Shown: piece after piece, positions 1 through 64,000 of the stretch
Layout of the letters: each line of letters opens with the position of its first letter
Position numbering within the stretch: the first letter of the stretch is position 1
Assembly: GCF_963677845.1 (NCBI RefSeq)
Contig: NZ_OY782498.1
Coordinates: forward strand, 134,001 to 198,000
Source: an uncultured Pseudodesulfovibrio sp.
Lineage (GTDB): Bacteria; Desulfobacterota; Desulfovibrionia; Desulfovibrionales; Desulfovibrionaceae
DNA: 64,000 bases
Reading direction: 5' to 3'
Notes under the pieces: model-generated
What the model was told of the DNA's origin: nothing
Seen by the model: the letters and a program-made list of their open reading frames with translations, nothing else
Databases searched by the model: none
Position numbers and translations under genes: made by a program

Positions 1-1
1 C

Positions 2-1216
2 CTTATGGTTCTGTGTCTCATTCTGTTTTCATTTCCCGCATTGGCCGCGGAAAAGACTGTGTCGAAATATGGCACTGTGACCGGTCAGGCCCGGATGTAT
101 TATTTTACCCAGCGCAATAAAACTACGGGTGATGATTTTGACAACATCAAAGAGTCATTGGCCTTGGGTGGCTTTCTTAAATACGAGACACCGTGGCTGG
201 CCGATATGTTTGGTTTTGGTGCTGCCGTATATGGCACAGCTCCGTTGTCCGGCGAATTGAATCAGGCGGATGAGGGCGGTACCGGACTGTTGACCAGCAA
301 CAATGAAGGGTTTGCCGTGCTCGGCGAAGCATATTTCAAAGCCCGGTATTCCCAGACTGAAATGCGGTTGTGGCGGCAACGTCTTGAGACTCCGTTCATC
401 AACAGTAACGACAGTCGCATGATCCCCCAGACCTATGAGGCCTATGGCATCAAATCAAGCGATGTCGAAAATCTGACCTGGAGTCTGTACTGGGTGGACA
501 AGGAAAAGGCGCGGGACACGGAACTTTTCAAATCCATGTCTGACATGGCTGGTTTGGACGGAACGGACGGTGGCGTTTTGATGGCTGGCGCGGACTGGAC
601 TCCCGTTGAAAAACTCCCGTTGAGATTCTGGAACTACTATGCGCCTGATTTGGATAATACATTTTTTACTCAGGCAGGGTATGCCTTTGGCGACCCCAAA
701 GGTGTTGGCTTTACCGTGTTGTTTCAGGGTGTTGATCAACGCAGTGTCGGTGATGAGCGGGCCGGGGAATATGGCACGGCCGAAGGTGGTCTCAAAGGTG
801 GCATCACCTTCAGCGGTTTTACCTTTGACGTTGGTGGAACCATTGTAGGGAATTCGGCTGGTATTCGTAATTCATGGGGCAACTATCCTTTCTTCAATAA
901 TCTGATGAGTTACGCGTTTAACCGGGCTGGTGAAAAAGCTTTATATCTGGGAGCTGCCTACGATTTCAGTCGGCTGGGTGCCGATGGATTTACTGCCAAT
1001 ATCAAGACTGGTTTTGGTGACACGCCGGATTCCGGCGACAATGCGTCCTTTGATCGAAATGAATATAATTTGAATTTGGGGTATGCGTTTGACGGTGACT
1101 TAGAGGGGTTATCCATTCTTAATCGTTGGTCTTATCAGGATGCAGACGAAGACCTCGGTGGCCGGGATGGTTATCAGGTGCGTTTGAGATTCCAGTACAA
1201 TTTTCAATTATTGTAA
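2..1216 (+). CDS. OprD-like outer membrane porin (5' end outside window)
   Basis: Outer membrane beta-barrel porin, probably passing small solutes. The mature protein has alternating aromatic/polar strands and family-typical stretches such as 'ETPFINSNDSRMIPQTYEAY' and a preceding 'LGEAYFKARY'. It ends in an aromatic-rich strand (FQYNFQLL), as barrels do. The visible N-terminus is a hydrophobic signal core ending in ALAA, but it lacks the usual basic residues. The frame is open to the window edge, so the true start probably lies upstream. The OprD-like assignment rests on recognisable sequence; the substrate cannot be inferred. Confidence 0.8.
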   Translation, partial: LMVLCLILFSFPALAAEKTVSKYGTVTGQARMYYFTQRNKTTGDDFDNIKESLALGGFLKYETPWLADMFGFGAAVYGTAPLSGELNQADEGGTGLLTSNNEGFAVLGEAYFKARYSQTEMRLWRQRLETPFINSNDSRMIPQTYEAYGIKSSDVENLTWSLYWVDKEKARDTELFKSMSDMAGLDGTDGGVLMAGADWTPVEKLPLRFWNYYAPDLDNTFFTQAGYAFGDPKGVGFTVLFQGVDQRSVGDERAGEYGTAEGGLKGGITFSGFTFDVGGTIVGNSAGIRNSWGNYPFFNNLMSYAFNRAGEKALYLGAAYDFSRLGADGFTANIKTGFGDTPDSGDNASFDRNEYNLNLGYAFDGDLEGLSILNRWSYQDADEDLGGRDGYQVRLRFQYNFQLL

Positions 1217-1337
1217 GAGAGGAAGTATCTCCCTATCACCTCATCATATGATCATATAATATAAACCGCTTTTTCTTCCCGGGTTTTTCTTTTAGGGTTA
1301 ATACTCGGCTCGCTTCATAAAACCTGAGGAATGATTT

Positions 1338-2405
1338 ATGGCAGACGACACCGTCTATAATGGCAATGGAGATGATATCGCACCGGAAATGCTTGAGGCC
1401 GCGAAGGCGCTGCTTGTCAAGCGATACAAATATATCAAGAAACCCGATGAATCCATGAAAAGACTGGCATGGATCGGTGCGACCCACGTTGCCCGAGACA
1501 TGACGGCCAGTCCTGAAAGATACGCATCTGTTGAGTCTGACGGGGTGATACCTGATGTCTCCCCGCTGGACCCGTTGGATATTTTGCGTCAGGATCATCA
1601 ACTTCCAGCCTTGCCTCAGGTGTTTCTGGAATTGCAACAGGCTATTTCCAGTGAATCTACCTCGGCGGACGATTTGGCCGAAATAATCAGTCAGGACCCC
1701 GGATTGACGGCTTTTCTTTTGCGTATGGTCAACTCTGCATTTTACAGTTTGCCCATGCAGATCGATACTATTTCCCGTGCGGTTACGGTTGTTGGCGTAA
1801 ACCAACTTTCCACTTTGGCAGTGGGCACTTCGGTCATAAGTCTGTTCAAGGATATTCCCGAAGAAGTGCTTGATATGGAGCAGTTCTGGAAACATTCAGT
1901 GGCCTGTGGACTGATTGCCAGACGGTTATGCCGTATTACCGGTCAAGGTGACCCGGAGCGGGCATTTGTGTCGGGATTGCTGCACGACATTGGCCAGTTG
2001 ATCATGTTGCAGGCTGAGCCGGAAAGAGTTGCAGCTGTACATGCCCATGCACGGGATAAGGATACTCTTCTGTTTGCCGAAGAGAAAAATTTGCTTGGTT
2101 TTGATCATGCGACCTTGGGCGGCATGTTATTGAGAAAGTGGAATTTCCCGTTTGTTCTTGTGGCCGCAGTGCTGGAGCATCATCATCCCAAGCTGGGTCA
2201 GAAAGAGGCAGAACCCGCACTCGTGCATTGCGCTGAAACTATTGCCACTGGCCTCGGTATCGGCTCCAGTGGTGAGTTTTTTGTTCAGCCGCCTAATATG
2301 GAGATATGGGCTTCCATGGGGCTGACGCCGGATCGTATCGATGAAATGGTCGAGGATTTGGATGAAGAATTGGAAGAAGCTTTTCAGGTTTTGATCAAAC
2401 AATAG
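1338..2405 (+). CDS. HDOD domain protein
   Basis: A 355-residue signalling protein. After about 80 residues with no clear domain it has an HDOD domain (roughly 85-290), with 'LPALPQVFLELQ' at its start and an HD dipeptide near residue 216 (LLHDIGQL), then HHHP near 275. HDOD proteins are HD-superfamily relatives that usually lack hydrolase activity and act in signalling or motility control. The start is preceded by a GAGGA site. It stands alone, 120 bases after the porin. The N-terminal extension may be a separate sensory or binding region. Confidence 0.85.
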   Translation: MADDTVYNGNGDDIAPEMLEAAKALLVKRYKYIKKPDESMKRLAWIGATHVARDMTASPERYASVESDGVIPDVSPLDPLDILRQDHQLPALPQVFLELQQAISSESTSADDLAEIISQDPGLTAFLLRMVNSAFYSLPMQIDTISRAVTVVGVNQLSTLAVGTSVISLFKDIPEEVLDMEQFWKHSVACGLIARRLCRITGQGDPERAFVSGLLHDIGQLIMLQAEPERVAAVHAHARDKDTLLFAEEKNLLGFDHATLGGMLLRKWNFPFVLVAAVLEHHHPKLGQKEAEPALVHCAETIATGLGIGSSGEFFVQPPNMEIWASMGLTPDRIDEMVEDLDEELEEAFQVLIKQ

Positions 2406-2508
2406 CAGGGCGCTCGAAAACAGACGGTGTTGCATCGGCCCAATTGACAGGTTCGGTTCAAAGCCTTACTTCTCAACGTCCGAATACACATTGACGGAGA
2501 TATATATC

Positions 2509-2730
2509 ATGCGTGAAAGAGTTGAAGCTGTTCTCGATAAAGTCCGGCCCATGTTGCAGTCAGATGGTGGTGACGTGGAATTGGTGGATATCACCGATTC
2601 CGGTGTGGTCCAAGTACGGCTCACCGGAGCCTGTAAAGGATGCCCCATGTCCCAGATGACTCTGAGAAATGGTATCGAACGTATTGTTCTCAAAGAGATA
2701 CCCGAAGTTAAAGCTGTCGAGGCGGTATAA
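2509..2730 (+). CDS. NifU C-terminal domain (Nfu-type) Fe-S scaffold
   Basis: A 73-residue stand-alone NifU-like domain that carries a labile Fe-S cluster for transfer to apoproteins. The CxxC motif is at Cys42/Cys45 (GACKGCPMS). 'MLQSDGGDVELV' upstream of it is typical of the family. I chose the ATG at 2509 over the in-frame TTG at 2491, because a GGAG lies about 10 bases before the ATG and inside the longer reading. The next gene downstream is gltX, 234 bases on. Cytoplasmic. The exact role (Nfu versus NifU-like) is not resolved by sequence. Confidence 0.88.
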   Translation: MRERVEAVLDKVRPMLQSDGGDVELVDITDSGVVQVRLTGACKGCPMSQMTLRNGIERIVLKEIPEVKAVEAV

Positions 2731-2773
2731 CCCGGCTTTCGATAGCGATGCATCTGCGTCGTTGGATTGGTTG

Positions 2774-2812
2774 AAATTATCCGCATTGTAGCCATTCTAC
2801 CGTGGGTAATTT
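2774..2812 (+). other. nested hairpin in the gltX upstream region
   Basis: Arms AAATTATCC (2774-2782) and GGGTAATTT (2804-2812) pair with one wobble. Inside them GTAG and CTAC pair around CCATT. The element has no T-run, so it is not a normal terminator. It lies in the 234-base gap before gltX. The rest of the gap holds a purine-rich stretch and the GGAGG used by gltX. No T-box features are visible. Confidence 0.4.
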
Positions 2813-2964
2813 GAAGTAGTCCGTCTTCCCGTATGTTCGGGGCATTGAGATATTTATTGAAGTAACCATCGCGTTTGCACACCCTTGCGAAGCGCAATAC
2901 AAAATTTTGGAGATGCTCGGGAATCTTTTGCAAAAGGTTTTTGAGCCGCCGGAGGCATCCCATC

Positions 2965-4362
2965 ATGACCAAGATCGTTTCTCGTTTTGCACCCAGCCCG
3001 ACTGGGTATTTGCATATTGGCGGTGCTCGTACCGCACTGTTTTCCTGGCTTCTGGCTCGTGCTACAGGCGGTGAATTCCGTTTGCGTATCGAGGATACGG
3101 ACCGTGAACGGTCCACGCAGGAAGCTACGGACGCCATCATTGATTCTATGAAATGGCTTGGTCTTGAGCATGACGGCGAGATTGTGTTTCAGTCCACCCG
3201 TGCTGATAGGCATAACGAGGTCATTGATCAGCTCATCGCGAACGGTCATGCCTATTACTGTCAGTGTTCCAAGGAAGATGTGGACGCCATGCGTGAAAAG
3301 GCCATGAAAGAAGGCCGCAAGCCCAAATATGACGGCACCTGTCGAGAGAAAGGGCTGACCGAGGGCGTGGTTCGTCTCAAGACGCCACAGGAAGGGGCCA
3401 CCGGCTTTACGGATATGGTCAAAGGGCCGATCAATGTCGAAAATATTGAAATGGACGACATGATTTTGCGCCGTTCCGATGGAACTCCGACTTACAATTT
3501 GGCTGTTGTGGTTGATGATCACGATATGGGCGTGAACCACGTTATGCGTGGTGATGACCATGTGAATAACACCCCTCGTCAGATTTTGATTTATCGCGCC
3601 ATGGGATGGGATGTGCCGCAGTTCGGTCATGTTCCCATGATCCTTGGCCCGGATAAGAAAAAACTTTCAAAGCGTCACGGCGCACTTTCGGTCATGGAAT
3701 ACGAGAAGATGGGCTACCTGCCTGAAGCCGTGACTAACTATCTTGCTCGCCTTGGTTGGTCCCATGGTGATCAGGAGTTGTTTACCATGGATGAAATGGT
3801 GGAATTGTTTTCCCCTGACCATTTGGGCAACTCGCCGTCCGTGTTTGATCTGACCAAGTTCGAATGGGTGAACGGTCAGTACATGCAGAAGGCCGACCCC
3901 GAGCGTTTGGCTGAAATGTTGTGTGACTTCCTGACCCGTGAAGTGGGAGAGGAAGAGGCAGCCAGTGTATCCAAGGCCGATTTTGCCAAGGTCGCGCCGT
4001 TGCTTCAACCTCGTGCCAAATCTATCGTGGACATGCTGGAACAATCCCGTCCGTTTATCGTGGATGCGAGTTTCCTGCCGTACGATGAGAAGGCTGTGAA
4101 GAAATTTCTTACCGAAGAGACCAAACCTTTGCTGGAAGAGATCGCTGAGCGTATTGAAGCCCTCGACGAATTCACCGAAAAGTCTCTGGAGGATGTGCAT
4201 CGTCAGTTCCTTGAAGATAAGGACATCAAGTTCAAGATCATTGCTCAGCCCATTCGTGTGGCAATCATGGGCAAAACACAGTCTCCCGGGTTGTTCGAGA
4301 CCATGATTGTGCTTGGCAAAGAGCAGACCTTGGCCCGCATGAAGCGAGCTATTGAACTGTAA
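2965..4362 (+). CDS. gltX: glutamyl-tRNA synthetase
   Basis: Charges tRNA-Glu with glutamate in the cytoplasm. 465 residues, a normal class I GluRS length. The HIGH-type motif is at residues 17-20 (YLHIGGART) and the KMSKS-type motif is KLSKR at 233-237. The frame is open a further 30 codons upstream, but the ATG at 2965 follows a GGAGG site by nine bases, and the family begins with a sequence like 'KIVSRFAPSPTG'. The C-terminal anticodon-binding region is complete. A strong terminator follows at 4431. Monocistronic by appearance. Discriminating versus non-discriminating specificity cannot be told here. Confidence 0.97.
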   Translation: MTKIVSRFAPSPTGYLHIGGARTALFSWLLARATGGEFRLRIEDTDRERSTQEATDAIIDSMKWLGLEHDGEIVFQSTRADRHNEVIDQLIANGHAYYCQCSKEDVDAMREKAMKEGRKPKYDGTCREKGLTEGVVRLKTPQEGATGFTDMVKGPINVENIEMDDMILRRSDGTPTYNLAVVVDDHDMGVNHVMRGDDHVNNTPRQILIYRAMGWDVPQFGHVPMILGPDKKKLSKRHGALSVMEYEKMGYLPEAVTNYLARLGWSHGDQELFTMDEMVELFSPDHLGNSPSVFDLTKFEWVNGQYMQKADPERLAEMLCDFLTREVGEEEAASVSKADFAKVAPLLQPRAKSIVDMLEQSRPFIVDASFLPYDEKAVKKFLTEETKPLLEEIAERIEALDEFTEKSLEDVHRQFLEDKDIKFKIIAQPIRVAIMGKTQSPGLFETMIVLGKEQTLARMKRAIEL

Positions 4363-4430
4363 AACTGTATGTCAGCCAGCTCTCTCTCAGACTTTATAGC
4401 GTGAGGGAGAGTCTTGTAATCGTATAGAGG

Positions 4431-4466
4431 AAGCCCCCGCCGGAAGAGATTCGGCGGGGGCTTTGT
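4431..4466 (+). terminator. intrinsic terminator after gltX
   Basis: GC-rich arms AAGCCCCCGCCG and CGGCGGGGGCTT are separated by nine bases and followed by a short T-rich run. The position, 70 bases after the gltX stop, suits gltX. Confidence 0.8.
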
Positions 4467-4490
4467 CATGGGGAGGTGGTTGTTCAATCG

Positions 4491-4769
4491 CTAAATATTT
4501 TGTAAATCCTTTTTCATGGCTTCATAGGTTTGTGTGTCTATTTCTCCGGCTGCGTACCTGCGCTTGAGAATGTCTTCAGCTCTGCCCGGTCCGCCATTCG
4601 TGGCGGGTTTTCGAAACATGCGGACCGTAAAATATATGATGAGTCCGATAATGATGAGTTGGAATATGCCGCCAAAATGGAAGGGCATCCATCCGCCCAC
4701 TCCGTGACCGCTGCCCTGCCAGAAGGCAGGCCCACCACACCAATTACCTATTGTACTAAAAAATTCCAT
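4491..4769 (-). CDS. small SHOCT-domain membrane protein
   Basis: A 92-residue protein with a short glycine/tryptophan-rich N-terminus, one membrane helix (about 35-55, with LIIIGLIIYF) and a C-terminal SHOCT motif (EDILKRRYAAGEIDTQTYEA). SHOCT is a short C-terminal helical motif found on many small membrane proteins; its function is not well defined. The ATG at 4769 has a GAGGT site upstream in its own sense. The frame continues further upstream, but without homology. It is convergent with gltX. Confidence 0.8.
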   Translation of the reverse strand: MEFFSTIGNWCGGPAFWQGSGHGVGGWMPFHFGGIFQLIIIGLIIYFTVRMFRKPATNGGPGRAEDILKRRYAAGEIDTQTYEAMKKDLQNI

Positions 4770-4970
4770 ATGTGTTACCTCGCTCGTGCTTTTACTGAAG
4801 AATAGCAGGAGGCGTGCCAAGATTAATGTTGAGGTATAGTAGTGTGTTAAGAAAATTGATAAAATGTGAAATGTGCAGGAGTGCATGTCTGTGCACTCCT
4901 TGTGCGCTGATTTTTGCACAGAAGGTTCGGTGGCGATTCTAAGGGAAGAAATGGTTTTGTTGTTGACCCT

Positions 4971-5837
4971 TTACTGGGACGAAACATCAGGGGAAAACCA
5001 GAGTTCTGGTCGATCAAAAGGAGTTTTATCGGTCAAAAAAGGATTTTCGATTATGAATAATTTTCGACTGTTCAACTTTGCACGCGATATGGATGTGGCA
5101 AATTCTTTATTGAACATTGTGTCGAATTCGCCTGTTTGAATGAGAATTTCCAGTCCCCGTTGGATTCGATCAGCCAAATGTGGATGTTGAGGGGATATGA
5201 AAAAATAGCTTGGAGTGGGGAAGTAAAGAGCCAATGCCGAGTCGATGTCCAAATCGGGGTGTTTTTGTTTTTGTGCTTCCAGTTCAAAATAGATTTCATT
5301 GATTCCGCGTGGAAAATAGTCAAATCGGTTTGCTTCGAGCATGCCGAAAAGCCCCTCATAATCTGATCCGGTAACAACTGTGAAACCAGCGTCTAGGAGA
5401 ACTGCAGTTGTGGTCCATTGTTGTCCTGACCCTGCTCTGAGTTTTTTCAATTTTTCAATATTTTTGATTTTTTTAAAAAGGCGAGCATCCTTTTTGTTAA
5501 TGAGGAAAAGACGATATCCTAAAAGTCCTTTTATGATGGGGATGCGGATGGGAAGGGTTTTCGATTCCCATTCTCTTCTTGTTGCCGCTATGTGTATATT
5601 GATGTTGGAACCTTCAATCAGTTCGTGCAAAGCTCGGTTCCTTTTCATTCCGAGAGGAGCCTGAGAAATGGTGAATGGGCCATCGGTCCTTTTTGTTACT
5701 TCAAGTGCTTTTTCCAACAACGCGTAAATATAGCAATCAGATTCGAAGTCAGGAGACAACTTGATGTGGTCCATCGAGTATGCGTTTGTCCCTATGCAGA
5801 CAATAACGAGTAGTAAGACTATAAATCGTTGTCGCAT
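4971..5837 (-). CDS. orphan periplasmic substrate-binding protein (SBP family 3-like)
   Basis: A 288-residue exported protein. A signal peptide (MRQRFIVLLLVIVCIGTNAYS) precedes an extracellular solute-binding family 3-like fold. The ATG at 5837 follows a GAGGA site; the longer reading adds only eight residues. No permease or ATPase gene is adjacent, so it may feed a distant transporter or act as a sensor partner. Two similar orphan proteins lie at 14341 and 42756. The ligand is unknown. The family call is from overall pattern and is moderately sure. Confidence 0.7.
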   Translation of the reverse strand: MRQRFIVLLLVIVCIGTNAYSMDHIKLSPDFESDCYIYALLEKALEVTKRTDGPFTISQAPLGMKRNRALHELIEGSNINIHIAATRREWESKTLPIRIPIIKGLLGYRLFLINKKDARLFKKIKNIEKLKKLRAGSGQQWTTTAVLLDAGFTVVTGSDYEGLFGMLEANRFDYFPRGINEIYFELEAQKQKHPDLDIDSALALYFPTPSYFFISPQHPHLADRIQRGLEILIQTGEFDTMFNKEFATSISRAKLNSRKLFIIENPFLTDKTPFDRPELWFSPDVSSQ

Positions 5838-6034
5838 TGATATCCTCAATTCAAAAGTCAATAATTCTTTTTTTGTCCAAGTATTTCAAAAAGAATACCT
5901 GTCGCCGTACAGAAGGCGGAGAATGTAACCTATGAGAAAATAACAGGGGGATTGAAAGGTATCAAGGGAATGAGCTTTTATAGTATGTTTTGGAATTGAG
6001 ACAGGAGGAAACTTGTGCCATATTTACAAGACGC

Positions 6035-6068
6035 AAAAAAGCTGCCACCGAAGGAATCGGTGGCAGCA
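6035..6068 (-). terminator. intrinsic terminator after rpmB
   Basis: Perfect 10-bp arms GCTGCCACCG and CGGTGGCAGC with a seven-base loop. Read on the minus strand they are followed by six T, placing the terminator just downstream of rpmB. Confidence 0.88.
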
Positions 6069-6098
6069 TAGCTTTTGTAGCTGAAAATCTAAACGGAC

Positions 6099-6314
6099 TT
6101 ACGCGTCGGTTTTTTTGCGAGCGACGGGCTTGACCACGGCACCGTTACGGATGCAGCGAGTACAGGCCTTGATGCTGACAACCTGACCGGATTCGAGCTG
6201 ATGACGAACCTTCTGCAAGTTGGGCATGAAACGACGCTTGGTCTTGATGTGGGAGTGGCTGACATTGTTGCCGCTCTGAGGGCCTTTTCCACAAATATCG
6301 CAAACCTGGGACAT
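6099..6314 (-). CDS. rpmB: 50S ribosomal protein L28
   Basis: A 71-residue large-subunit ribosomal protein. It keeps the zinc-binding cysteines: CDIC near the N-terminus (residues 5-8) and CTRC near 52-55. It is therefore the zinc (C+) form. The central '[16 protein letters not shown]' is diagnostic of L28. It is transcribed divergently from the rpmF-plsX cluster and has its own terminator at 6035. Confidence 0.97.
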
Positions 6315-6447
6315 TGCGACCTCCTAATGTATTCAAATGAAATAGTTCAATTTAGCTTTTTAATCATAGCCTGGAGTTGGTAGCTTCCCCAAGCAGCGGG
6401 AGTGATTCATTACCGAGCCTTTTGTGAAATGGCAAGAGTTTTTTTTC

Positions 6448-6475
6448 TTGACAGGAGAATTTGTTACCATATAGG
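6448..6475 (+). promoter_or_regulatory. probable sigma-70 promoter of the rpmF/fab cluster
   Basis: A perfect TTGACA (6448-6453) is followed after 16 bases by TATAGG (6470-6475), some 50 bases before the first gene of the cluster. Base match only; the transcription start is not known. Confidence 0.55.
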
Positions 6476-6523
6476 AAGCACCGGTTGTCCAGCGGGCCAT
6501 AATGCTCGCGGACGGAGAATACT

Positions 6524-7042
6524 ATGTTTGAATTATGGATTCCGATCAGTGATATTGCTGCCGATGGCAGAGACTTTACCTATGACGACCAGACGCTCTG
6601 GCGTGATGGGTGGAAAGAGTTCACCATGCCCGTTAAACCGGGTAAGGATTTGGTGGCGGAGTATTCCCTTCTCCCGCAATCCGATAACGGTGTGCTTATT
6701 CGTGGAACGCTCAAAGGTTCTGTGAATATTATCTGTGATCGATGTGCAGGGCTTTTTGAATTCCCCATTGATGTCGCTTATGACACTTTTGAGCAGATCC
6801 CGGATGAAGAGTATGACGAAGTGCCGCGTGTGCGTATGGAAAACGGTCAGTTGCAGCTCGATCTTGGTTCTGTGTTGTGGGAAGAGTTCGCCTTGGCTCT
6901 GCCTTTCAAGCCATTGTGCTCGGAAGAATGCAAGGGTATATGTTCCGGGTGCGGCAAGGACTTAAACACCTCTGAATGCGAATGTGAGCAGGAAGAGGGT
7001 GACGAAAGGCTTGCAGTTTTCCGTAACTTGAAGATAAAGTAA
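6524..7042 (+). CDS. YceD/DUF177 family protein
   Basis: A 172-residue DUF177 (YceD-like) protein. Such genes almost always precede rpmF and plsX, as here, and have been linked to 23S rRNA accumulation; the biochemical role is uncertain. It has the family's CxxC (CDRCAG, about residues 71-74) and a cysteine-rich C-terminus (CSEECKGICSGCGKDL, then CEC), so metal binding is likely. First gene of the cluster, behind the promoter at 6448. Confidence 0.9.
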   Translation: MFELWIPISDIAADGRDFTYDDQTLWRDGWKEFTMPVKPGKDLVAEYSLLPQSDNGVLIRGTLKGSVNIICDRCAGLFEFPIDVAYDTFEQIPDEEYDEVPRVRMENGQLQLDLGSVLWEEFALALPFKPLCSEECKGICSGCGKDLNTSECECEQEEGDERLAVFRNLKIK

Positions 7043-7115
7043 CGCCCCTTGCCCGGATAGCTCTGCTGTCCACGGTGAGGAGAAGACCAAAAATAAATAG
7101 TAAGAGGTATACATC

Positions 7116-7295
7116 ATGGCAGTCCCCAAGAAAAAGACATCCAAGTCCCGTAAGGGCATGCGCCGCTCCCACGATAAGGTTGCAGCTCCCAATGTTATTT
7201 ACTGCGAATGCGGCGAGCCCACTCTGCCCCATCGCGCTTGCGCCGTTTGCGGCACCTACAAAGGGCGTCAGGTAGTCAGCAGCGACGATGCCTAG
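7116..7295 (+). CDS. rpmF: 50S ribosomal protein L32
   Basis: A 59-residue protein starting [20 protein letters not shown], the classic L32 N-terminus. It has four cysteines (YCECG and CAVCG) that bind zinc. The ATG is preceded by an AGAGG-like site at 7103. Its last 8 bases overlap the start of plsX at 7288, so the two are probably translationally coupled. The gene is short and easily missed by length cut-offs. Confidence 0.97.
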
Positions 7296-8337
7296 CATTG
7301 AAGCTACCCGGGCACCACGCATTGCCGTGGATGCCATGGGGGGCGATTTCGGCCCCCGTATTGTCGTGCCCGCTGCGGTTGAAGCCGCACGCGAAGGCAT
7401 TGCTGTTGCCCTTGTCGGTGACGAAGACCATATCAATCGCGAACTTGCCGATCTAAACACCGCCGGGCTGGACATTACCGTTGTCCACGCCTCGCAGGTG
7501 GTGGAGATGGATGACAAGCCCGCCGATGCATTGAGACGCAAAAAGGATTCGTCCATCCAGGTGGCTTGCCGTCTGGTGAAAAAGGGCGATGCCGATGGCG
7601 TGGTCTCGGCTGGTAATTCCGGCGCTTCCGTGGCCTGCGGTATGTTTATACTGGGCCGTATCAAGGGTGTTTTGCGCCCGGCCCTTGCTGGCATTCTGCC
7701 CACGGAGAAGGATCCCGTGGTGCTCATTGACGTGGGTGCCAATGTGGATTCCAAGCCTCAGCATTTAGCGCAGTTTGGTATTATGGCCGATGTCTTCGCC
7801 CGGTACGTCCTTGAGATGAAGGATCCCTCCGTGGGGATTCTTTCCATTGGCGAGGAAGAAGGAAAGGGCAACGCCGCTGTGCGTGAGGCCTTTGATTTGC
7901 TGCGCAAGTCTGATCTCCGGTTTATCGGCAATGTTGAAGGCCGCGACATCTTTACTGGAGAGGTGGATGTTGTTGTCTGCGATGGCTTTGTAGGTAACGT
8001 GGCCCTCAAGTTGTCTGAAGGGTTGGCTCGTTCGTTGAGTCACATTCTTAAGGACGAACTGAAATCCAGCTGGTTGTCCAAGCTTGGAACGCTTTTGTCG
8101 TTTCGTGCATTTAAGCGTTTCAAGAAAGTTGTGGACTACGCTGAATATGGCGGCGCTCCGTTACTTGGCTTGAAGGATATTGTGATCGTTGCTCATGGTA
8201 AATCCAATGAATTGGCTATAATCAATTGCATTCGCATGGCTGCCACTTCTGTTCGCAACAATGCCAACGGTCACTTGGCTGAAGGGTTGGCTGCACATGC
8301 CGATCTGACTGGAAAATCTGACAAAACCGCCGCATAG
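7288..8337 (+). CDS. plsX: phosphate acyltransferase PlsX
   Basis: Makes acyl-phosphate from acyl-ACP and phosphate, the first step of PlsX/PlsY phosphatidic acid synthesis, as a peripheral membrane enzyme. 349 residues, the usual length. Near the N-terminus '[19 protein letters not shown]' is the family hallmark; later 'SAGNSGA' and '[15 protein letters not shown]' are also typical. It begins inside rpmF. The gene order rpmF-plsX-fabH-fabG-acpP-fabF is the common lipid-synthesis arrangement. Confidence 0.97.
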
Positions 8338-8413
8338 CATCCCTTAAAAATCAGGTTGTGCAAAATCTCGCACCGCTTGACCACACCTGCCCATTGGCAT
8401 ACAGACCCAACCC

Positions 8414-9400
8414 ATGATGAACTTCATCCTACGCGGCTTTGGCAGTTACGCCCCCGAGCGTGTCCTGACCAACGCTGACCTCGAAAAAATCGTCGATACC
8501 ACTGACGAGTGGATAACCACCCGCACAGGCATCAAGGAACGGCACATAGCTGCTGAAGGTGAAACAACGTCTTCCATGGCGTTTGAATCGTCCAAAAAAG
8601 CATTGGCCGACGCAGGCATTGATCCTGCCGAATTGACCCATATTATTTGCGGCACATTTACTCCAGATTCCATGATCCCTTCTGCTGCCTGCCGTTTGCA
8701 GGAAAAGCTGGGCATCAAGGGGCAGATGTGTGTTGATGTACAGGCCGCATGTTCCGGTTTTCTCTACGCATTGCAATCCGCGCGCGGATATTTGTGTCTG
8801 GAGCCGGAGAGCAAAGTCTTGGTCGTTTCCAGTGAAACCCTTTCGCGCAGAATGAATTGGGAAGACCGTGCAACCTGTGTCCTTTTCGGAGACGCTTCAG
8901 GCGCAGCGGTTTTGACCGGCGGCGAGATTGCTGATGGTCCCCGCGTGTTGGACATTATGTTGGGAGCCGATGGTGCTCTCGGTGACTTGTTGACCGTCAA
9001 CGGTGGCGGTTCGGCTTATTCTTATGCTTTGGGCGACACTGTCGGCCCAGAGTATTTTGTTGAATTTCAAGGCCGAGAAGTGTTCAAGCACGCTGTTCGC
9101 AACATGACTTCCATAAGCGAAGCCATCCTCAAGCGTAACGGATTCGAAAAATCTGACGTGGATGTGCTTATCACGCATCAGGCGAACATGCGCATTATTG
9201 ATGCCGTTGGTCGTCGGTTCAATATCCCGGAAGAGAGAGTCTTCGTTAATATCGAGAAATACGGCAACACTTCTGCCGCATCCGTGCCGGTGGCATTGGA
9301 TGAGGCCGTGAAGACCGAATTTATTAAGAAGGGCGACCTTGTATTGACCCCCACCTTTGGCGGCGGTTTTACCTGGGGTGCAGCCCTGATACAATTCTAG
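8414..9400 (+). CDS. fabH: 3-oxoacyl-ACP synthase III
   Basis: Starts fatty acid synthesis by condensing acetyl-CoA with malonyl-ACP. 328 residues. The catalytic Cys lies in 'VQAACSGFLYAL' (about 114), His in 'THQANMRI' and Asn in 'YGNTSAAS'. Two consecutive ATG codons at 8414 and 8417 are possible starts; neither has a strong ribosome site. It follows plsX by 76 bases. Acyl-chain specificity cannot be told. Confidence 0.97.
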   Translation: MMNFILRGFGSYAPERVLTNADLEKIVDTTDEWITTRTGIKERHIAAEGETTSSMAFESSKKALADAGIDPAELTHIICGTFTPDSMIPSAACRLQEKLGIKGQMCVDVQAACSGFLYALQSARGYLCLEPESKVLVVSSETLSRRMNWEDRATCVLFGDASGAAVLTGGEIADGPRVLDIMLGADGALGDLLTVNGGGSAYSYALGDTVGPEYFVEFQGREVFKHAVRNMTSISEAILKRNGFEKSDVDVLITHQANMRIIDAVGRRFNIPEERVFVNIEKYGNTSAASVPVALDEAVKTEFIKKGDLVLTPTFGGGFTWGAALIQF

Positions 9401-9538
9401 GATTAAAACAGCTGTTTATTTGCTTTTTCTCTGTAAATGGTGAATAGACTTTTACGTTACAATCTGAGTTGGAATTTGCAGTCCGGCACCAATTGGTATA
9501 TTGGGTGCTGACCAACACGAGCATCGCGAGGACAATTG

Positions 9539-10282
9539 ATGAGCGATATGAGCAAAGTCGCCCTGGTAACGGGCGGTTCCCGTGGCATAGGCCGTACGGT
9601 TGCCGAAAGGCTGGCCGCTGATGGATTCGAAGTGTACCTGACGTACGTCAGCCGCCCTGAATCCGCTGAAGAAGTGGTAGCCGGTATTGAAAAGAACGGT
9701 GGTAAGGCCAAGGCCTTCCAACTGGACTCCGGTGACCGTGAAGCCGTGACCGCATTCTTCAAAGAAGAAATCAAGGGCAAGGTGTCCTTAGAAGTACTCG
9801 TAAACAACGCGGGTATTACTCGTGATGGTTTGATGATGCGCATGAAGGATGATGATTGGGACAAGGTCCTTCACATCAACCTTACCGGTTGTTTTGTCTT
9901 TCTTAAGGAAGCGTCCAAGATTATGGGCAAACAACGTCGAGGTCGTATTGTCAATATTACCAGCATTGTGGGCCAGATGGGTAATGCCGGGCAGGCCAAC
10001 TACTGTGCTGCCAAGGCCGGACTTATCGGTTTGACTAAATCCGCAGCCAGAGAATTGGCAGGACGCGGTATTACTGTCAACGCCGTGGCTCCCGGCTTCA
10101 TCGAAACAGACATGACCGCCGAACTGCCTGAAAAGGTCGTTGACGCCATGCTCGCACAAATTCCGTTAAAATCCCTCGGGCAGTCCGAGGATATCGCAGC
10201 CGCAGTCTCCTTCCTGGCATCATCAGGTGCCGGGTATATCACCGGTCAGGTGTTGGGAGTCAATGGCGGCATGTACATGTAA
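9539..10282 (+). CDS. fabG: 3-oxoacyl-ACP reductase
   Basis: NADPH-dependent reduction of beta-ketoacyl-ACP, the first reduction of the elongation cycle. A 247-residue short-chain dehydrogenase: GGSRGIG cofactor loop at the N-terminus, NNAG, catalytic Tyr/Lys in 'NYCAAKAG', and the C-terminal 'TGQVLGVNGGMYM'. The ATG at 9539 follows GAGG by seven bases; the TTG just before it and the ATG at 9548 are alternatives. There is a 138-base gap after fabH. Confidence 0.96.
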   Translation: MSDMSKVALVTGGSRGIGRTVAERLAADGFEVYLTYVSRPESAEEVVAGIEKNGGKAKAFQLDSGDREAVTAFFKEEIKGKVSLEVLVNNAGITRDGLMMRMKDDDWDKVLHINLTGCFVFLKEASKIMGKQRRGRIVNITSIVGQMGNAGQANYCAAKAGLIGLTKSAARELAGRGITVNAVAPGFIETDMTAELPEKVVDAMLAQIPLKSLGQSEDIAAAVSFLASSGAGYITGQVLGVNGGMYM

Positions 10283-10314
10283 TTTAAGAAAAAACATTGA
10301 TATTGGAGGAAAGT

Positions 10315-10548
10315 ATGTCCGATGTAGCAGCAAAAGTGAAAGAGATTATTGTCGAGCAGCTTGGTGTGTCCGAAGACGAAGTCGTTGAAGGCGCAGCATT
10401 TGTTGAAGATCTGGGTGCAGACTCCTTGGACCTGACCGAACTGATCATGGCCATGGAAGAAGAGTTCGACCTGGAAATCGACGACGAGGAAGCTCAGAAG
10501 ATCCTCAAGGTCAGCGACGCCATTTCTCATATCGAGAAGGCTCAGTAA
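10315..10548 (+). CDS. acpP: acyl carrier protein
   Basis: A 77-residue acidic carrier that shuttles acyl chains on a phosphopantetheine arm. The attachment Ser is at residue 37 in '[12 protein letters not shown]'. The ATG at 10315 follows a GGAGG site; an in-frame TTG at 10297 would add six residues lacking homology. It lies 32 bases after fabG and about 100 before fabF. Confidence 0.98.
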
Positions 10549-10653
10549 ATTCGCTCGATTCGAAAAAAGTTATTTATTGCGAGCGTCTTGTACACCTGAG
10601 TGGTGGAAGACGCTCCTTTTCATTCCAATACGTAGACATTACGGATAGGTATT

Positions 10654-11892
10654 ATGAACAGGGTTGTTGTTACCAGCGTTTCCGCCATTACCCCCCTTGG
10701 CAATGACGTTGATACCAGTTGGGACAATCTGCTGGCCGGGAAATCCGGAGTCGGCAAGATCACCAGATTTGACGCTGCAGACTATGCCACCCAGATTGCC
10801 GGTGAGGTCAGGGATTTTGATCCGACTGTTTTTATCGGCAAGAAAGAAGCTCGTCGCATGGAGATTTTTACTCAATATGCGGTGTGTTGTACCAAGATGT
10901 TGCTTGAATCAGCCGGTTGGACTGTTCCTGAGTCCGAGCGCGCTCGGGTCGGCACTGTTGTTGGTGTTGGGTTGGGTGGACTGCACTCTATCGAGGAAAT
11001 GCATGCCAAGCTCCTGAAGAAGGGCCCGGGTCGCATCTCCCCGTTTTTTATTCCTATTCTCATTGCCAATATGGCTGCCGGTCAGGTGTCCATTGAGGCT
11101 GGAGCCATGGGACCCAATATTTGCACCACTACTGCATGTGCTTCCGGTACGCATGGTGTCGGTGTCGCGTATACCGATATCGCCATGGGTCGAACGGATG
11201 CAATGATTTGTGGTGGTTCTGAATCCACCATTACCCCATTGGGTGTGGCCGGGTTTAACGCCATGAGAGCGCTTTCCGTTCGCAATGACGAACCGGAACT
11301 TGCTTCTCGTCCGTTTGATGCAGACCGTACCGGTTTCATCATGGGTGAAGGCTGTGGTCTGTTGCTTCTGGAATCTCTGGAGCACGCCGAAGCTCGCGGT
11401 GCAAATATTTTGGCCGAAGTGGTCGGGTTTGGTGCATCCGGAGATGCCCACCACATGACCGCTCCGCCGGAAGATGGCGCAGGTATGGCGTATGCCATGG
11501 AAGCGGCCATCCGTGAGGCAAAGGTTGATCCGTCCGAGATTGATCATATTAATGCGCATGGAACCTCTACCAAATTGAATGATCTGTGTGAAACACGGGC
11601 CATCAAGAAAGTCTTTGGGGATCATGCTTACAATATCAACATATGCGCCAACAAGTCGCAGACCGGGCATTTACTCGGCGCGGCAGGCGGCATGGAAGCG
11701 GTTTTTGCCGTCAAGACGTTGCACGAGGGAATTATCCCCGGCACCATCAATCAGGACAATCCGGACCCGGAATGTGACCTGGACGTCTGTGCTGACGGGC
11801 CGCGAGAAATTCAGGCCAATTACGCCTTGTCGAACTCGTTCGGCTTTGGCGGGACCAACGCCTGTATGCTGTTCAAGCGCTTTACACGATAA
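10654..11892 (+). CDS. fabF: 3-oxoacyl-ACP synthase II
   Basis: Elongating beta-ketoacyl-ACP synthase. 412 residues, the usual length. The thiolase-fold catalytic triad is visible: Cys in 'TTACASGTHG', His in 'INAHGTSTKLND' and His in 'KSQTGHLLGAAG'. The C-terminus has the glycine-rich 'NSFGFGGTNA'. Last gene of the fab cluster; a strong terminator begins five bases downstream. Confidence 0.97.
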   Translation: MNRVVVTSVSAITPLGNDVDTSWDNLLAGKSGVGKITRFDAADYATQIAGEVRDFDPTVFIGKKEARRMEIFTQYAVCCTKMLLESAGWTVPESERARVGTVVGVGLGGLHSIEEMHAKLLKKGPGRISPFFIPILIANMAAGQVSIEAGAMGPNICTTTACASGTHGVGVAYTDIAMGRTDAMICGGSESTITPLGVAGFNAMRALSVRNDEPELASRPFDADRTGFIMGEGCGLLLLESLEHAEARGANILAEVVGFGASGDAHHMTAPPEDGAGMAYAMEAAIREAKVDPSEIDHINAHGTSTKLNDLCETRAIKKVFGDHAYNINICANKSQTGHLLGAAGGMEAVFAVKTLHEGIIPGTINQDNPDPECDLDVCADGPREIQANYALSNSFGFGGTNACMLFKRFTR

Positions 11893-11896
11893 TGAT

Positions 11897-11926
11897 AAGG
11901 GAGGCCAAACGGCCTCCCTTTTTTTT
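11897..11926 (+). terminator. intrinsic terminator of the fab cluster
   Basis: Arms GGGAGGCC and GGCCTCCC with a four-base loop, then eight T. It ends the rpmF-to-fabF transcription unit and leaves glyA with its own promoter. Confidence 0.92.
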
Positions 11927-12200
11927 GTGGGATTACTTCGAAATTTTTAAGAGAGCGTCTTTTTCTTGCACCCTGATCCCGAACACTTTACAAAGGCTCT
12001 GTCGTACAAGACCAATCGGAAGGGTTGAACAACCTTTTCGTGACAATATAAGGACGGATCTCCATACCGCACATTCGGACGGCAGCCATTGGACGGAGTC
12101 GATGAAAAAGTTGACTTTCGGACAACGGCGTTATGACTGAACTGACGTGTGATCGGCATGGGAAGCCATTCGCATCCACATTCAACAAGAGGGTATCTTC
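11927..12200. other. gap before glyA without a gene
   Basis: No convincing gene. A weak hairpin near 12017-12036 (AAGGGTT/AACCTTT around GAAC, then TTTT) could be an attenuator or terminator. I looked for a glycine riboswitch and found no tandem aptamer-like pattern. An in-frame stretch ending at 12140 is not supported by homology. The glyA promoter should lie here but no clear boxes stand out. Confidence 0.3.
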
Positions 12201-13439
12201 ATGGAAGAACTGCTTATTCAGGATCCGGCAGTAGCCGCTGTCATCGCCGATGAGGTTGATCGTCAAGTTTCCAAACTTGAATTGATCGCGAGTGAAAATT
12301 TCGTGTCCACGGCCGTGCGCCAGGCACAAGGGTCTGTTTTGACCCATAAATACGCTGAAGGGTATCCCGGCAAGCGTTGGTATGGCGGTTGTGAGCATGT
12401 TGACGAGGTCGAAGATCTGGCCCGTGATCGTGCCAAGGAACTGTTCAGCGCCACTTATGCCAATGTTCAGCCGCACTCCGGTTCTCAGGCCAACATGGCT
12501 GTCTACTTCGCTGCCTGCAAGCCCGGTGACACCGTGCTCGGCATGGATCTGTCCCACGGCGGCCATTTGACCCACGGCTCTCCGGTCAACTTTTCCGGTA
12601 AGCTCTTCAACATGGTTCATTACGGTGTTTCCAAGGAAACCCAGACCATTGATTACGATGCCGTTGAAGCTCTCGCCAAAGAGAACAAGCCTTCCATGAT
12701 TATTGCCGGTGCTTCCGCATATCCGCGTGTTATCGACTTTGCCCGTTTCCGTCAGATTGCTGACGAGGTCGGTGCCAAGTTGATGGTGGATATGGCTCAT
12801 ATCGCCGGCCTTATCGCAGCTGGTGAGCATCCGAGCTGCATCGAGCATGCTCACTACACCACCACCACGACTCACAAGACTTTGCGTGGTCCTCGTGGCG
12901 GCATGATTCTTTCCAACGAAGACTTGGAGCAGGAACTCAACTCCAATATCTTCCCCGGCATTCAGGGCGGACCGCTCATGCATGTCATCGCCTCCAAGGC
13001 AGTGGCTTTTGGCGAAGCGTTGGCTCCCGGTTTCGTGGAGTACCAGCAGCAGGTCGTCAGAAATGCCAAGCAGCTTGCTGTGTCCTTGCAGGAAGCCGGT
13101 TACAAGCTCGTATCCGGTGGCACTGACAACCACATGATGTTGCTCGACCTGTCCGAAAAGGATTACACCGGTAAAGATGCCCAGATTGCTTTGGACAAGG
13201 CAGGCATTACCGCCAACAAGAACACCATCCCGTTCGAGACCAAGTCTCCGTTCCAGACTTCTGGTATTCGTCTTGGCACCCCGGCTCTGACCACCCGCGG
13301 CATGATCGAAGAAGACATGATCGTGGTATCCGAAGCCATTGTTGCCGCTCTGAACAACATGAACGATGACAAGGCCCTGAAAGGTATCTCCGAAGAAGTT
13401 GAAGAATTCGCCCGCGAATTCCCGCTCTTCGCTTGGTAG
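12201..13439 (+). CDS. glyA: serine hydroxymethyltransferase
   Basis: PLP enzyme that interconverts serine and glycine while loading one-carbon units on tetrahydrofolate. 412 residues. The PLP Lys lies in '[14 protein letters not shown]', and the N-terminal '[10 protein letters not shown]' and '[20 protein letters not shown]' are hallmarks. The gene is preceded by an AGAGGGT site and followed by a strong terminator, so it probably forms its own unit. Confidence 0.98.
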
Positions 13440-13459
13440 ATCGAGAGTTATACAATTTA

Positions 13460-13498
13460 AAGCCCCGGTTCAGTTGATGCTGAACCGGGGCTTTTTTG
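13460..13498 (+). terminator. intrinsic terminator after glyA
   Basis: Perfect 13-bp arms AGCCCCGGTTCAG and CTGAACCGGGGCT with a six-base loop, then six T. Confidence 0.93.
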
Positions 13499-13508
13499 TC
13501 TCCGACGG

Positions 13509-13565
13509 CCGGAGGAAGGGAGAGAAAAACCCTTTGGAAAGGGTACTTTTTCTCCCTTCCCCCGG
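13509..13565. repeat. REP-like long imperfect palindrome
   Basis: Starts CCGGAGGAAGGGAGAG and ends with the near-complement CTCCCTTCCCCCGG. The centre is ACCCTTT-GG-AAAGGGT. The arms pair over most of 57 bases with a few mismatches. It lies between the glyA terminator and the convergent vanX-like gene. Such pyrimidine/purine palindromes recur between genes in this group of bacteria, but copy number cannot be checked here. Confidence 0.5.
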
Positions 13566-13621
13566 ACCCCCATCCCTCTCTTTTCCTAAAGTATTTGTGT
13601 GCGCTTCGCGCAAGAAGGTAA

Positions 13622-14320
13622 TTAATTTATTGGAAAGTTGAAGTAGGTGTCCGTGTACGGTTCGTTTTTGAGGGTGAAGTGCCACCATTCTTCTTTGAGG
13701 TGTTTGAAGCCGTTGTTGCGCATGATGGATTGAAGCAGAGCGCGGTTGGCGCGGACTTTGGGCGGCATGGATTTGTTGTCGGGCCAGGATTTAGGACCAA
13801 AGAAATCGAAGGAGGTGCCCATGTCGAGTTCTGTTTTGGTGGTGAGGTCGATGATGGTCAGATCGACTGTGGAGCCGCGCGAATGGCCGGACTTGGCTGC
13901 TATGTAGCCATCGCGGAAAAGATATCGTTTATCCACGTCAGGATAAAATTCCGGTTTCGTACGGGTGTCGTTGATGTCTTTGGCCCAGCGCGCAAAGTGG
14001 TCGACAGCCTGTTGAGGACGGTATCCGTCAAAGATTTTAAGGCCAAGGTTGAATGGTCTGAGATCTGTTTGAACCTGTTTGAGTGCAGCGGCTGCTTCGA
14101 CTGTCAGGATGACCACCGGAGCAGTGTACCCGTCGATCCGTTCGCCAACGAAGTTGTGGCCGTTGTAATAACGCACATCGTAAGCGGCGTCCGGCATGAA
14201 TTGATTGAGTCGGACAAAGCCATCAGGGAGAGAGTCGGCAGAAGCAGGAATTGACAGCAGACACGAGAGAACAAGGATTGAAAGTAGCAGACGGTGGACG
14301 TGAGGTATGCGTTGAAACAT
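13622..14320 (-). CDS. D-alanyl-D-alanine dipeptidase (VanX/DdpX-like)
   Basis: A 232-residue exported zinc peptidase that cleaves D-Ala-D-Ala. A signal peptide ends near 'LSIPASADS'. Zinc/catalytic motifs are SGHSRGSTVDLT (SxHxxGxxxD) and EEWWHF. VanX enzymes act in vancomycin resistance when cytosolic; exported DdpX-type homologues recycle peptidoglycan dipeptides, which fits here. The ATG at 14320 is preferred to the upstream TTG at 14344. It starts 20 bases after the stop of the binding-protein gene at 14341, so the two are probably co-transcribed. Confidence 0.9.
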   Translation of the reverse strand: MFQRIPHVHRLLLSILVLSCLLSIPASADSLPDGFVRLNQFMPDAAYDVRYYNGHNFVGERIDGYTAPVVILTVEAAAALKQVQTDLRPFNLGLKIFDGYRPQQAVDHFARWAKDINDTRTKPEFYPDVDKRYLFRDGYIAAKSGHSRGSTVDLTIIDLTTKTELDMGTSFDFFGPKSWPDNKSMPPKVRANRALLQSIMRNNGFKHLKEEWWHFTLKNEPYTDTYFNFPIN

Positions 14321-14340
14321 GGTGCTCCGTTTGTTGGATT

Positions 14341-15093
14341 TCAATATTTATTCACGATTCTTGAAATGGTTCCATCATTCCACATGGACTTGAGAGCTCG
14401 GTTTATCTTGAGCAAGTTTTCCCCTTGTCGCATGCTTTTGTGGAAGCCGATAAAGTTGGGATCGATGTTAAAAGGGGTGTCCAGAACGGTAAATTTATGA
14501 ATTTTGGTTTTTAACCGAGCGTCATTCTTCACAACGTAGTTGATTGCGGTTTTGCCGGGACCGATCAATGCTGCATCGGTGCGTCCAGCCAGAAGCATAC
14601 GGAGTCTGATGAGAGGTTGACCGTCATAACATGGGGTAAAGACGGTCCCGAGCGCTTTGTCATACGCATCGCCATAAGAAGCGCCGCGAGTGACGCCGAT
14701 GGTTTTGCCTTTGAGGTCTTGTATGGAATGAAAGGGGAATTCATGTCCCTTGAGGGTGATCAGGCGCATTTCGTCCATGCACATGACGTGGGAGTAATCG
14801 AATATTTTTTTGCGTTCTTCGGTCATGGAGAGACCAAAAATGCCACCTTTTCCTTCAAGCGCATTCATATAAGCCCGTTTCCAAGGGTACATGTGGATAT
14901 CAAAAGTTAGGTCGGTTCGAAATTCGATTTCACGCAGGATATCGACCTGAATACCACAAGGGCTATTCCCTTTCTTCCATGATTTAGGAGGTTTGGAGTC
15001 TGTGCCAAAGAGGACGATTAATTGTCTTGCCTGACATGGCGTAAACGACATGAGCAGGAGTATGAAGACAATGAAGACGTGCAGCAGGCGCAT
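14341..15093 (-). CDS. orphan periplasmic substrate-binding protein (SBP family 3)
   Basis: A 250-residue exported binding protein: signal peptide to 'CQARQ', then a PBP-type fold with 'GTDSKPPKSW', 'GIQVDILREIEFRT' and 'LKGKTIGVTRGASYG', typical of amino-acid/polar-ligand binding family 3. The ATG at 15093 follows a GAGGA site. No permease genes are nearby. The partner is the dipeptidase 20 bases downstream, suggesting, as an inference only, binding of a cell-wall-derived amino acid or peptide. Confidence 0.85.
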   Translation of the reverse strand: MRLLHVFIVFILLLMSFTPCQARQLIVLFGTDSKPPKSWKKGNSPCGIQVDILREIEFRTDLTFDIHMYPWKRAYMNALEGKGGIFGLSMTEERKKIFDYSHVMCMDEMRLITLKGHEFPFHSIQDLKGKTIGVTRGASYGDAYDKALGTVFTPCYDGQPLIRLRMLLAGRTDAALIGPGKTAINYVVKNDARLKTKIHKFTVLDTPFNIDPNFIGFHKSMRQGENLLKINRALKSMWNDGTISRIVNKY

Positions 15094-15180
15094 GAGTATC
15101 CTCAATAAATCGAATAGCCGGTCCTCGGTAAGTGATTCGAGGAATCGGTTGAAACGCAGTATGTATCAAACACGTAACTC

Positions 15181-15202
15181 TATTGTTTTGATATATACAA
15201 TA
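15181..15202. promoter_or_regulatory. possible operator upstream of the SBP/dipeptidase pair
   Basis: An inverted repeat, TATTGT then ACAATA ten bases later, in an AT-rich region about 90 bases upstream of the binding-protein start. Six-base arms in AT-rich DNA can arise by chance. Confidence 0.25.
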
Positions 15203-15334
15203 AGTTTTTCATAAAAGTACAACTGTTTTTTCAATGGCTTGAAGAGGTATAATGAATAAATTGTCTATACGTGTTGCTGTCGATGCTGTGAGTTTTTGTC
15301 TCTGAAGAAAAAAAGCAGGTGGTGATTTGGAAAT

Positions 15335-17017
15335 TTAACTTCTTTCCATACCGCACATACCGCATTTTGAGCAGTCCATGGATGGGCATTTAGGGGAGAC
15401 TTTGGCGATTTTGGCTTTTCCCCATTCTTTCCAGAGGAATTCACGTTTTACACCAATGTCCACGACTTCCCATGGAAACGCCTCATCCTTTTCTCGTTCT
15501 CTGTCGATAATCTGTGACGGATCGCCACCCCATCGTTTGAGGGCTTTTTTCCAACCGCCATGTTCTGCTGCAAGTTGAATGAATTCCGCCATTTCTTCAC
15601 CTCCACGGGCAAGCAGTCCTTGCAGGCGCGCCTGAAACGGCGAGTCATGCTGCAAGGTAACGCCCTTGAAGGGTTTGACCATGTGAACGAGTTGTTTCAT
15701 GCGTGCATCAAGAGAGGCTTCGTCCATCATGGGAGCCCATTGAAACGGTGTAAACGGCTTGGGGACGAGTGTACTGATGCCGATTGTTATGCGCATCAGG
15801 TGCTTTTTTTTGCCGCCCGGTTCTTTAGAGCGAATGCGAAGTATTTCATTGAGAAATTGTTCAAGTTCTTCATAATCGGCGTCAGTTTCACCGGGCCATC
15901 CGACAATGAGATACAGCTTCAGATGATTGACTCCATACCGAGCGCACAATCTGACTGCGTTCAGGAAATCTTTGGAGTCGAGTTTTTTGCTCATCATGCG
16001 GCGAAGGCGTTCTGATGCGCCTTCCAGCGCAAGGGTCACTGTACGGATACCGCGTTCACGCAAGTAGACGAGCAACTCTTCGGTGATGCCGTCGGCACGC
16101 ATGGAAGAAAGCGAAAATTTCTTTTTTTTACTGTGCAGCCATTTCAGGAAAGGCAGTAGGTCAGGCCAGTCCGTCAGGGCTGTTCCAACCAATCCTACTT
16201 TGGGCGGGTCGGAAAGTTCAACGATGCGTTTGAGTTCGTCAATTTTGGCGAGACGAGGAGGACGATAAATATACCCGGCAGCGCAAAAACGGCAGCCATA
16301 CGGACATCCCCGGTTGACCTCAAGCAACATGGTGTCACGGAAGGCGGCGCGGCCTGATATGAAGCAGGAGAACGCAGGGTCGTTCAAAGTTCCAGTCGGG
16401 CCGGAAGTGAGCCGTTTAACCGGTGTTTTCGAACGTCCAGGGGCATAGACTCCCGGCATATCCTTGATGGAATCAAGAATTTCTTCCTTGTCTTTGCCGT
16501 CAAAGACCAGTCGTTTCACCGTGTCGAAGAGGTTCAAAAATTGTTTGTCAGCTTCACCGACCCAGAACAGATCAATGAAGGGAGCGATAGGGGCGGGGTT
16601 GAGAAAGGCAATGGGACCACCGCAGATGACCAAGGGAAGAGAAGGGCGTTCCGCCGCAAGAGGCGGAACGCCCGCTGCCCGGAGCGTTCGAGGAAGGCTG
16701 AGGAAGTCCTCCTCGAACGTAATGCTCCAGGCGATTACAGGGAATGAGGATAGTGGGCTATTTGATTCACGTGTTTTCGGGTCTGCGCCATCGGTCAATC
16801 CCAGCTTGTCCGGGAAGACACGTTCAACGGCTAAGCCGGGTTCCTCGGTCAGCGTCCGATAAACGGCTTGCCATCCGAGGGTGGATATGGCGGCTTTATC
16901 GCCTCCGGGAACGGCCAGCGCTACAGGGAGTCGGCCACCAAGGACGGGAGCGTTAGGCTCCTCGACGCCATAATACAGGGTTCGCTTAACGATAGCGTTT
17001 TCCCTCCACGTGAGTTT
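15335..17017 (-). CDS. radical SAM protein, start unresolved (possible frameshift)
   Basis: Radical SAM enzyme of the large family with an N-terminal B12-binding-like region. The cluster motif is CPYGCRFC. A GWPGE segment and C-terminal cysteines (CPSMDCSKCGMCG) follow. The first standard in-frame start is a TTG at 16798, but the same frame upstream still encodes family-like sequence (LPVALAVPG, then STLGWQAVYRTLTEEPGLA) up to a stop at 17018-17020, with no ATG, GTG or TTG there. An ATG at 17021, four bases after the ftsZ stop, is in another frame and reads MKTHVEGKRYR then stop. Deleting one A from the AAAA near 17000 would join it to this gene. Function unknown. Confidence 0.75.
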   Translation of the reverse strand, partial: KLTWRENAIVKRTLYYGVEEPNAPVLGGRLPVALAVPGGDKAAISTLGWQAVYRTLTEEPGLAVERVFPDKLGLTDGADPKTRESNSPLSSFPVIAWSITFEEDFLSLPRTLRAAGVPPLAAERPSLPLVICGGPIAFLNPAPIAPFIDLFWVGEADKQFLNLFDTVKRLVFDGKDKEEILDSIKDMPGVYAPGRSKTPVKRLTSGPTGTLNDPAFSCFISGRAAFRDTMLLEVNRGCPYGCRFCAAGYIYRPPRLAKIDELKRIVELSDPPKVGLVGTALTDWPDLLPFLKWLHSKKKKFSLSSMRADGITEELLVYLRERGIRTVTLALEGASERLRRMMSKKLDSKDFLNAVRLCARYGVNHLKLYLIVGWPGETDADYEELEQFLNEILRIRSKEPGGKKKHLMRITIGISTLVPKPFTPFQWAPMMDEASLDARMKQLVHMVKPFKGVTLQHDSPFQARLQGLLARGGEEMAEFIQLAAEHGGWKKALKRWGGDPSQIIDREREKDEAFPWEVVDIGVKREFLWKEWGKAKIAKVSPKCPSMDCSKCGMCGMERS

Positions 17018-17025
17018 TCATGGTC

Positions 17026-18288
17026 CTAGTCTACATTCTTTCGGATGAAGGCAGGGACTTCGAGGTTATCTTCCTCGAAAATGAACTCTTCTTCACCGGG
17101 ACCGGCAACGACTCGGCGAGTCTGCTGCATGGACGGTGCTTCTGTGGTGTTCAGTTCTCCACCGGCCTTGCGTAAGTACGCAGGAATGTTGCGGTCGGTG
17201 TTGAGTACCTGTTGGTGACCAGAACGACGAGGCTGTGTGTCTGCAGCGGGCTGTCCCATGCCACGAGGCTTGCCGAGCAACAGAAGTTTCTGCTGTTCTG
17301 CCTTACTCAGAACAGGTTCGGTATCCTCAAGGACGGTTTCGATGCCTGTGGCGATGACGGTGATGCGCATTTCGTCGCCAGCATCCGGGTCAAAGACCGT
17401 ACCGAAGAATATTTCGGCATCATCATGCGCTTCGTTGTAAATAATATCAGCAGCTTCAGATACCTCATCAATGAGCATGTCCGGGCCGCAGGTGATGTTG
17501 ATGAGTACGCCTTTGGCTCCTTCGATGGAGACATCTTCCAGCAGCGGGCTGGTAATGGCCTTCATGGCAGCTTCCTTGGCGCGGGTTTCGCCGGAAGCGA
17601 TTCCGGTACCCATGAGTGCCATACCCGAGCTGGACATGGCAGCTTTTACGTCCGCGAAGTCGAGGTTGATCAAGCCGTGTACGGTGATCAGATCAGCGAT
17701 ACCCTTGACTGCGTAATACAGAACTTCATCGGCCTTTTTCAGCATGTCGGAGAAGGAGGCCTTCTTGGCAGCCAACTGAAGCAGACGGTCGTTAGGGATT
17801 GTGATGATGGAATCCACCACTTCAGACAGAGCCTTGGCTCCTTCGTCGGCCTGTTCCAGACGACGCTTGCCTTCAAAATAGAAAGGCTTGGTCACGACAC
17901 CAACGGTGAGCGCGCCGAGTTCTTTGGCTACCTGAGCCACGACCGGAGCGGAACCTGTGCCGGTGCCGCCGCCCATACCGGCGGTGATGAAGACCATGTC
18001 TGCACCGTCAAGAGCTTCGCGGATATGATCCACGGATTCCATGGCGGCAGAACGGCCGATTTCGGGGTTGGCGCCTGCGCCAAGACCCTTGGTCAGTTTT
18101 TCACCGATCTGGATTTTGTGCTCGGCCAGAGATTTGTCAATGTCCTGATGGTCTGTGTTCGCAACGATGAATTTCACGCCTTTGAGCGCTGACTGAATCA
18201 TGTTGTTGACTGCATTGCCGCCACCGCCGCCACAACCGACGACTTTGATTTTGGCGTTACTTTCGTGTTCGATTTCAAAGTATTCCAT
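17026..18288 (-). CDS. ftsZ: cell division protein FtsZ
   Basis: Tubulin-like GTPase that forms the Z ring. 420 residues. The tubulin signature [13 protein letters not shown] lies near 105-118, and NxDxQ-type loops are present. After a long linker the C-terminal tail peptide is '[12 protein letters not shown]'. A second, similar peptide, '[13 protein letters not shown]', occurs some 50 residues earlier. It lies 63 bases after ftsA at the end of the dcw cluster. Cytoplasmic, recruited to the membrane by FtsA. Confidence 0.98.
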
Positions 18289-18351
18289 TACGTGTCCTCC
18301 TCAGAATATTCCCTGTTGAATGTTCCCTGTATCCTCAAAAAAGCTCATTCC

Positions 18352-19587
18352 TTAAGCAATGTCTGTGAACCATTTTTTCATGCGCGAAACGATACGGTCG
18401 AAACCGGAATCATCGCGAATCTTGAAGGGCCGGACCTTGTGCAGGCCTTCCTCTTCGGCCCCGTGGAGCAACAGACCGACCGCCGTGGCATATTTCGGGC
18501 TACGGACTTCAGCGGTCAGTCCGCCAATGCCTTCACCCGGGACTCCGATACGTACCGGCAGGTCGAAAATTTGTTCGGCAAGTTCCTGCATACCTTCGAT
18601 CATGACCGTGCCGCCAGTCAGGACCACGCCAGCCGCGATCATGTTCTTGAACCCGGATTTGATGAGTTCCTGGTCGACCAGTGCAAGGATCTCTTCGCAG
18701 CGCGGTTCGCAGATTTCCGACAGCACGCGCTTGCTCATTTTTCTGGACTCACGTCCACCCACACTGGGAACTTCGATGATTTCTTCCTGCGTGACCAGAT
18801 CGGCCATGGCGCAGCCGAAGTCCATCTTGATCTTTTCCGCAGACATCATGGGGGTGCGCAGACCGTATGCGATATCATTGGTCAGGTTGTGACCGCCGAG
18901 TGCAAGGACGCTGGTGTGCTTGATAGAGTCCTTGGAAAAGACTGCGATGTCTGTGGTGCCGCCGCCGATGTCAACCAAAGCCACACCGATTTCCCGTTCT
19001 TCGGGGGAAAGTACGGCCTTGCTGGAGGCGAGCGATTCCAACACGATGTTGGAAACGTCAAGCCCGGAGCGGTTGCATGAACGGATGATGTTCTGGGCTG
19101 AAGTGACTGCACCGGTAACGATGTGGACCTTCACCTCAAGGCGAACGCCAGCCATGCCGAGCGGATCGGCGATGCCACGCTGGTCATCCACGATAAATTC
19201 CTGTGGCAGCGTGTGCAGAACTTCGCGATCCATGGGGATCGCGATAGCCTTGGCTGCCTCAATAACCCGGTCCACGTCGCGCTGGGTGACTTCGCCGCCC
19301 TTGACTGCGATCACGCCGTGGGAGTTGAAGCCTTGAATGTGGCTTCCGGCTATACCAGCGTAGACTGTACGGATATCACAACCGGCCATGAGTTCAGCGT
19401 CTTCAAGAGATTTCTTGATGCACTGGACTGTCTTTTCGATGTTGACAACCACGCCTCGACGCAGACCTGTGCTGGGAGCCGTACCGATGCCGATGATATC
19501 GACGCCGTTCTCAGAGGCCTCGCCCACCACAGTGCATATCTTGGTGGTGCCGACGTCCAGCCCGACGAGTAAATCATTCCTAGCCAT
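18352..19587 (-). CDS. ftsA: cell division protein FtsA
   Basis: Actin-like ATPase that tethers FtsZ to the membrane. 411 residues. 'LVGLDVGTTKICTVVGE' at the N-terminus is the phosphate-1 motif, and 'VDIGGGTTDIAVF' is phosphate 2. The C-terminal amphipathic targeting helix is visible (FDRIVSRMKKWF). Between ftsQ and ftsZ, as usual. Confidence 0.97.
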   Translation of the reverse strand: MARNDLLVGLDVGTTKICTVVGEASENGVDIIGIGTAPSTGLRRGVVVNIEKTVQCIKKSLEDAELMAGCDIRTVYAGIAGSHIQGFNSHGVIAVKGGEVTQRDVDRVIEAAKAIAIPMDREVLHTLPQEFIVDDQRGIADPLGMAGVRLEVKVHIVTGAVTSAQNIIRSCNRSGLDVSNIVLESLASSKAVLSPEEREIGVALVDIGGGTTDIAVFSKDSIKHTSVLALGGHNLTNDIAYGLRTPMMSAEKIKMDFGCAMADLVTQEEIIEVPSVGGRESRKMSKRVLSEICEPRCEEILALVDQELIKSGFKNMIAAGVVLTGGTVMIEGMQELAEQIFDLPVRIGVPGEGIGGLTAEVRSPKYATAVGLLLHGAEEEGLHKVRPFKIRDDSGFDRIVSRMKKWFTDIA

Positions 19588-19635
19588 AAATAACTCCTCT
19601 GTTATTCCCGGTAATCCTGTAATATTTTGATGCGT

Positions 19636-20499
19636 TTATCCCGCTGCGGGAAGAGTACGCTTCTTTATCCAAACTTTATCGCCACTGGCCGCGATAATTG
19701 CGGCGTTCTTGAATTCATTTCTATTCATGAGGTCACGCCAGACAACTTTGAGGCGTTCTAACTGTACTTCCCATCTGTCGGTGGAAAGTTTGATAGTCAG
19801 CCCTTTGCCCATGGCGTGTCCATCCAGGTAAATTTCCATTTCGTGCGCACTGGTCAGCTTGATCCAGGCAGCCTGAGATTGGGTGAAGGGCGTCTGCCCG
19901 TCCTTGATCTTTTGCAGGATCCCGGTCAGCACCCGTGGTCCTTCTTCCAGACCGTCAGCCACACTCAATATGGGCAGAGACGCCAGTTCGCCGGGATTCA
20001 TGGGGGCAATTTCCTCACCCATGGCATCCGCAAAATAGAGGTTGTTTCCCTTGCGAGTCCAAAAGGCCGGAACTTTTTCCTGCACCTTGATGTAGAGCCG
20101 ATTGGGGAGATCTCGGCGCACAGTCACGGATTTAATCCATGGATTTGCCGAGAGTTTGCGTTCCACTTCACCCACGTTCATTTCCATGCAATTGAGGCCC
20201 AGGGCCACGTCGGCGTTGTTCAGGATATCACCATGCGTCAACCGGTCATTGCCGGTGATATGGATTTCCTTGAGTTCGAAATATGGGTGAGATGTCATGA
20301 GGCGATACCCATACAACAGCCCCACACCGAGAACGGCGATGAGCGACAGGACAAGCAGGCCCATTATCGTACGGACAATGAATTGGCCCGTGCCGGTCAA
20401 TCTGCGCGGAGATTTTGGCTTACGCTTGAGCTTGTTGCTTCGTTTGCTCCGTTTGTTGAGCGAAAGGCGGCTTTGTTTACCCATGGTCAAGGTACTCAC
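19636..20499 (-). CDS. ftsQ: cell division protein FtsQ
   Basis: Bitopic divisome protein. 287 residues: a very basic cytoplasmic tail (SLNKRSKRSNKLKRKPK), one membrane helix (about 48-68) and a POTRA domain beginning 'FELKEIHITGNDRLTHGDIL'. The GTG at 20499 overlaps the murB stop by four bases (GTGA) and has GGAGG ten bases before it; an ATG at 20484 is the alternative. Confidence 0.93.
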   Translation of the reverse strand: MSTLTMGKQSRLSLNKRSKRSNKLKRKPKSPRRLTGTGQFIVRTIMGLLVLSLIAVLGVGLLYGYRLMTSHPYFELKEIHITGNDRLTHGDILNNADVALGLNCMEMNVGEVERKLSANPWIKSVTVRRDLPNRLYIKVQEKVPAFWTRKGNNLYFADAMGEEIAPMNPGELASLPILSVADGLEEGPRVLTGILQKIKDGQTPFTQSQAAWIKLTSAHEMEIYLDGHAMGKGLTIKLSTDRWEVQLERLKVVWRDLMNRNEFKNAAIIAASGDKVWIKKRTLPAAG

Positions 20500-21377
20500 A
20501 GTATGATGACCTCCATTTCCAGATTGACGTCAAATTGTTCCTTGACGGCTGCACGGCCCATTTCGATCAGTTCCAGAGCTGCATCGCTGGTTCCCTTGCC
20601 CTTGTTGACGAGGAAGTTAGCGTGGATATCAGAGAAGAGCATGTCTCCAAGTCTGGTGCCCTTCATCCCTGCCTTGTCGAGCAGAAGCCCTGCGCTTTGG
20701 CCTTCGGGATTTTTGAAAACGCAACCAGCGGTTCTGGCCGTGACCGGTTGAGTGGCTTTTTTCTTTTCGTAGTTGTCCTGCATGGTTTTGCGTACTTTTT
20801 TGGGATCAACTTCGCACAAGGCCATTTCTACTTCCCAGATCAGGCATTTGCCCATAGCAATGCCGGGGGAGAAGTGGCGATAGGAAAATTCACATTGGTC
20901 ACGGTCCAGCCAGATCAATCCCTGACCTGGTGCCCACAGCCTGACACGGGTTACGAGGTCACCTATTTCCGTGCCATAGGAACCTGCATTCATGGCGACG
21001 CACCCTCCGACGGAGCCGGGGATGCCGGTGAGTCCTTCAAGACCGGACAAGCCTGCCATCTGTGCCCATCCGAGCAGTCCGGGCAGGCGTTGACCTGCGC
21101 CGCAACGGACAATGAGAGTGCTGTCATCCTTTTCCACTCGTTCGGGACCCGGAGGCGTTTCTGTCCGAATAAGTGCCACGTCGAGTTGACCATCTTGTGC
21201 CAACAGGTTGGATCCTTCGCCGATAACGAAGGGGCGCAGGGTTTCTTTCAGAAGGAAATCGGACAGGGCATCAAGGTCCTGTTTGTCGCGCACCACGACT
21301 TCCACTTCGGCGGTTCCGCCAAGGCGTAAGCTCGTTCGCTCGGAAAGCGACGGATTGGATATGAATTCAAGGCCCAT
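20496..21377 (-). CDS. murB: UDP-N-acetylenolpyruvoylglucosamine reductase
   Basis: FAD/NADPH enzyme completing UDP-MurNAc. 293 residues from the ATG at 21377. FAD-binding segments 'IGEGSNLLA' and 'GIPGSVGGCVAMNAGSYG' are present, with 'AGCVFKNPEGQSAG' in the C-terminal domain. The frame is open 20 codons upstream, but that part is Arg/Thr-rich and overlaps murC; the chosen ATG follows a G-rich site ten bases after the murC stop. There is no ddl gene between murB and ftsQ. Confidence 0.96.
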   Translation of the reverse strand: MGLEFISNPSLSERTSLRLGGTAEVEVVVRDKQDLDALSDFLLKETLRPFVIGEGSNLLAQDGQLDVALIRTETPPGPERVEKDDSTLIVRCGAGQRLPGLLGWAQMAGLSGLEGLTGIPGSVGGCVAMNAGSYGTEIGDLVTRVRLWAPGQGLIWLDRDQCEFSYRHFSPGIAMGKCLIWEVEMALCEVDPKKVRKTMQDNYEKKKATQPVTARTAGCVFKNPEGQSAGLLLDKAGMKGTRLGDMLFSDIHANFLVNKGKGTSDAALELIEMGRAAVKEQFDVNLEMEVIIL

Positions 21378-21387
21378 ATGTGCCCCC

Positions 21388-22827
21388 CTATTCCTCGTTG
21401 TCGTTCGGTTCGTCGTCCTGGTTGAGCCAGTTCTCACCGATGCGCCAGATGGAACCTGCTCCTTGTGTCATGAACAGGTCGCCGGGTTTGAGTGTGTCTT
21501 TGAGTCGTTTTTCAATGGAATCGAAATCCGGGAAAAACTGCACCTTGGTTTCAGAAACCTGTTTGATTCCCTGAGCCAGAGAAAGACCGGAGACGCCGGG
21601 AATGGGCGATTCCGATGCCGGATAAATTTCCGTGAGCAGGAGCAGGTCCGCGTCAGTGAATGCTTTGCAAAATTCGCCGAATAGAGCCTGTGTCCGTGAA
21701 AAACGGTGCGGCTGAAAGGCTACAACCAACCGCCGATCAGGATAGCACTCCTTGGCGGTTTTGAGGTTGGCCTGAATCTCAGCCGGGTGATGGCCATAGT
21801 CATCCACGACCATGACGCCTTTATGTTCACCTTTGCGGTCAAAACGACGGCCCACGCCGCCAAAGTTGGCAAGGCCGGCGATGATGTCCTCTTTTTTCAG
21901 TCCCGCTTCAAGGGCCACGCCGATGCAGGCCAGAGAGTTTAACACGTTGTGAGTGCCGGGCTGGGCCACGGTGACTTCACCCCATTCTTCGCCGTCCAGA
22001 TAGACTTTGAACAAAGAGCGCAGGTGAGAGCTGAGGATTTCACCGCGCAGGCGATTCTGCGGTCCGATTCCGTAGGTCAGATATGGGCGTTTGATCAGAG
22101 GCAGCAATCGCTGTACCCCTTCGTCATCGCCGCAAACCACGTTCATGCCGTAGAAGGGGATGGAGTTCATGAATCGGATGAATGACAGGTCAATGGCATC
22201 CTGATTGTCGTAGAAATCCATGTGGTCCTTGTCCACGTTTGTCACCACGGTGATGATCGGGGACAGACGCAGGAACGAACCATCAGACTCATCAGCTTCG
22301 GCAATGAGGTAATCGCCGTCGCCGAGTCGTGCGTTGGCGCCGTACGTATTCAGCTTGCCGCCGATGATGACGGTGGGATCAAGACCTGCTTCCGTGAAAA
22401 TTGTTGCCATGAGTGAAGTGGTCGTGGTTTTTCCATGGGTTCCGGCAACGGCGATGCCAGTGCGTAACCGCATGAGTTCGGCCAGCATTTCGGCACGGGG
22501 GATGATGGGGATACCGCGTTCACGGGCTTCCACCAGTTCCGGGTTTTTGGAAGGGATGGCCGTGGACTTGATGAGCACATCAGCGTTGCCCACGTTGTCC
22601 GCGCCATGGCCGATGAAAACCGTGGCTCCGAGTTTTTCCAGTCGTCTGACTGCCGCCGAGGCGGACAGATCCGAGCCAGTGATTTCGAATCCCATGTTGA
22701 TGAGAACTTCTGCGATGCCGTTCATGCCAGAGCCGCCGATGCCCACCATATGAATGGTGTTCACGCGAGCGCGCATTGCCGGGCAAGCTTCGCCGCCGAT
22801 AGTCAGGTATGGTCCTTGTGCTGCCAT
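21388..22827 (-). CDS. murC: UDP-N-acetylmuramate--L-alanine ligase
   Basis: Adds the first amino acid of the stem peptide. 479 residues. The N-terminal UDP-binding loop '[18 protein letters not shown]', the ATP loop '[11 protein letters not shown]' and the Mur-ligase '[10 protein letters not shown]' are all present. About 24 residues precede the conserved start region, slightly longer than average. Ten bases separate murG and murC. Confidence 0.97.
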
Positions 22828-22837
22828 AACTATACTC

Positions 22838-23917
22838 CTACGCCGTCAGGGCTTCCAACCCTGACGCTATATCCGCGGCCGCTTTCACCTTGGCGAAATC
22901 GCGTGCCGCTGTTTCCATGTCGGTCAACTGCTCGGGGGTGTTGAGCAAATCCAGTGTGGCGGTCGCCAACGATTCCCCAGTCAGTTCCGACTGGGGGAGC
23001 AACCGGGCCGCGCCGATGTCCGACATGGCTTTGGCGTTCATTGTCTGATGGTTGTGGGTGGCTTGGGGGAAAGGCACGAAAATGGCCGGAACCCCTGCCG
23101 CCGCGATTTCGAAGACCGTTGTTGCGCCGGATCGGCAAATTGCCAGATCACAGAGTGCATATTCGGTCCCCATGTCCTCGATAAATTCGTGCACCTGTGC
23201 AGGATCGGATCCTGCAGTTTCATAGGAGGCGCGAACTCTGTTGAAGTCCATTTTGCCTGCCTGATGCACCAAAGTGACACCTGCCTCCATGAGCGAGGGG
23301 AGTGCCTTGATAACGGCATCATTGATGGGCCGTGCGCCCTGACTGCCTCCGAGTACGAGAACCCGTTTGCCTTCAGGTCTGGTTCTGCGCTTGGATGCCG
23401 CTTTGATGATGTCGAGTCGCACCGGATTGCCGGTGAGATACGTTTTGTGCGTCGGGAACACCCGCAGGGCGTCCGGAAAGCTTAAGAAAATTCGTTTGAC
23501 CATTTTGCCCAGCACCTTGTTGGCCATGCCGGGAACGGAATTTTGTTCGTGGATAGCCGTGGGGATACCGAGAATCTTAGCTGCAACAACGGGGCAGAAG
23601 CCTGCATAACCGCCGAAACCGATAACTGCGTCCGGCTTGAATCCCCAGACTGCGGCGACGGCTTTGGGCAGGCCAGTGCCGAGCCAGCCAAGGCCGGAAA
23701 GGAGACCGGGGATACCTCGTCCCATAATGCCTGAGGCTGGAAGTTCCAGAAAACGGAGACCATGCTTGCGTGCCATGTCGCCTTCCGGGCCGGGACCGCC
23801 CATGAACATGATTTCAACACCCTTGTTGCGCAAGGTGAGTTCTGTGGCAACGGCCAAAGCCGGGAAGATGTGGCCGCCTGTGCCGCCTGTGGTGAGAACA
23901 ACTCTGTTGAGCGTCAT
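22838..23917 (-). CDS. murG: lipid II synthase MurG
   Basis: Membrane-associated glycosyltransferase that adds GlcNAc to lipid I on the inner face. 359 residues. The glycine-rich '[16 protein letters not shown]', '[13 protein letters not shown]' and the donor-binding '[17 protein letters not shown]' are diagnostic. Its start overlaps the ftsW stop by four bases (ATGA). Confidence 0.98.
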
Positions 23918-25038
23918 GCTTTTACCCTCCGGGAGAGATTCAGCAGGATACCTGCGCAGATGAAGGAGACAGTCAGACTGGAACCGCCATAGCTGATAAA
24001 TGGCATGGCAACGCCCTTGGGTGGGACTGTGCCCAGTACGACCGCAAGGTTCAGGATCATGCCGAGGGCCAGAATACAGGTCACACCGAATGCGGTGAAT
24101 CTGTCTTGCAGGTCTTCCACCTTGAGCGTCACACGGAAGGCTCTGATAAGGAAAAATCCAATGGCGATAAAGAAAAGGGACATACCGACAAAACCGAGTT
24201 CTTCACCGACAACAGCCATGATGAAATCGTTGTGTGCTTCGGGCAAAAAGAACAGTTTGCGCTGGCCTGCGCCGATGCCTGTGCCGAAAATTTTGCCGGA
24301 ACCGAAAGCGTACAGGGATTGCACCAGTTGGTAGCCTTCATTCTGTGCCGAGGCGAACGGATCGAGAAAGGCAGTCCACCGTTTGAAGCGATATGGGGAG
24401 GACGAAATGAGCAACCATCCCGCACCACCTGCGAAAATGAGCGAGATAAACAGGTAGCTGAACCGGGTGCCGCCCACCAGACACATGAAAAAGAGCAGGC
24501 CGGACATGACCACGGCACCACCGAAATCGGGTTGCAGTAACAACAGTCCGCACAGGAAGCCGGTTACGAGGAAAGGCGGTAAAAAGCCGACTGAGAAGGT
24601 GCGGACCATGTCCTGTTTTCGAGCGAAAAAGTAGGCGAGGTACAGTACCAGCGCAACCTTGGCATATTCCAGAGGCTGAAGATTGACCGGTCCCAGATTG
24701 ATCCATCGACTGGCTCCGTTGACTGAGACACCGAGTGGCGAGATACATAACCCGAGCAGTGTAATGGCAATGCCGACCCATATATAAGTCATGGAGTAGA
24801 GTACTCGCCGGGGAATCTGCATGCAGCAGAACATGGCAGCGAGGCCCACGCCTGTGAACATGAGCTGCCGTTTGAAGAAGAAATATTTATCGCCATAGAC
24901 CCGTTCGGCCATGATGCCGGATGAGGACAGGACCATGATGAGGCCGAAGCCGCCGAGAATCATGGTGGCAGTGAGCAGCCACGGATCAATGCGCCCTCTG
25001 GCGGTTCCGTTTTTCTTGGCGTTGAGGCGGTTAGTCAT
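23914..25038 (-). CDS. ftsW: peptidoglycan glycosyltransferase FtsW
   Basis: SEDS-family septal glycosyltransferase with about ten membrane helices. 374 residues from the ATG at 25038, which has a GGGAGGT site and overlaps murD by eight bases. The frame is open 50 codons further, inside murD, but without homology. Typical segments include 'FGGAVVMSGLLFF', 'EAHNDFIMAVVGEELG' and 'PFISYGGSS'. Confidence 0.97.
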   Translation of the reverse strand: MTNRLNAKKNGTARGRIDPWLLTATMILGGFGLIMVLSSSGIMAERVYGDKYFFFKRQLMFTGVGLAAMFCCMQIPRRVLYSMTYIWVGIAITLLGLCISPLGVSVNGASRWINLGPVNLQPLEYAKVALVLYLAYFFARKQDMVRTFSVGFLPPFLVTGFLCGLLLLQPDFGGAVVMSGLLFFMCLVGGTRFSYLFISLIFAGGAGWLLISSSPYRFKRWTAFLDPFASAQNEGYQLVQSLYAFGSGKIFGTGIGAGQRKLFFLPEAHNDFIMAVVGEELGFVGMSLFFIAIGFFLIRAFRVTLKVEDLQDRFTAFGVTCILALGMILNLAVVLGTVPPKGVAMPFISYGGSSLTVSFICAGILLNLSRRVKA

Positions 25039-26335
25039 CAAGACCTCCCACAACACGCTTGAAGTCTGCACCGCGTTGGGCCATGCCGTTGTATTGATCA
25101 AAGCTGGCCGTGGCAGGGGAAAGCAGGATGACGTCGCCAGCATCGGCTTTGGCAGCCTGCCGTTTGATCGCCTTCTCCAACGTTTCATCCCATGTCACAG
25201 GGAACGATTTGGACAGTTCTGGCTCCAGTTCTTCTCTGGCTCCGCCGAACAGACCTACATGAACAACCGAACCTTTAATGCCCTTGGCAAAAGCGACCAC
25301 ATCGCCTCCTTTCCAAACACCGCCCATGAGAATGCGGACCGGACGATCGAAAGAGCGGACTGCGGCCAAAGCTGCTTCCAGTGTGGTGGCTTTGGAATCG
25401 TTGACGTACAGGACGCCCTTTTTTTCACCAACAGGTTCGATGCGGTGGGCCAGTGACTTGAAATTGAGGATGGTTTTGGCAGCTTGTTCTTTGGTTACGC
25501 CGAACTGTTTCACTGCCTGCCACGCGGCTTCCACATTGGAACGGTTGTGTTCTCCGGGAAGATGAGGGGCGTCGAAACGGTCTGTTGCGTCGAACCATTC
25601 GACATGAGCGTTGGTGAAGGGATGGTCCTTCATAACGTCACGTAGGGATTCATGCATGAGGGCAATGTCTTCGCCGGTCATTCGGTTGAACAGCGTCAAC
25701 TTGGCCTCAAGGTATTCTTCCATGTCTTCATGGTAGTCGAGGTGGTTGGCTGCGAAATTCAGGAATACACCGACATGTGGTTTGAACAGGCGGCAATTCT
25801 GGAGCTGGAAGCTGGAGACTTCAAGCACGATGATCTCGGCGGGTTCCATGTCCAACAGATACTCGCACAGAGGAACGCCGATGTTACCACCCGTGAAGAC
25901 CGTGCGGCCAGCCTGTTCCAGAATGTCGGAAATGAGTGTGGTGGTCGTGGTCTTGCCGTTGGAGCCGGTGACGGCCAACATGGGGGCCTCGATGAACCAT
26001 GAAGCAAATTCCAGTTCGGAGACCATTGTACGCGGAGCAATCCCTTCCAGTACCGGAGCAAGTTTCTTTACTGGCACACCCGGGGAGAATACGATGATAT
26101 CCGCGTCTGAAAAATGCTTTTTTTCATGAGGTCCAGTGACCAGTTCCACTTTCCCTTTGAGTTCACCCAGAGTGTCTTCGGTCACATCTTCGCTTCTGTC
26201 CACCACGCGCACGTTGGCACCCAACACGTCGAGAAGACGGGCTGCGGCCAGACCTGATTTGCCCACGCCAACCACTACGGCCTGCTTGCCGGAGAGGATG
26301 TGTTGGTCGATGAAGTTGCGGACGATACGATTCAC
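25031..26335 (-). CDS. murD: UDP-MurNAc-L-alanine--D-glutamate ligase
   Basis: Adds D-Glu to the stem peptide. 434 residues. Mur-ligase ATP loop 'VTGSNGKTTTTTLI', then 'NFAANHLDYH' and 'YVNDSKATTLEAALAA'. It ends eight bases inside ftsW and starts 13 bases after mraY. Confidence 0.97.
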   Translation of the reverse strand: MNRIVRNFIDQHILSGKQAVVVGVGKSGLAAARLLDVLGANVRVVDRSEDVTEDTLGELKGKVELVTGPHEKKHFSDADIIVFSPGVPVKKLAPVLEGIAPRTMVSELEFASWFIEAPMLAVTGSNGKTTTTTLISDILEQAGRTVFTGGNIGVPLCEYLLDMEPAEIIVLEVSSFQLQNCRLFKPHVGVFLNFAANHLDYHEDMEEYLEAKLTLFNRMTGEDIALMHESLRDVMKDHPFTNAHVEWFDATDRFDAPHLPGEHNRSNVEAAWQAVKQFGVTKEQAAKTILNFKSLAHRIEPVGEKKGVLYVNDSKATTLEAALAAVRSFDRPVRILMGGVWKGGDVVAFAKGIKGSVVHVGLFGGAREELEPELSKSFPVTWDETLEKAIKRQAAKADAGDVILLSPATASFDQYNGMAQRGADFKRVVGGLDD

Positions 26336-26348
26336 GATGATGCCTCGA

Positions 26349-27425
26349 TTACCTCAGTTTGAGTGTGGAAAGGGCCATGAGGGCCATGAGTATGGACAGA
26401 ATCCAGAATCGGACAATGATCTTGGATTCAGGGATGCCTTTGAGCTCGAAATGATGATGGAGCGGGGCCATTTTGAAGATACGCTTGCCGCCTGTCAGTT
26501 TGAAATATCCGACCTGAAGAATGACCGAGAGGGTTTCAAACACAAACACGCCGCCTACAATGGCGAGCAGGAGTTCCTGTTTGGCAAGTACGGCCACGAA
26601 TCCGAGCGCGCCGCCGAGTCCGAGTGAACCGACATCACCCATGAAAACCTGTGCCGGGTGTGCGTTGAACCAGAGAAAGCCCAGCCCTGCACCGACCATG
26701 GCACCGCAGAAGATGGTCACTTCACCGATGCCCTGAATGCTTTGAACCTGCAGATAATCGGCCATTTTTGCGTGGCCGGATACGTAGATGAAAATGGCAA
26801 AGCAGGCCATGGCAACGACCATGGGACCGATGGCAAGTCCGTCGAGTCCGTCTGTCAGGTTGACCGCGTTGCTCGCTCCGACCATGACCACCATGGCGAA
26901 GGGCAGATAGAACCAGCCGAGGTCCGGGTTGAAATTCTTGAAGAATGGCACGGACAGCTGCGTGGAATAGGCTGGCTCCTGAATGAGCAAGGCAATGGCC
27001 ACGGCAGTCACCAGACATTGCAAGGTGAATTTGGCTTTGGCGGACAATCCCTGATTCTGTCGTTTGACGACTTTGATGTAGTCATCGGCGAAACCGATGG
27101 CACTGAACCCGAAGTATACGAGCAGGGTCAGCCAAATGTAGATGTTGGACAGGTCGGCCCAGAGCAGAGTTGACACGCCCACACTGATCAGGATCATGAT
27201 GCCACCCATTGTCGGGGTGCCTTCTTTGGCCTGATGCTGAGGACCGTCTTCGCGGATGTACTGACCGCATTTAATGCGTTTGAGCCAGCGGATCATGGCT
27301 GGACCGAACACGATGGAAATGATGAGAGCGGTCAACAGCGCCCACACCGAGCGGAAGGTGATGTACCTGAAGACATTGAGAATACCCAAGTCAGTGGAAA
27401 GCGGTACGAGAAAATTATATATCAC
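26349..27425 (-). CDS. mraY: phospho-MurNAc-pentapeptide transferase
   Basis: Integral membrane enzyme making lipid I. 358 residues, about ten helices. Catalytic and Mg motifs 'GFADDYIKV' and '[10 protein letters not shown]', plus '[10 protein letters not shown]', are present. The start is a GTG at 27425, four bases overlapping the murF stop (GTGA) and preceded by AAGGAGG. The longer upstream reading lies inside murF and is not real. Confidence 0.97.
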
Positions 27426-28810
27426 TGTTGGCCTCCTTGGGCGTTCACAGTGCGTCCTGCACATAAGGCGGACACGAAGAGTTCCATTTTGAGGGAACGC
27501 GATCCTTTGACCAGAACCACGCCATCGGCCACGCCGAAGGACTGCCACGCATGGGCGAAATCGTCCTGCGTGTCGACCTTGTGCATTTTTTTGCCGTATT
27601 CCCGTGCAACGTCCTCGAAATGGTCACCTTTATAGAAGACAACCGCCGGGGCAATGGCCTTGATGGTCCGTCCGAGCTCCTCATGGCGCATAACGGCTTC
27701 ATTACCGAGTTCGCGCATGTCTCCAAGAACGAGGGCCAATGGTTTACCGTCAGCCATATTGGCAGCGGTTTCAATGGACCGTTCCATGGAAAGAGGGTTG
27801 GCGTTGTATGTGTCGTCGATGACCATGAGGTCGCCATTGGGTTTGCAGCAGAACCGTTGGGTGTCCGGTTTAAGTGATTGAACACCGGAAATAACGTCTG
27901 CGCGACTCATGCCGAGAGCATGGGTCACGGCAGCTACGCAGGCCAAATTCTCGGCATAGTGTTCGCCGCAGAATGGGGCCTCGAATTCTTCCTCGCCCTC
28001 GGGGGTCCGAAGCCGGAAACGTCCCAGATTACCGGCTTCGGCCCCGAGAAACGAGGCAACAAAGGAGGTGTGAGAATCGTTGTTGGTGGAGAACCCGACA
28101 GGAGCGTCCACGAGTTCGCGTGCGGCGTCCCAGAGTAATGGATAGTCCATCGAAATAATAGCAGAACCGGGCTGACGTAAATACCTGAGCAGGGTGGCTT
28201 TGGCTTGGGCGACACCAGCTTCGTTGCCCAGTCCTTCCAGATGACCGGGGCCGACATTGGTGATGACCGCTATGTCCGGGCTGGCGATAGGGGCCAGTTC
28301 ATTCATGTCGCCACGTTGGGAAATACCCAGTTCCATGATCCAGAGTTCCTGTTCGACGGTGGACTTGAGCATGGACAAGGGCAGGCCTATCTGGTTGTTG
28401 AAATTGCGATAGTTTTTGGCTGTGTTGAATTTTTGCGAGGCTACGGCGTAGAGCATTTCCTTGACCGTGGTTTTCCCTGCCGTGCCGGTGACTGCGATGA
28501 GTTTGGCACCGCACATGTCGCGCCAGCACGCGGCCAGACGACCCAGCGCATCAACGGTATCGCGGACCATGATGACAGGCGTATCCACATCGTCGAGCAT
28601 GCGGGATGCGACGATAGCGGCAGCACCTTGTTTTGCAGCCTGTGCAGCAAATTCATGACCGTCAAAGTTTTCGCCGCTGACGCAGAAGAACAGGTCCCCC
28701 TTTTCCACAGTGCGAGAGTCTGTCTTCACCGAGGCGATGACGATTTTAGTGTGGCCCTCTTCAGCCATGCCGCCGAGGCAGAGTTCTACGTCAGCCAATG
28801 TCAGATTCAC
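27422..28810 (-). CDS. murF: UDP-MurNAc-tripeptide--D-Ala-D-Ala ligase
   Basis: Adds the D-Ala-D-Ala dipeptide. 462 residues. ATP loop '[14 protein letters not shown]', '[12 protein letters not shown]' and '[12 protein letters not shown]' are typical. It overlaps murE by four bases at its start and mraY by four at its end. Confidence 0.97.
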
Positions 28811-30279
28811 GAATACATTTCCTCAAGCAGTTGGGCAGTAACTTCCGTATCAAGGAAGGGGATAATTTCACCGTTGATTTTTTGGTTTGGTTCATGTCCT
28901 CTCCCTGCAACCAACAGAACGTCACCCTGTTCCATTTCCTCAAGGGCCATGGCGATGGCGGTTTTGCGATCAGGGTGTTCTATCACCTGAGGGGTGCCTG
29001 CCAGTCCGGGGCGGATATCGTCCATGATCATCATGGGGTCCTCAGAGCGGGGATTGTCTGATGTGAGGACGGCCACATCTGCATATCGCGCTACGGCCTG
29101 ACCCATGATCGGGCGTTTGGTGCGATCTCGGTCTCCACCACAGCCGAACAGGGTGATAAGGCGTTTGAAATTGAGTGATTTGAGTGTGTGCTGAACGTTT
29201 TCCAAAGCGTCCGGTGTGTGGGCGAAGTCTACGAAAACATCAAGGCCATGGTCGTTTATGACGCGTTCGAGACGACCGGGGACACCGGGGAAGTTCTTTA
29301 ACGACCGCATGTCCTTGCAGTTAAGTCCGAGTTGAAGGCCAACAGCCTGCGCGGCCATCAGGTTCATGGCGTTGAATGCACCGATTAAAGGGGAATGAAC
29401 GGTCCAGCTTTTCCCTTTGTACGTGGTTTCCAGTTCGATGCCTTGCCCGTCCATGGAAACGATACGACCCTGTACCATTTCCCGGTCGCCGACTTCTTGT
29501 CGAACAGTGGAAATGTCGCCGATACCATACCCGATGGAGTCGGGGCATTCTGCAAGGAGGATACGGCCATACGGATCGTTGTAATTGGAAATGTTTGCTT
29601 TGGTTTCCGTCGGGTAATCCTTGAAAAGTTTGGCCTTGGCTCTGAAATAAGTTTCCATGTCGCCGTGGTAGTCGAGATGATCCTGTGTGAGATTGGTGAA
29701 GATCCCGGCGTTGAAGTCGAGACCGGCTACGCGATACTGTTCCAACGCGTGGGAGGATACTTCCATGAGGACGACATCCACATCGGCTTTTTTCATGTTG
29801 AAGATCAGTTCGTGGATCATCCAGCAGTCCGGGGTGGTCAGGGATGCTTCGATTTGGAAACCGGGCCAGCGGTAATTGACCGTGCCGAGTACGCCGACCT
29901 TCAGTCCTGTGGAGGCGAGCAGGTGTTCGATGATGTAAGAGGTCGTGGTTTTGCCGTTGGTGCCGGTAATTCCCACCAGTTTGACGTCGCGGTCTGTGAG
30001 ATGAAAATGGGCACGGGCGAGTTCCCCAAGAGCTACGGCGGGATTTTCCACGTACACGGCCAAGGCTTTTTCTTCCACAACGGGAGCAACAAGATCACGG
30101 GCACTTTCGGGTGCGACAATATAGCGCGCACCGTTGTCCAGAGCACTGGGGATGTAGTCGAGTCCGCGGACCGCAGTCCCGGGCATTGCGACAAAGCATT
30201 CCCCATCCTGAACTTTGCGCGAGTCAGTGCGCACAACAAGGCCTTTTTCCGCTTTTTTCAGCAGGGCTTCAAATTCCAT
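28807..30279 (-). CDS. murE: UDP-MurNAc-tripeptide synthetase MurE (meso-DAP type)
   Basis: Adds the third stem residue. 490 residues. ATP loop 'GITGTNGKTTTSY', then 'FTNLTQDHLDYHGDME'. The DNPR motif in 'TSDNPRSEDPM' marks meso-diaminopimelate specificity, as expected for a Gram-negative. I chose the ATG at 30279, preceded by GAGGAAA and lying 31 bases after ftsI; the longer reading overlaps ftsI. Confidence 0.96.
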   Translation of the reverse strand: MEFEALLKKAEKGLVVRTDSRKVQDGECFVAMPGTAVRGLDYIPSALDNGARYIVAPESARDLVAPVVEEKALAVYVENPAVALGELARAHFHLTDRDVKLVGITGTNGKTTTSYIIEHLLASTGLKVGVLGTVNYRWPGFQIEASLTTPDCWMIHELIFNMKKADVDVVLMEVSSHALEQYRVAGLDFNAGIFTNLTQDHLDYHGDMETYFRAKAKLFKDYPTETKANISNYNDPYGRILLAECPDSIGYGIGDISTVRQEVGDREMVQGRIVSMDGQGIELETTYKGKSWTVHSPLIGAFNAMNLMAAQAVGLQLGLNCKDMRSLKNFPGVPGRLERVINDHGLDVFVDFAHTPDALENVQHTLKSLNFKRLITLFGCGGDRDRTKRPIMGQAVARYADVAVLTSDNPRSEDPMMIMDDIRPGLAGTPQVIEHPDRKTAIAMALEEMEQGDVLLVAGRGHEPNQKINGEIIPFLDTEVTAQLLEEMYS

Positions 30280-30310
30280 AACGCCGTTTTCCTCGTCCTT
30301 TTCCTTGCCA

Positions 30311-32272
30311 CTATGAGAGCCAGAGAACAAAAACATCATCCGTACCCTCCGTGTTTTGGTCTGTGGGCCATGGTTGCCCGGCTGCGGGCTTTTGGCTTTT
30401 GACCGTCATTCCCTGCCCTTTGAGCACAGGAACTATTCCCATTTTCGTCAACAACTCCAAAGCCCTGCGAACGGGCATCCCGGTAATGTTCGGCACTGCG
30501 TTGGTGTCGGCAGGTGCCAGAGGTGCTGTCACTGCCTGAGGCAGTGGTTTTTCGGCCAGTGAATCGACAGATATGTTTTCGGTAACAACGGTGTCGAGAG
30601 TTTCGGATAATTTGCCGTGGTATGCCAGCGTCCGCACGGTGACCTCGCGGCAGACCGGGGCCGCGACCATGGAGCCGTAGTTGGATTTTTGTGGTTCGTC
30701 GATCATGGTAATGACCAGAAGTTCCGGTTCGTCTGCCGGAACCAAGGCCACGAAGGAAGACATGTATTGGTCGCCGTAGCCGCCTTTGGGAGAAGCTTTC
30801 TGAGCTGTACCAGTCTTGCCAGCCATGGTGATTCCCTGAATTCGCGCCCTGCGGCCGGTACCGTCTTCGTGAACCACATCCTTCATCATGGAGAGGACTT
30901 TGGCTGTGGTCTCAGGACTGAATATTTGTATGGCCGTGTTTTTCCGTGTAATCTCGGGCTGTTTTACCAAATTAAGGTCTTTGGTAACGCCTTCGTTGGC
31001 GATACAGAGAAAAGCCTTGGCGAGCTGGACAGCCGTGGTGCCGATTCCCTGACCGAAACTGATGGCCGCCAAATCAACGGATGTCCACTTTTTGGCAGGC
31101 ATGACAATGCCGGAAGATTCACCCGGCAGACCGAGGCCGGTCTTCTCACCGAAGCCGAGCTTGGTCAAGTATGAATGATAAACACTCGCGCCCATATCCA
31201 TACCGATTTTGGCGCATCCGATGTTGGATGAATAGCGAAGGACCTTGTGCGCTGGCAGCCATTTTTCCGGGTGAGTATCCCGAATCACCTTGCGGGCTAC
31301 GCGCCACCTGCCGTTTTCGCAGTTAATCAGGGTGTCCGGCTCGATCACACCTTCTTCAAGAGCGGCAGCAAACAGGAACGGTTTCATGGTGGAACCGGGT
31401 TCATAGATATCAGTAATGGGACGCAGTCGGCGATGAGAGGGCTTGGATACGCGTACCATGTTCGGATTGAAGAAAGGTTGATTGGCCATGGCGAGGATGT
31501 CGCCGGATTTTACATCGACCACGAGTACGATGCCCGCACGAGCTTCGTATTTGGCGATGGATTTTGCAAGAGCTTGTTCTGCGGCGTGCTGGAGATGGGT
31601 ATCTATGGTCAATGTGACATCAAGACCGTTGATGTCCATTTCGCGTCCATGGGCGTCAAGATACAAGCGGCGGCCCGTGGCATCACGCTGTACGATAAAG
31701 TCCGCTTTGCTTGGCGTCATTCGTTTGTTGAACACCAACTCCATGCCTTCACGACCCTGACCGTCTATATCAACGAAACCAAGCAGCTGCCCGGCAAGGT
31801 GTCCATTGGGGTAAATTCGATTAAATTCACTGGTCAGGCGTACGCCGGATAAATCTGCCTTGGCGACAGCGGCGGCTTCGCGGTCTGTGACCTGCCGTTT
31901 TATCCAGACAAATTTTTTCTTTGATTTGAGCTTTTTGTAGACTGTTCTTCGGGTCAGCTTGAGATCACGAGAGAGGGTGTCTGCTGCGATATCGATGTTT
32001 TCAATTTCATAGGGACGGGCGAAAATTGATTTGGCTTCCACAGAAGTGGCAAGCATCTGACCGTTGCGGTCAAAGATGCGACCCCGTTCACCGTATTCAC
32101 ATTCGGCGGCGAGGCTTTGTTTGGAGGCCTTGTTGGCCAGGTATTCGCCGTCATGGAGTTGAACCCATCCGGCTCTAGCCCACAAACCAGTAAGCGCAAC
32201 CGTAAACAAGGCTATGACTAGCCCTATTTTGATTCCGCTTAGATCGGTGCGCCTTTTACTGTCCTTTGCCAT
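30311..32272 (-). CDS. ftsI: FtsI/PBP3-type transpeptidase with PASTA domain
   Basis: Class B penicillin-binding protein for septal cross-linking. 653 residues: one N-terminal membrane helix (about 12-32), dimerisation/pedestal region, then a transpeptidase domain with STMK (PGSTMKPF), SSN (YSSNIGCAK) and KTGT (AGKTGTAQK). The last ~65 residues form one PASTA repeat (VPNITGMPVRRALELL), absent from the E. coli protein. The ATG at 32272 follows AGGGA; an in-frame start seven codons earlier is less likely. Confidence 0.95.
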   Translation of the reverse strand: MAKDSKRRTDLSGIKIGLVIALFTVALTGLWARAGWVQLHDGEYLANKASKQSLAAECEYGERGRIFDRNGQMLATSVEAKSIFARPYEIENIDIAADTLSRDLKLTRRTVYKKLKSKKKFVWIKRQVTDREAAAVAKADLSGVRLTSEFNRIYPNGHLAGQLLGFVDIDGQGREGMELVFNKRMTPSKADFIVQRDATGRRLYLDAHGREMDINGLDVTLTIDTHLQHAAEQALAKSIAKYEARAGIVLVVDVKSGDILAMANQPFFNPNMVRVSKPSHRRLRPITDIYEPGSTMKPFLFAAALEEGVIEPDTLINCENGRWRVARKVIRDTHPEKWLPAHKVLRYSSNIGCAKIGMDMGASVYHSYLTKLGFGEKTGLGLPGESSGIVMPAKKWTSVDLAAISFGQGIGTTAVQLAKAFLCIANEGVTKDLNLVKQPEITRKNTAIQIFSPETTAKVLSMMKDVVHEDGTGRRARIQGITMAGKTGTAQKASPKGGYGDQYMSSFVALVPADEPELLVITMIDEPQKSNYGSMVAAPVCREVTVRTLAYHGKLSETLDTVVTENISVDSLAEKPLPQAVTAPLAPADTNAVPNITGMPVRRALELLTKMGIVPVLKGQGMTVKSQKPAAGQPWPTDQNTEGTDDVFVLWLS

Positions 32273-32323
32273 TGTAATCCCTGTTGTTCCCACTGTGCGG
32301 CGCGTATATGGCAGTACGCGAAG

Positions 32324-32608
32324 CTACCTTGTGTCCGTTATTCGCCGTATCTGTCCCGGCGCGGCCACTCCCAAGTCAAGCCGACTTGCGAGCTTCTTGA
32401 GCTGATATGGTGAAACCAGGTTGTTCCTCTCAACCGTCAGCTTCACTGCCAGATCCTCTTTCTGGTCCAGACTCAATTCCATCTTACGTAGATCATAGGC
32501 GAGATCCATACGTTCAATGTTCAACCAAACAGCTCCCAAGCCAAGAGTGAGCGCCATGCCAAGGAGGCATAGTGTCATCCAAAGGAGCGTTTTGTCGGTC
32601 TTGCTCAT
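32324..32608 (-). CDS. ftsL: FtsL-like divisome protein
   Basis: A 94-residue bitopic protein: short cytoplasmic tail, one membrane helix (about 8-28), then a helical segment likely to form a coiled coil (MDLAYDLRKMELSLDQKEDL). The sequence is poorly conserved, as usual for FtsL; the call rests on size, topology and position between rsmH and ftsI. Its ATG overlaps the rsmH stop by four bases. Confidence 0.85.
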   Translation of the reverse strand: MSKTDKTLLWMTLCLLGMALTLGLGAVWLNIERMDLAYDLRKMELSLDQKEDLAVKLTVERNNLVSPYQLKKLASRLDLGVAAPGQIRRITDTR

Positions 32609-33585
32609 ACGGTTTCCCCGTTTGGTCCGAGCTTCTCCGCGACTCTGAGTTTGGCACTCCTTGCGCGGGGATTCACGTCCCTTTCAGCGTCCGAGGCGAT
32701 CAACGGTTTCTTGGTGAGCACTTTCATTTCGGGTATGCCGCCACAGGTGCAGTGAAGTTGATGCGGGGGGCATTTGCACCCCTTGGCAGCATCCCGAAAT
32801 GAATGCTTCACCGCCCTGTCTTCCAGGGAGTGAAACGAAATGATAGCCACTCTCGCGCCCGGTTTCAGACGTCCGATGATGGTTTTAAGGTAATACTCAA
32901 GTTCCTCTGTTTCCCTGTTGACCGCTATGCGCAGTCCTTGAAAGGTGCGGGTCGCCGGATGATTGCGGGCTGTATGTCGCATCTTGGGCGGATAAGCCAA
33001 TCTCACGATACTCGCCAGTTGGAGCGTTCGTGTGATTCGTTCCTTGTCCCTTGCCTTCAATATTGCAGACGCGATTTTCCCGGCCAGGGGATCTTCCCCA
33101 TAGACCCTGATGATTCGCGCCAGATCACCGTGTTTCAGCGTATTGACCAAATCTTCGGCTGAAGCGCCGGAATCCGGGTCCATGCGCATGTCCAATGGAC
33201 CGTCGTGGACAAAGCTGAATCCTCTTTCAGCAACGTCCAACTGCATGGAAGAGACGCCGAGGTCCAGAACCGCGCCGTCAACCGTATCCCAACCGATATC
33301 ATCCAGGGCTTCCTCAAAACCGGAGAAGGGGGTGTGGTACAGGTGAACCCTGTCTTTGAAATCCACGAGACGCTTTCTTGCCAGCGTCAAAGCCTCTTCG
33401 TCACGGTCAAGCCCTAAAAGTTCGGCCTTGTCGCCCGCCGCTTGTAACAGCGCCAGACTGTGGCCGCCCATACCAAGCGTGCCATCCATATAACGGCCAC
33501 CGGGTTTGGGTCGAAGCCACTCGACAACTTCATGTAAAAGAACAGTCGTGTGCAGCGATGCGGGATCGTGATTGCCCTGCTTCAT
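32605..33585 (-). CDS. rsmH: 16S rRNA (cytosine(1402)-N(4))-methyltransferase
   Basis: SAM-dependent enzyme (MraW) that N4-methylates C1402 of 16S rRNA. 326 residues. 'YMDGTLGMGGHSLALLQ' is the SAM motif, with 'AVLDLGVSSMQLD' and 'FHSLEDRAVKHSF' further on. Its first base coincides with the last base of mraZ, as expected for the mraZ-rsmH pair. Confidence 0.97.
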   Translation of the reverse strand: MKQGNHDPASLHTTVLLHEVVEWLRPKPGGRYMDGTLGMGGHSLALLQAAGDKAELLGLDRDEEALTLARKRLVDFKDRVHLYHTPFSGFEEALDDIGWDTVDGAVLDLGVSSMQLDVAERGFSFVHDGPLDMRMDPDSGASAEDLVNTLKHGDLARIIRVYGEDPLAGKIASAILKARDKERITRTLQLASIVRLAYPPKMRHTARNHPATRTFQGLRIAVNRETEELEYYLKTIIGRLKPGARVAIISFHSLEDRAVKHSFRDAAKGCKCPPHQLHCTCGGIPEMKVLTKKPLIASDAERDVNPRARSAKLRVAEKLGPNGETV

Positions 33586-34031
33586 TAGAAGGGGAGGGCG
33601 ACGTTGTTTTCAGCCAGCTCTGCGGACACGTCATTGTCCTCTTCAAGCAGCTGGTCGAAGCTTTCTGCAGACCAGATTTCAAACCGTTTTCCTGCTCCCA
33701 TGACCACCACTTCCTTTTCCAGTTTGCCCGACTTGCGCAGGTGCGCGGGAATGGCTATGCGTCCCTGCTTGCCTACTTTGATTTCGGTGTAGCCGAGGTT
33801 GAAAAGGCGAATGATGTTCTGGAGGGCGCGACTCGGTGCCTTGATCCCGTCAAGTTCGCTTTCAAGCAACGTCCATTGCTCGGGGGTGATGCCGATGACA
33901 TGTTTGTCGTAAATGGTCAGCACCATGACCGCGTCCGGTGATTCGGCGCGGATCAAATCCTTGAACTCGGGCGGCAATATGAGCCGTCCTTTGTCGTCAA
34001 GGCTTCTGTGTGCGTGACCTTTAAACTTCAT
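33585..34031 (-). CDS. mraZ: transcriptional regulator MraZ
   Basis: A 148-residue AbrB-like protein, with two SpoVT/AbrB-type repeats that each carry 'DxxGR' (LDDKGRLILP near 11, VGKQGRIAIP near 84). MraZ binds a row of boxes upstream of its own gene and represses the dcw operon. Such boxes are found at 34055-34101. First gene of the dcw cluster. Confidence 0.96.
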   Translation of the reverse strand: MKFKGHAHRSLDDKGRLILPPEFKDLIRAESPDAVMVLTIYDKHVIGITPEQWTLLESELDGIKAPSRALQNIIRLFNLGYTEIKVGKQGRIAIPAHLRKSGKLEKEVVVMGAGKRFEIWSAESFDQLLEEDNDVSAELAENNVALPF

Positions 34032-34054
34032 CTTTCCCCCGGAACAACCGTGTG

Positions 34055-34101
34055 TTCCACATTCTTACACTAATTTTACACTGATTTCCACTTCTTCCCA
34101 C
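34055..34101 (-). promoter_or_regulatory. MraZ operator: five direct repeats
   Basis: Reading towards mraZ on the minus strand, boxes GTGGGA, GTGGAA, GTGTAA, GTGTAA and GTGGAA lie 10-11 bases apart (plus-strand starts 34096, 34086, 34076, 34065 and 34055). This matches the known MraZ site pattern, direct TGGG-like boxes on one helix face upstream of mraZ. It ends about 23 bases before the ATG. Confidence 0.75.
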
Positions 34102-34313
34102 CTGTGCTTGAAAATCAAGGGAAAGTCAACCACTCCGCCGAAGAATGATCGGCAAAAATAATCGAGTATCATTGCTTTTTTTGGGGGTGCGGCCTAGACT
34201 TGCCGTAAATTTGAGGGATTAGGTTTTTTAAAAAAAGAGTAAATTCAGCTCATAAGACGTTTCCATTTCGGGTAAATCACCCGTTTGAGTGGGGGCTGTA
34301 CAAGGAGGCTGGT

Positions 34314-35756
34314 ATGGATAGGCATATCAAGATAATTGCGACATTGGGGCCGGGAACCGAAACGTACGAAGCCGTCAGGGACTTGGTAGCTTCCGGGGCA
34401 AAAATCTTTCGACTCAATTTTTCTCATGGCGGGCGAGAGTTTTTTGCCAAGATGGTGGAGATCATTCGTCGACTGGAGCAGGAGACAGGGTACACCCTGA
34501 CCGTGCTTCAGGATTTGTCAGGTCCTAAAATTCGTACTTGTGATGTAGGGCTCGGCGCTTTTGAGGTCAACAAGGGGACTGAAGTCCTGTTGGGAACCCC
34601 TGACGAGTATAAAGAAGATGGTGGACCATTTATCTGTCTCGATATCCCCGAGATGCTCCATGGGGTGAAGGAAGGCGACCCTGTCGCCCTTGGTGACGGT
34701 GTCATACGGTTTAAAGTTGTCAAAGTCGAAGGGAAACACCTCATACGTCTTGTGGCGACCAACTCCGGTATCTGTCCACCGCGGAAGGGCATCACTTTTC
34801 CCGGTACAACCACCACGCTTGCCCCGTTGACGGACAAGGATAAGGCTGATCTGGCTATCGGCATGGATTTGGGTGTGGACGTAGTCGCCATGAGTTTTGT
34901 GCAGAAACCAGAAGATATCTGTAATCTGCGTGCCGAAATGATTCAATATAATCGGCGTGTGCCCATTATTGCCAAGATTGAACGAACAGCAGCTCTGGAC
35001 TGTCTGGATGGAATTCTTCAGGAGGCTGACGGCATCATGGTTGCCCGTGGTGATCTTGGTCTGGAATTGGATCTGGCTGAACTGCCCACTGCACAGAAGC
35101 GGATTATTCGAGCCTGCAACAAGTTGGGTAAACCCGTTATTGTGGCGACCCAGATGTTACTGTCCATGGTCAATTCACCCATGGCTACCCGCGCCGAGAC
35201 AACTGATGTGGCCAACGCAATTCTGGATGGTGCAGACTGTGTCATGCTGTCTGAAGAAACTGCTGTAGGACAGTATCCGGGCGAAGCGGTTAAGTTTATG
35301 CGCAAGATTGCATACGAAATTGAAGCATATATGTTTGAAACCGGTATGAGCAATGTGGCCGTGGATGGGGTCAAGGAACATCCGTCCACTTTCCTGGCCC
35401 ACGCCGCTGCCATGCTGGCAGGCAAGGTGGATGCCAAAGCCATAGTCTGTCATTCCACATCTGGTGCGACTGCGCGAATTTTATCCTCATGCCGTCCTGC
35501 ACAGTCAATTTACGCTTTGAGTACCGATTCTGTGGTTAGGCACTTCACAAATCTTTCATTGGGGGTTATCCCTGCAGCACCGCTGGACGTTATAGACGAC
35601 CATCAGGAGCGAGCTGAAGTATTTGTTCGGCAGTCTTCTGCCTTCAATGAAGGTGATATCGTTGTCGTCACAGCGGGGCAGCCAGAGAGAGGCAAGGCGG
35701 TTACCCAGACCAATGTGGTCAAGCTGTATGAAAAGCTCAAAAAAGAAGAGAACTGA
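34314..35756 (+). CDS. pyk: pyruvate kinase
   Basis: Converts phosphoenolpyruvate and ADP to pyruvate and ATP. 480 residues: N-terminal 'KIIATLGPGTETYEAV', 'FRLNFSHGG', 'LQDLSGPKIRTC', and the catalytic 'PIIAKIERTAALD' followed by 'GIMVARGDLG'. The ATG follows an AGGAGG-like site. It is divergent from mraZ. Its stop shares one base with the ATG of the next gene. Confidence 0.97.
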   Translation: MDRHIKIIATLGPGTETYEAVRDLVASGAKIFRLNFSHGGREFFAKMVEIIRRLEQETGYTLTVLQDLSGPKIRTCDVGLGAFEVNKGTEVLLGTPDEYKEDGGPFICLDIPEMLHGVKEGDPVALGDGVIRFKVVKVEGKHLIRLVATNSGICPPRKGITFPGTTTTLAPLTDKDKADLAIGMDLGVDVVAMSFVQKPEDICNLRAEMIQYNRRVPIIAKIERTAALDCLDGILQEADGIMVARGDLGLELDLAELPTAQKRIIRACNKLGKPVIVATQMLLSMVNSPMATRAETTDVANAILDGADCVMLSEETAVGQYPGEAVKFMRKIAYEIEAYMFETGMSNVAVDGVKEHPSTFLAHAAAMLAGKVDAKAIVCHSTSGATARILSSCRPAQSIYALSTDSVVRHFTNLSLGVIPAAPLDVIDDHQERAEVFVRQSSAFNEGDIVVVTAGQPERGKAVTQTNVVKLYEKLKKEEN

Positions 35757-36769
35757 TGACTTCTGCGCAGAAACACGACATCCCCGACGGTCTCAATGAG
35801 GAATACTATCAGATCAGTGCCGATATTCTGGGCAGTTTCAACAAATATCGCCCACCATTAAACATCTTTTCGTTCAAGGAAGATGTTTCTCGGATTATTC
35901 CCTACTACAAGGTGGGGGGGCGTTTGACCAACGAGCAGATCGAAGAACTGCTCACCATGACCAAGGATGGGATGATCTTTGTTTCACGCGAAGATCACTC
36001 CGTGTACGTCAAACATATCAGCTATCAGCTTGATCTGGTGTTGGTTGACAGGAATCTCAAGGAAAAAGAGATTGCCGATATATTCACTCAGGCATTGACC
36101 CGCAGGCTGGCCGAGTTTTTTGAGCAGCCAGTGAAAGCCGTGTTCGAGAAGCTTTGGGTGGACCTTATGGTTCTCTCTGAATATTTGTATACGGATATTC
36201 GCCGCTCTCGTGCGCTGGTTCGTCGGCTTCATACCGAGCACTCTTTGGAGAATCATTCCGTAAACACCGGATTTCTCGGGTTGGCCCTGTGGGGCAAGAT
36301 CAAGGAAAAAGGATTTGCTGATGCAGTGAAGCGCAAGACGTTTGATCATGTCTTGGCCGGATTGTTCCTGCACGATCTAGGGATGGCCAAAGTGCCGGCA
36401 TTTATTCGGTCCAAGGACAAGCCCTTGACCGGTGATGAAAGGAGCAAGGTTAACGCTCATACCAAAGTCGGTTATGAAATGCTCAATAAACTCGGTTTGC
36501 GGTTCGCTGAAATCGAGCAGTGTGTGACTCAACATCATGAACGGGCCAATGGGTCAGGTTATCCTCTCAAGAGCATCAAGCAGGATTTTGCAGGCAGCCT
36601 GTGTGCCGTGGCCGACTCATTTTGCGCAATGATTACCAAGCGTCCTTACGCTGAGCCCATGGGACTGGTACAAGCTTCCATGGCTTTGGCTCAGGATGCC
36701 AAATATGATCGTGAGATTACCAAAGCCTTGCAGATGCTGCTTATGATGGATTTGAAAATGAAACCGTAA
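35756..36769 (+). CDS. HD-GYP-like domain protein
   Basis: A 337-residue protein coupled to pyk by a TGATG overlap. Its C-terminal half resembles the HD-GYP cyclic-di-GMP phosphodiesterase domain: HDLGMAKVP (HD), 'HTKVGYEML', 'QHHERANGSGYP' and 'ADSFCAMITKRPYAEP'. In the last motif the Asp usual in 'DxxDA' is Cys, so one metal ligand may be missing and activity could be altered. The N-terminal ~150 residues match nothing I recognise. Co-expression with pyk is likely. Confidence 0.8.
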   Translation: MTSAQKHDIPDGLNEEYYQISADILGSFNKYRPPLNIFSFKEDVSRIIPYYKVGGRLTNEQIEELLTMTKDGMIFVSREDHSVYVKHISYQLDLVLVDRNLKEKEIADIFTQALTRRLAEFFEQPVKAVFEKLWVDLMVLSEYLYTDIRRSRALVRRLHTEHSLENHSVNTGFLGLALWGKIKEKGFADAVKRKTFDHVLAGLFLHDLGMAKVPAFIRSKDKPLTGDERSKVNAHTKVGYEMLNKLGLRFAEIEQCVTQHHERANGSGYPLKSIKQDFAGSLCAVADSFCAMITKRPYAEPMGLVQASMALAQDAKYDREITKALQMLLMMDLKMKP

Positions 36770-36793
36770 GTCCTCAATCTTTACAAAAGAATA

Positions 36794-36828
36794 AAAAGGC
36801 TCGGACGAGTAATCGTCCGAGCCTTTTG
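36794..36828. terminator. bidirectional terminator
   Basis: Arms AAAGGCTCGGACGA and TCGTCCGAGCCTTT with a four-base loop, with A before and T after, between convergent genes. Confidence 0.9.
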
Positions 36829-36843
36829 CATTTTTTTCAGCGC

Positions 36844-37566
36844 CTATTGGGGCGGAGAAGCCAGAGCTACAACCTTGCTCCGTAGGAGTGGGTAGCGTTT
36901 CAGGAGAAACCAAGGAATAGGCGGGAAAAATGTAAAGGCGCGGTCCTGCGTCAACTGAATATCGTCAACATCGTAGCCAGCCATGACCAGAACTTTGGAT
37001 AGCGTGTACGGCGTGAACCAGTACCGATGGTCGCTGTTGATGTCTTCATACTGCTTCAAGGCTTTTTTGAAATTCTTGTAGTGGAAGGCGTTTGGAACCG
37101 TGATAATGCATTTGGCTTTTTCAAGTCCCGGTCTCTGGCGCAGGGTTTCGAGAAATTGTACGGGATTATCCACATGCTCCAACAGTTCGCCGAGGATCAC
37201 ATATTCCCATTGAACGTCGTTGACGCCGGGGATTTCGTCAGTGAGGATGTTGCCACAATAAACGTGTGGAAGTTTCATCTCTTTGGAAAGGAATTCAATG
37301 CCTTCCTTATTGATATCTACTCCGGCGCATAGGCTGGCACTGTCCATGAGCAGTTTGTGCAACCAGACACCTCTGGCGAGTTTTCGTTTTACCTTGTCCG
37401 GCGTATGATCCACACACCCAATGTGCAGCACTTTGGCCCCTTTGACCACACGTTGCATATAAGTGAGCCTGCTGCGTTCTTCAAATGAGCCTTTCAGAGT
37501 GAAGTTGCACCCTGATGAAAATATTTCACCGCGCAGGAATTGGAGAAGTGTTTTATCCAGTTTCAA
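36844..37566 (-). CDS. class I SAM-dependent methyltransferase
   Basis: A 240-residue enzyme with SAM motif I 'KVLHIGCVDHTPDKV', an acidic residue in 'CAGVDINKEG' and 'WEYVILGELLEHVDNP', which resembles UbiE/UbiG-like and Methyltransf_11/23 enzymes. It continues to a helical C-terminus. No neighbouring pathway indicates the substrate. Separate from the following CBS gene by 68 bases. Confidence 0.8.
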   Translation of the reverse strand: MKLDKTLLQFLRGEIFSSGCNFTLKGSFEERSRLTYMQRVVKGAKVLHIGCVDHTPDKVKRKLARGVWLHKLLMDSASLCAGVDINKEGIEFLSKEMKLPHVYCGNILTDEIPGVNDVQWEYVILGELLEHVDNPVQFLETLRQRPGLEKAKCIITVPNAFHYKNFKKALKQYEDINSDHRYWFTPYTLSKVLVMAGYDVDDIQLTQDRAFTFFPPIPWFLLKRYPLLRSKVVALASPPQ

Positions 37567-37634
37567 AATCTGTCCTTGTCGTGTCGAAGGTGACTATTGT
37601 CCGACCCCGTTACCGAGGTCGGTTCAAGAGTCGT

Positions 37635-38123
37635 TTATTTGAAAATCTGGACCATGTCACGGGTCATTTCGCGGTATACGTCGGTGACGTAGACCACGCC
37701 CATGACGCGGTCGCCTTCAACGACAAGAGCCCAGTCACGGCGGGACTTGAGGAAGACGTCCAGCACCACAAGAATTGGGTCGTTGGGCTTGAGTATGGGA
37801 GGGTTGGTAATGAGGTATTCATCCAGCCGGAGTTGGGTGCAGATCAGACAGGCGTTGGCAAACTGTTGATCCCAGTCCACTTTGCCGTCTGCTTTGAGAT
37901 TGTCATCCTTGAGCACCGATTTTTTGACTGCCTTGAACAATTTCCAGAGGTTGATGGTCCCAACGAGCTTGCCGCCCTTGTTCTTGACTACCACAACCTG
38001 TGAATCAGGGGCATCCACCATGGCTTCACGCATGACGCGAATGGTTTCGGCCAGACTGGCATCATCCTGTACTGTGGGGTATTCGTCGCGCATCATGTCC
38101 CAGGCGCGTTTTCTCAACATCAT
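37635..38123 (-). CDS. CBS-domain protein
   Basis: A 162-residue cytoplasmic protein with two CBS motifs forming one Bateman module: the first around 'VVVVKNKGGKLVGTINLWKL', the second around 'WALVVEGDRVMGVVYVTDVY'. CBS pairs bind adenosine nucleotides or SAM and act as energy sensors. I chose the ATG at 38123 because a GAGGAG lies eight bases before it. ATGs at 38189 and 38201 would add a basic tail. The gene is divergent from the DUF3108 gene. Confidence 0.85.
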   Translation of the reverse strand: MMLRKRAWDMMRDEYPTVQDDASLAETIRVMREAMVDAPDSQVVVVKNKGGKLVGTINLWKLFKAVKKSVLKDDNLKADGKVDWDQQFANACLICTQLRLDEYLITNPPILKPNDPILVVLDVFLKSRRDWALVVEGDRVMGVVYVTDVYREMTRDMVQIFK

Positions 38124-38264
38124 ACGGGCTTCTCCTCGTGAACGTATTGTTATCAGGGCATCACTGTCTCTTTCGTATCGTTTGTGCATTTTTTTGTCCA
38201 TAACAACGAAGAGGTTAGAGGGGCATATCTTGACTTGTCGGTAAAAGATGGCGAAAGTGCTTAT

Positions 38265-39047
38265 ATGCAGAAAATTATTATCATCGTTTTGACGCTCTGT
38301 GCTGTATTGTTTGCTCCCTGCGCTTTTGCTGCCGGGACAGTGCCCTTTGGGCCAGGTGAAAAACTTACCTATGAGATTCATTGGACATTTATCCATGCAG
38401 GGGATGCCGTGCTGGAGGTTATGCCCGACACGGAAGTGGATGGTGTTCCGGCTCGATATTTCAAGGCAACGGCTACCACTGTGCCGTGGGTGGACAAATT
38501 CTATAAGGTTCGGGATGTGCTTGAAGCATGGACGGATCTGGATGTCAGCCATTCCTTACGATACAAGAAGGACCAAAACGAAGGGAAGTACCATAAGAAG
38601 GTTGATTTGGTTTTTGATAAGAAAACCAATCAGTCCAGAAGATATGTGAAGGGCGAACTCAAGCACACTATCGATCAGCCTGTGGACGCTTTTGATCCCA
38701 TGTCTGTTCTATTTAGCTTTCGTAAACAGATACTTTACAAGACCATGCAATTCGGGGCGAATGTGTCCGATGGCAAGAAGTCCGTGGTGGGTGAGGCCAC
38801 GGTAGAAGCCATGGAAACCATTGAAACTGGAATTGGGATGATCGACGCTTTTCGTGTGCGATTGGATATCAAACATCTGTCTGGCGTGTTCAAGAAATCC
38901 AAGGACGCGGAACTCCTCGTCTGGTTTTCGGCAGATGCCCGGCGCATCCCTGTTAAGGTCAAGTCCAAGGTCAAGGTGGGCCATTTTACCATGGAATTGG
39001 TAGATTATCAGCCTGCGACATCTCCTTCAAATATGGCTTTAAAATAA
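38265..39047 (+). CDS. DUF3108 periplasmic protein
   Basis: A 260-residue exported protein: signal peptide ending around 'PCAFAAG', then a DUF3108 fold with 'GPGEKLTYEIHWTFIHAGDA' and 'FDKKTNQSRRYVKGELK'. DUF3108 proteins are beta-rich periplasmic proteins of unknown function. The reading continues 27 codons upstream, overlapping the divergent CBS gene region, but the ATG at 38265 matches the signal-peptide start. A terminator follows. Confidence 0.85.
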   Translation: MQKIIIIVLTLCAVLFAPCAFAAGTVPFGPGEKLTYEIHWTFIHAGDAVLEVMPDTEVDGVPARYFKATATTVPWVDKFYKVRDVLEAWTDLDVSHSLRYKKDQNEGKYHKKVDLVFDKKTNQSRRYVKGELKHTIDQPVDAFDPMSVLFSFRKQILYKTMQFGANVSDGKKSVVGEATVEAMETIETGIGMIDAFRVRLDIKHLSGVFKKSKDAELLVWFSADARRIPVKVKSKVKVGHFTMELVDYQPATSPSNMALK

Positions 39048-39066
39048 ATCTGTCTTTAATCGTATG

Positions 39067-39096
39067 AAAAGCGGCTTTCAAAGCCGCTTTTTTTTT
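39067..39096 (+). terminator. intrinsic terminator after DUF3108 gene
   Basis: Arms AAAGCGGCTTT and AAAGCCGCTTT separated by one to three bases, then a long T-run. Confidence 0.88.
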
Positions 39097-39248
39097 GTTC
39101 GCATTATTTCGGATTGATTTTCTTCAATGTGCAGGAATAATTATTAATATCTCGCATATTGCTGCTTTGGTTGACATAACTGATTATACTTGGCGGCATA
39201 TAAAAAAGATGATGGATCATCAATCTTGTCAGTGGTTTGTTGGCTACT

Positions 39249-39265
39249 GTATAGTAGACGTATAC
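39249..39265. promoter_or_regulatory. possible operator before the HTH-kinase gene
   Basis: Inverted repeat GTATA-N7-TATAC, 40 bases upstream of a gene whose product has its own HTH domain. Autoregulation is a guess. Confidence 0.3.
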
Positions 39266-39303
39266 CCTGTTCTGGTAACAAATAGATCATTGGTGAGGTG
39301 AGA

Positions 39304-40644
39304 ATGAGTATACTTTTTGGAGACTATATCCGAGGACGGCGTGAGTTACGAAGAAAAGAAAATCCAGAGTATTCCATCCGGCAAGTTGCGAAAAGAATAG
39401 GTATTCACCACTCCTATTTGAGCAAGGTTGAGCGGGGTGAGCCTTCAACGCTTTCCGAGCGGTCTGTACTGGCTCTCGCACGTGAACTGGAGGAGAATCC
39501 AGACTTGCTGATGGCAATGAATGGGAAGTTGTCAGAAGAGGTTCGTCGTGCTGTTTTCGATGCACCGGAACTTTTTCTCAGTTTTGTTCATCGGGCTAAA
39601 TCTTCGTCACGGTCATGCGTAGTCGATTCTGAAATGGCGGTTCTGCACAGTTTGCGAAATATGAAAGTCGTTCAAATAAATACAGATATGGATATTGTCT
39701 CGGCTCAGGAGGGCGGAAAGTGCGCACGAGGGCTTAAAGGACATAAGTGTTATGAAAGTCTTTTTGGAACAGAAAGCCCCTGTGAAGGGTGCCCCGCCAT
39801 GCAGGCGCTAAAGAGTGGTGTGTATAGTGTTGGAGAGGTTGTTTTTGGCAATGATGATGTCAGATTGGTGGGGAGTTCTCCTTTCTTTAACGGCGGAGCG
39901 ACCTCAATAGGTACAACCAACGTGGTTGTGGATATTTCATCTGGCAAGAAGGTTGAGCAGTTTTTTAAAGAAAACAAGCAGCTTGTGCTTCATGACATTC
40001 GATCCCCGTTGGCTGGTATAATTGGTATGCTTCGTTCCATGCAGGAGAACAAGAATTTTACCAGTGAGCAAGTGGACGATCTGGCTGTTATGACCAAAAC
40101 GGCGGAAATTTTATTAAACCATGTGTCCATGGCTCTTGATTTTCAATTGATAGAGTCAGGTCAGATGGAGCCTCGACCATCTTGGGTAAATGTTGCTGAA
40201 CTGGTTCACCTGTTGGCAAAAGGCTTTGATGCTGATGAACGCTTTTGCGGAGTGAAGCTTGATGTGACTTTCAAAGGGAATCCTTTAGGCAAACATGAAA
40301 TGTTGTGGGCTAAAGTTGATAGTGGAATGACTATGCGGATGCTTGGTTGTTTGATGACGAATGCTTTTGAGGCCTCGAAAATAGGGGATACAGTCCGTGT
40401 CAATTTGGAAAATGGTAAGTTTTTGTCATTCAAAGTTTCCAATTCGGAAGAAGTCCCCCGAGAGGTGCGAGATTCTTTTTTTGAAAAGTATTCGACGGTC
40501 GGGAAGTCCGGTGGTCTCGGTTTGGGAGCCTATGGGGCAAAAGTTATGGCTGAAAGCATGGGGGGAACCATTGATTACACGAGCAGTAAAGACGACGGGA
40601 CAACCGTGGTTGTTACATTGCCGTCTCTAGAGGGATATACTTAG
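39304..40644 (+). CDS. HTH (XRE) - Cys-rich PAS-like - histidine kinase fusion
   Basis: A 446-residue cytoplasmic protein without membrane helices. Residues ~8-65 form an XRE-type HTH (RQVAKRIGIHHSYLSKVERG). A PAS-like region around 130-215 has the cysteine cluster 'KCYESLFGTESPCEGCP'. A HisKA domain has its His near residue 230 (LHDIRSPLAG), and the ATPase domain has N-box 'TNAFEAS' and 'GGLGLGAYGAKVMAE'. An HTH on a kinase is unusual: it could bind DNA and phosphorylate a regulator. No response regulator is adjacent. The Cys cluster may sense redox or bind a metal. The ATG follows GAGG closely. Confidence 0.85.
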   Translation: MSILFGDYIRGRRELRRKENPEYSIRQVAKRIGIHHSYLSKVERGEPSTLSERSVLALARELEENPDLLMAMNGKLSEEVRRAVFDAPELFLSFVHRAKSSSRSCVVDSEMAVLHSLRNMKVVQINTDMDIVSAQEGGKCARGLKGHKCYESLFGTESPCEGCPAMQALKSGVYSVGEVVFGNDDVRLVGSSPFFNGGATSIGTTNVVVDISSGKKVEQFFKENKQLVLHDIRSPLAGIIGMLRSMQENKNFTSEQVDDLAVMTKTAEILLNHVSMALDFQLIESGQMEPRPSWVNVAELVHLLAKGFDADERFCGVKLDVTFKGNPLGKHEMLWAKVDSGMTMRMLGCLMTNAFEASKIGDTVRVNLENGKFLSFKVSNSEEVPREVRDSFFEKYSTVGKSGGLGLGAYGAKVMAESMGGTIDYTSSKDDGTTVVVTLPSLEGYT

Positions 40645-40910
40645 GTGATTTCTTGCATTCGTACTTTGTTGCTGCGGGGAAACTCCCTTTTCAAGAGAGT
40701 CTTGAGGAGTTTTTTCATGCCTTTGAGGTCGGATGAAAACGTGTTTTCCTGAAAGCCGGATTCCGTTATGGTGAAGGCGTTGTCGTTGTTTTTAACGATG
40801 CGTACAGATCGGTCACGCTTGTAGGTCAATAATTCCAGACCGCTTCCCGGCACGAGTCTTTTGAGGCGGGAGAGTGTGTTGGGGATAACGTTTGCTATGT
40901 CGAGCATCAT
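40641..40910 (-). CDS. small conserved-type protein, paralogue of the upstream gene
   Basis: An 89-residue protein not recognised. It shares its plan with the neighbour at 40907: 'LLTYKRDRSVRIVK' versus 'LRTYKRNRSVVIKR', then 'MKKLLKTLLKREFPRSNKVR' versus 'MKKLLKILLKKEFPRSTKIR'. Basic, no membrane helix. Its ATG overlaps the upstream stop by four bases (ATGA), so the pair is translated together. The last bases overlap the end of the convergent kinase gene by four. Confidence 0.75.
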   Translation of the reverse strand: MMLDIANVIPNTLSRLKRLVPGSGLELLTYKRDRSVRIVKNNDNAFTITESGFQENTFSSDLKGMKKLLKTLLKREFPRSNKVRMQEIT

Positions 40911-41212
40911 ATCTTTTTTCGCTTGATGTGAAGGTCTGCTTCGGCGGGGCCGAGGTCGTAAAGGCGTATTTTTGTTGATCGGGGAAATTCTTTTTTTAAT
41001 AGTATTTTCAGGAGTTTCTTCATTTTTGAATGCGGCACGAGGAAGCGTTCTTCAAAGAAGCCTTTTTCCACCACGTCGAATTCATCTTCGCCGATTCGTT
41101 TTATAACCACAGACCTGTTACGTTTGTAAGTGCGCAGGTCGATAGCATGCTCCATCGGGAGCTTTTTGAGCTTGCGTAGCACGGTTTGCAAGGCTGTGGC
41201 TTTGTCGATCAT
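40907..41212 (-). CDS. small conserved-type protein, first of a paralogous pair
   Basis: A 101-residue protein of unknown function, clearly related to the next gene on the same strand and so arising by tandem duplication. Central 'YKRNRSV' and C-terminal 'KKLLKILLKKEFPRSTKIRL' are the shared blocks. The strong basic character suggests nucleic-acid or ribosome contact, but no known family comes to mind. Divergent from the rlmD-like gene, 68 bases away. Confidence 0.75.
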   Translation of the reverse strand: MIDKATALQTVLRKLKKLPMEHAIDLRTYKRNRSVVIKRIGEDEFDVVEKGFFEERFLVPHSKMKKLLKILLKKEFPRSTKIRLYDLGPAEADLHIKRKKI

Positions 41213-41280
41213 GTCGAATACAATAGACAGCCGCTTAAAAGCATGTCAAACGACCTCTCCTGCAACCAACTGGAGGCACC

Positions 41281-42651
41281 ATGCCATTAAAGAAAGATGA
41301 TCTCATCGAATGTACTATAGAATCCCTTGCCTTTGGCGGCAGAGGGGTGGCCCGTGTGGACGGTATGGCCGTCTTTGTGGCGGACGCATTGCCCGGCGAC
41401 ACCGTGAAGGCTCGTATCGTCCGTGCCAAGAAACGTTTTGCCGAGGGCGTAGCCGAAACATTGGTGACTCCTTCATCATATCGTGTGGAACCGAAGTGTG
41501 CGCATTTTGGTCAGTGCGGTGGATGTGCGTTGCAGAATCTTGATTATGACGAACAGCTTGCTCAGAAAGCGGCCCAGGTCCAGAGTTCATTGTCCCGCAT
41601 AGGTAGAGTGGACGTGCCCATGGATGCTCCGGCGGCTTCTCCGACCATCTGGAAATATCGTAACAAGATGGAATTTGCTTTTGAGCGGCGTGACGGCGGT
41701 CTGCACCTCGGTCTGCGGAGTCAACTTCCGGCAAGTGAGAAAGGGCTGGCTCCGGTTCTCGACATCGAGGAATGTCATCTGTGTGCCGAACGTGATATTG
41801 AAATTTTACGTATGGTGCGCGAGTTTTGTCGTGAGTCCGGCATTGCCGCTTACGATCCCAAGACCCAGAATGGTTTTTGGCGGCATCTCGTCATACGTCA
41901 CACTGCGCTTGGCGAAGTCATGGTCCATGTGATCACTACCCCGGATACACGGAAGTTTCAGCAAGTCGAAGCATTGGGTGAAGCTCTGGTGGAGCGGTTC
42001 ACTGAGTTGACCTCTTTTGTTCACTCTTCCCGTTCTCAGCGTAGCACTTTGGCCGTCGGTGAGTATGTGGAATTCCGTCTCGGCACAAAGGCTATCGAAG
42101 AGAAAGTCGGGCATGCCCGCTATCATATTTCTCCCAATACATTCTTTCAGACCAACTCCGCCGGAGCCGAAAAGTTGTTCGACACCATTCGTGAGTATGG
42201 TGAGTTCGACGGCTCCGAGACATTGCTTGATCTGTATTGTGGCGCTGGGGCTATCGGTGTGTATATGGCTGACTCTGTAGAACGCGTTATTGGTTTCGAG
42301 ATCAGTGAAGAATCCATTGCCAAGGCCTTTTCGTCTGCCAAGCTCAACGGCTTGGAAAATTGTGACTTCGCGGTTGGTTCTTTGGATGATGGGCTTGGCG
42401 ATCTCAAGCGGTTGCCTGAGTTCGATCTCGTGGTTGTTGACCCGCCTCGTTCCGGCATGCACGAAAACATGTCCAAGGCCCTTCTCCAGTTGGCTCCGCC
42501 AAAAATTGTGGCTGTATCCTGTGATCCCGCAACCTTGGCTCGCGATGTGAAGCGATTGTCCGACAAATACGAAATCAAGCGTGCGCGTGCCGTGGACATG
42601 TTCCCGCATACGCATCATATCGAGACGGTGGCCTTGTTGGTTCGCAAATAA
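41281..42651 (+). CDS. rlmD: 23S rRNA (uracil-5-)-methyltransferase RlmD/RumA-like
   Basis: SAM-dependent uracil-C5 methyltransferase with an Fe-S cluster. 456 residues: N-terminal TRAM domain (about 1-60), four-Cys cluster (CAHFGQCGGC near 77-86, later ECHLC), SAM motif 'ETLLDLYCGAGAIGVYM' and catalytic Cys in 'VAVSCDPATLARD'. GGAGG precedes the ATG. RlmD-like and RlmCD/TrmA-like members are hard to separate by eye, so the target base is uncertain. Confidence 0.88.
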   Translation: MPLKKDDLIECTIESLAFGGRGVARVDGMAVFVADALPGDTVKARIVRAKKRFAEGVAETLVTPSSYRVEPKCAHFGQCGGCALQNLDYDEQLAQKAAQVQSSLSRIGRVDVPMDAPAASPTIWKYRNKMEFAFERRDGGLHLGLRSQLPASEKGLAPVLDIEECHLCAERDIEILRMVREFCRESGIAAYDPKTQNGFWRHLVIRHTALGEVMVHVITTPDTRKFQQVEALGEALVERFTELTSFVHSSRSQRSTLAVGEYVEFRLGTKAIEEKVGHARYHISPNTFFQTNSAGAEKLFDTIREYGEFDGSETLLDLYCGAGAIGVYMADSVERVIGFEISEESIAKAFSSAKLNGLENCDFAVGSLDDGLGDLKRLPEFDLVVVDPPRSGMHENMSKALLQLAPPKIVAVSCDPATLARDVKRLSDKYEIKRARAVDMFPHTHHIETVALLVRK

Positions 42652-42677
42652 GAATTCCTGTCATATAAAATACGATG

Positions 42678-42714
42678 AGGCCTTGGTGAAAACATGTTCA
42701 CCAAGGCCTTTTTA
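42678..42714 (+). terminator. intrinsic terminator after the rlmD-like gene
   Basis: Perfect arms AGGCCTTGGTGAA and TTCACCAAGGCCT with a six-base loop and a T-run. Confidence 0.9.
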
Positions 42715-42755
42715 TTGTCGTTTCGTGAATATTCGTTTTGAGCTCTGCGCTGGAG

Positions 42756-43535
42756 TTACTGTGAAGGTATTGTGTGAAAGTCGATTTTATGCATGAAGTC
42801 TTTTACGAGCAGTTCGTATTCACCGCTTTCCTTGAGCGCACGTAAGGCTGCATTGAAGCGCATAAGAAAGTCTTTTTTGTGCGTGTGTTTGGCAAATGCG
42901 AGATATGTCGGATTACTCAAGAGTGATTTTGGGAGTGGGAGAATTTCTGTGTATTTTTTGCGTGCGATTTCATAGAAGCCGCTTTCTCTGGACGCGACGA
43001 CACAGTCCAGCCGACCATCCATCAGTTTTTTGAAGTTCAATTGGTCTCGATTGACTGGCTCTACTTCAAATGTCTTTTGTGCTTTGGCTTTGTCGAACTC
43101 CGGGCCGTATGACCATCCTAGGATTACACCGATTCTTTTTCCTTCCAGATCTTTAACACTTTCGAATGTGAACTTTTTGTCTTTTTGGACAAAAACCAGA
43201 AGCAGTTCAGTGTAAATCGGGTCAGAGTAGTCATAGATCAGGAGTCTGTCAGGTGTTTTGTATATACCGGCTACTCCGGCTGTTCCTTGAGCCCCCATAT
43301 CCATAGCTCGTTTCCATGGAACAGCTTCAATGGAAACATCGTACTCCATGCGTTGGAAGATCGCGTCAAGGAGGAGCGAGTACAAACCGGCAGCACGACC
43401 ATTTTGAAGATACATGTTGGGAGGATTATAAGCGTCAACCACGACCCTGACGGGTGTGGCGGCGTAGGCGACTCCAGAAAAGGAGACGACAACAAAAAGA
43501 ATCCATGTGATAATAACTTTAGTCCAAATATTCAT
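42756..43535 (-). CDS. orphan periplasmic substrate-binding protein (SBP family 3)
   Basis: A 259-residue exported protein: signal peptide to 'VAYAATP', then 'VVVDAYNPPNMYLQNGRAAG', 'VKDLEGKRIGVILGWSYG' and 'RLDCVVASRESGFYEI', typical of family 3 binding proteins. No permease or ATPase is adjacent. It is related in plan to the one at 14341. Only a weak ribosome site precedes the ATG at 43535. Ligand unknown. Confidence 0.85.
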   Translation of the reverse strand: MNIWTKVIITWILFVVVSFSGVAYAATPVRVVVDAYNPPNMYLQNGRAAGLYSLLLDAIFQRMEYDVSIEAVPWKRAMDMGAQGTAGVAGIYKTPDRLLIYDYSDPIYTELLLVFVQKDKKFTFESVKDLEGKRIGVILGWSYGPEFDKAKAQKTFEVEPVNRDQLNFKKLMDGRLDCVVASRESGFYEIARKKYTEILPLPKSLLSNPTYLAFAKHTHKKDFLMRFNAALRALKESGEYELLVKDFMHKIDFHTIPSQ

Positions 43536-43749
43536 GATGTTAGCGTCGAATCTGTATCCTGTTCATGAGATATGAATTTAATTCGTGTATAGAGAATATC
43601 ATTGTTACGTTGAGAAGTAAGCCCTTAAATGATTACAGAACGAAGGGAATTGTCTAATTGGAGTTGTGAATCGATGTTCTTCTCCTCTTTTCTTGCAATC
43701 ATTTTGTAATTTCGGCACTGTTTTTCTTCATCGAAAACAGGGAGCGACC

Positions 43750-44997
43750 ATGTCTGTCATCATCAGGAAGAGCTTGCTTGAACTTATTTTTTCCGGCGCA
43801 TTCATGAAGCGGTGGAATGACAAGCTGCGGCCCATGGAGTTGGTGGAGGTGGATAAGCAGGGACACAAGATGATTGTGGCTTGGGTGCTTTTTTTGCTTA
43901 ACTCAAAGGGGATGGACGTTGCACGCAAGCGTGCTCTCGGAGAGTCCATTATTGAAGGCGGTATTTATGACTACCTGTATCGCCTCGTTATTACTGACAT
44001 CAAGCCGCCGGTCTTTTATCGTATCAAGGAAAATCCTGATGACTATCGAACCCTGTCCAACTGGGTTCTTGATCAGCTCAAACCGCGGATAATGCCGTTG
44101 GGCGAGGGGTTTATGCGCGGCATGAGCGAATATCTTATGCAGCCGGAAGACAAAGGCTTGGCTCGGCGTATCTTGAATGCAGCACATCTATACGCCAGTT
44201 ATTCCGAATTTAAATTACTTAAATCCATTAACACCATGGACCACGAGCTTATCGAGATCGAAGACAGTTTTGTCTCTCGGTTGGAAGCGTTGCGTGATTT
44301 GAAGGGCGTTTCCGAGTTGCTCAACGAGAATGACAATGTCCTTGGCCGGTTTGCACGTATGTGTGGTCGGCTGCGCTATCAGAAACGATGGTCACAAACT
44401 CCACGCGTACCGGAAACCTCGGTTCTCGGGCATATGTTTATTGTGGCTTCATATTCGTGGTTTTTCAGTATGGAAGTGGGGGCGTGTCGCGCTCGGTGCC
44501 AGAATAATTTCTTTTCCGGTTTGTTTCACGATTTACCCGAACTGTTGACCCGCGATATTATTTCGCCGGTCAAAGGAGCTTCCCAGGAAATCGGTGATCT
44601 GATCCACGAGTATGAAAATATTGAACTTGAGCGGGTTGTACTGACGCCTCTCAAGGAAGGTGGGTATGCTGAAATCGCGGACCGGCTGGAATATTTTCTT
44701 GGCTTGGAGGTCGGCTCTGAGTTTAAGGCCACCATCAATCGGGATGGCGAGGTGATTGAAGCCTCGGATGCCAAGCTTGCCGGTGAGTATAATTTGGATA
44801 CTTTGGACCCTAAGGATGGACCGTTGTTGAAAGTATCTGATTCGATTGCCGCCTATATCGAGGCGCATACGGCCTTGAAAAATGGAATTTCGTCCGATCA
44901 GCTGCATCACGCCTTGTATCGTATTCAGCAGACATATAAGGAAAAGCCGGTTATTGCCGGGGTTCAGGTCAGTGCACTTCTCGCAGATTTTGATTAG
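43750..44997 (+). CDS. HD-domain protein (YfbR-like HD_3)
   Basis: A 415-residue protein with a C-terminal HD phosphohydrolase-like domain: 'PETSVLGHMFIVASYSW', 'FFSGLFHDLPELLTRDI' (HD near residue 262), 'EIADRLEYFL' and 'LLKVSDSIAAYIEAH'. This resembles the YfbR/HD_3 class of deoxynucleotidase-like proteins. The N-terminal ~170 residues are not recognised. The ATG at 43750 follows GGAGCG; the longer reading adds 28 residues without support. Substrate unknown. Confidence 0.8.
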   Translation: MSVIIRKSLLELIFSGAFMKRWNDKLRPMELVEVDKQGHKMIVAWVLFLLNSKGMDVARKRALGESIIEGGIYDYLYRLVITDIKPPVFYRIKENPDDYRTLSNWVLDQLKPRIMPLGEGFMRGMSEYLMQPEDKGLARRILNAAHLYASYSEFKLLKSINTMDHELIEIEDSFVSRLEALRDLKGVSELLNENDNVLGRFARMCGRLRYQKRWSQTPRVPETSVLGHMFIVASYSWFFSMEVGACRARCQNNFFSGLFHDLPELLTRDIISPVKGASQEIGDLIHEYENIELERVVLTPLKEGGYAEIADRLEYFLGLEVGSEFKATINRDGEVIEASDAKLAGEYNLDTLDPKDGPLLKVSDSIAAYIEAHTALKNGISSDQLHHALYRIQQTYKEKPVIAGVQVSALLADFD

Positions 44998-45014
44998 CCG
45001 TGTTTTATTGATAT

Positions 45015-45054
45015 GTATTCATCATGATAAACACTCCTTGAAAAGAATGAATAC
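45015..45054. promoter_or_regulatory. inverted repeat upstream of cbiM (1)
   Basis: Perfect 8-bp arms GTATTCAT (45015-45022) and ATGAATAC (45047-45054), 24 bases apart. Half-sites begin GTAT, as in NikR operators, but the spacing is longer than in E. coli NikR sites. Confidence 0.4.
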
Positions 45055-45073
45055 AGAGTGTATACAAAATTCA

Positions 45074-45097
45074 AATTGTTAACACGCTGTAACAATT
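45074..45097. promoter_or_regulatory. inverted repeat upstream of cbiM (2)
   Basis: Perfect 8-bp arms AATTGTTA and TAACAATT separated by ACACGCTG. It lies 47 bases before the cbiM start, a good place for a metal-responsive repressor. GTTA/TAAC half-sites recall nickel-regulator sites in related bacteria, but this is inference. Confidence 0.5.
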
Positions 45098-45143
45098 CAA
45101 CTGAAATTCAAGTCCGTTGTGATGAGGACTGAGGCGGAAATTC

Positions 45144-45740
45144 ATGCATATATCCGAAGGGGTCCTTTCCGGGCCGGTGCTTTTGGGCGGAGCTGGTCTT
45201 GCGGTTCTCGGTACGTCCATAGGACTAAAGAAGATAGACTACGATCAGATCATGTCGGTGGCTATTTTATCCGCCGCTTTTTTTATTGCTTCGCTTATTC
45301 ACGTTCCCATCGGCCCAGCTAACGGGCATTTGATTTTGAATGGCCTGCTGGGTGTTGTGCTTGGCTGGGCTGCCTTCCCATCCATCTTGGTGGCACTGGT
45401 TCTTCAAGCCGTATTGTTTCAGTTCGGTGGTTTGACTGTGCTCGGTGTGAATACGTTTACCATGGCTGCTCCGGCTGTCTTGTGTTTTTATGTCTTCCGT
45501 CCGCTGCTTATCAATGGCAACGGAAGTCGTTTTGCAGCGGCTTTTGCCTGTGGTTTTTTTGCCATGCTGCTCAGTACTCTTCTGACAGCCAGCGCATTGG
45601 CTTTGTCCGGTGATGGGTTTCGGGACGCGGCTCGAATGCTGTTTTATGCCCATTTACCCATCATGGTAGTGGAAGGTGTCATTACCGGATTCGCGTATTC
45701 ATTTCTTGCCAAGGTCAAACCGGAGGTGCTTGCCGCATGA
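45144..45740 (+). CDS. cbiM: ECF nickel/cobalt transporter membrane component CbiM/NikM
   Basis: Substrate-specificity membrane protein. 198 residues, about six helices. The N-terminus is Met-His-Ile (MHISEGVLSG), the metal-binding start of the CbiM/NikM family, with 'VPIGPANGHLILNGLLGVVLG' including the internal His. The reading overlaps the next gene by four bases. Nickel or cobalt cannot be told apart by sequence alone. Confidence 0.92.
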   Translation: MHISEGVLSGPVLLGGAGLAVLGTSIGLKKIDYDQIMSVAILSAAFFIASLIHVPIGPANGHLILNGLLGVVLGWAAFPSILVALVLQAVLFQFGGLTVLGVNTFTMAAPAVLCFYVFRPLLINGNGSRFAAAFACGFFAMLLSTLLTASALALSGDGFRDAARMLFYAHLPIMVVEGVITGFAYSFLAKVKPEVLAA

Positions 45741-46318
45741 CCCGTCTTATTCTTGCCGTTTGTATGGCCATGGTTGCGACGTTATGCCTTGCCGCTGTGT
45801 CAGAGGCTCATAAAGTGAATGTCTTTGCGTACGTAGAAGGTAACACCGTCATTACGGACAGTGGCTATAGCCGAACCCGTCGGGTGCAGGATGGAATAAT
45901 CGAGGTCCGGGACGGTTCCACCGGCAAATTGCTTTTGTCTGGTAAGACCGATGCAACAGGCCGATTTGATTTCGAGATTCCCGCCGAGGTTCGGGCCAAT
46001 CAGGCTGATTTGCGGTTGCTCCTCAAGGCCGGTGCCGGGCATCAGGCAGAATGGACTGTGAAATATGCAGAGTTCAGCGCAGCCAAAGGACCATTTTCGG
46101 ATACTACGCCCAACCATGAGCATGTCGCTGTAGCCTCTGTTGATCCATCCAGCAAGGATGTGGAAGCTATCGTTCGTCGTGAATTGGAACCTGTGAAGCG
46201 GATGCTTTCAGAGATGCACGATTCCGGTCCATCCGTCACCGAGATTCTTGGCGGCATTGGATACATTTTTGGTTTGTTTGGCATCGTCGCGTATATGAAG
46301 AGCCGGAAAAGCGAATAA
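45737..46318 (+). CDS. NikL/CbiN-like accessory component
   Basis: A 193-residue exported protein: signal peptide ending 'SEAHKVNVFAYVEG' (the His follows cleavage), a beta-sandwich domain with 'VRDGSTGKLLLSGKTDATG' like carboxypeptidase-regulatory folds, and a C-terminal membrane helix (IGYIFGLFGIVAYM). This matches NikL of ECF nickel transporters, which partners NikM. It overlaps cbiM by four bases. The expected CbiQ (T) and CbiO (ATPase) genes do not follow. Confidence 0.78.
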   Translation: MTRLILAVCMAMVATLCLAAVSEAHKVNVFAYVEGNTVITDSGYSRTRRVQDGIIEVRDGSTGKLLLSGKTDATGRFDFEIPAEVRANQADLRLLLKAGAGHQAEWTVKYAEFSAAKGPFSDTTPNHEHVAVASVDPSSKDVEAIVRRELEPVKRMLSEMHDSGPSVTEILGGIGYIFGLFGIVAYMKSRKSE

Positions 46319-46346
46319 ATATCATTATACATATATGAAACAGACT

Positions 46347-46383
46347 AAAAAGGTCGCGATTCGATTGTCGTGGCCTTTTTTTT
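46347..46383 (+). terminator. intrinsic terminator after cbiM-nikL
   Basis: Arms AAAAGGTCGCGA and TGTCGTGGCCTTTT pair over 12 positions with two wobbles, then T-run. It separates the pair from the Rrf2 gene. Confidence 0.8.
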
Positions 46384-46452
46384 ATGATAATTCCCCCATG
46401 AAATATATCTGATTATTCCAAGTTACTGAAAACTCGACATAAGGAAATACCC

Positions 46453-46908
46453 ATGAAGCTGACAACTCGGAGCCGCTACGGAACACGGATGATGCTCGAC
46501 ATCGCACAGAACTGCCAGGATGGTCCTGTTCGTATTCAGGATATTGCTGAACGTCAGGGAGTGTCTGCAAAATATCTTGAAAAACTCATTCGCAAACTCA
46601 AGGAAATTGGGTTTGTAAAATCCAAGCGCGGGCCACGTGGTGGACATTCTTTGGCTGTTCCTGCCTCGGATATACCCATCGGTGAGGTTGTTCATGCTCT
46701 GGAAGGTGATGGTTCTTTGGTGGAATGCCGGTCCGGTAAGGAAGAATGTGACCGTATGGATATCTGTCTGACCCGTCGACTGTGGCAGGAAGCTGCTGAT
46801 GCTATGTATGATCATTTGAATACCGTTACCCTTGCGGATTTGATGCGTGACGCCGAAGAGTGTGCACAGCCTCAGTTGAATCCATTGGATATGCGTCATA
46901 CTGCATAA
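46453..46908 (+). CDS. Rrf2-family transcriptional regulator
   Basis: A 151-residue winged-helix regulator: 'LTTRSRYGTRMMLDIAQN' at the N-terminus and 'QGVSAKYLEKLIRKLKEIGF' recognition helix. Three cysteines (ECRSGKEEC, then DIC), spaced x6 and x5, suggest an Fe-S cluster as in IscR-like sensors. It is not next to isc/suf genes here. Target may be its own promoter or the palindrome at 46966. Confidence 0.9.
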   Translation: MKLTTRSRYGTRMMLDIAQNCQDGPVRIQDIAERQGVSAKYLEKLIRKLKEIGFVKSKRGPRGGHSLAVPASDIPIGEVVHALEGDGSLVECRSGKEECDRMDICLTRRLWQEAADAMYDHLNTVTLADLMRDAEECAQPQLNPLDMRHTA

Positions 46909-46965
46909 AAAACGGGGGAGATCCCCTTCACCTCAATCACTTGTTTATGCTTGGGGAGTGGTGTA

Positions 46966-46990
46966 ATAGTATGGTTGGCTAACCATCTAT
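46966..46990. promoter_or_regulatory. palindrome between Rrf2 and PAQR genes
   Basis: ATGGTT-GGCT-AACCAT, extended by ATAG on the left and CTAT on the right with one bulged base. Sixteen bases upstream of the PAQR start. A possible Rrf2 site. Confidence 0.4.
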
Positions 46991-47005
46991 CATGGAGTGT
47001 GAAGT

Positions 47006-47647
47006 GTGCTATCTTCTCTACGTGATCCTGTCAGTGGGTTAACCCACTGCATTGCGGCAATGCTTGCCATACTTGGCACTGTGTTGCTCATCCTGCGTTC
47101 GGTCAGTCCTGCCATGCCGTGGCATATTGTCACCTTTTCCATTTTTGGAGGAGGTATGATCCTGCTTTATACGGCCAGCACGCTGTACCATTGGTTGCCT
47201 GTGTCTGATTATTGGGTCCGTTTTTTGCGTCGGGTAGATCACTCGATGATCTTTTTTTATATTGCGGCCACCTACACACCCATTTGCCTTATCCCCTTGC
47301 GCGGTGCATGGGGCTGGTCCATTTTTGGTGTTATTTGGGGGCTGGCAGCTTCCGGCATCATCATGAAGATATTCTGGATGAACGCTCCGCGCTGGCTTTC
47401 TACTGGTATCTATCTTGCCATGGGCTGGTTGGTGCTGGTGGGGATTTATCCATTGTATCAATCCATGTCTGGAACAGCATTGGCATGGTTGGCAGGTGGA
47501 GGAGTGGTCTATTCCATCGGTGCTGTAGTCTATGCCATTAAATGGCCTGACCCTTTGCCTCATGTTTTTGGTTTTCATGAAATCTTCCATCTGTTTGTGA
47601 TTGGTGGAAGCGCATGTCACTTTATCTTGATGTACTGGTACGTTTAG
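47006..47647 (+). CDS. PAQR/hemolysin III family membrane protein
   Basis: A 213-residue protein with seven membrane helices. Conserved positions: 'GLTHCIAAM' in helix 1, 'TASTLYHWL' and 'RRVDHSMIFFYIAATYTP', and the C-terminal 'FGFHEIFHLFVIGGSACHF' with His-x3-His. PAQR proteins have been proposed to be metal-dependent lipid hydrolases; bacterial roles are uncertain. The GTG start at 47006 follows GGAG by eight bases. A terminator follows at 47672. Confidence 0.9.
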   Translation: MLSSLRDPVSGLTHCIAAMLAILGTVLLILRSVSPAMPWHIVTFSIFGGGMILLYTASTLYHWLPVSDYWVRFLRRVDHSMIFFYIAATYTPICLIPLRGAWGWSIFGVIWGLAASGIIMKIFWMNAPRWLSTGIYLAMGWLVLVGIYPLYQSMSGTALAWLAGGGVVYSIGAVVYAIKWPDPLPHVFGFHEIFHLFVIGGSACHFILMYWYV

Positions 47648-47671
47648 TTCGATCCCAATGAAGTATTCTTT

Positions 47672-47698
47672 AAAGGCCGTTTATTGACGGCCTTTTTT
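47672..47698 (+). terminator. intrinsic terminator after the PAQR gene
   Basis: AAAGGCCGT and ACGGCCTTT around a six-base loop, then T. Confidence 0.85.
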
Positions 47699-47751
47699 GT
47701 GGGCAAATGCGGATATGTTTCCCATGTATGTCTTATTGGAAGCATGGATAT

Positions 47752-47781
47752 AAAAAAGGGCGGCATCTTTCGATGCCGCCC
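47752..47781 (-). terminator. intrinsic terminator after metS
   Basis: AGGGCGGCATC and GATGCCGCCCT with a four-base loop; on the minus strand followed by six T. It ends the NSS transporter operon. Confidence 0.88.
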
Positions 47782-47803
47782 TGATTATGTGTAGTTGATG
47801 GAG

Positions 47804-47905
47804 CTAGTTTTTCTTTTTGTTCATGGCGAGACGCATGCAGAATACAGCTCCTCCCCATGTAACACCGAGGCCAACAATCATCATGATGATAGCGGAAGTT
47901 GTCAT
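47804..47905 (-). CDS. MetS-like small subunit of the NSS transporter
   Basis: A 33-residue membrane peptide, MTTSAIIMMIVGLGVTWGGA followed by a short tail ending in Lys/Asn. It is one helix with a basic C-terminus. This matches the small subunit (MetS type) that accompanies Na+-coupled methionine/alanine transporters of the NSS family in other bacteria. AGGAGT precedes the ATG. It begins nine bases after the transporter stop, so it is co-transcribed. Too short for most gene finders. Confidence 0.88.
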   Translation of the reverse strand: MTTSAIIMMIVGLGVTWGGAVFCMRLAMNKKKN

Positions 47906-47914
47906 TATGGACTC

Positions 47915-49399
47915 CTAGTCGTTGCGCACGAAGCTACGTGCGGGCTGCTGCTTGTTCAGGGCCATGCCAAGGACAAAAGCCACAGGCAAGAGGGACCAGC
48001 CAAGCATGATCAGATCCTTGGTGGCGTATCCGCCGTAAGGAGTACCCATGTCGGTGTAGACGTTCATGACGAAGGAGTAACCGAGGATGGCTACAGTCAC
48101 GAGCTTCAGACAGAGCTTCCATGCATTGCCGACAGTGAAGTCGGAGGTGGCATTGACGTGCTTTTGGATGTCGTCGAGACCTACAATGTAGCTCATCAGG
48201 ATAATCTCAACCAGCGCAACACCAAGGATGCAGAGGTTGTTAATGAAGTGATCAACGATATCGAGAATGAGCAGGCCGCCACCAGTAGTGAAGACCAGAG
48301 TCAAGGCAAAACCACCAGCACAGACAATGGATGCAGTCTTTTTGCGGCTCCATGCGAACTTGTCGATGAAAGAGGAGCTGACGGCTTCCACGATGGAGAT
48401 GTGGGAGCTGACGCCCGCCATGGTCAGACAGAGGAAGAACAGGGTGCCGACAAAAGCGGGAGCTGGCATGGTGTTGATAGCAGCTGGAATGGTGACGAAT
48501 GCAAGGCCAACGCCTGCACCGGCAACATCAGCTACATTTTGGCCTGTCGCTTCAGCCATATTGCCCAGAACGGCGAAGATCATGACGCCGGAGAGCATGG
48601 AGAAACCACAGTTGATGAACACCGTTATTGCTGCATTGTTGTTGATATCAGATTTTTTCGGCAGGTAACTGGAGTAGGCCAGCATGATGGCGAAACCGAT
48701 GGACAGCGAGAAGAAGATCTGGCCGTAAGCATCAGCCCAGACCGAGAAGTCTGCCAGTCTGGAGAAGTCCGGGGTGAACAGGTAGTCCAGGCCAGTCATG
48801 GCGCCAGGCAGGTTCACAACGCGAGCGATGAGGACCAAGACCAGAACGAACAGCAGGGGAATGAGCACTTTACATGCGCGTTCAATACCTTTGCGGACGC
48901 CGGATGTGATAGCGAGCCATGTGATGCCCCAAGCCAGGGTACATGCACCAAGGATGGGCCAGCGGATGCCGCCCAGTTCGAACGGGGAACCTGTCAGTCC
49001 AAGGTATTCACCAAAGAAGAAGCCCTTGGGATCAGCGCCCCATGACTGATTGAAGGCGAAACCTGTGTAGTTGATAGTCCAGCCGATAACCGCCACATAA
49101 TAAATGGAAATAGCAAAGGCTACCAAGACCTGCATCCAGCCGAGGAACTCCCATTTGGAGCCGATGGACCGGAAAACCTTGGGTGCGGAACCGCGATATT
49201 TATGTCCCAGGCCGAATTCCATGATCATGAAAGGAATACCAGCTGTGAGAAGAGCGAAAATGTAAGGAATGATGAAGGCGCCGCCGCCATTTTCATACGC
49301 CATGTAAGGGAAACGCCAGATGTTTCCCAGGCCGATTGCGGAGCCAACTGCAGCCAGTACGAAACCGGCGCGGGAGCCCCATTGTTCACGTTGAGCCAT
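47915..49399 (-). CDS. sodium-dependent transporter, NSS (SNF) family
   Basis: A 494-residue transporter with about twelve helices. Na+/substrate signature at the N-terminus: 'WGSRAGFVLAAVGSAIGLGN' then IWRFPY. 'NAAITVFINCGFSML' and 'SSHISIVEAVSSSFID' are also typical. The ATG at 49399 follows AGGTGA; the frame stays open upstream to 49549 but that part lacks family homology. With the small subunit downstream it is probably a methionine/alanine-type importer (inference). Confidence 0.92.
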   Translation of the reverse strand: MAQREQWGSRAGFVLAAVGSAIGLGNIWRFPYMAYENGGGAFIIPYIFALLTAGIPFMIMEFGLGHKYRGSAPKVFRSIGSKWEFLGWMQVLVAFAISIYYVAVIGWTINYTGFAFNQSWGADPKGFFFGEYLGLTGSPFELGGIRWPILGACTLAWGITWLAITSGVRKGIERACKVLIPLLFVLVLVLIARVVNLPGAMTGLDYLFTPDFSRLADFSVWADAYGQIFFSLSIGFAIMLAYSSYLPKKSDINNNAAITVFINCGFSMLSGVMIFAVLGNMAEATGQNVADVAGAGVGLAFVTIPAAINTMPAPAFVGTLFFLCLTMAGVSSHISIVEAVSSSFIDKFAWSRKKTASIVCAGGFALTLVFTTGGGLLILDIVDHFINNLCILGVALVEIILMSYIVGLDDIQKHVNATSDFTVGNAWKLCLKLVTVAILGYSFVMNVYTDMGTPYGGYATKDLIMLGWSLLPVAFVLGMALNKQQPARSFVRND

Positions 49400-49793
49400 G
49401 TGATCACCTATAAAGTTTGAGATTCTCTCCCGCCCCTCTGGCGGGTCAGGGAAAAGGCGGTCGAACATGGGTGATACCCTGTCCTGAAACGGAAGCGGGC
49501 CAGGACGAGTACAGTACCGCCTAAGGCCGTTTTCAATGCTTTTCCCCAAAAAGCACTCACCGAATATGTGAAAATAATACGACTGTCCACTGATAAAAAT
49601 TGCTTATGGACGAATAAAAATCGGTGATATGTCGATTTTGCCAAAGAATATAGATATGTTTAGACAAAATATTAAAACAGGTGTGCTTTTGTTAAGTTTT
49701 TTAGCTATTTTTTTGCTTGATAGGCAGGGCTTTTACAAAAAAGAAAAAGATCCCGAAAAATTAATTTTTTCGGGATCTTGGCGTAACGGAAAA
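49400..49793. other. leader and promoter region of the transporter gene
   Basis: No gene is supported. On the minus strand the last 80 bases before the ATG hold a GC-rich hairpin (CCCGCC ... GGCGGG, plus-strand 49425-49444) with no T-run, so it is a leader structure rather than a terminator. The remainder is AT-rich and contains the terminator at 49741. No riboswitch class is recognised. Confidence 0.35.
49741..49780 (-). terminator. intrinsic terminator after the DsrE-like gene
   Basis: AAGATCCCGAAAAATT and AATTTTTTCGGGATCTT pair almost fully; on the minus strand a T-rich run follows. It lies 14 bases downstream of the DsrE-like stop. Confidence 0.8.
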
Positions 49794-50135
49794 TTAGAAG
49801 GTGATAATGGTGAACCCTTTTTTTTGATAGTCAACGATGGACGGGTGTCCGGCCATGTCGCCGATTAATTTAATACCTGCTTTTTTGACCGCGTCGAGGA
49901 CTCCCAATTTGGCAGAACAGGCCTTGCATGCTCCGTCAATCAGTCCGGCATCTTTGGCTTTGAAATATAAGGTGCTGAACGGATTCTCCTTTTTTTCGAG
50001 TTCGGGGATCAATATGACCGAGGCTCCTTCGAATACGATGATGGTATCCTCACCCTTTTCTTTCATGTCCAAGGCGTTGAGGAGGACATGGACAAAACAC
50101 ATGAGTTCGCCGTTGAAGGCATAAAGACAGTTCAT
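49794..50135 (-). CDS. DsrE-like cytoplasmic sulfur-relay protein
   Basis: A 113-residue protein with a DsrE/DsrF-like fold: 'FVHVLLNALDMKEKGEDTI', 'VFEGASVILIPELE' and 'IDGACKACSAKLGVLDAV', with two cysteines in ACKACSA where relay Cys residues occur. Such proteins carry persulfide sulfur. AAAGGAGC precedes the ATG. It lies 76 bases downstream of the selenocysteine peroxiredoxin gene and could be co-transcribed. Relation to sulfite reduction is plausible but not shown. Confidence 0.75.
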   Translation of the reverse strand: MNCLYAFNGELMCFVHVLLNALDMKEKGEDTIIVFEGASVILIPELEKKENPFSTLYFKAKDAGLIDGACKACSAKLGVLDAVKKAGIKLIGDMAGHPSIVDYQKKGFTIITF

Positions 50136-50211
50136 GGTTGCTCCTTTTTATTGTTCATAAGAAAGGCCCGCCGACGATCGTCAGAGGGTCTGAAAGTCAT
50201 CAAGTGAATGG

Positions 50212-50937
50212 TTAGTCGAAGGCTTGTATCACTTTCCATTCTTCCCAGACCTTCCCGACAAGGCCGGGGCCGGGGTTTAAGACGGGTTTTCCGGGTTTCC
50301 AGCCGGATGGTGTGGCTTTGGTCCCTTTGGATTCGCGGACGAGCTGGAAGGCCTGAATTTGGCGCAGAGTTTCTGAAACGTTGCGACCAACTGGTGGGGT
50401 CAGGACTTCAAATGCCTGAACATTGCCATCAGGATCGATGAGGAAGCGGCCACGCACATCAACGCCGGCGGCTTCGTCATAGACTCCATAAATGGAGCCG
50501 ACCGCACCGCCGCCGTCAGACAGCATGGGGAAGGGTACTTTGCCTTTGGTGATCATCTTGGAAAGTTCATGCTCATCCCACATTTTGTGAACGAACATGG
50601 AGTCCGTGGACATGGATAAAACCTGAACGCCGAGTTTTTCGAATTCTTCATTTTTTTCTGCGACCGCAGAAATTTCGGTTGCTCAGACAAAGGTAAAATC
50701 ACCGGGATAGAAACAAAGGGCAACCCACTGCCCTAAATATTCTGAAAGGGTTACGGAACCGAAGCCTCCGTCGATATAGGCGGAAGCGGTAAAATCAGGG
50801 GCTTTTTGTCCAACACGAATCATGGGGCCTCCTTGTGATTCGTTCGCTATTTGCGATGCGGTTTTTTCTTTGGGTTGCGTAACGTTTTCGACTTTGGGGC
50901 CGGGGCGTTCGCACCCTGCTGCTTGCTTTGTGGGCAT
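50212..50937 (-). CDS. selenocysteine peroxiredoxin (UGA read as Sec)
   Basis: Thiol/selenol peroxidase of the AhpC/Prx family, 241 residues when the in-frame TGA at 50683-50685 is read as Sec. The active site 'YPGDFTFV' is followed by that TGA exactly where FTFVC has Cys, then '[18 protein letters not shown]' and the rest of the domain ('[11 protein letters not shown]', '[17 protein letters not shown]'). A hairpin suited to SECIS lies just after TGA. The usual C-terminal resolving Cys is absent (ATPSGW). Starts: ATG 50937 (GGAG site), or ATG 50823 ([11 protein letters not shown], strong AAGGAGG), or 50949. The first adds a Cys-containing N-terminal tail. Translated without recoding it splits in two. 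Confidence 0.88.
50655..50685 (-). promoter_or_regulatory. bacterial SECIS element of the peroxiredoxin
   Basis: In the sense of the gene, TGA (50683-50685) is followed by a perfect 7-bp hairpin TTTCTGC-GGTC-GCAGAAA (50655-50672). The loop starts 17 bases after the end of TGA and has G in it, matching the bacterial SECIS rule (stem after UGA, G in the apical loop) that recruits SelB. Confidence 0.82.
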
Positions 50938-51092
50938 AACAGTCTCCATGGAGGTTTTTGGTTGTTCAATATCTATTCATATATTCAATCAAAGTGATAA
51001 TAGCTACTACTTTTTTCAATACATCAGGTACTTTTCAAATCTACTTGGAAACAAGCTGTGAAAACGACGTTTTTCTGAGGATAAAAGAGAAC

Positions 51093-52061
51093 TTAATGGA
51101 CGATTGCTTGTCCTCCGTCTCTGCTGACGACGGCTCGGTTGGTGGATGTGTTGCTAATGACCACATCCTTTGTGGCTGGAAAGCGATATTCGATAGCGTT
51201 GGGATATTTATGTTGGAAGAAAATCTGGTTGTCGGTGACGATGGCACCGGAAGCGGACTCAAGGGAGATGCCGACGTCGGCATAACGCCCTTGAGGTCCA
51301 TGCGTGATGATATTGTTTCGTATGACGCCGCCGAAATGAGGACTGTCACCCATTCCAAAACCAATGCCCCGGTCGCAGTCAATAATCTGATTGTTTTCGA
51401 CTTGTGTGCCGCGAGAACCAGACCAGAAATGGATGGCATATTCAGCCGCTTCTTTGTCTGGACTTGCTATATTTCGAAATTCGCAATTGCGGACAGTCCA
51501 ATCTCGTGCATTGTGTGCGTCTATGCCCCCGATATAGAAATGAGGGCCAATTTTGGCAGTGTATTCGAAAAGGCAATCTTCAATGATGCCCCCCATGCAT
51601 CCCATGTTAGGAGCGTCGAGGTTTGTCGAAATCTTGATCATTTGTTCCCGGCAGTCGAGAATATGCAAGTTGGCAAGACAGGGACGATGAGCGTTTAATT
51701 CCCCATGGATCTGTATAGCGTGATTGGCTACACGGCCAATGGTCATGTCTCGAAGAGTAATGTCTGAACCGCTTATATGAAAGACATGGCCGACTTCTGA
51801 GTCCATGCTTGGTCCCACTAACCATACTGTGTCACGATTGCCGGATTTGGATCGTATCATTACGCCGTCAGCCTGAATGGATAACGCGTGTTGCAACACG
51901 TATTTGCCGTCTTGGAGTATTATTTCTTTGTGCGAGCCATTGTTGGCGGCATCAAGGGCCTGATGCAGTTCTGTCAAGGTTCCTACTTCCGTGGCCATGC
52001 TTGAAATCGGGATGGTCAAGCTCAGCATTATCCCGCACAATATTTTTGAAACATAGCGCAT
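51093..52061 (-). CDS. right-handed beta-helix repeat secreted protein
   Basis: A 322-residue exported protein: signal peptide to 'SSMATE', then 'LHQALDAANNGSHKEIILQDG' and many short repeats ('VENNQIIDCDRGIGFGMG', 'IRNNIITHGPQGRY', 'VTDNQIFFQ') typical of parallel beta-helix (PbH1) proteins such as polysaccharide lyases and epimerases. No catalytic residues are evident. The ATG at 52061 follows GAGGAGG. Role unknown; carbohydrate binding or cleavage is possible. Confidence 0.82.
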   Translation of the reverse strand: MRYVSKILCGIMLSLTIPISSMATEVGTLTELHQALDAANNGSHKEIILQDGKYVLQHALSIQADGVMIRSKSGNRDTVWLVGPSMDSEVGHVFHISGSDITLRDMTIGRVANHAIQIHGELNAHRPCLANLHILDCREQMIKISTNLDAPNMGCMGGIIEDCLFEYTAKIGPHFYIGGIDAHNARDWTVRNCEFRNIASPDKEAAEYAIHFWSGSRGTQVENNQIIDCDRGIGFGMGDSPHFGGVIRNNIITHGPQGRYADVGISLESASGAIVTDNQIFFQHKYPNAIEYRFPATKDVVISNTSTNRAVVSRDGGQAIVH

Positions 52062-52135
52062 GATAAACCTCCTCTTGTCATGGGTATGCCATGAAATGAG
52101 AGGGTGTGCCAAGGTGTGGAATAAATTAGGCCAAT

Positions 52136-52168
52136 GAAAAAGGCCTTGAGCATGTCGCTCAAGGCCTT
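52136..52168 (-). terminator. intrinsic terminator after tRNA-Pro
   Basis: AAGGCCTTGAG and CTCAAGGCCTT with a seven-base loop; on the minus strand T residues follow. It lies ten bases after the tRNA. Confidence 0.85.
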
Positions 52169-52177
52169 ATTTCTTGC

Positions 52178-52254
52178 TGGTCGGGGCGAAGAGATTTGAA
52201 CTCCCGGCATCCTGCTCCCAAAGCAGGCGCGCTACCAGACTGCGCCACGCCCCG
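52178..52254 (-). tRNA. tRNA-Pro (anticodon TGG)
   Basis: 77 bases, CCA encoded. Acceptor stem CGGGGCG pairs with CGCCCCG before A-CCA. The anticodon arm is CCTGC-TTTGGGA-GCAGG, with anticodon TGG, and the T arm has GTTCAAATC. D-loop bases GGTAGC are present. Its 5' end abuts the inverted-repeat element. Confidence 0.95.
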
Positions 52255-52378
52255 TCAGATTCGTGAGGATTTCCACTAGCTGCGTTGCTGCGATAAAGTC
52301 GGACTCTTGCGTATGGGAATACGCGGCGATCCCGTCTTTTTCTTGCGCCTTGCCAGAGAAAATCCTCACGAATCTGAC
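52254..52378. repeat. 125-bp element with perfect 19-bp inverted ends
   Basis: Left arm 52254-52272 reads GTCAGATTCGTGAGGATTT; right arm 52360-52378 is its exact reverse complement. The first base is the 5' base of the tRNA. The 87 bases between carry GCTGCGTTGCTGCG, CTTGCGTATGGGAATACGC and a palindrome-like core. It has no gene. This looks like a non-autonomous mobile (MITE-like) or REP-type element; target-site repeats are not evident. Confidence 0.65.
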
Positions 52379-52573
52379 AAGTCACAAAGAGCTTACGCTC
52401 TGGCTGCGTTGTTGTGAGAGGTAAATCTTGGCATATTGGGATATACAGAGACTTAACCTTCACTGCACTGTGTCAGATGGAAACTCTCGCACTCTGACAA
52501 AACCAAAAAAACAAACAACTGCGCCGTGGAGGGATGCATACCTACTGCATATGCTCGCTCTTGGCAAGTGCTA
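52379..52573. repeat. degenerate second copy and unassigned DNA before amrS
   Basis: Bases 52400-52450 (GGCTGCGTTGTTGTGAG, then CTTGGCATATTGGGATATAC) resemble the interior of the preceding element in the same orientation. Further on, TGTCAGA and TCTGACA flank 15 bases (52469-52500). It looks like a decayed related copy. No gene is supported. Confidence 0.4.
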
Positions 52574-53593
52574 CTATCCCATATTTATGCCATGGATGAT
52601 TTTGCCGCATTGTGTACACCGACCATTCTTGATTCCTGAGCGCTGAATGGAGAACCCGGAACGGTCGATGAGCTGGGCGTTACAGCCGGGGCAGAAGGTC
52701 TTTTGTCTATCAAGTCCCGGCATGTTGCCGATGTATACGTATTTAAGTCCTTTTGACTTGCCGATATCATATGCGGTTTCCAGAGCGTCTCCGGGAGTAA
52801 CTCCTGAATTGGTCATTTGGTAGTCCGGGTGGAAGCGGGAGATGTGCCATGGCGTATCTGTGCCGAGTTTCTTGGCAATAAATTCTGTCAGTTGGTTCAA
52901 TTCAGCCGGAGAATCATTGTGGCCGGGGATGAGCAAGGTCGTGACTTCGAGCCACCACTTGAGTTCATGTTTGATTTTTATGAGGTTGTTCAGCACAGGT
53001 TTCAGGCGTGCGCCGGATATCTCTTTGTAAAAATCTTCGGTGAAGCATTTCAAGTCCACGTTGATGGCATCAATAATCGGTGCCAGTTCATCGAGACTTT
53101 CCGTGCTCATGAAGCCATTGGACACCATAATATTTTTCAGGCCACGCGCTTTAGCGAGAGTGGCTGTATCCTGCATCAATTCGAAAAAGATGGTTGGCTC
53201 GGAGTATGTATAGGAAATGGAGGCGGCCCCACGTCTGGTGGCATCGTCCACCAATTGTTGCGGTGTCACAGCATGACCTTCAATGATACCGTTTTCGTGC
53301 GGCGGTTGAGACAGCGACCAGTTCTGGCAGAATGAACAGCGTAGATTGCAGCCCATGGTGGCTATTGAATATGTGCGTGTCCCCGGTTGGAAATGATAGA
53401 GTGGCTTTTTTTCTACGGGATCAAGGTTTTGAACGGCAATTTTGTCGTAATTCAGCGAATAGAGTGTGCCGTTACGGTTTTCACGCACACCGCATCGTCC
53501 CCGCTTACCGGGCTTGATCGGACAGTAGTGGTTGCATAATCGGCAGGAAATCGTGTCGCGTCCAATTGATTCCCAAAGTCTCGCTTCAATCAT
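52574..53593 (-). CDS. amrS: AmmeMemoRadiSam-type radical SAM enzyme
   Basis: A 339-residue AmrS-like radical SAM protein. A cysteine-rich N-terminus (CRLCNHYCPIKPGKRGRCGV) is followed by the cluster motif CNLRCSFCQN and 'ISYTYSEPTIFFE'. A C-terminal zinc-ribbon-like CPGC ... CTQCG occurs. In many genomes AmrS lies with Memo and AMMECR1 genes, or all three are fused; here it stands alone, so its partner is elsewhere or lost. Function unknown. Confidence 0.88.
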   Translation of the reverse strand: MIEARLWESIGRDTISCRLCNHYCPIKPGKRGRCGVRENRNGTLYSLNYDKIAVQNLDPVEKKPLYHFQPGTRTYSIATMGCNLRCSFCQNWSLSQPPHENGIIEGHAVTPQQLVDDATRRGAASISYTYSEPTIFFELMQDTATLAKARGLKNIMVSNGFMSTESLDELAPIIDAINVDLKCFTEDFYKEISGARLKPVLNNLIKIKHELKWWLEVTTLLIPGHNDSPAELNQLTEFIAKKLGTDTPWHISRFHPDYQMTNSGVTPGDALETAYDIGKSKGLKYVYIGNMPGLDRQKTFCPGCNAQLIDRSGFSIQRSGIKNGRCTQCGKIIHGINMG

Positions 53594-53657
53594 GGGAAAA
53601 CCCTCCTGGCGGTATATTACCAGAAGGGTGTGTGTTCGTCATGGGCCGAGAATGAAC

Positions 53658-54038
53658 TCAGTCTTTTTTTGTCTTGGTGGTTGTCGTTCGGGTGGTCTTC
53701 TTGCCATCCTCGTCAACAAATTCTTCGGTAGTCGTCGTGGTGGAATTTGAGTTGGCTGGTTTGGAAGAGACGCCCCATGGTGTGATCACGGTTTCTCGAT
53801 CATACCAATCCGTTTGTTCTTTTTTAGGCGGGTCTGAACTGATGGTGCTGTCTCCGGCCTCATTGGTACCAAAGGTGGTTGTGGGCTTTTCGTCTTCAAC
53901 TGAGCGTGTGCCGAACGCATTGTCCTGTCTGTTTTTGGCAGTGTCTTCGTTTTTAAATTTATTCTGGGCCAATGCCGGAGTGATCGTCAAAATCAGGACG
54001 GTCAGGGTTGCGATGGCTATAATACTGAAATGGCGCAT
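53658..54038 (-). CDS. secreted Thr/Lys-rich protein of unknown function
   Basis: A 126-residue protein: signal peptide ending 'TPALAQNKFKNEDT', then a low-complexity tail rich in Thr, Lys and Asp (for example NSTTTTTEEFVDEDGKKTT). No domain recognised; probably intrinsically disordered. GGAGG precedes the ATG at 54038. Low-complexity tail could bind other surface polymers, but nothing shows this. Confidence 0.7.
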   Translation of the reverse strand: MRHFSIIAIATLTVLILTITPALAQNKFKNEDTAKNRQDNAFGTRSVEDEKPTTTFGTNEAGDSTISSDPPKKEQTDWYDRETVITPWGVSSKPANSNSTTTTTEEFVDEDGKKTTRTTTTKTKKD

Positions 54039-54195
54039 GGTTTCCTCCATGACAGACGGTGTTCTTTTTTACTGTTTATATACGCGCAGGCTGTAATTAT
54101 GGCAATGCAATTGGCGGGCCGTCCATTCTCTTCTTGAACTTGGGCGAGCAACCATCTATAGAAGCTCCATCTTGAACGATTGTTAGGAGAAAGAC

Positions 54196-55257
54196 ATGAG
54201 CGATAGCGCCAAACGTTCCCAGGCATACACCGCAGCTGGTGTGAACATCGAGGCAGGCAATGAATTTGTCGGCCGTATTAAAGATATGGTGAAATCCACC
54301 TTCACGCCCGGCGTGGCAACGGACATCGGCGGCTTCGGCGGTCTGTTCAAGCCAGAAATTTCCGGTATGGAAGCTCCCATGCTCGTGTCCGGCGCTGACG
54401 GCGTTGGTACCAAGCTCAAACTTGCCTTTATGTTTGATAAGCATGACACCGTGGGCATTGATTTGGTTGCCATGTCGGTCAACGATGTGCTTGTCCAAGG
54501 GGCGACCCCACTGTTCTTCCTCGACTATTTTGCTACAGGCAAGTTGGAATCCGGCGTAGCTGCACAGGTAGTGTCCGGTGTGTGTGAAGGGTGCCGTCAG
54601 TCAGCGTGCGCACTTCTTGGCGGTGAAACCGCTGAAATGCCCGGTTTCTATCCTGATGGCGAGTACGACCTGTCCGGTTTTGCCGTTGGCATGGTGGATA
54701 CGCCCAAGATGGTGACTGGCAAGGACGTCAAGGCTGGTGATGTGCTCATCGGGCTCGGTTCTACGGGCGCCCATTCCAATGGTTGGTCTTTGATTCGAAA
54801 GATTCTTGGCGAATCCGGTCTCAAACAAGACGACACATTCCCCGGTACGGACAAGACCGTGGCCGAGGTGCTTATCGAGCCGACCAAAATTTACGTCAAG
54901 GCCGTCCTTGAAGTTATGGAATCTCTGACCATCAAGGGCATGGTTCATGTCACGGGTGGCGGTTTCTACGACAATATCCCCCGCGTTTTGCCTGATGATG
55001 TCACGGCGGCCATTGAATTTGGCTCCTGGGATATGCTGCCGATTTTTGATTGGCTCAAGAATCAGGGTGGACTGTCCTGGCCGGAAATGTTGCAGATATT
55101 CAACTGCGGTATCGGATATATTCTTATCCTTGAAGCAGACAGCGCAGACAAGGCCATGGAGATACTTGACGCTCGTGATGACGTTGATGCCTACCGCATC
55201 GGTGAAATCGTTGAGCGCGAAGGCTCTGGTGAACAAGTCGAGATTACTTTTCCCTAG
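54196..55257 (+). CDS. purM: phosphoribosylformylglycinamidine cyclo-ligase
   Basis: AIR synthetase of purine synthesis, ATP-dependent. 353 residues. N-terminal 'AYTAAGVNIEAGNEFV', 'DIGGFGGLFKPEISGMEAPM', 'SGADGVGTKLKLAFM' and 'CALLGGETAEMPGFYPDGEY' are the family signatures. The ATG follows AGGAGAAA. It stands alone with its own terminator at 55281. Confidence 0.97.
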   Translation: MSDSAKRSQAYTAAGVNIEAGNEFVGRIKDMVKSTFTPGVATDIGGFGGLFKPEISGMEAPMLVSGADGVGTKLKLAFMFDKHDTVGIDLVAMSVNDVLVQGATPLFFLDYFATGKLESGVAAQVVSGVCEGCRQSACALLGGETAEMPGFYPDGEYDLSGFAVGMVDTPKMVTGKDVKAGDVLIGLGSTGAHSNGWSLIRKILGESGLKQDDTFPGTDKTVAEVLIEPTKIYVKAVLEVMESLTIKGMVHVTGGGFYDNIPRVLPDDVTAAIEFGSWDMLPIFDWLKNQGGLSWPEMLQIFNCGIGYILILEADSADKAMEILDARDDVDAYRIGEIVEREGSGEQVEITFP

Positions 55258-55280
55258 TATTAGATTGTATTGAGTTTATA

Positions 55281-55310
55281 AAAGGCCGCTCTTTGGAGCG
55301 GCCTTTTTTT
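55281..55310 (+). terminator. intrinsic terminator after purM
   Basis: AAAGGCCGCTC and GAGCGGCCTTT with a four-base loop, then seven T. Confidence 0.92.
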
Positions 55311-55443
55311 GATGGAATTATTATCGGTTTGTCTTGAACCTGACCCTGTTTTCATTTTATTGTCAGAGTATCCCCATCATTTTGTGATGGTGGAAATTTT
55401 GCCCTGCGGTTGACGTATGTGGCGACAGAAGAAGGCAGGAAAT

Positions 55444-55860
55444 ATGATTCAGCGAAAAATGTTGTTGATGACATTGGCTTTCATGCTGGGATTTGTGTGT
55501 TTGGTTGAAAGTGTGCCGAGTGCAAGTGCCGGTGACAATATCCCCCGCATGGGGGTGGAGCAACTGGCGGAGATGATCGATTTCGATGGATTGATGATTA
55601 TTGATGTCCGTCGAGGCCGGGATTGGGACAAAAGCGAGTTCATGATCAAGAATGCAGTCCGTAAACCGCACGATGACACTTCGTGGATAGCGAATGTGCC
55701 TCAAGGTAAGACGGTTGTTCTTTATTGCGCCTGATATAATGAATACACCAGCGCCCGGGCGGCGCAGGCTTTGATCAAGGCCGGTCATGAGAACGTCTAT
55801 GCTCTGAAAGGTGGATGGGCTGCGTGGATAAAAAAGGAATATCCGACGCAATTGAAATGA
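55444..55860 (+). CDS. rhodanese-like sulfurtransferase, probable selenoprotein
   Basis: 138 residues if the TGA at 55732-55734 is read as Sec97. An exported protein: signal peptide to 'PSASAGD', then 'MGVEQLAEMIDFDGLMIIDV' (CDC25/rhodanese domain), 'GKTVVLYCA', then TGA, then 'YNEYTSARAAQALIKAGHEN' and 'VYALKGGWAAWIKKEYP'. The second half is clean rhodanese in the same frame, so a split is unlikely. Related sequences read YCxCPNExTSA; TGA stands at the second Cys. The ATG at 55444 follows AGGAAA. A nonsense pseudogene is the alternative. Confidence 0.8.
55732..55768 (+). promoter_or_regulatory. candidate SECIS element of the rhodanese gene
   Basis: After the TGA (55732-55734) a hairpin begins: CC, a mismatched A, GCGCC, loop CGGGC, GGCGC, mismatched A, GG (55748-55768). 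The loop starts 21 bases after TGA and contains G. Fits the bacterial SECIS spacing. The stem is also coding, so its conservation must be tested at RNA level. Confidence 0.65.
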
Positions 55861-55875
55861 CAACTTGATGAAAAT

Positions 55876-55909
55876 AAAAAAGCCGCCCTCTCTATGGAGG
55901 GCGGCTTTT
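55876..55909. terminator. bidirectional terminator
   Basis: AAAAAGCCGCCCTC and GAGGGCGGCTTTT with a six-base loop between the rhodanese gene and the convergent radical SAM gene. Confidence 0.9.
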
Positions 55910-55927
55910 ATCCTTTGGGTGTAATGG

Positions 55928-57190
55928 TTATCCCAGATACGGATTGAAATATCCGTATTCAATCCACGGGAGAGCCTTTTTAAGCCGTTTCTTGAAGTTC
56001 ATAAAGCCCATGCTTGGGGAATGCCCGAAGGGTTTCATCAACCGCATGTATAGGTCTGGGTCGAGGTTGAGGTTGCGCAACTGAACAAAGTCGTATTTGC
56101 ATGATTCGCCCAGTTCAACCAATGCGTCGAATTCTTCTTCGGTATCGGTAATGCCAGGAAAGAAGAGAAGGTTCAATGACACGAACATGCCGACCTCATG
56201 GGCTTTGGCAATGGTTTCACGGACATCTTCAAAGGTGTAGCCCTTGGGACGGTAGTACGCCTCATATGGGCCTTTACGCGCTGAGTTCAGGCTGACGCGG
56301 ATGGAGTTCACTCCGGCCACCTTGAGGGCGGGAATGACCATGTGGCGTGACCCGTTGGTGTTCACGTTGACAGTACCGGACCCTCCGTCAGATCGATATT
56401 CCTTGATCGCATCACAGATGAGTTCAGCTTCAGTGAGCGGTTCGCCTTCGCACCCCTGCCCAAAGGAAAAGATGGGGCGGCGTTCACGGGATTCGTGGCG
56501 GCGCATGACCTGCACGATTTCCTTGGCCGTGGGCGTGAAGCTGATACGGCATTGCGGGGATGGGAATCCGGAGTCTTCGGGCTGTTTTGAAATGCACCCG
56601 ACGCATTGGGCGTTGCATGACTGTGCCGTAGGCAGAGGGCATTCAAAGCGGCCTAATGCGAGGTTTTTGGCTGCAGGACAACCGCTGGTCAAGGCACAAC
56701 CTGCCAGATGGTTGACCAATCGATTTTCCGGCATTTCCGAAATAAGTTGGTGCGCTCCAGCTTCCACTCGATCTGGCGGAATGTGCTTGAACACTTGTCG
56801 TTTGTCGTCGTCTACCTTTTTGGCGCAGACCCAGAACTTGCCGTCAGCAAATCCAATGCCGCCATATGAGAGCAAAGGCAGGATTGGCGCATCGTCGTCT
56901 AAGTCGTAGGCCGCAACGCCGGTGAGCGTGTGACCCGGACAAGCAAATGCGGCCACGGCCAGTTCTTCCATGACTTCGGCTTGTCCCGTTTCCGGGTTAT
57001 AGCCCATGGCGTGACGACCGGGCAGCATGAAGAATTCGGATTCTGCGGGGAGCGGGGTGATTTCATCAGGTCTTGGCAGGCCGAATTCGTCGCCTCGACG
57101 GATCATGAGTAAAAGATCCGGATGGTCGAATATTTCACCTTCCGGAGTCGCAAACAGCATCTTTGGCTGTGGTTTTTTCTTGGATGACAT
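55928..57190 (-). CDS. radical SAM protein of unknown function
   Basis: A 420-residue protein. The N-terminal ~190 residues have no recognised fold. Then the motif CNAQCVGCIS (Cx3Cx2C-type, preceded by FECPLPTAQS), 'FSFGQGCEGEPLT', 'TVNVNTNGSRHMVIPALK' and 'VSLNSARKGPYEAYYRP' form a radical SAM barrel. A few such proteins occur in sulfate reducers. Substrate unknown. The only ribosome-site candidate is AGGATG ten bases upstream of the ATG. Confidence 0.85.
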   Translation of the reverse strand: MSSKKKPQPKMLFATPEGEIFDHPDLLLMIRRGDEFGLPRPDEITPLPAESEFFMLPGRHAMGYNPETGQAEVMEELAVAAFACPGHTLTGVAAYDLDDDAPILPLLSYGGIGFADGKFWVCAKKVDDDKRQVFKHIPPDRVEAGAHQLISEMPENRLVNHLAGCALTSGCPAAKNLALGRFECPLPTAQSCNAQCVGCISKQPEDSGFPSPQCRISFTPTAKEIVQVMRRHESRERRPIFSFGQGCEGEPLTEAELICDAIKEYRSDGGSGTVNVNTNGSRHMVIPALKVAGVNSIRVSLNSARKGPYEAYYRPKGYTFEDVRETIAKAHEVGMFVSLNLLFFPGITDTEEEFDALVELGESCKYDFVQLRNLNLDPDLYMRLMKPFGHSPSMGFMNFKKRLKKALPWIEYGYFNPYLG

Positions 57191-57320
57191 AATGGAGGCA
57201 TCCTAATGTCAAACACCGGGATTGGGCAAGGGACGAATCCATATTATAATCTGGACGTTTTTTCTCTGTTCTGCAAAATGACGGAATGTGGTATCAGGCA
57301 AGGCAGAAAGGAGAGAAGAA

Positions 57321-57854
57321 ATGCAGAGTTATTCCTCAAAATATCCATGTGCCGCACTCGGGTTGTGTGCCCTGGTTCTGGTCTTGTCGGTGGTTCCCTC
57401 TTCAGCTCTTATGCCGCCAGGAGTGTATGCAAAGGCATCGAGCGATTCGAAAATCAAGGCTATCGCCACCATTGTCGATGTGAAAACGACACTGGTGGGT
57501 GAGAGGTATACGACCAAAAACGTCTCGTTTACGCTTGAGTACGCACTTGAGCCCGATGTCCCTGATCTGTTTGTTGGCAAATGTAAATCTGTCGACACGG
57601 AAGATCAGCGAAGCAATGCCATGGTGGGTGGGGATACGTATTTCTATCCTCAGTCCGGAGATCGTGTGTTCGTCACTATAAGCGAAAATGGTGGGGCTAT
57701 AACTTCCATGACGCCCGTGACCCCGGAATTGGATCAGGTGGTGCGAGAAGAACCTGAACGACTTGTATACGGCATTACCCAAGTCGGGATTCGGAAAAAG
57801 GACGGAAGCGGAGTTGAACCTGTGCTTCGTGACAAGGAAGCGCTTGTTGAATGA
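57321..57854 (+). CDS. secreted protein of unknown function
   Basis: A 177-residue exported protein: signal peptide (ALGLCALVLVLSVVPSSALM), then a beta-rich region beginning 'IKAIATIVDVKTTLVG' with 'GDTYFYPQSGDRVFVTISENG'. It is reminiscent of secreted OB-like folds, but I do not recognise a family. The ATG at 57321 follows GGAG; the longer reading adds 11 residues. A terminator follows. Confidence 0.75.
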   Translation: MQSYSSKYPCAALGLCALVLVLSVVPSSALMPPGVYAKASSDSKIKAIATIVDVKTTLVGERYTTKNVSFTLEYALEPDVPDLFVGKCKSVDTEDQRSNAMVGGDTYFYPQSGDRVFVTISENGGAITSMTPVTPELDQVVREEPERLVYGITQVGIRKKDGSGVEPVLRDKEALVE

Positions 57855-57886
57855 CCACTTGATCGTGTTCTATTTGTTTAAAATAT

Positions 57887-57916
57887 GAGCAGAGATTTTG
57901 TCTCTGCTCTTTTTTC
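57887..57916 (+). terminator. intrinsic terminator after the secreted protein gene
   Basis: GAGCAGAGA and TCTCTGCTC with a four-to-five-base loop and six T. Confidence 0.9.
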
Positions 57917-58027
57917 GTCCAAAATATAGGTAAGATTGGTGTCCACGCCCATGGTGGTGAGGCGTTGTCGGGAAAGGGAGGGAGGAGAGAGAAAAGATGG
58001 ATGGAACTCGATGTGTGATTCCACGCG

Positions 58028-58060
58028 AAAAGGTCGGCACCCAATGGGGTACCGACCTTT
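58028..58060 (-). terminator. intrinsic terminator after rpsI
   Basis: AAAGGTCGG and CCGACCTTT arms, with an ACCCC/GGGGT inner pairing. On the minus strand TTTTCGC follows; 25 bases after the rpsI stop. Confidence 0.75.
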
Positions 58061-58086
58061 GATAGTCTTGTATTCCGATTCTCGGC

Positions 58087-58476
58087 TTAACGCTTGGAGA
58101 ACTGGAAGCTGGCGCGGGCGCCGCGGAGACCGTATTTTTTACGCTCTTTCTTACGAGCATCGCGGGTCAGGAGACCTGCGGGCTTCAGAATGGAGCGCAG
58201 TTCAGGGTCGATCTCGCAGAGGGCGCGGGAAATGCCGTGGCGCAGTGCCTCGGCCTGACCGGATACGCCGCCGCCGGAGCAGTTGGCCTTGATGTCGTAC
58301 TTGTCGAGCATCTTGACCAGCTTCAGGGGCTGCTGAACAACCATCTGCAGGGTCTTGCGGGGGAAGTAGTCCTCGAAAGGACGACCGTTAACGGTGATCT
58401 GCCCGGTACCAGCATAAAGGCGGGTACGGGAGATGGCGTTTTTTCTTTTACCAGTGCTGTAAGTGAAATCGCTCAT
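58087..58476 (-). CDS. rpsI: 30S ribosomal protein S9
   Basis: 129 residues, with '[20 protein letters not shown]' at the N-terminus and the basic C-terminus ending '[11 protein letters not shown]', which reaches the decoding centre. Twelve bases downstream of rplM, the usual pair. Confidence 0.98.
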
Positions 58477-58488
58477 GATAATCCCCGA

Positions 58489-58917
58489 TTAAATATCCAA
58501 AGGTTTGGGAGCCTGGGCTGCGTGCGGATGCTCGGAACCTGCGTAGACCTTCAGCTTCTTGATCTGCTGAGCGGCAATGCGGTTTTTGGGCAGCATGCCT
58601 TTGACAGCGGCGGTGATGACGTTCTCAGGCTTGATGGCCAACATCTCGCGGAGGGTCTTTTCTTTCAGACCACCGGGATGATTGGTGTGCTTGTAGTACA
58701 TCTTTTTGTCCAGCTTCTGGCCAGTGACCTTGATCTTGTCGGCGTTGATGACAATCACGAAGTCACCCATGTCCATGTGGTGGGCGAATTCAGGCTTGTG
58801 CTTGCCGCGCAGACGAGTAGTGATCTCGGTGCACAGACGGCCCAGAATCTTGTCCGTGGCGTCGACGATGAACCATTCACGGTTCGCGTCTTCCGGCTTC
58901 GGGCTATATGTCTTCAT
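58489..58917 (-). CDS. rplM: 50S ribosomal protein L13
   Basis: 142 residues. '[20 protein letters not shown]' and '[20 protein letters not shown]' are diagnostic. First gene of the rplM-rpsI operon. GGAG lies nine bases before the ATG, and the promoter at 58950 lies upstream. Confidence 0.98.
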
Positions 58918-58949
58918 AAAATTGCTCCTTGCGCAAACTAAGAGGGGGA

Positions 58950-58978
58950 CTTCTACGCATATGAAATGCGCATGTCAA
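58950..58978 (-). promoter_or_regulatory. probable promoter of rplM-rpsI
   Basis: On the minus strand TTGACA (58973-58978) and TAGAAG (58950-58955) are 17 bases apart, about 35 bases upstream of the rplM ATG. The -10 match is partial. Confidence 0.5.
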
Positions 58979-59227
58979 CCCTCATGCAACGTATAATTTA
59001 TAATCGCGCGATCAGAAGGTCGAGCGCGTTAGGAACATTTGTAACGGGGGTGTCCCAAACACGCCGGTTCTTCTAACCGGGAGGATGCTTGTGCCATAGA
59101 TCACGTCAAGTGACAAGTTTTTTCTGCTTCGGGTCGCCAAGGGGGATAAGTGAGCCTTTTCCAACATCTGTTTTGTGTTACCGAGGTCTGCGTGGTATGG
59201 TTCAACAAAATTAAGTGAGGAAATCCT
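58979..59227. other. gap between rplM promoter and small lipoprotein gene
   Basis: About 250 bases without a gene. A perfect 6-bp inverted repeat CCGGTT-CTTCT-AACCGG occurs near 59062-59078, and a hairpin-like region CTTGT ... ACAAG followed by six T near 59090-59121 could be a small terminator. No known RNA class is recognised. Confidence 0.35.
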
Positions 59228-59344
59228 ATGAAAAGAATTCTGTTGTGCGCAGCCGTACTCGTCATGTTTATCGGTGTTGTAGCAGGGTGCCATCATGAGG
59301 TCGAACCGGCACATGATGCTACTTTGATCATGTTGGATAGCTAA
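59228..59344 (+). CDS. 38-residue lipoprotein
   Basis: MKRILLCAAVLVMFIGVVAG is followed by the lipobox Cys (VVAGC, residue 21), so a signal-peptidase II lipoprotein with a mature tail of just 18 residues (CHHEVEPAHDATLIMLDS). His and acidic residues follow the Cys. GAGGAAA precedes the ATG by seven bases. Small entericidin-like lipoproteins are the nearest analogue, but it is not recognisably related. A terminator lies 20 bases downstream, supporting a real gene. Confidence 0.7.
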   Translation: MKRILLCAAVLVMFIGVVAGCHHEVEPAHDATLIMLDS

Positions 59345-59364
59345 GAGTTTGTTTATGAAAAGAT

Positions 59365-59399
59365 AAAGCCCCTCACATCATTTGATGTGAGGGGCTTTT
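59365..59399. terminator. bidirectional terminator
   Basis: AAAGCCCCTCACATCA and TGATGTGAGGGGCTTTT with a two-to-four-base loop between the lipoprotein gene and alaS. Confidence 0.9.
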
Positions 59400-59410
59400 G
59401 ATTGCTGTTA

Positions 59411-62050
59411 CTATCCCGCGATCAGTTCTTTGATTTTGGCAATGGCATTGGGGATACCTGCGGCGTTTGAGCCGCCTGCGCGGGCCAGATCGGGGCGGCC
59501 TCCGCCTCCACCGCCGACTTCACCGGCTACCTGTTTGATCAGGTCGCCAGCCTTGAAGCGATCGTGCAAGTCCTTGGTTACCGCGAGTGCGACCGAGACT
59601 TTGCCTTCGTCGTGGGCTGCCACGAGGCAGATGACACCGGAATCCATTTTGGAGCGCAGGGCGTCCATTTGTTCCAGCATGACCCCCATGTTCGGGGCTT
59701 CCAGTTCAATAGCCAGAACTTTTACGCCGTTGATTTCTTCAATTTCGCTCATCATGTCACGGCCTGCACCGGATGCGAGCTTGGCCTGCAAGGATTTCAT
59801 CTCCTTACCCATGTCTTTGACCTGCTTCTGAAGGTCTTTGATCTTTTTGGGCAGATCAGCGGGCTGGGCTTTCAGCATAGCGCCAGCTTCGGCAACGGCT
59901 TCACGGCGTTCGTTGAGGTAACCCACGGCGTTGTGTCCGGTGGCTGCCTCGATGCGACGGATGCCTGCGGCGACTCCGGCTTCGGAGGTGATAACGAATG
60001 TCCCGGCAATGCCGGTGTTATCCAAATGTGTCCCACCGCAGAATTCCATGGACACGCCCGGAACTTCGATGATGGAAACGGTATCCCCGTATTTTTCACC
60101 GAACAGAGCCGTTGCTCCTTTGGCCTGAGCGTCTTTGATGCTCATGACCGAGCGGTCCACCGGGATGGCGTCGAGTATATTTTGGTTTACGATGGCTTCG
60201 ACTTCGGCGAGTTCCTCATGGGACAACCCTTTGATGTGTGTGAAGTCAAAGCGCAGACGATCCGGGCCGACAAGTGAACCGGCCTGTTTTGCATGGTCGC
60301 CCAGAACTTTTTGCAGGGCGGCATGGAGCAGGTGAGTTACCGTGTGGTTGCGCATGGTGGCCAGCCGTTGAGAACGATCAACATTGAAGAACGCAGTGTC
60401 ACCAGTGGCAAATGATCCTTCGGTAATAGTCACTTTATGCGCAGTCAGTTTTTGGGAAGGCTTTACTGTTTCAAGAACGTCGGCCTTACCACCGGATGCG
60501 GCAATGGAGCCTGTGTCGCCAGTCTGACCGCCGGATTCACCATAAAATGGTGTGGACTTCGCGACTACCCAGCCGGTAGCCCCTTCGGGCAGTGTGTCAA
60601 CCACTTCGCCGTTAAGCGTGAGCAGGTAGGCGATGTCGGACTGGTCGGCCATGGTTTCGTAGCCGGAGAATTCAGAGGTGACTTCCTGTTCCAGGAGTGT
60701 CTGGAAGGTGGAGGCGACATCTTTTTCGCCGGAACCTTTCCATGCGGCCTTGGAGCGCTTTTTCTGCTCCTGCATGAATTTGTCGAATTCGGTTTCATCA
60801 ACACCCATACCGTGCTGTTCAGCGATATCGCGCACGATGTCGATGGGGAAACCGTAGGTGTCGTAAAGTTTGAAGGTAGTCTCGCCGGGAACGATGGAGA
60901 CCTTGGCTTTTTTGAGTTCGGCCAGTTCTTCTTCGAGCATCTCAAGGCCCTTGTCCAAAGTCTTGGCAAAGCCTTCTTCTTCACCCTTGACCACTTCGAT
61001 CATGAAGTCGCGGGTTTCTTCCAGTTCCTTGTAGTGACCACCCATGTCGTCAACGACTTTGGAAGCGGTCTTCCAGAGGAAGGAACCCTTAAGGCCCATG
61101 AGTTTGCCGAAGCGGTAGGCACGGCGAATAAGGCGGCGCAAAATGTATCCGCGTCCTTCATTGGACGGGAGGACCTGATCCGGGATCAGGAAGGCGATGG
61201 CGCGGGAGTGATCGGCGATGACCTGAAGCGCGGTGTCGATCTCTTCGGATTGGTGGTATTTCACGCCAGCAAGATCTGCGGTGTACTGGATGATGGACTG
61301 GAACAGGTCGGTCTCATAATTGGAGGCTACGCCCTGTGCTACGGCAGCGATGCGCTCAAGCCCCATGCCGGTGTCAATGGACGGGCGGGGCAGGTCACTG
61401 CGAGTACCGTCTTCGGCTTGATCGTACTGCATGAACACGAGGTTCCATATTTCAAGATAGCGGTCACAGTCGCATTTGCCGATACCACAGTTTGGACCGC
61501 AGCCGACTTCTTCGCCCTGGTCGAAATGGACCTCGGAGCAGGGACCGCAGGGACCGGTGTCGCCCATGGACCAGAAGTTGTCCTTCTCTCCCAGTTTGAA
61601 AATACGTTCTTCTGGAACGCCTGCGACCTTCTTCCACAGTTCTCCAGCTTCGTCGTCATCTTTATATATAGTAATATAGAGGCGTTCTTTGTCGAGCTTC
61701 AGTTCTTCGGTGAGAAACTCCCAGCAGAACTTGATGGCGTCTTCCTTGAAGTAGTCGCCAAAGGAGAAGTTGCCGAGCATTTCGAAAAATGTGTGGTGGC
61801 GTGCGGTGCGGCCCACGTTCTCCAGATCGTTGTGCTTCCCGCCCACGCGCAGACATTTTTGCGAAGTGGTAGCGCGGTTGTAGTCACGTTTTTCCTGGCC
61901 CAGGAAAAGTTTCTTGAACTGGACCATGCCCGCATTGGTGAAGAGCAGGGTCGGGTCGTCCTTGGGGGTCAGCGGTGAAGATTCCACTATGGCGTGGCCG
62001 TTCTTCTCGAAGTATTCAAGGAACCGTTGACGGATTTCGTTGGCTTTCAT
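59411..62050 (-). CDS. alaS: alanyl-tRNA synthetase
   Basis: Charges tRNA-Ala and edits mischarged Ser/Gly. 879 residues, full length. Class II catalytic core begins '[12 protein letters not shown]'. Editing-domain zinc motifs '[13 protein letters not shown]' and '[11 protein letters not shown]' are intact. The C-terminal DHHA1 domain has '[15 protein letters not shown]'. Downstream of recA, after a strong terminator. Confidence 0.98.
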
Positions 62051-62082
62051 CTCGCAAATTCTCCAAAAAATGATTTCCAGAT

Positions 62083-62115
62083 AAAAACGCCTCGGGACAC
62101 GGACCCGAGGCGTTT
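62083..62115 (-). terminator. intrinsic terminator after recA
   Basis: AAACGCCTCGGG and CCCGAGGCGTTT with a seven-base loop; on the minus strand T residues follow. It lies between recA and alaS. Confidence 0.88.
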
Positions 62116-62134
62116 CATCCGGGCTAAAAACACT

Positions 62135-63181
62135 TTATTTGCCGGCGTCTCCGGCTTCTTCGACTTCGTCCCGATATCCGAGATGAGTCATCAGTTTCTC
62201 TTCAATGGACTCGGCGATATCAGGGTTATCCTGCAATAACTGACGGACATTTTCTTTGCCCTGTCCGAGTTTTTCGGAACCATAGGCGAACCATGAACCG
62301 GATTTTTCGATAATACCGTGCTCTACACCCATGTCGATCAGTTCTCCCATGCGGCTGATGCCTTGGCCGTACAAAACGTCAACCAATGCCTGACGGAAGG
62401 GCGGAGCGACCTTGTTCTTGACGACCTTGATACGGGCACGGATGCCGTATGCTTCGTCCTTGTCCTTCAAGGTCTGGATGCGGCGGATGTCGAGACGGCA
62501 GGAGGCGTAGAATTTGAGTGCATTACCGCCAGACGTTGTCTCCGGGTTACCGTAGCCGGTCATGCCGATCTTCATGCGAATTTGGTTGATGAAAATAACG
62601 ACACAGTTGGACTTGTGGATGGTGCCGGTCAGCTTTCTGAGCGCGTGGGACATGAGTCGAGCCTGACCGCCCACCTGCGTTTCACCCATTTGGCCTTCAA
62701 GTTCGGCCTGCGGAATGAGTGCGGCAACGGAGTCGATAACCACGACGTCAATTGCGCTGGAACGTACGAGCAAGTCTGCGATTTCAAGAGCTTGTTCGCC
62801 GTAATCTGGCTGGGAAATGAGCAGGTCGTCGGTCTTGACGCCCAGTCGTTTCGCATAGCCGGGGTCCAGAGCATGCTCGGCATCAATGAACGCGGCATTG
62901 CCGCCAGCTTTTTGGGCCTGGGCAATGATGTGCAGGGCCAATGTGGTTTTACCCGAGGATTCCGGGCCATAAATTTCTATGACGCGACCGCGTGGTACGC
63001 CACCAATACCCAATGCCATGTCCAAACCGATGGAACCGGTCGGGATAGCGGGTATGGAGTGGGACGCTTCGCCGTCCATACGCATGATCGAGCCTTTGCC
63101 GAACTTGCGTTCAATGGTAGTCAGGGCAGTGCCGAGCGCCTCTTTGCGCAGAACTTCAGGATCAACGGCTTTTCGTGCCAT
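62135..63181 (-). CDS. recA: recombinase RecA
   Basis: DNA-strand exchange and LexA co-protease. 348 residues. Walker A '[13 protein letters not shown]', '[15 protein letters not shown]' and '[20 protein letters not shown]' are typical. The acidic C-terminus is '[14 protein letters not shown]'. GGAGGA precedes the ATG. I did not find a clear SOS box in the 245-base upstream gap. Confidence 0.98.
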
Positions 63182-63427
63182 GTATTCATCCTCCGGGATT
63201 TACAGGCGGCAACAATTGAGCAACATGTTCAAATACCAGATACGCGTGTGGTGGGCAACAATCATATATAAGGTGAAAAAGTTTCATGTTGGCAGGTGTT
63301 TGTCGTTTGATAACAGGTTGATACAAGTGTTATGGCTTTCATGTTGTTGATTGACTCAAAAGGCTGGATGGGCAGTGGTTCGTAAAATTCTTGCCCTTGT
63401 CACCGATCTAACATAGTGGTCGCATCC

Positions 63428-64000
63428 ATGGCGGATATGAATAAACACTACGACGCGCTTGCGCTGTTGTCCGGCGGCTTGGATTCGATTCTGGCTATAC
63501 GGACCGTGATGGACCAGGGATTGACTGTGCTCGGTTTGCACTTTGTCACGCCCTTTTTTGGTAAACCGGAATTGATCCCTTTTTGGAAGGAACATTACGG
63601 TATTGATGCCGTGGAAGTGGATATTCGGCAGAAGTATGTCGATATGATGCTCGACGGTCCTTCTCAAGGGTTTGGCAAGTGGCTTAACCCGTGCATCGAC
63701 TGCAAGATTACCATGCTTTCGCATGCGGTGAAGCTGTTGCCTGAATACGGTGCAAAGTTCCTTATTTCCGGCGAAGTGGTGGGGCAACGGCCCATGAGTC
63801 AGCGGGCCGATGCTTTGAATCTTATCACCAAACGGGCACATGTCCGCGACGTGTTACTTCGGCCTTTGAGTGCGAAGAATTTGAACCCCACCCCCATGGA
63901 AGAATCTGGTTTGGTAGACCGTGAACGTCTTCTTGATTGGTCCGGGCGCGGTCGCAAGCCGCAGTATGCACTGGCCGAGCAGTATGGATTCACCGAGATT
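63428..64000 (+). CDS. PP-loop ATP pyrophosphatase, tRNA-thiolation-like (3' end outside window)
   Basis: Open to the window edge, 191 residues visible. PP-loop 'LALLSGGLDSILAIRT' at the N-terminus binds ATP. 'NPCIDCKITMLSHAVKLLPE' has a CxxC where thiolating enzymes have cysteines, then 'ISGEVVGQRPMSQR' as in MnmA/ThiI-type enzymes. It resembles the ThiI-like or MnmA-like 2-thiouridine/4-thiouridine synthases, but it lacks a clear match, so the tRNA target is open. Starts at ATG 63428 or the in-frame ATG 63437. Confidence 0.78.
   Translation, partial: MADMNKHYDALALLSGGLDSILAIRTVMDQGLTVLGLHFVTPFFGKPELIPFWKEHYGIDAVEVDIRQKYVDMMLDGPSQGFGKWLNPCIDCKITMLSHAVKLLPEYGAKFLISGEVVGQRPMSQRADALNLITKRAHVRDVLLRPLSAKNLNPTPMEESGLVDRERLLDWSGRGRKPQYALAEQYGFTEI

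Follow-up and report, generated by a model that had tools for sequence, protein, structure and literature searches.

A predicted exported Cys-x-Sec rhodanese of the NF041203 selenoprotein family in Pseudodesulfovibrio, with double-selenocysteine and haem-fused relatives

The locus and its reading frame

The window analysed here is a stretch of 64,000 nucleotides from an uncultured Pseudodesulfovibrio sp. (contig NZ_OY782498.1). A forward-strand frame at 55444–55857 contains a single internal TGA, is otherwise open, and reads MIQRK...VVLYCA-U-YNEYTSARAA...QLK. The locus comprises the following features.

55432–55440, + strand: Shine-Dalgarno-like AAGGCAGGA, preceding the ATG at 55444; inferred by reading of the sequence
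55444–55860, + strand: gene for a predicted exported rhodanese-family selenoprotein of 138 residues, with Sec97 and stop TGA at 55858–55860
55444–55530, + strand: probable signal peptide, residues 1–29, ending SASA (hydrophobic 12-mer mean 2.54; cleavage site placed by eye)
55555–55833, + strand: Rhodanese domain, residues 38–130, from PF00581, the AlphaFold2 model and Foldseek
55726–55728, + strand: Cys95 codon TGC, the first residue after strand 90–94 of the model
55732–55734, + strand: UGA codon of residue 97, almost certainly read as selenocysteine (conserved column, covarying hairpin)
55748–55768, + strand: SECIS-type hairpin, from its fold, a synonymous-shuffle test, covariation and its loss in most members that have lost the UGA
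55878–55909, no strand assigned: terminator-like inverted repeat directly 3' of the gene, from an inverted-repeat scan

The Pfam Rhodanese profile (PF00581) scored 51.3 bits against a cut-off of 22.2, and the match spans the TGA. Together with the open frame, this confirms the initial annotation of the locus as a rhodanese with an in-frame TGA and an intact C-terminus, the coordinates of which were correct to within one base. The hairpin that it described is also present, although it starts 13 bases after the TGA and not 14. Its core stem pairs 55751–55755 with 55761–55765 around the loop CGGGC (55756–55760), and the outer pairs start at 55748. An in-frame ATG at 55417, upstream of that at 55444, provides an alternative, longer start.

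From their translations we take the upstream neighbour to be purM-like and the downstream neighbour, on the opposite strand, to be radical-SAM-like; each recurs in 6 of the 19 stretches compared. Given these neighbours and the terminator-like repeat that follows, the gene is probably transcribed alone. Two terminator-like sites were found in 55100–56000 against 0.9 expected in shuffles, a sigma-70 promoter scan found none against 1.5 expected in shuffles, and the window holds no operon partner that names a substrate or function. Elsewhere, 23 of 169 loci examined have a divergent APC-type permease-like gene upstream and in the same orientation, mostly adjoining (for example L048:1965–3287 (−), L183:4516–5823 (+) and L193:3191–4438 (−)), while in a 24th case, L079, it lies downstream on the other strand. 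Two pairs of these permease loci look like duplicates between collections. Pfam recognised one of the four permease-like genes scanned, and the genome of the window gave no match to the gene.

Conservation of the TGA and family membership

Relatives were sought in 148 genomes of the genus, family and order, the window's own included (147 others). The 21 best relatives from the other genomes (one per genome, E up to 4.5e-11) carry TGA in this column with one exception, L032, which is of the same family and has TGC. Two of the 20 TGA copies, from G025 and G035, give an identical protein. Within the genus the gene is present in 10 of 35 other genomes, with TGA in 10 of 10, and the other 25 gave no match better than 5.3e-6. 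The DNA pattern YCA-TGA-xxE-x-TSA was found in at least 119 stretches of the named genome collection, and all 80 of the matches listed fall within a rhodanese frame. These 80 come from Thermodesulfobacteriota (31), Acidobacteriota (19), Myxococcota (13, an assignment that could stem from records whose titles give just Deltaproteobacteria), Gemmatimonadota (9), Nitrospirota (4), Chloroflexota (2), Thermomicrobiota (1) and Aminicenantes (1).

The window protein scores 148.8 bits on NCBIfam NF041203 (rhodanese_LYCAU), above the curated cut-off of 115, and carries the LYCAU motif at residues 93–97 as CxU with in-frame UGA. A 2026 review lists this family as CxU with one Sec, under the name 'Rhodanese-like domain-containing protein form 3' (PMC13188914), and the entry is apparently the 'COG0607 form 2' of PMC9312934, which gives the same example accession. 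With the profile score over cut-off and a CxU, one-Sec entry already published, the window gene is, by sequence, an ordinary member of a catalogued selenoprotein family. NF041203 is over cut-off in 61 of 395 genomes of the phylum sample, and the titles of family records name Acidobacteria, Gemmatimonadetes, Nitrospirae, Chloroflexi and deltaproteobacteria.

Motifs were tallied over 120 loci, made up of 30 from the 148-genome search, 30 from a profile search of the 395 genomes and 60 retrieved stretches. The last set holds, with one exception and the own copy aside, every listed match over cut-off that was not already a locus, plus 8 below cut-off; the tally is therefore not a random sample. 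With the window copy included, 112 of the 120 score at least 95 bits on the profile of alignment A1 and count as the family. Their motifs are CxU in 86, UxU in 13, CxC in 3, CxS in 6, SxS in 1, CxA in 2 and a shifted CCSU in 1, the class having been assigned by eye for L092, L133, L057 and L113. Most relatives thus read YCAU, and the statement of the initial annotation that relatives read YCxC does not hold.

Two sets of unusual copies were seen. In L113 the motif is shifted by one residue (YCCSU), and the same genome also has a normal CxU copy. Family f13 contains CxS or SxS paralogues (L101, L114, L118, L120, L121, L125, L126 and L111) beside UGA copies; one of the f13 paralogues has TGA at the conserved GGW tryptophan, and L111 is cut by a TAA.

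A covarying hairpin downstream of the UGA

With positions numbered from 0 at the T of TGA, the hairpin has the core pairs +19/+33, +20/+32, +21/+31, +22/+30 and +23/+29. Both +20 and +32 fall at the third position of a codon. Among the 95 distinct UGA members that came from the protein or profile search, 94 have these two positions paired, where 71.8 were expected (sd 2.5) and the maximum of 1000 shuffles was 80. Over all distinct members they are paired in 174 of 175 (133.2 expected, sd 3.3), as C:G in 92 and U:A in 78; the other 80 members included here were retrieved with a pattern that itself dictates some of the 5' arm, so they count for less and are favoured in the folding test. In the loop, all 175 have G at +25 and either U or G at +26. 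The pairing of these wobble positions beyond expectation, as either C:G or U:A, indicates that the hairpin is under selection. On a quick tree (98 rows) the state of the pair changes 16 times. A strict test restricted to starred branches leaves only four independent pairs (p 0.125), with nearly all shifts in the same direction at both positions and none opposite.

Folding energies point the same way. Compared with synonymous-codon shuffles, 179 members gave a mean z of −1.2, with 92% below zero, whereas control stretches gave mean z values of −0.32 upstream and −0.30 downstream. Only 28% of single sequences reach 5% in this test, and the window hairpin by itself is only modestly more stable than its shuffles (z −1.62, 7% as stable). 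An Rfam scan of 55300–56000 gave nothing near any gathering score.

The hairpin is mostly lost together with the UGA. It is complete in 13 of 13 UxU members, compared with 1 of 12 members without UGA (0 of 3 CxC, 1 of 7 CxS or SxS and 0 of 2 CxA). The exception, L101, has a complete hairpin and reads TCA at the site of the TGA.

Selenocysteine machinery and the reading of the TGA

The genome of the window has matches over cut-off to tRNA-Sec (81.8 bits), SelB (398), SelA (615) and SelD (342), while among 14 control genomes these were over cut-off in 5, 2, 1 and 2, respectively. Its selD gene has an in-frame TGA of its own (L275, G000:C1:3423424–3424353), and SelD here is probably itself a selenoprotein. 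Co-occurrence of SelA with the family was considered as a further line of evidence. Of the 80 genomes tested, 76 are UGA-bearing and 74 of these have SelA, as do the four whose retrieved copies are without UGA and 355 of the 395 genomes of the phylum sample. Because SelA is near-universal in this sample its presence says little, and we set the co-occurrence aside as uninformative. G416 and G447, which are 99% and 97% complete and have a UGA-bearing copy, gave no SelA match.

Selenocysteine at the TGA, as first proposed, has strong support from the conservation of its column, from the covarying hairpin of SECIS type and from the complete Sec machinery, and we regard TGA 55732–55734 as almost certainly a selenocysteine codon and not a sign of decay. 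The modest energy signal of the single window hairpin would be in keeping with a real stop codon, whether the rhodanese is decaying or functions in truncated form. In relatives, however, the domain and its conserved residues carry on past the TGA, and the hairpin covaries. Across the 112 domains, moreover, every in-frame TGA lies at one of the two motif positions, apart from one in a shifted motif and one at a Trp position, and in-frame TAG is never seen (TAA is not countable, as frames are cut there). Conservation of the TGA column and of the hairpin leads us to reject the stop-codon reading, which we hold to be extremely improbable. The initial annotation had proposed conservation of the UGA and hairpin in relatives as a check, and both the TGA column of the best relatives and the covarying wobble pair bear it out; neither decay nor missing Sec machinery, the two findings that it named as contrary to its reading, was encountered when looked for.

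Predicted export, fold and active-site loop

The N-terminus of the window protein, MIQRKMLLMTLAFMLGFVCLVESVPSASA, is predicted to be a typical signal peptide. Of the 112 members, 104 have a hydrophobic stretch ahead of the domain, in a few cases as part of a membrane fusion and not as a signal peptide, against 0 of 112 for an in-domain control. At the level of prediction this supports the earlier proposal of an exported protein. The accompanying remark that selenoprotein export would be needed is true, but such export is nothing unusual and has precedents in the periplasmic NiFeSe hydrogenase and formate dehydrogenase.

An AlphaFold2 model with Cys in place of Sec has a mean pLDDT of 88.9, with blocks of 94–98 over the domain, and its strand 90–94, loop 95–100 and helix 101–112 are those of a rhodanese. 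The best-ranked Foldseek matches are rhodanese-domain proteins. The strand ends at Tyr94, which makes Cys95 the first and Sec97 the third residue of the loop. Ungapped alignments to GlpE and 6mxv place Sec97 opposite the Cys of those chains; contrary to these, a gapped alignment to 3tp9 places Cys95 opposite the catalytic Cys. The canonical rhodanese loop is Cys-x4-Arg. This Arg is absent from the window protein, in which +5 of Cys95 is Glu100 and +5 of Sec97 is Thr102, both nearly invariant in UGA members (96 of 99 and 93 of 99, respectively). The label 'sulfurtransferase', which rests on the fold, is best regarded as putative.

Double-selenocysteine and fused relatives

The column of Cys95 is itself TGA in 13 of the 112 family members, which therefore have UGA at both motif positions (L033, L056, L062, L066, L077, L086, L095, L096, L098, L100, L107, L127 and L133). 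UxU changes nine times on a quick tree of 111 rows, built on few columns and with many forks unresolved, and at least six of the changes are forced by starred branches. Selenocysteine at the first motif position has thus apparently been gained or lost repeatedly, and UxU appears to have arisen more than once. In these genes a single SECIS hairpin would serve both UGAs, which lie six bases from each other, and a diselenide could form in the protein. Among the published papers listed in a literature search for UxU, NF041203 and fused rhodaneses, no description of UxU was found.

Seven proteins are fused, namely L033, L035, L090, L098, L100 and L127, which are in the tally, and L178. Each continues for 388–404 residues after the rhodanese domain and has 8 CxxCH motifs. 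Both of the fusions scanned, L098 and L127, match the multihaem cytochrome family PF13447, and their match to hydrazine dehydrogenase is far below cut-off. UxU is found in 4 of the 6 tallied fusions, three of the six being close relatives, compared with 9 of the 106 other members. Other arrangements also occur, with a Na/H exchanger domain ahead of the rhodanese in L158 (Gemmatimonadetes) and a VTT domain ahead of it in L166 (Candidatus Acidiferrales record).

Discussion

Leaving its chemistry apart, we consider it highly probable that the window gene encodes an exported NF041203 selenoprotein in which UGA is decoded as Sec within a CxU rhodanese loop. On this reading, SelB and tRNA-Sec decode UGA 55732 via the hairpin directly downstream, and the protein, with export predicted, folds as one rhodanese domain with the Cys-Ala-Sec (CxU) pair in its active-site loop. 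In the mechanism that we propose, one member of the pair would take periplasmic sulfane sulfur from a persulfide, polysulfide or thiosulfate; the other would resolve it, releasing sulfide and leaving an S–Se bond, which a periplasmic thiol or cytochrome electrons would then reduce. This would make the protein a sulfur redox enzyme, as opposed to a plain cyanide-type rhodanese. We infer a sulfane-sulfur redox enzyme from the CxU or UxU pair, the predicted export and the haem fusions. The redox persulfide mechanism with its Cys–Sec bond is a tentative proposal, to which we give a somewhat less than even chance.

The rhodanese fold would also suit a sulfur donor or carrier, a classical sulfurtransferase in which Sec97 passes a perselenide-type sulfur to a periplasmic acceptor and Cys95 is a protective neighbour only, and the ungapped alignment that sets Sec97 against the Cys of GlpE and 6mxv agrees with such a role. 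The retention of the pair as CxU or UxU in 99 of the 112 members argues against this, as do the eight-haem fusions, which suggest electron flow, and we think it possible but rather unlikely. The protein might instead handle selenium, oxidants or metals in the periplasm, as a peroxidase or in selenite or metal reduction, and not sulfur. Nearly all selenoproteins of known function are antioxidant or redox proteins, according to a review (PMC9312934), and the rhodanese-like extH is described from a Geobacter gene cluster that also encodes a cytochrome proposed to contain Sec, loss of the cluster's porin impairing selenite and tellurite reduction (PMC5877670). ExtH, however, is a 49 kDa protein, the window holds no evidence on substrate, and the similarity to ChrE-like proteins, at 47.2 bits, falls far short of the cut-off of 120. 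We regard such a function as distinctly improbable.

Returning to sulfur redox chemistry, its extension to the whole family is more speculative. The family may be a selenium-dependent periplasmic sulfur redox system of anaerobes in which CxU has repeatedly become UxU and the domain has been wired to eight-haem cytochrome regions, so that an S–Se or Se–Se switch would carry electrons between sulfane sulfur and the chain of haems. This is a conjecture that we consider doubtful as it stands.

Compared with known systems, the window gene shows no essential difference from NF041203 rhodanese_LYCAU, having the same CxU and one Sec, while the UxU relatives, with two Sec, differ from the 'CxU, 1' entry in the table of PMC13188914. 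The window protein shares fold and domain size with single-domain rhodaneses of the GlpE type. Unlike GlpE, it has a CxU pair, no Arg at +5 of either member and the nearly invariant Glu100 and Thr102 instead, and in the alignment two more residues lie between Cys95 and the helix Ser than between Cys and Ser of GlpE. TsoB (NF045694), a rhodanese/DsbD fusion-like double selenoprotein, also has a rhodanese domain with Sec; its listed motif is UxxxxU with two Sec (PMC13188914), and the window protein reaches only 26.5 of 805 bits on its profile. Rhodanese-type proteins with Sec are reported from the Sargasso Sea and GOS data (PMC1088965, PMC2398784) and in a study of marine deltaproteobacteria (PMC8318568), the relevant passages of which do not give the CxU motif. 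A paper on sulfur disproportionation (PMC12998232) treats rhodanese-like sulfurtransferases, for the most part SseA-type ones, and its passages on them mention no selenoprotein. In the literature searched, the passages that mention the NF041203 family gave no function for it.

The window gene adds a well-supported CxU selenoprotein, with export predicted, to a family that is widespread across the phylum sample and beyond. It is also an unusually clean comparative case of a bacterial SECIS element, with covariation at synonymous sites and loss of the full hairpin in 11 of 12 non-UGA members. The double-Sec and haem-fused relatives are less described and a more interesting lead than the window gene itself. 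Recurrent UxU motifs and haem fusions lead to a testable hypothesis on what selenium may do in anaerobic sulfur redox chemistry.
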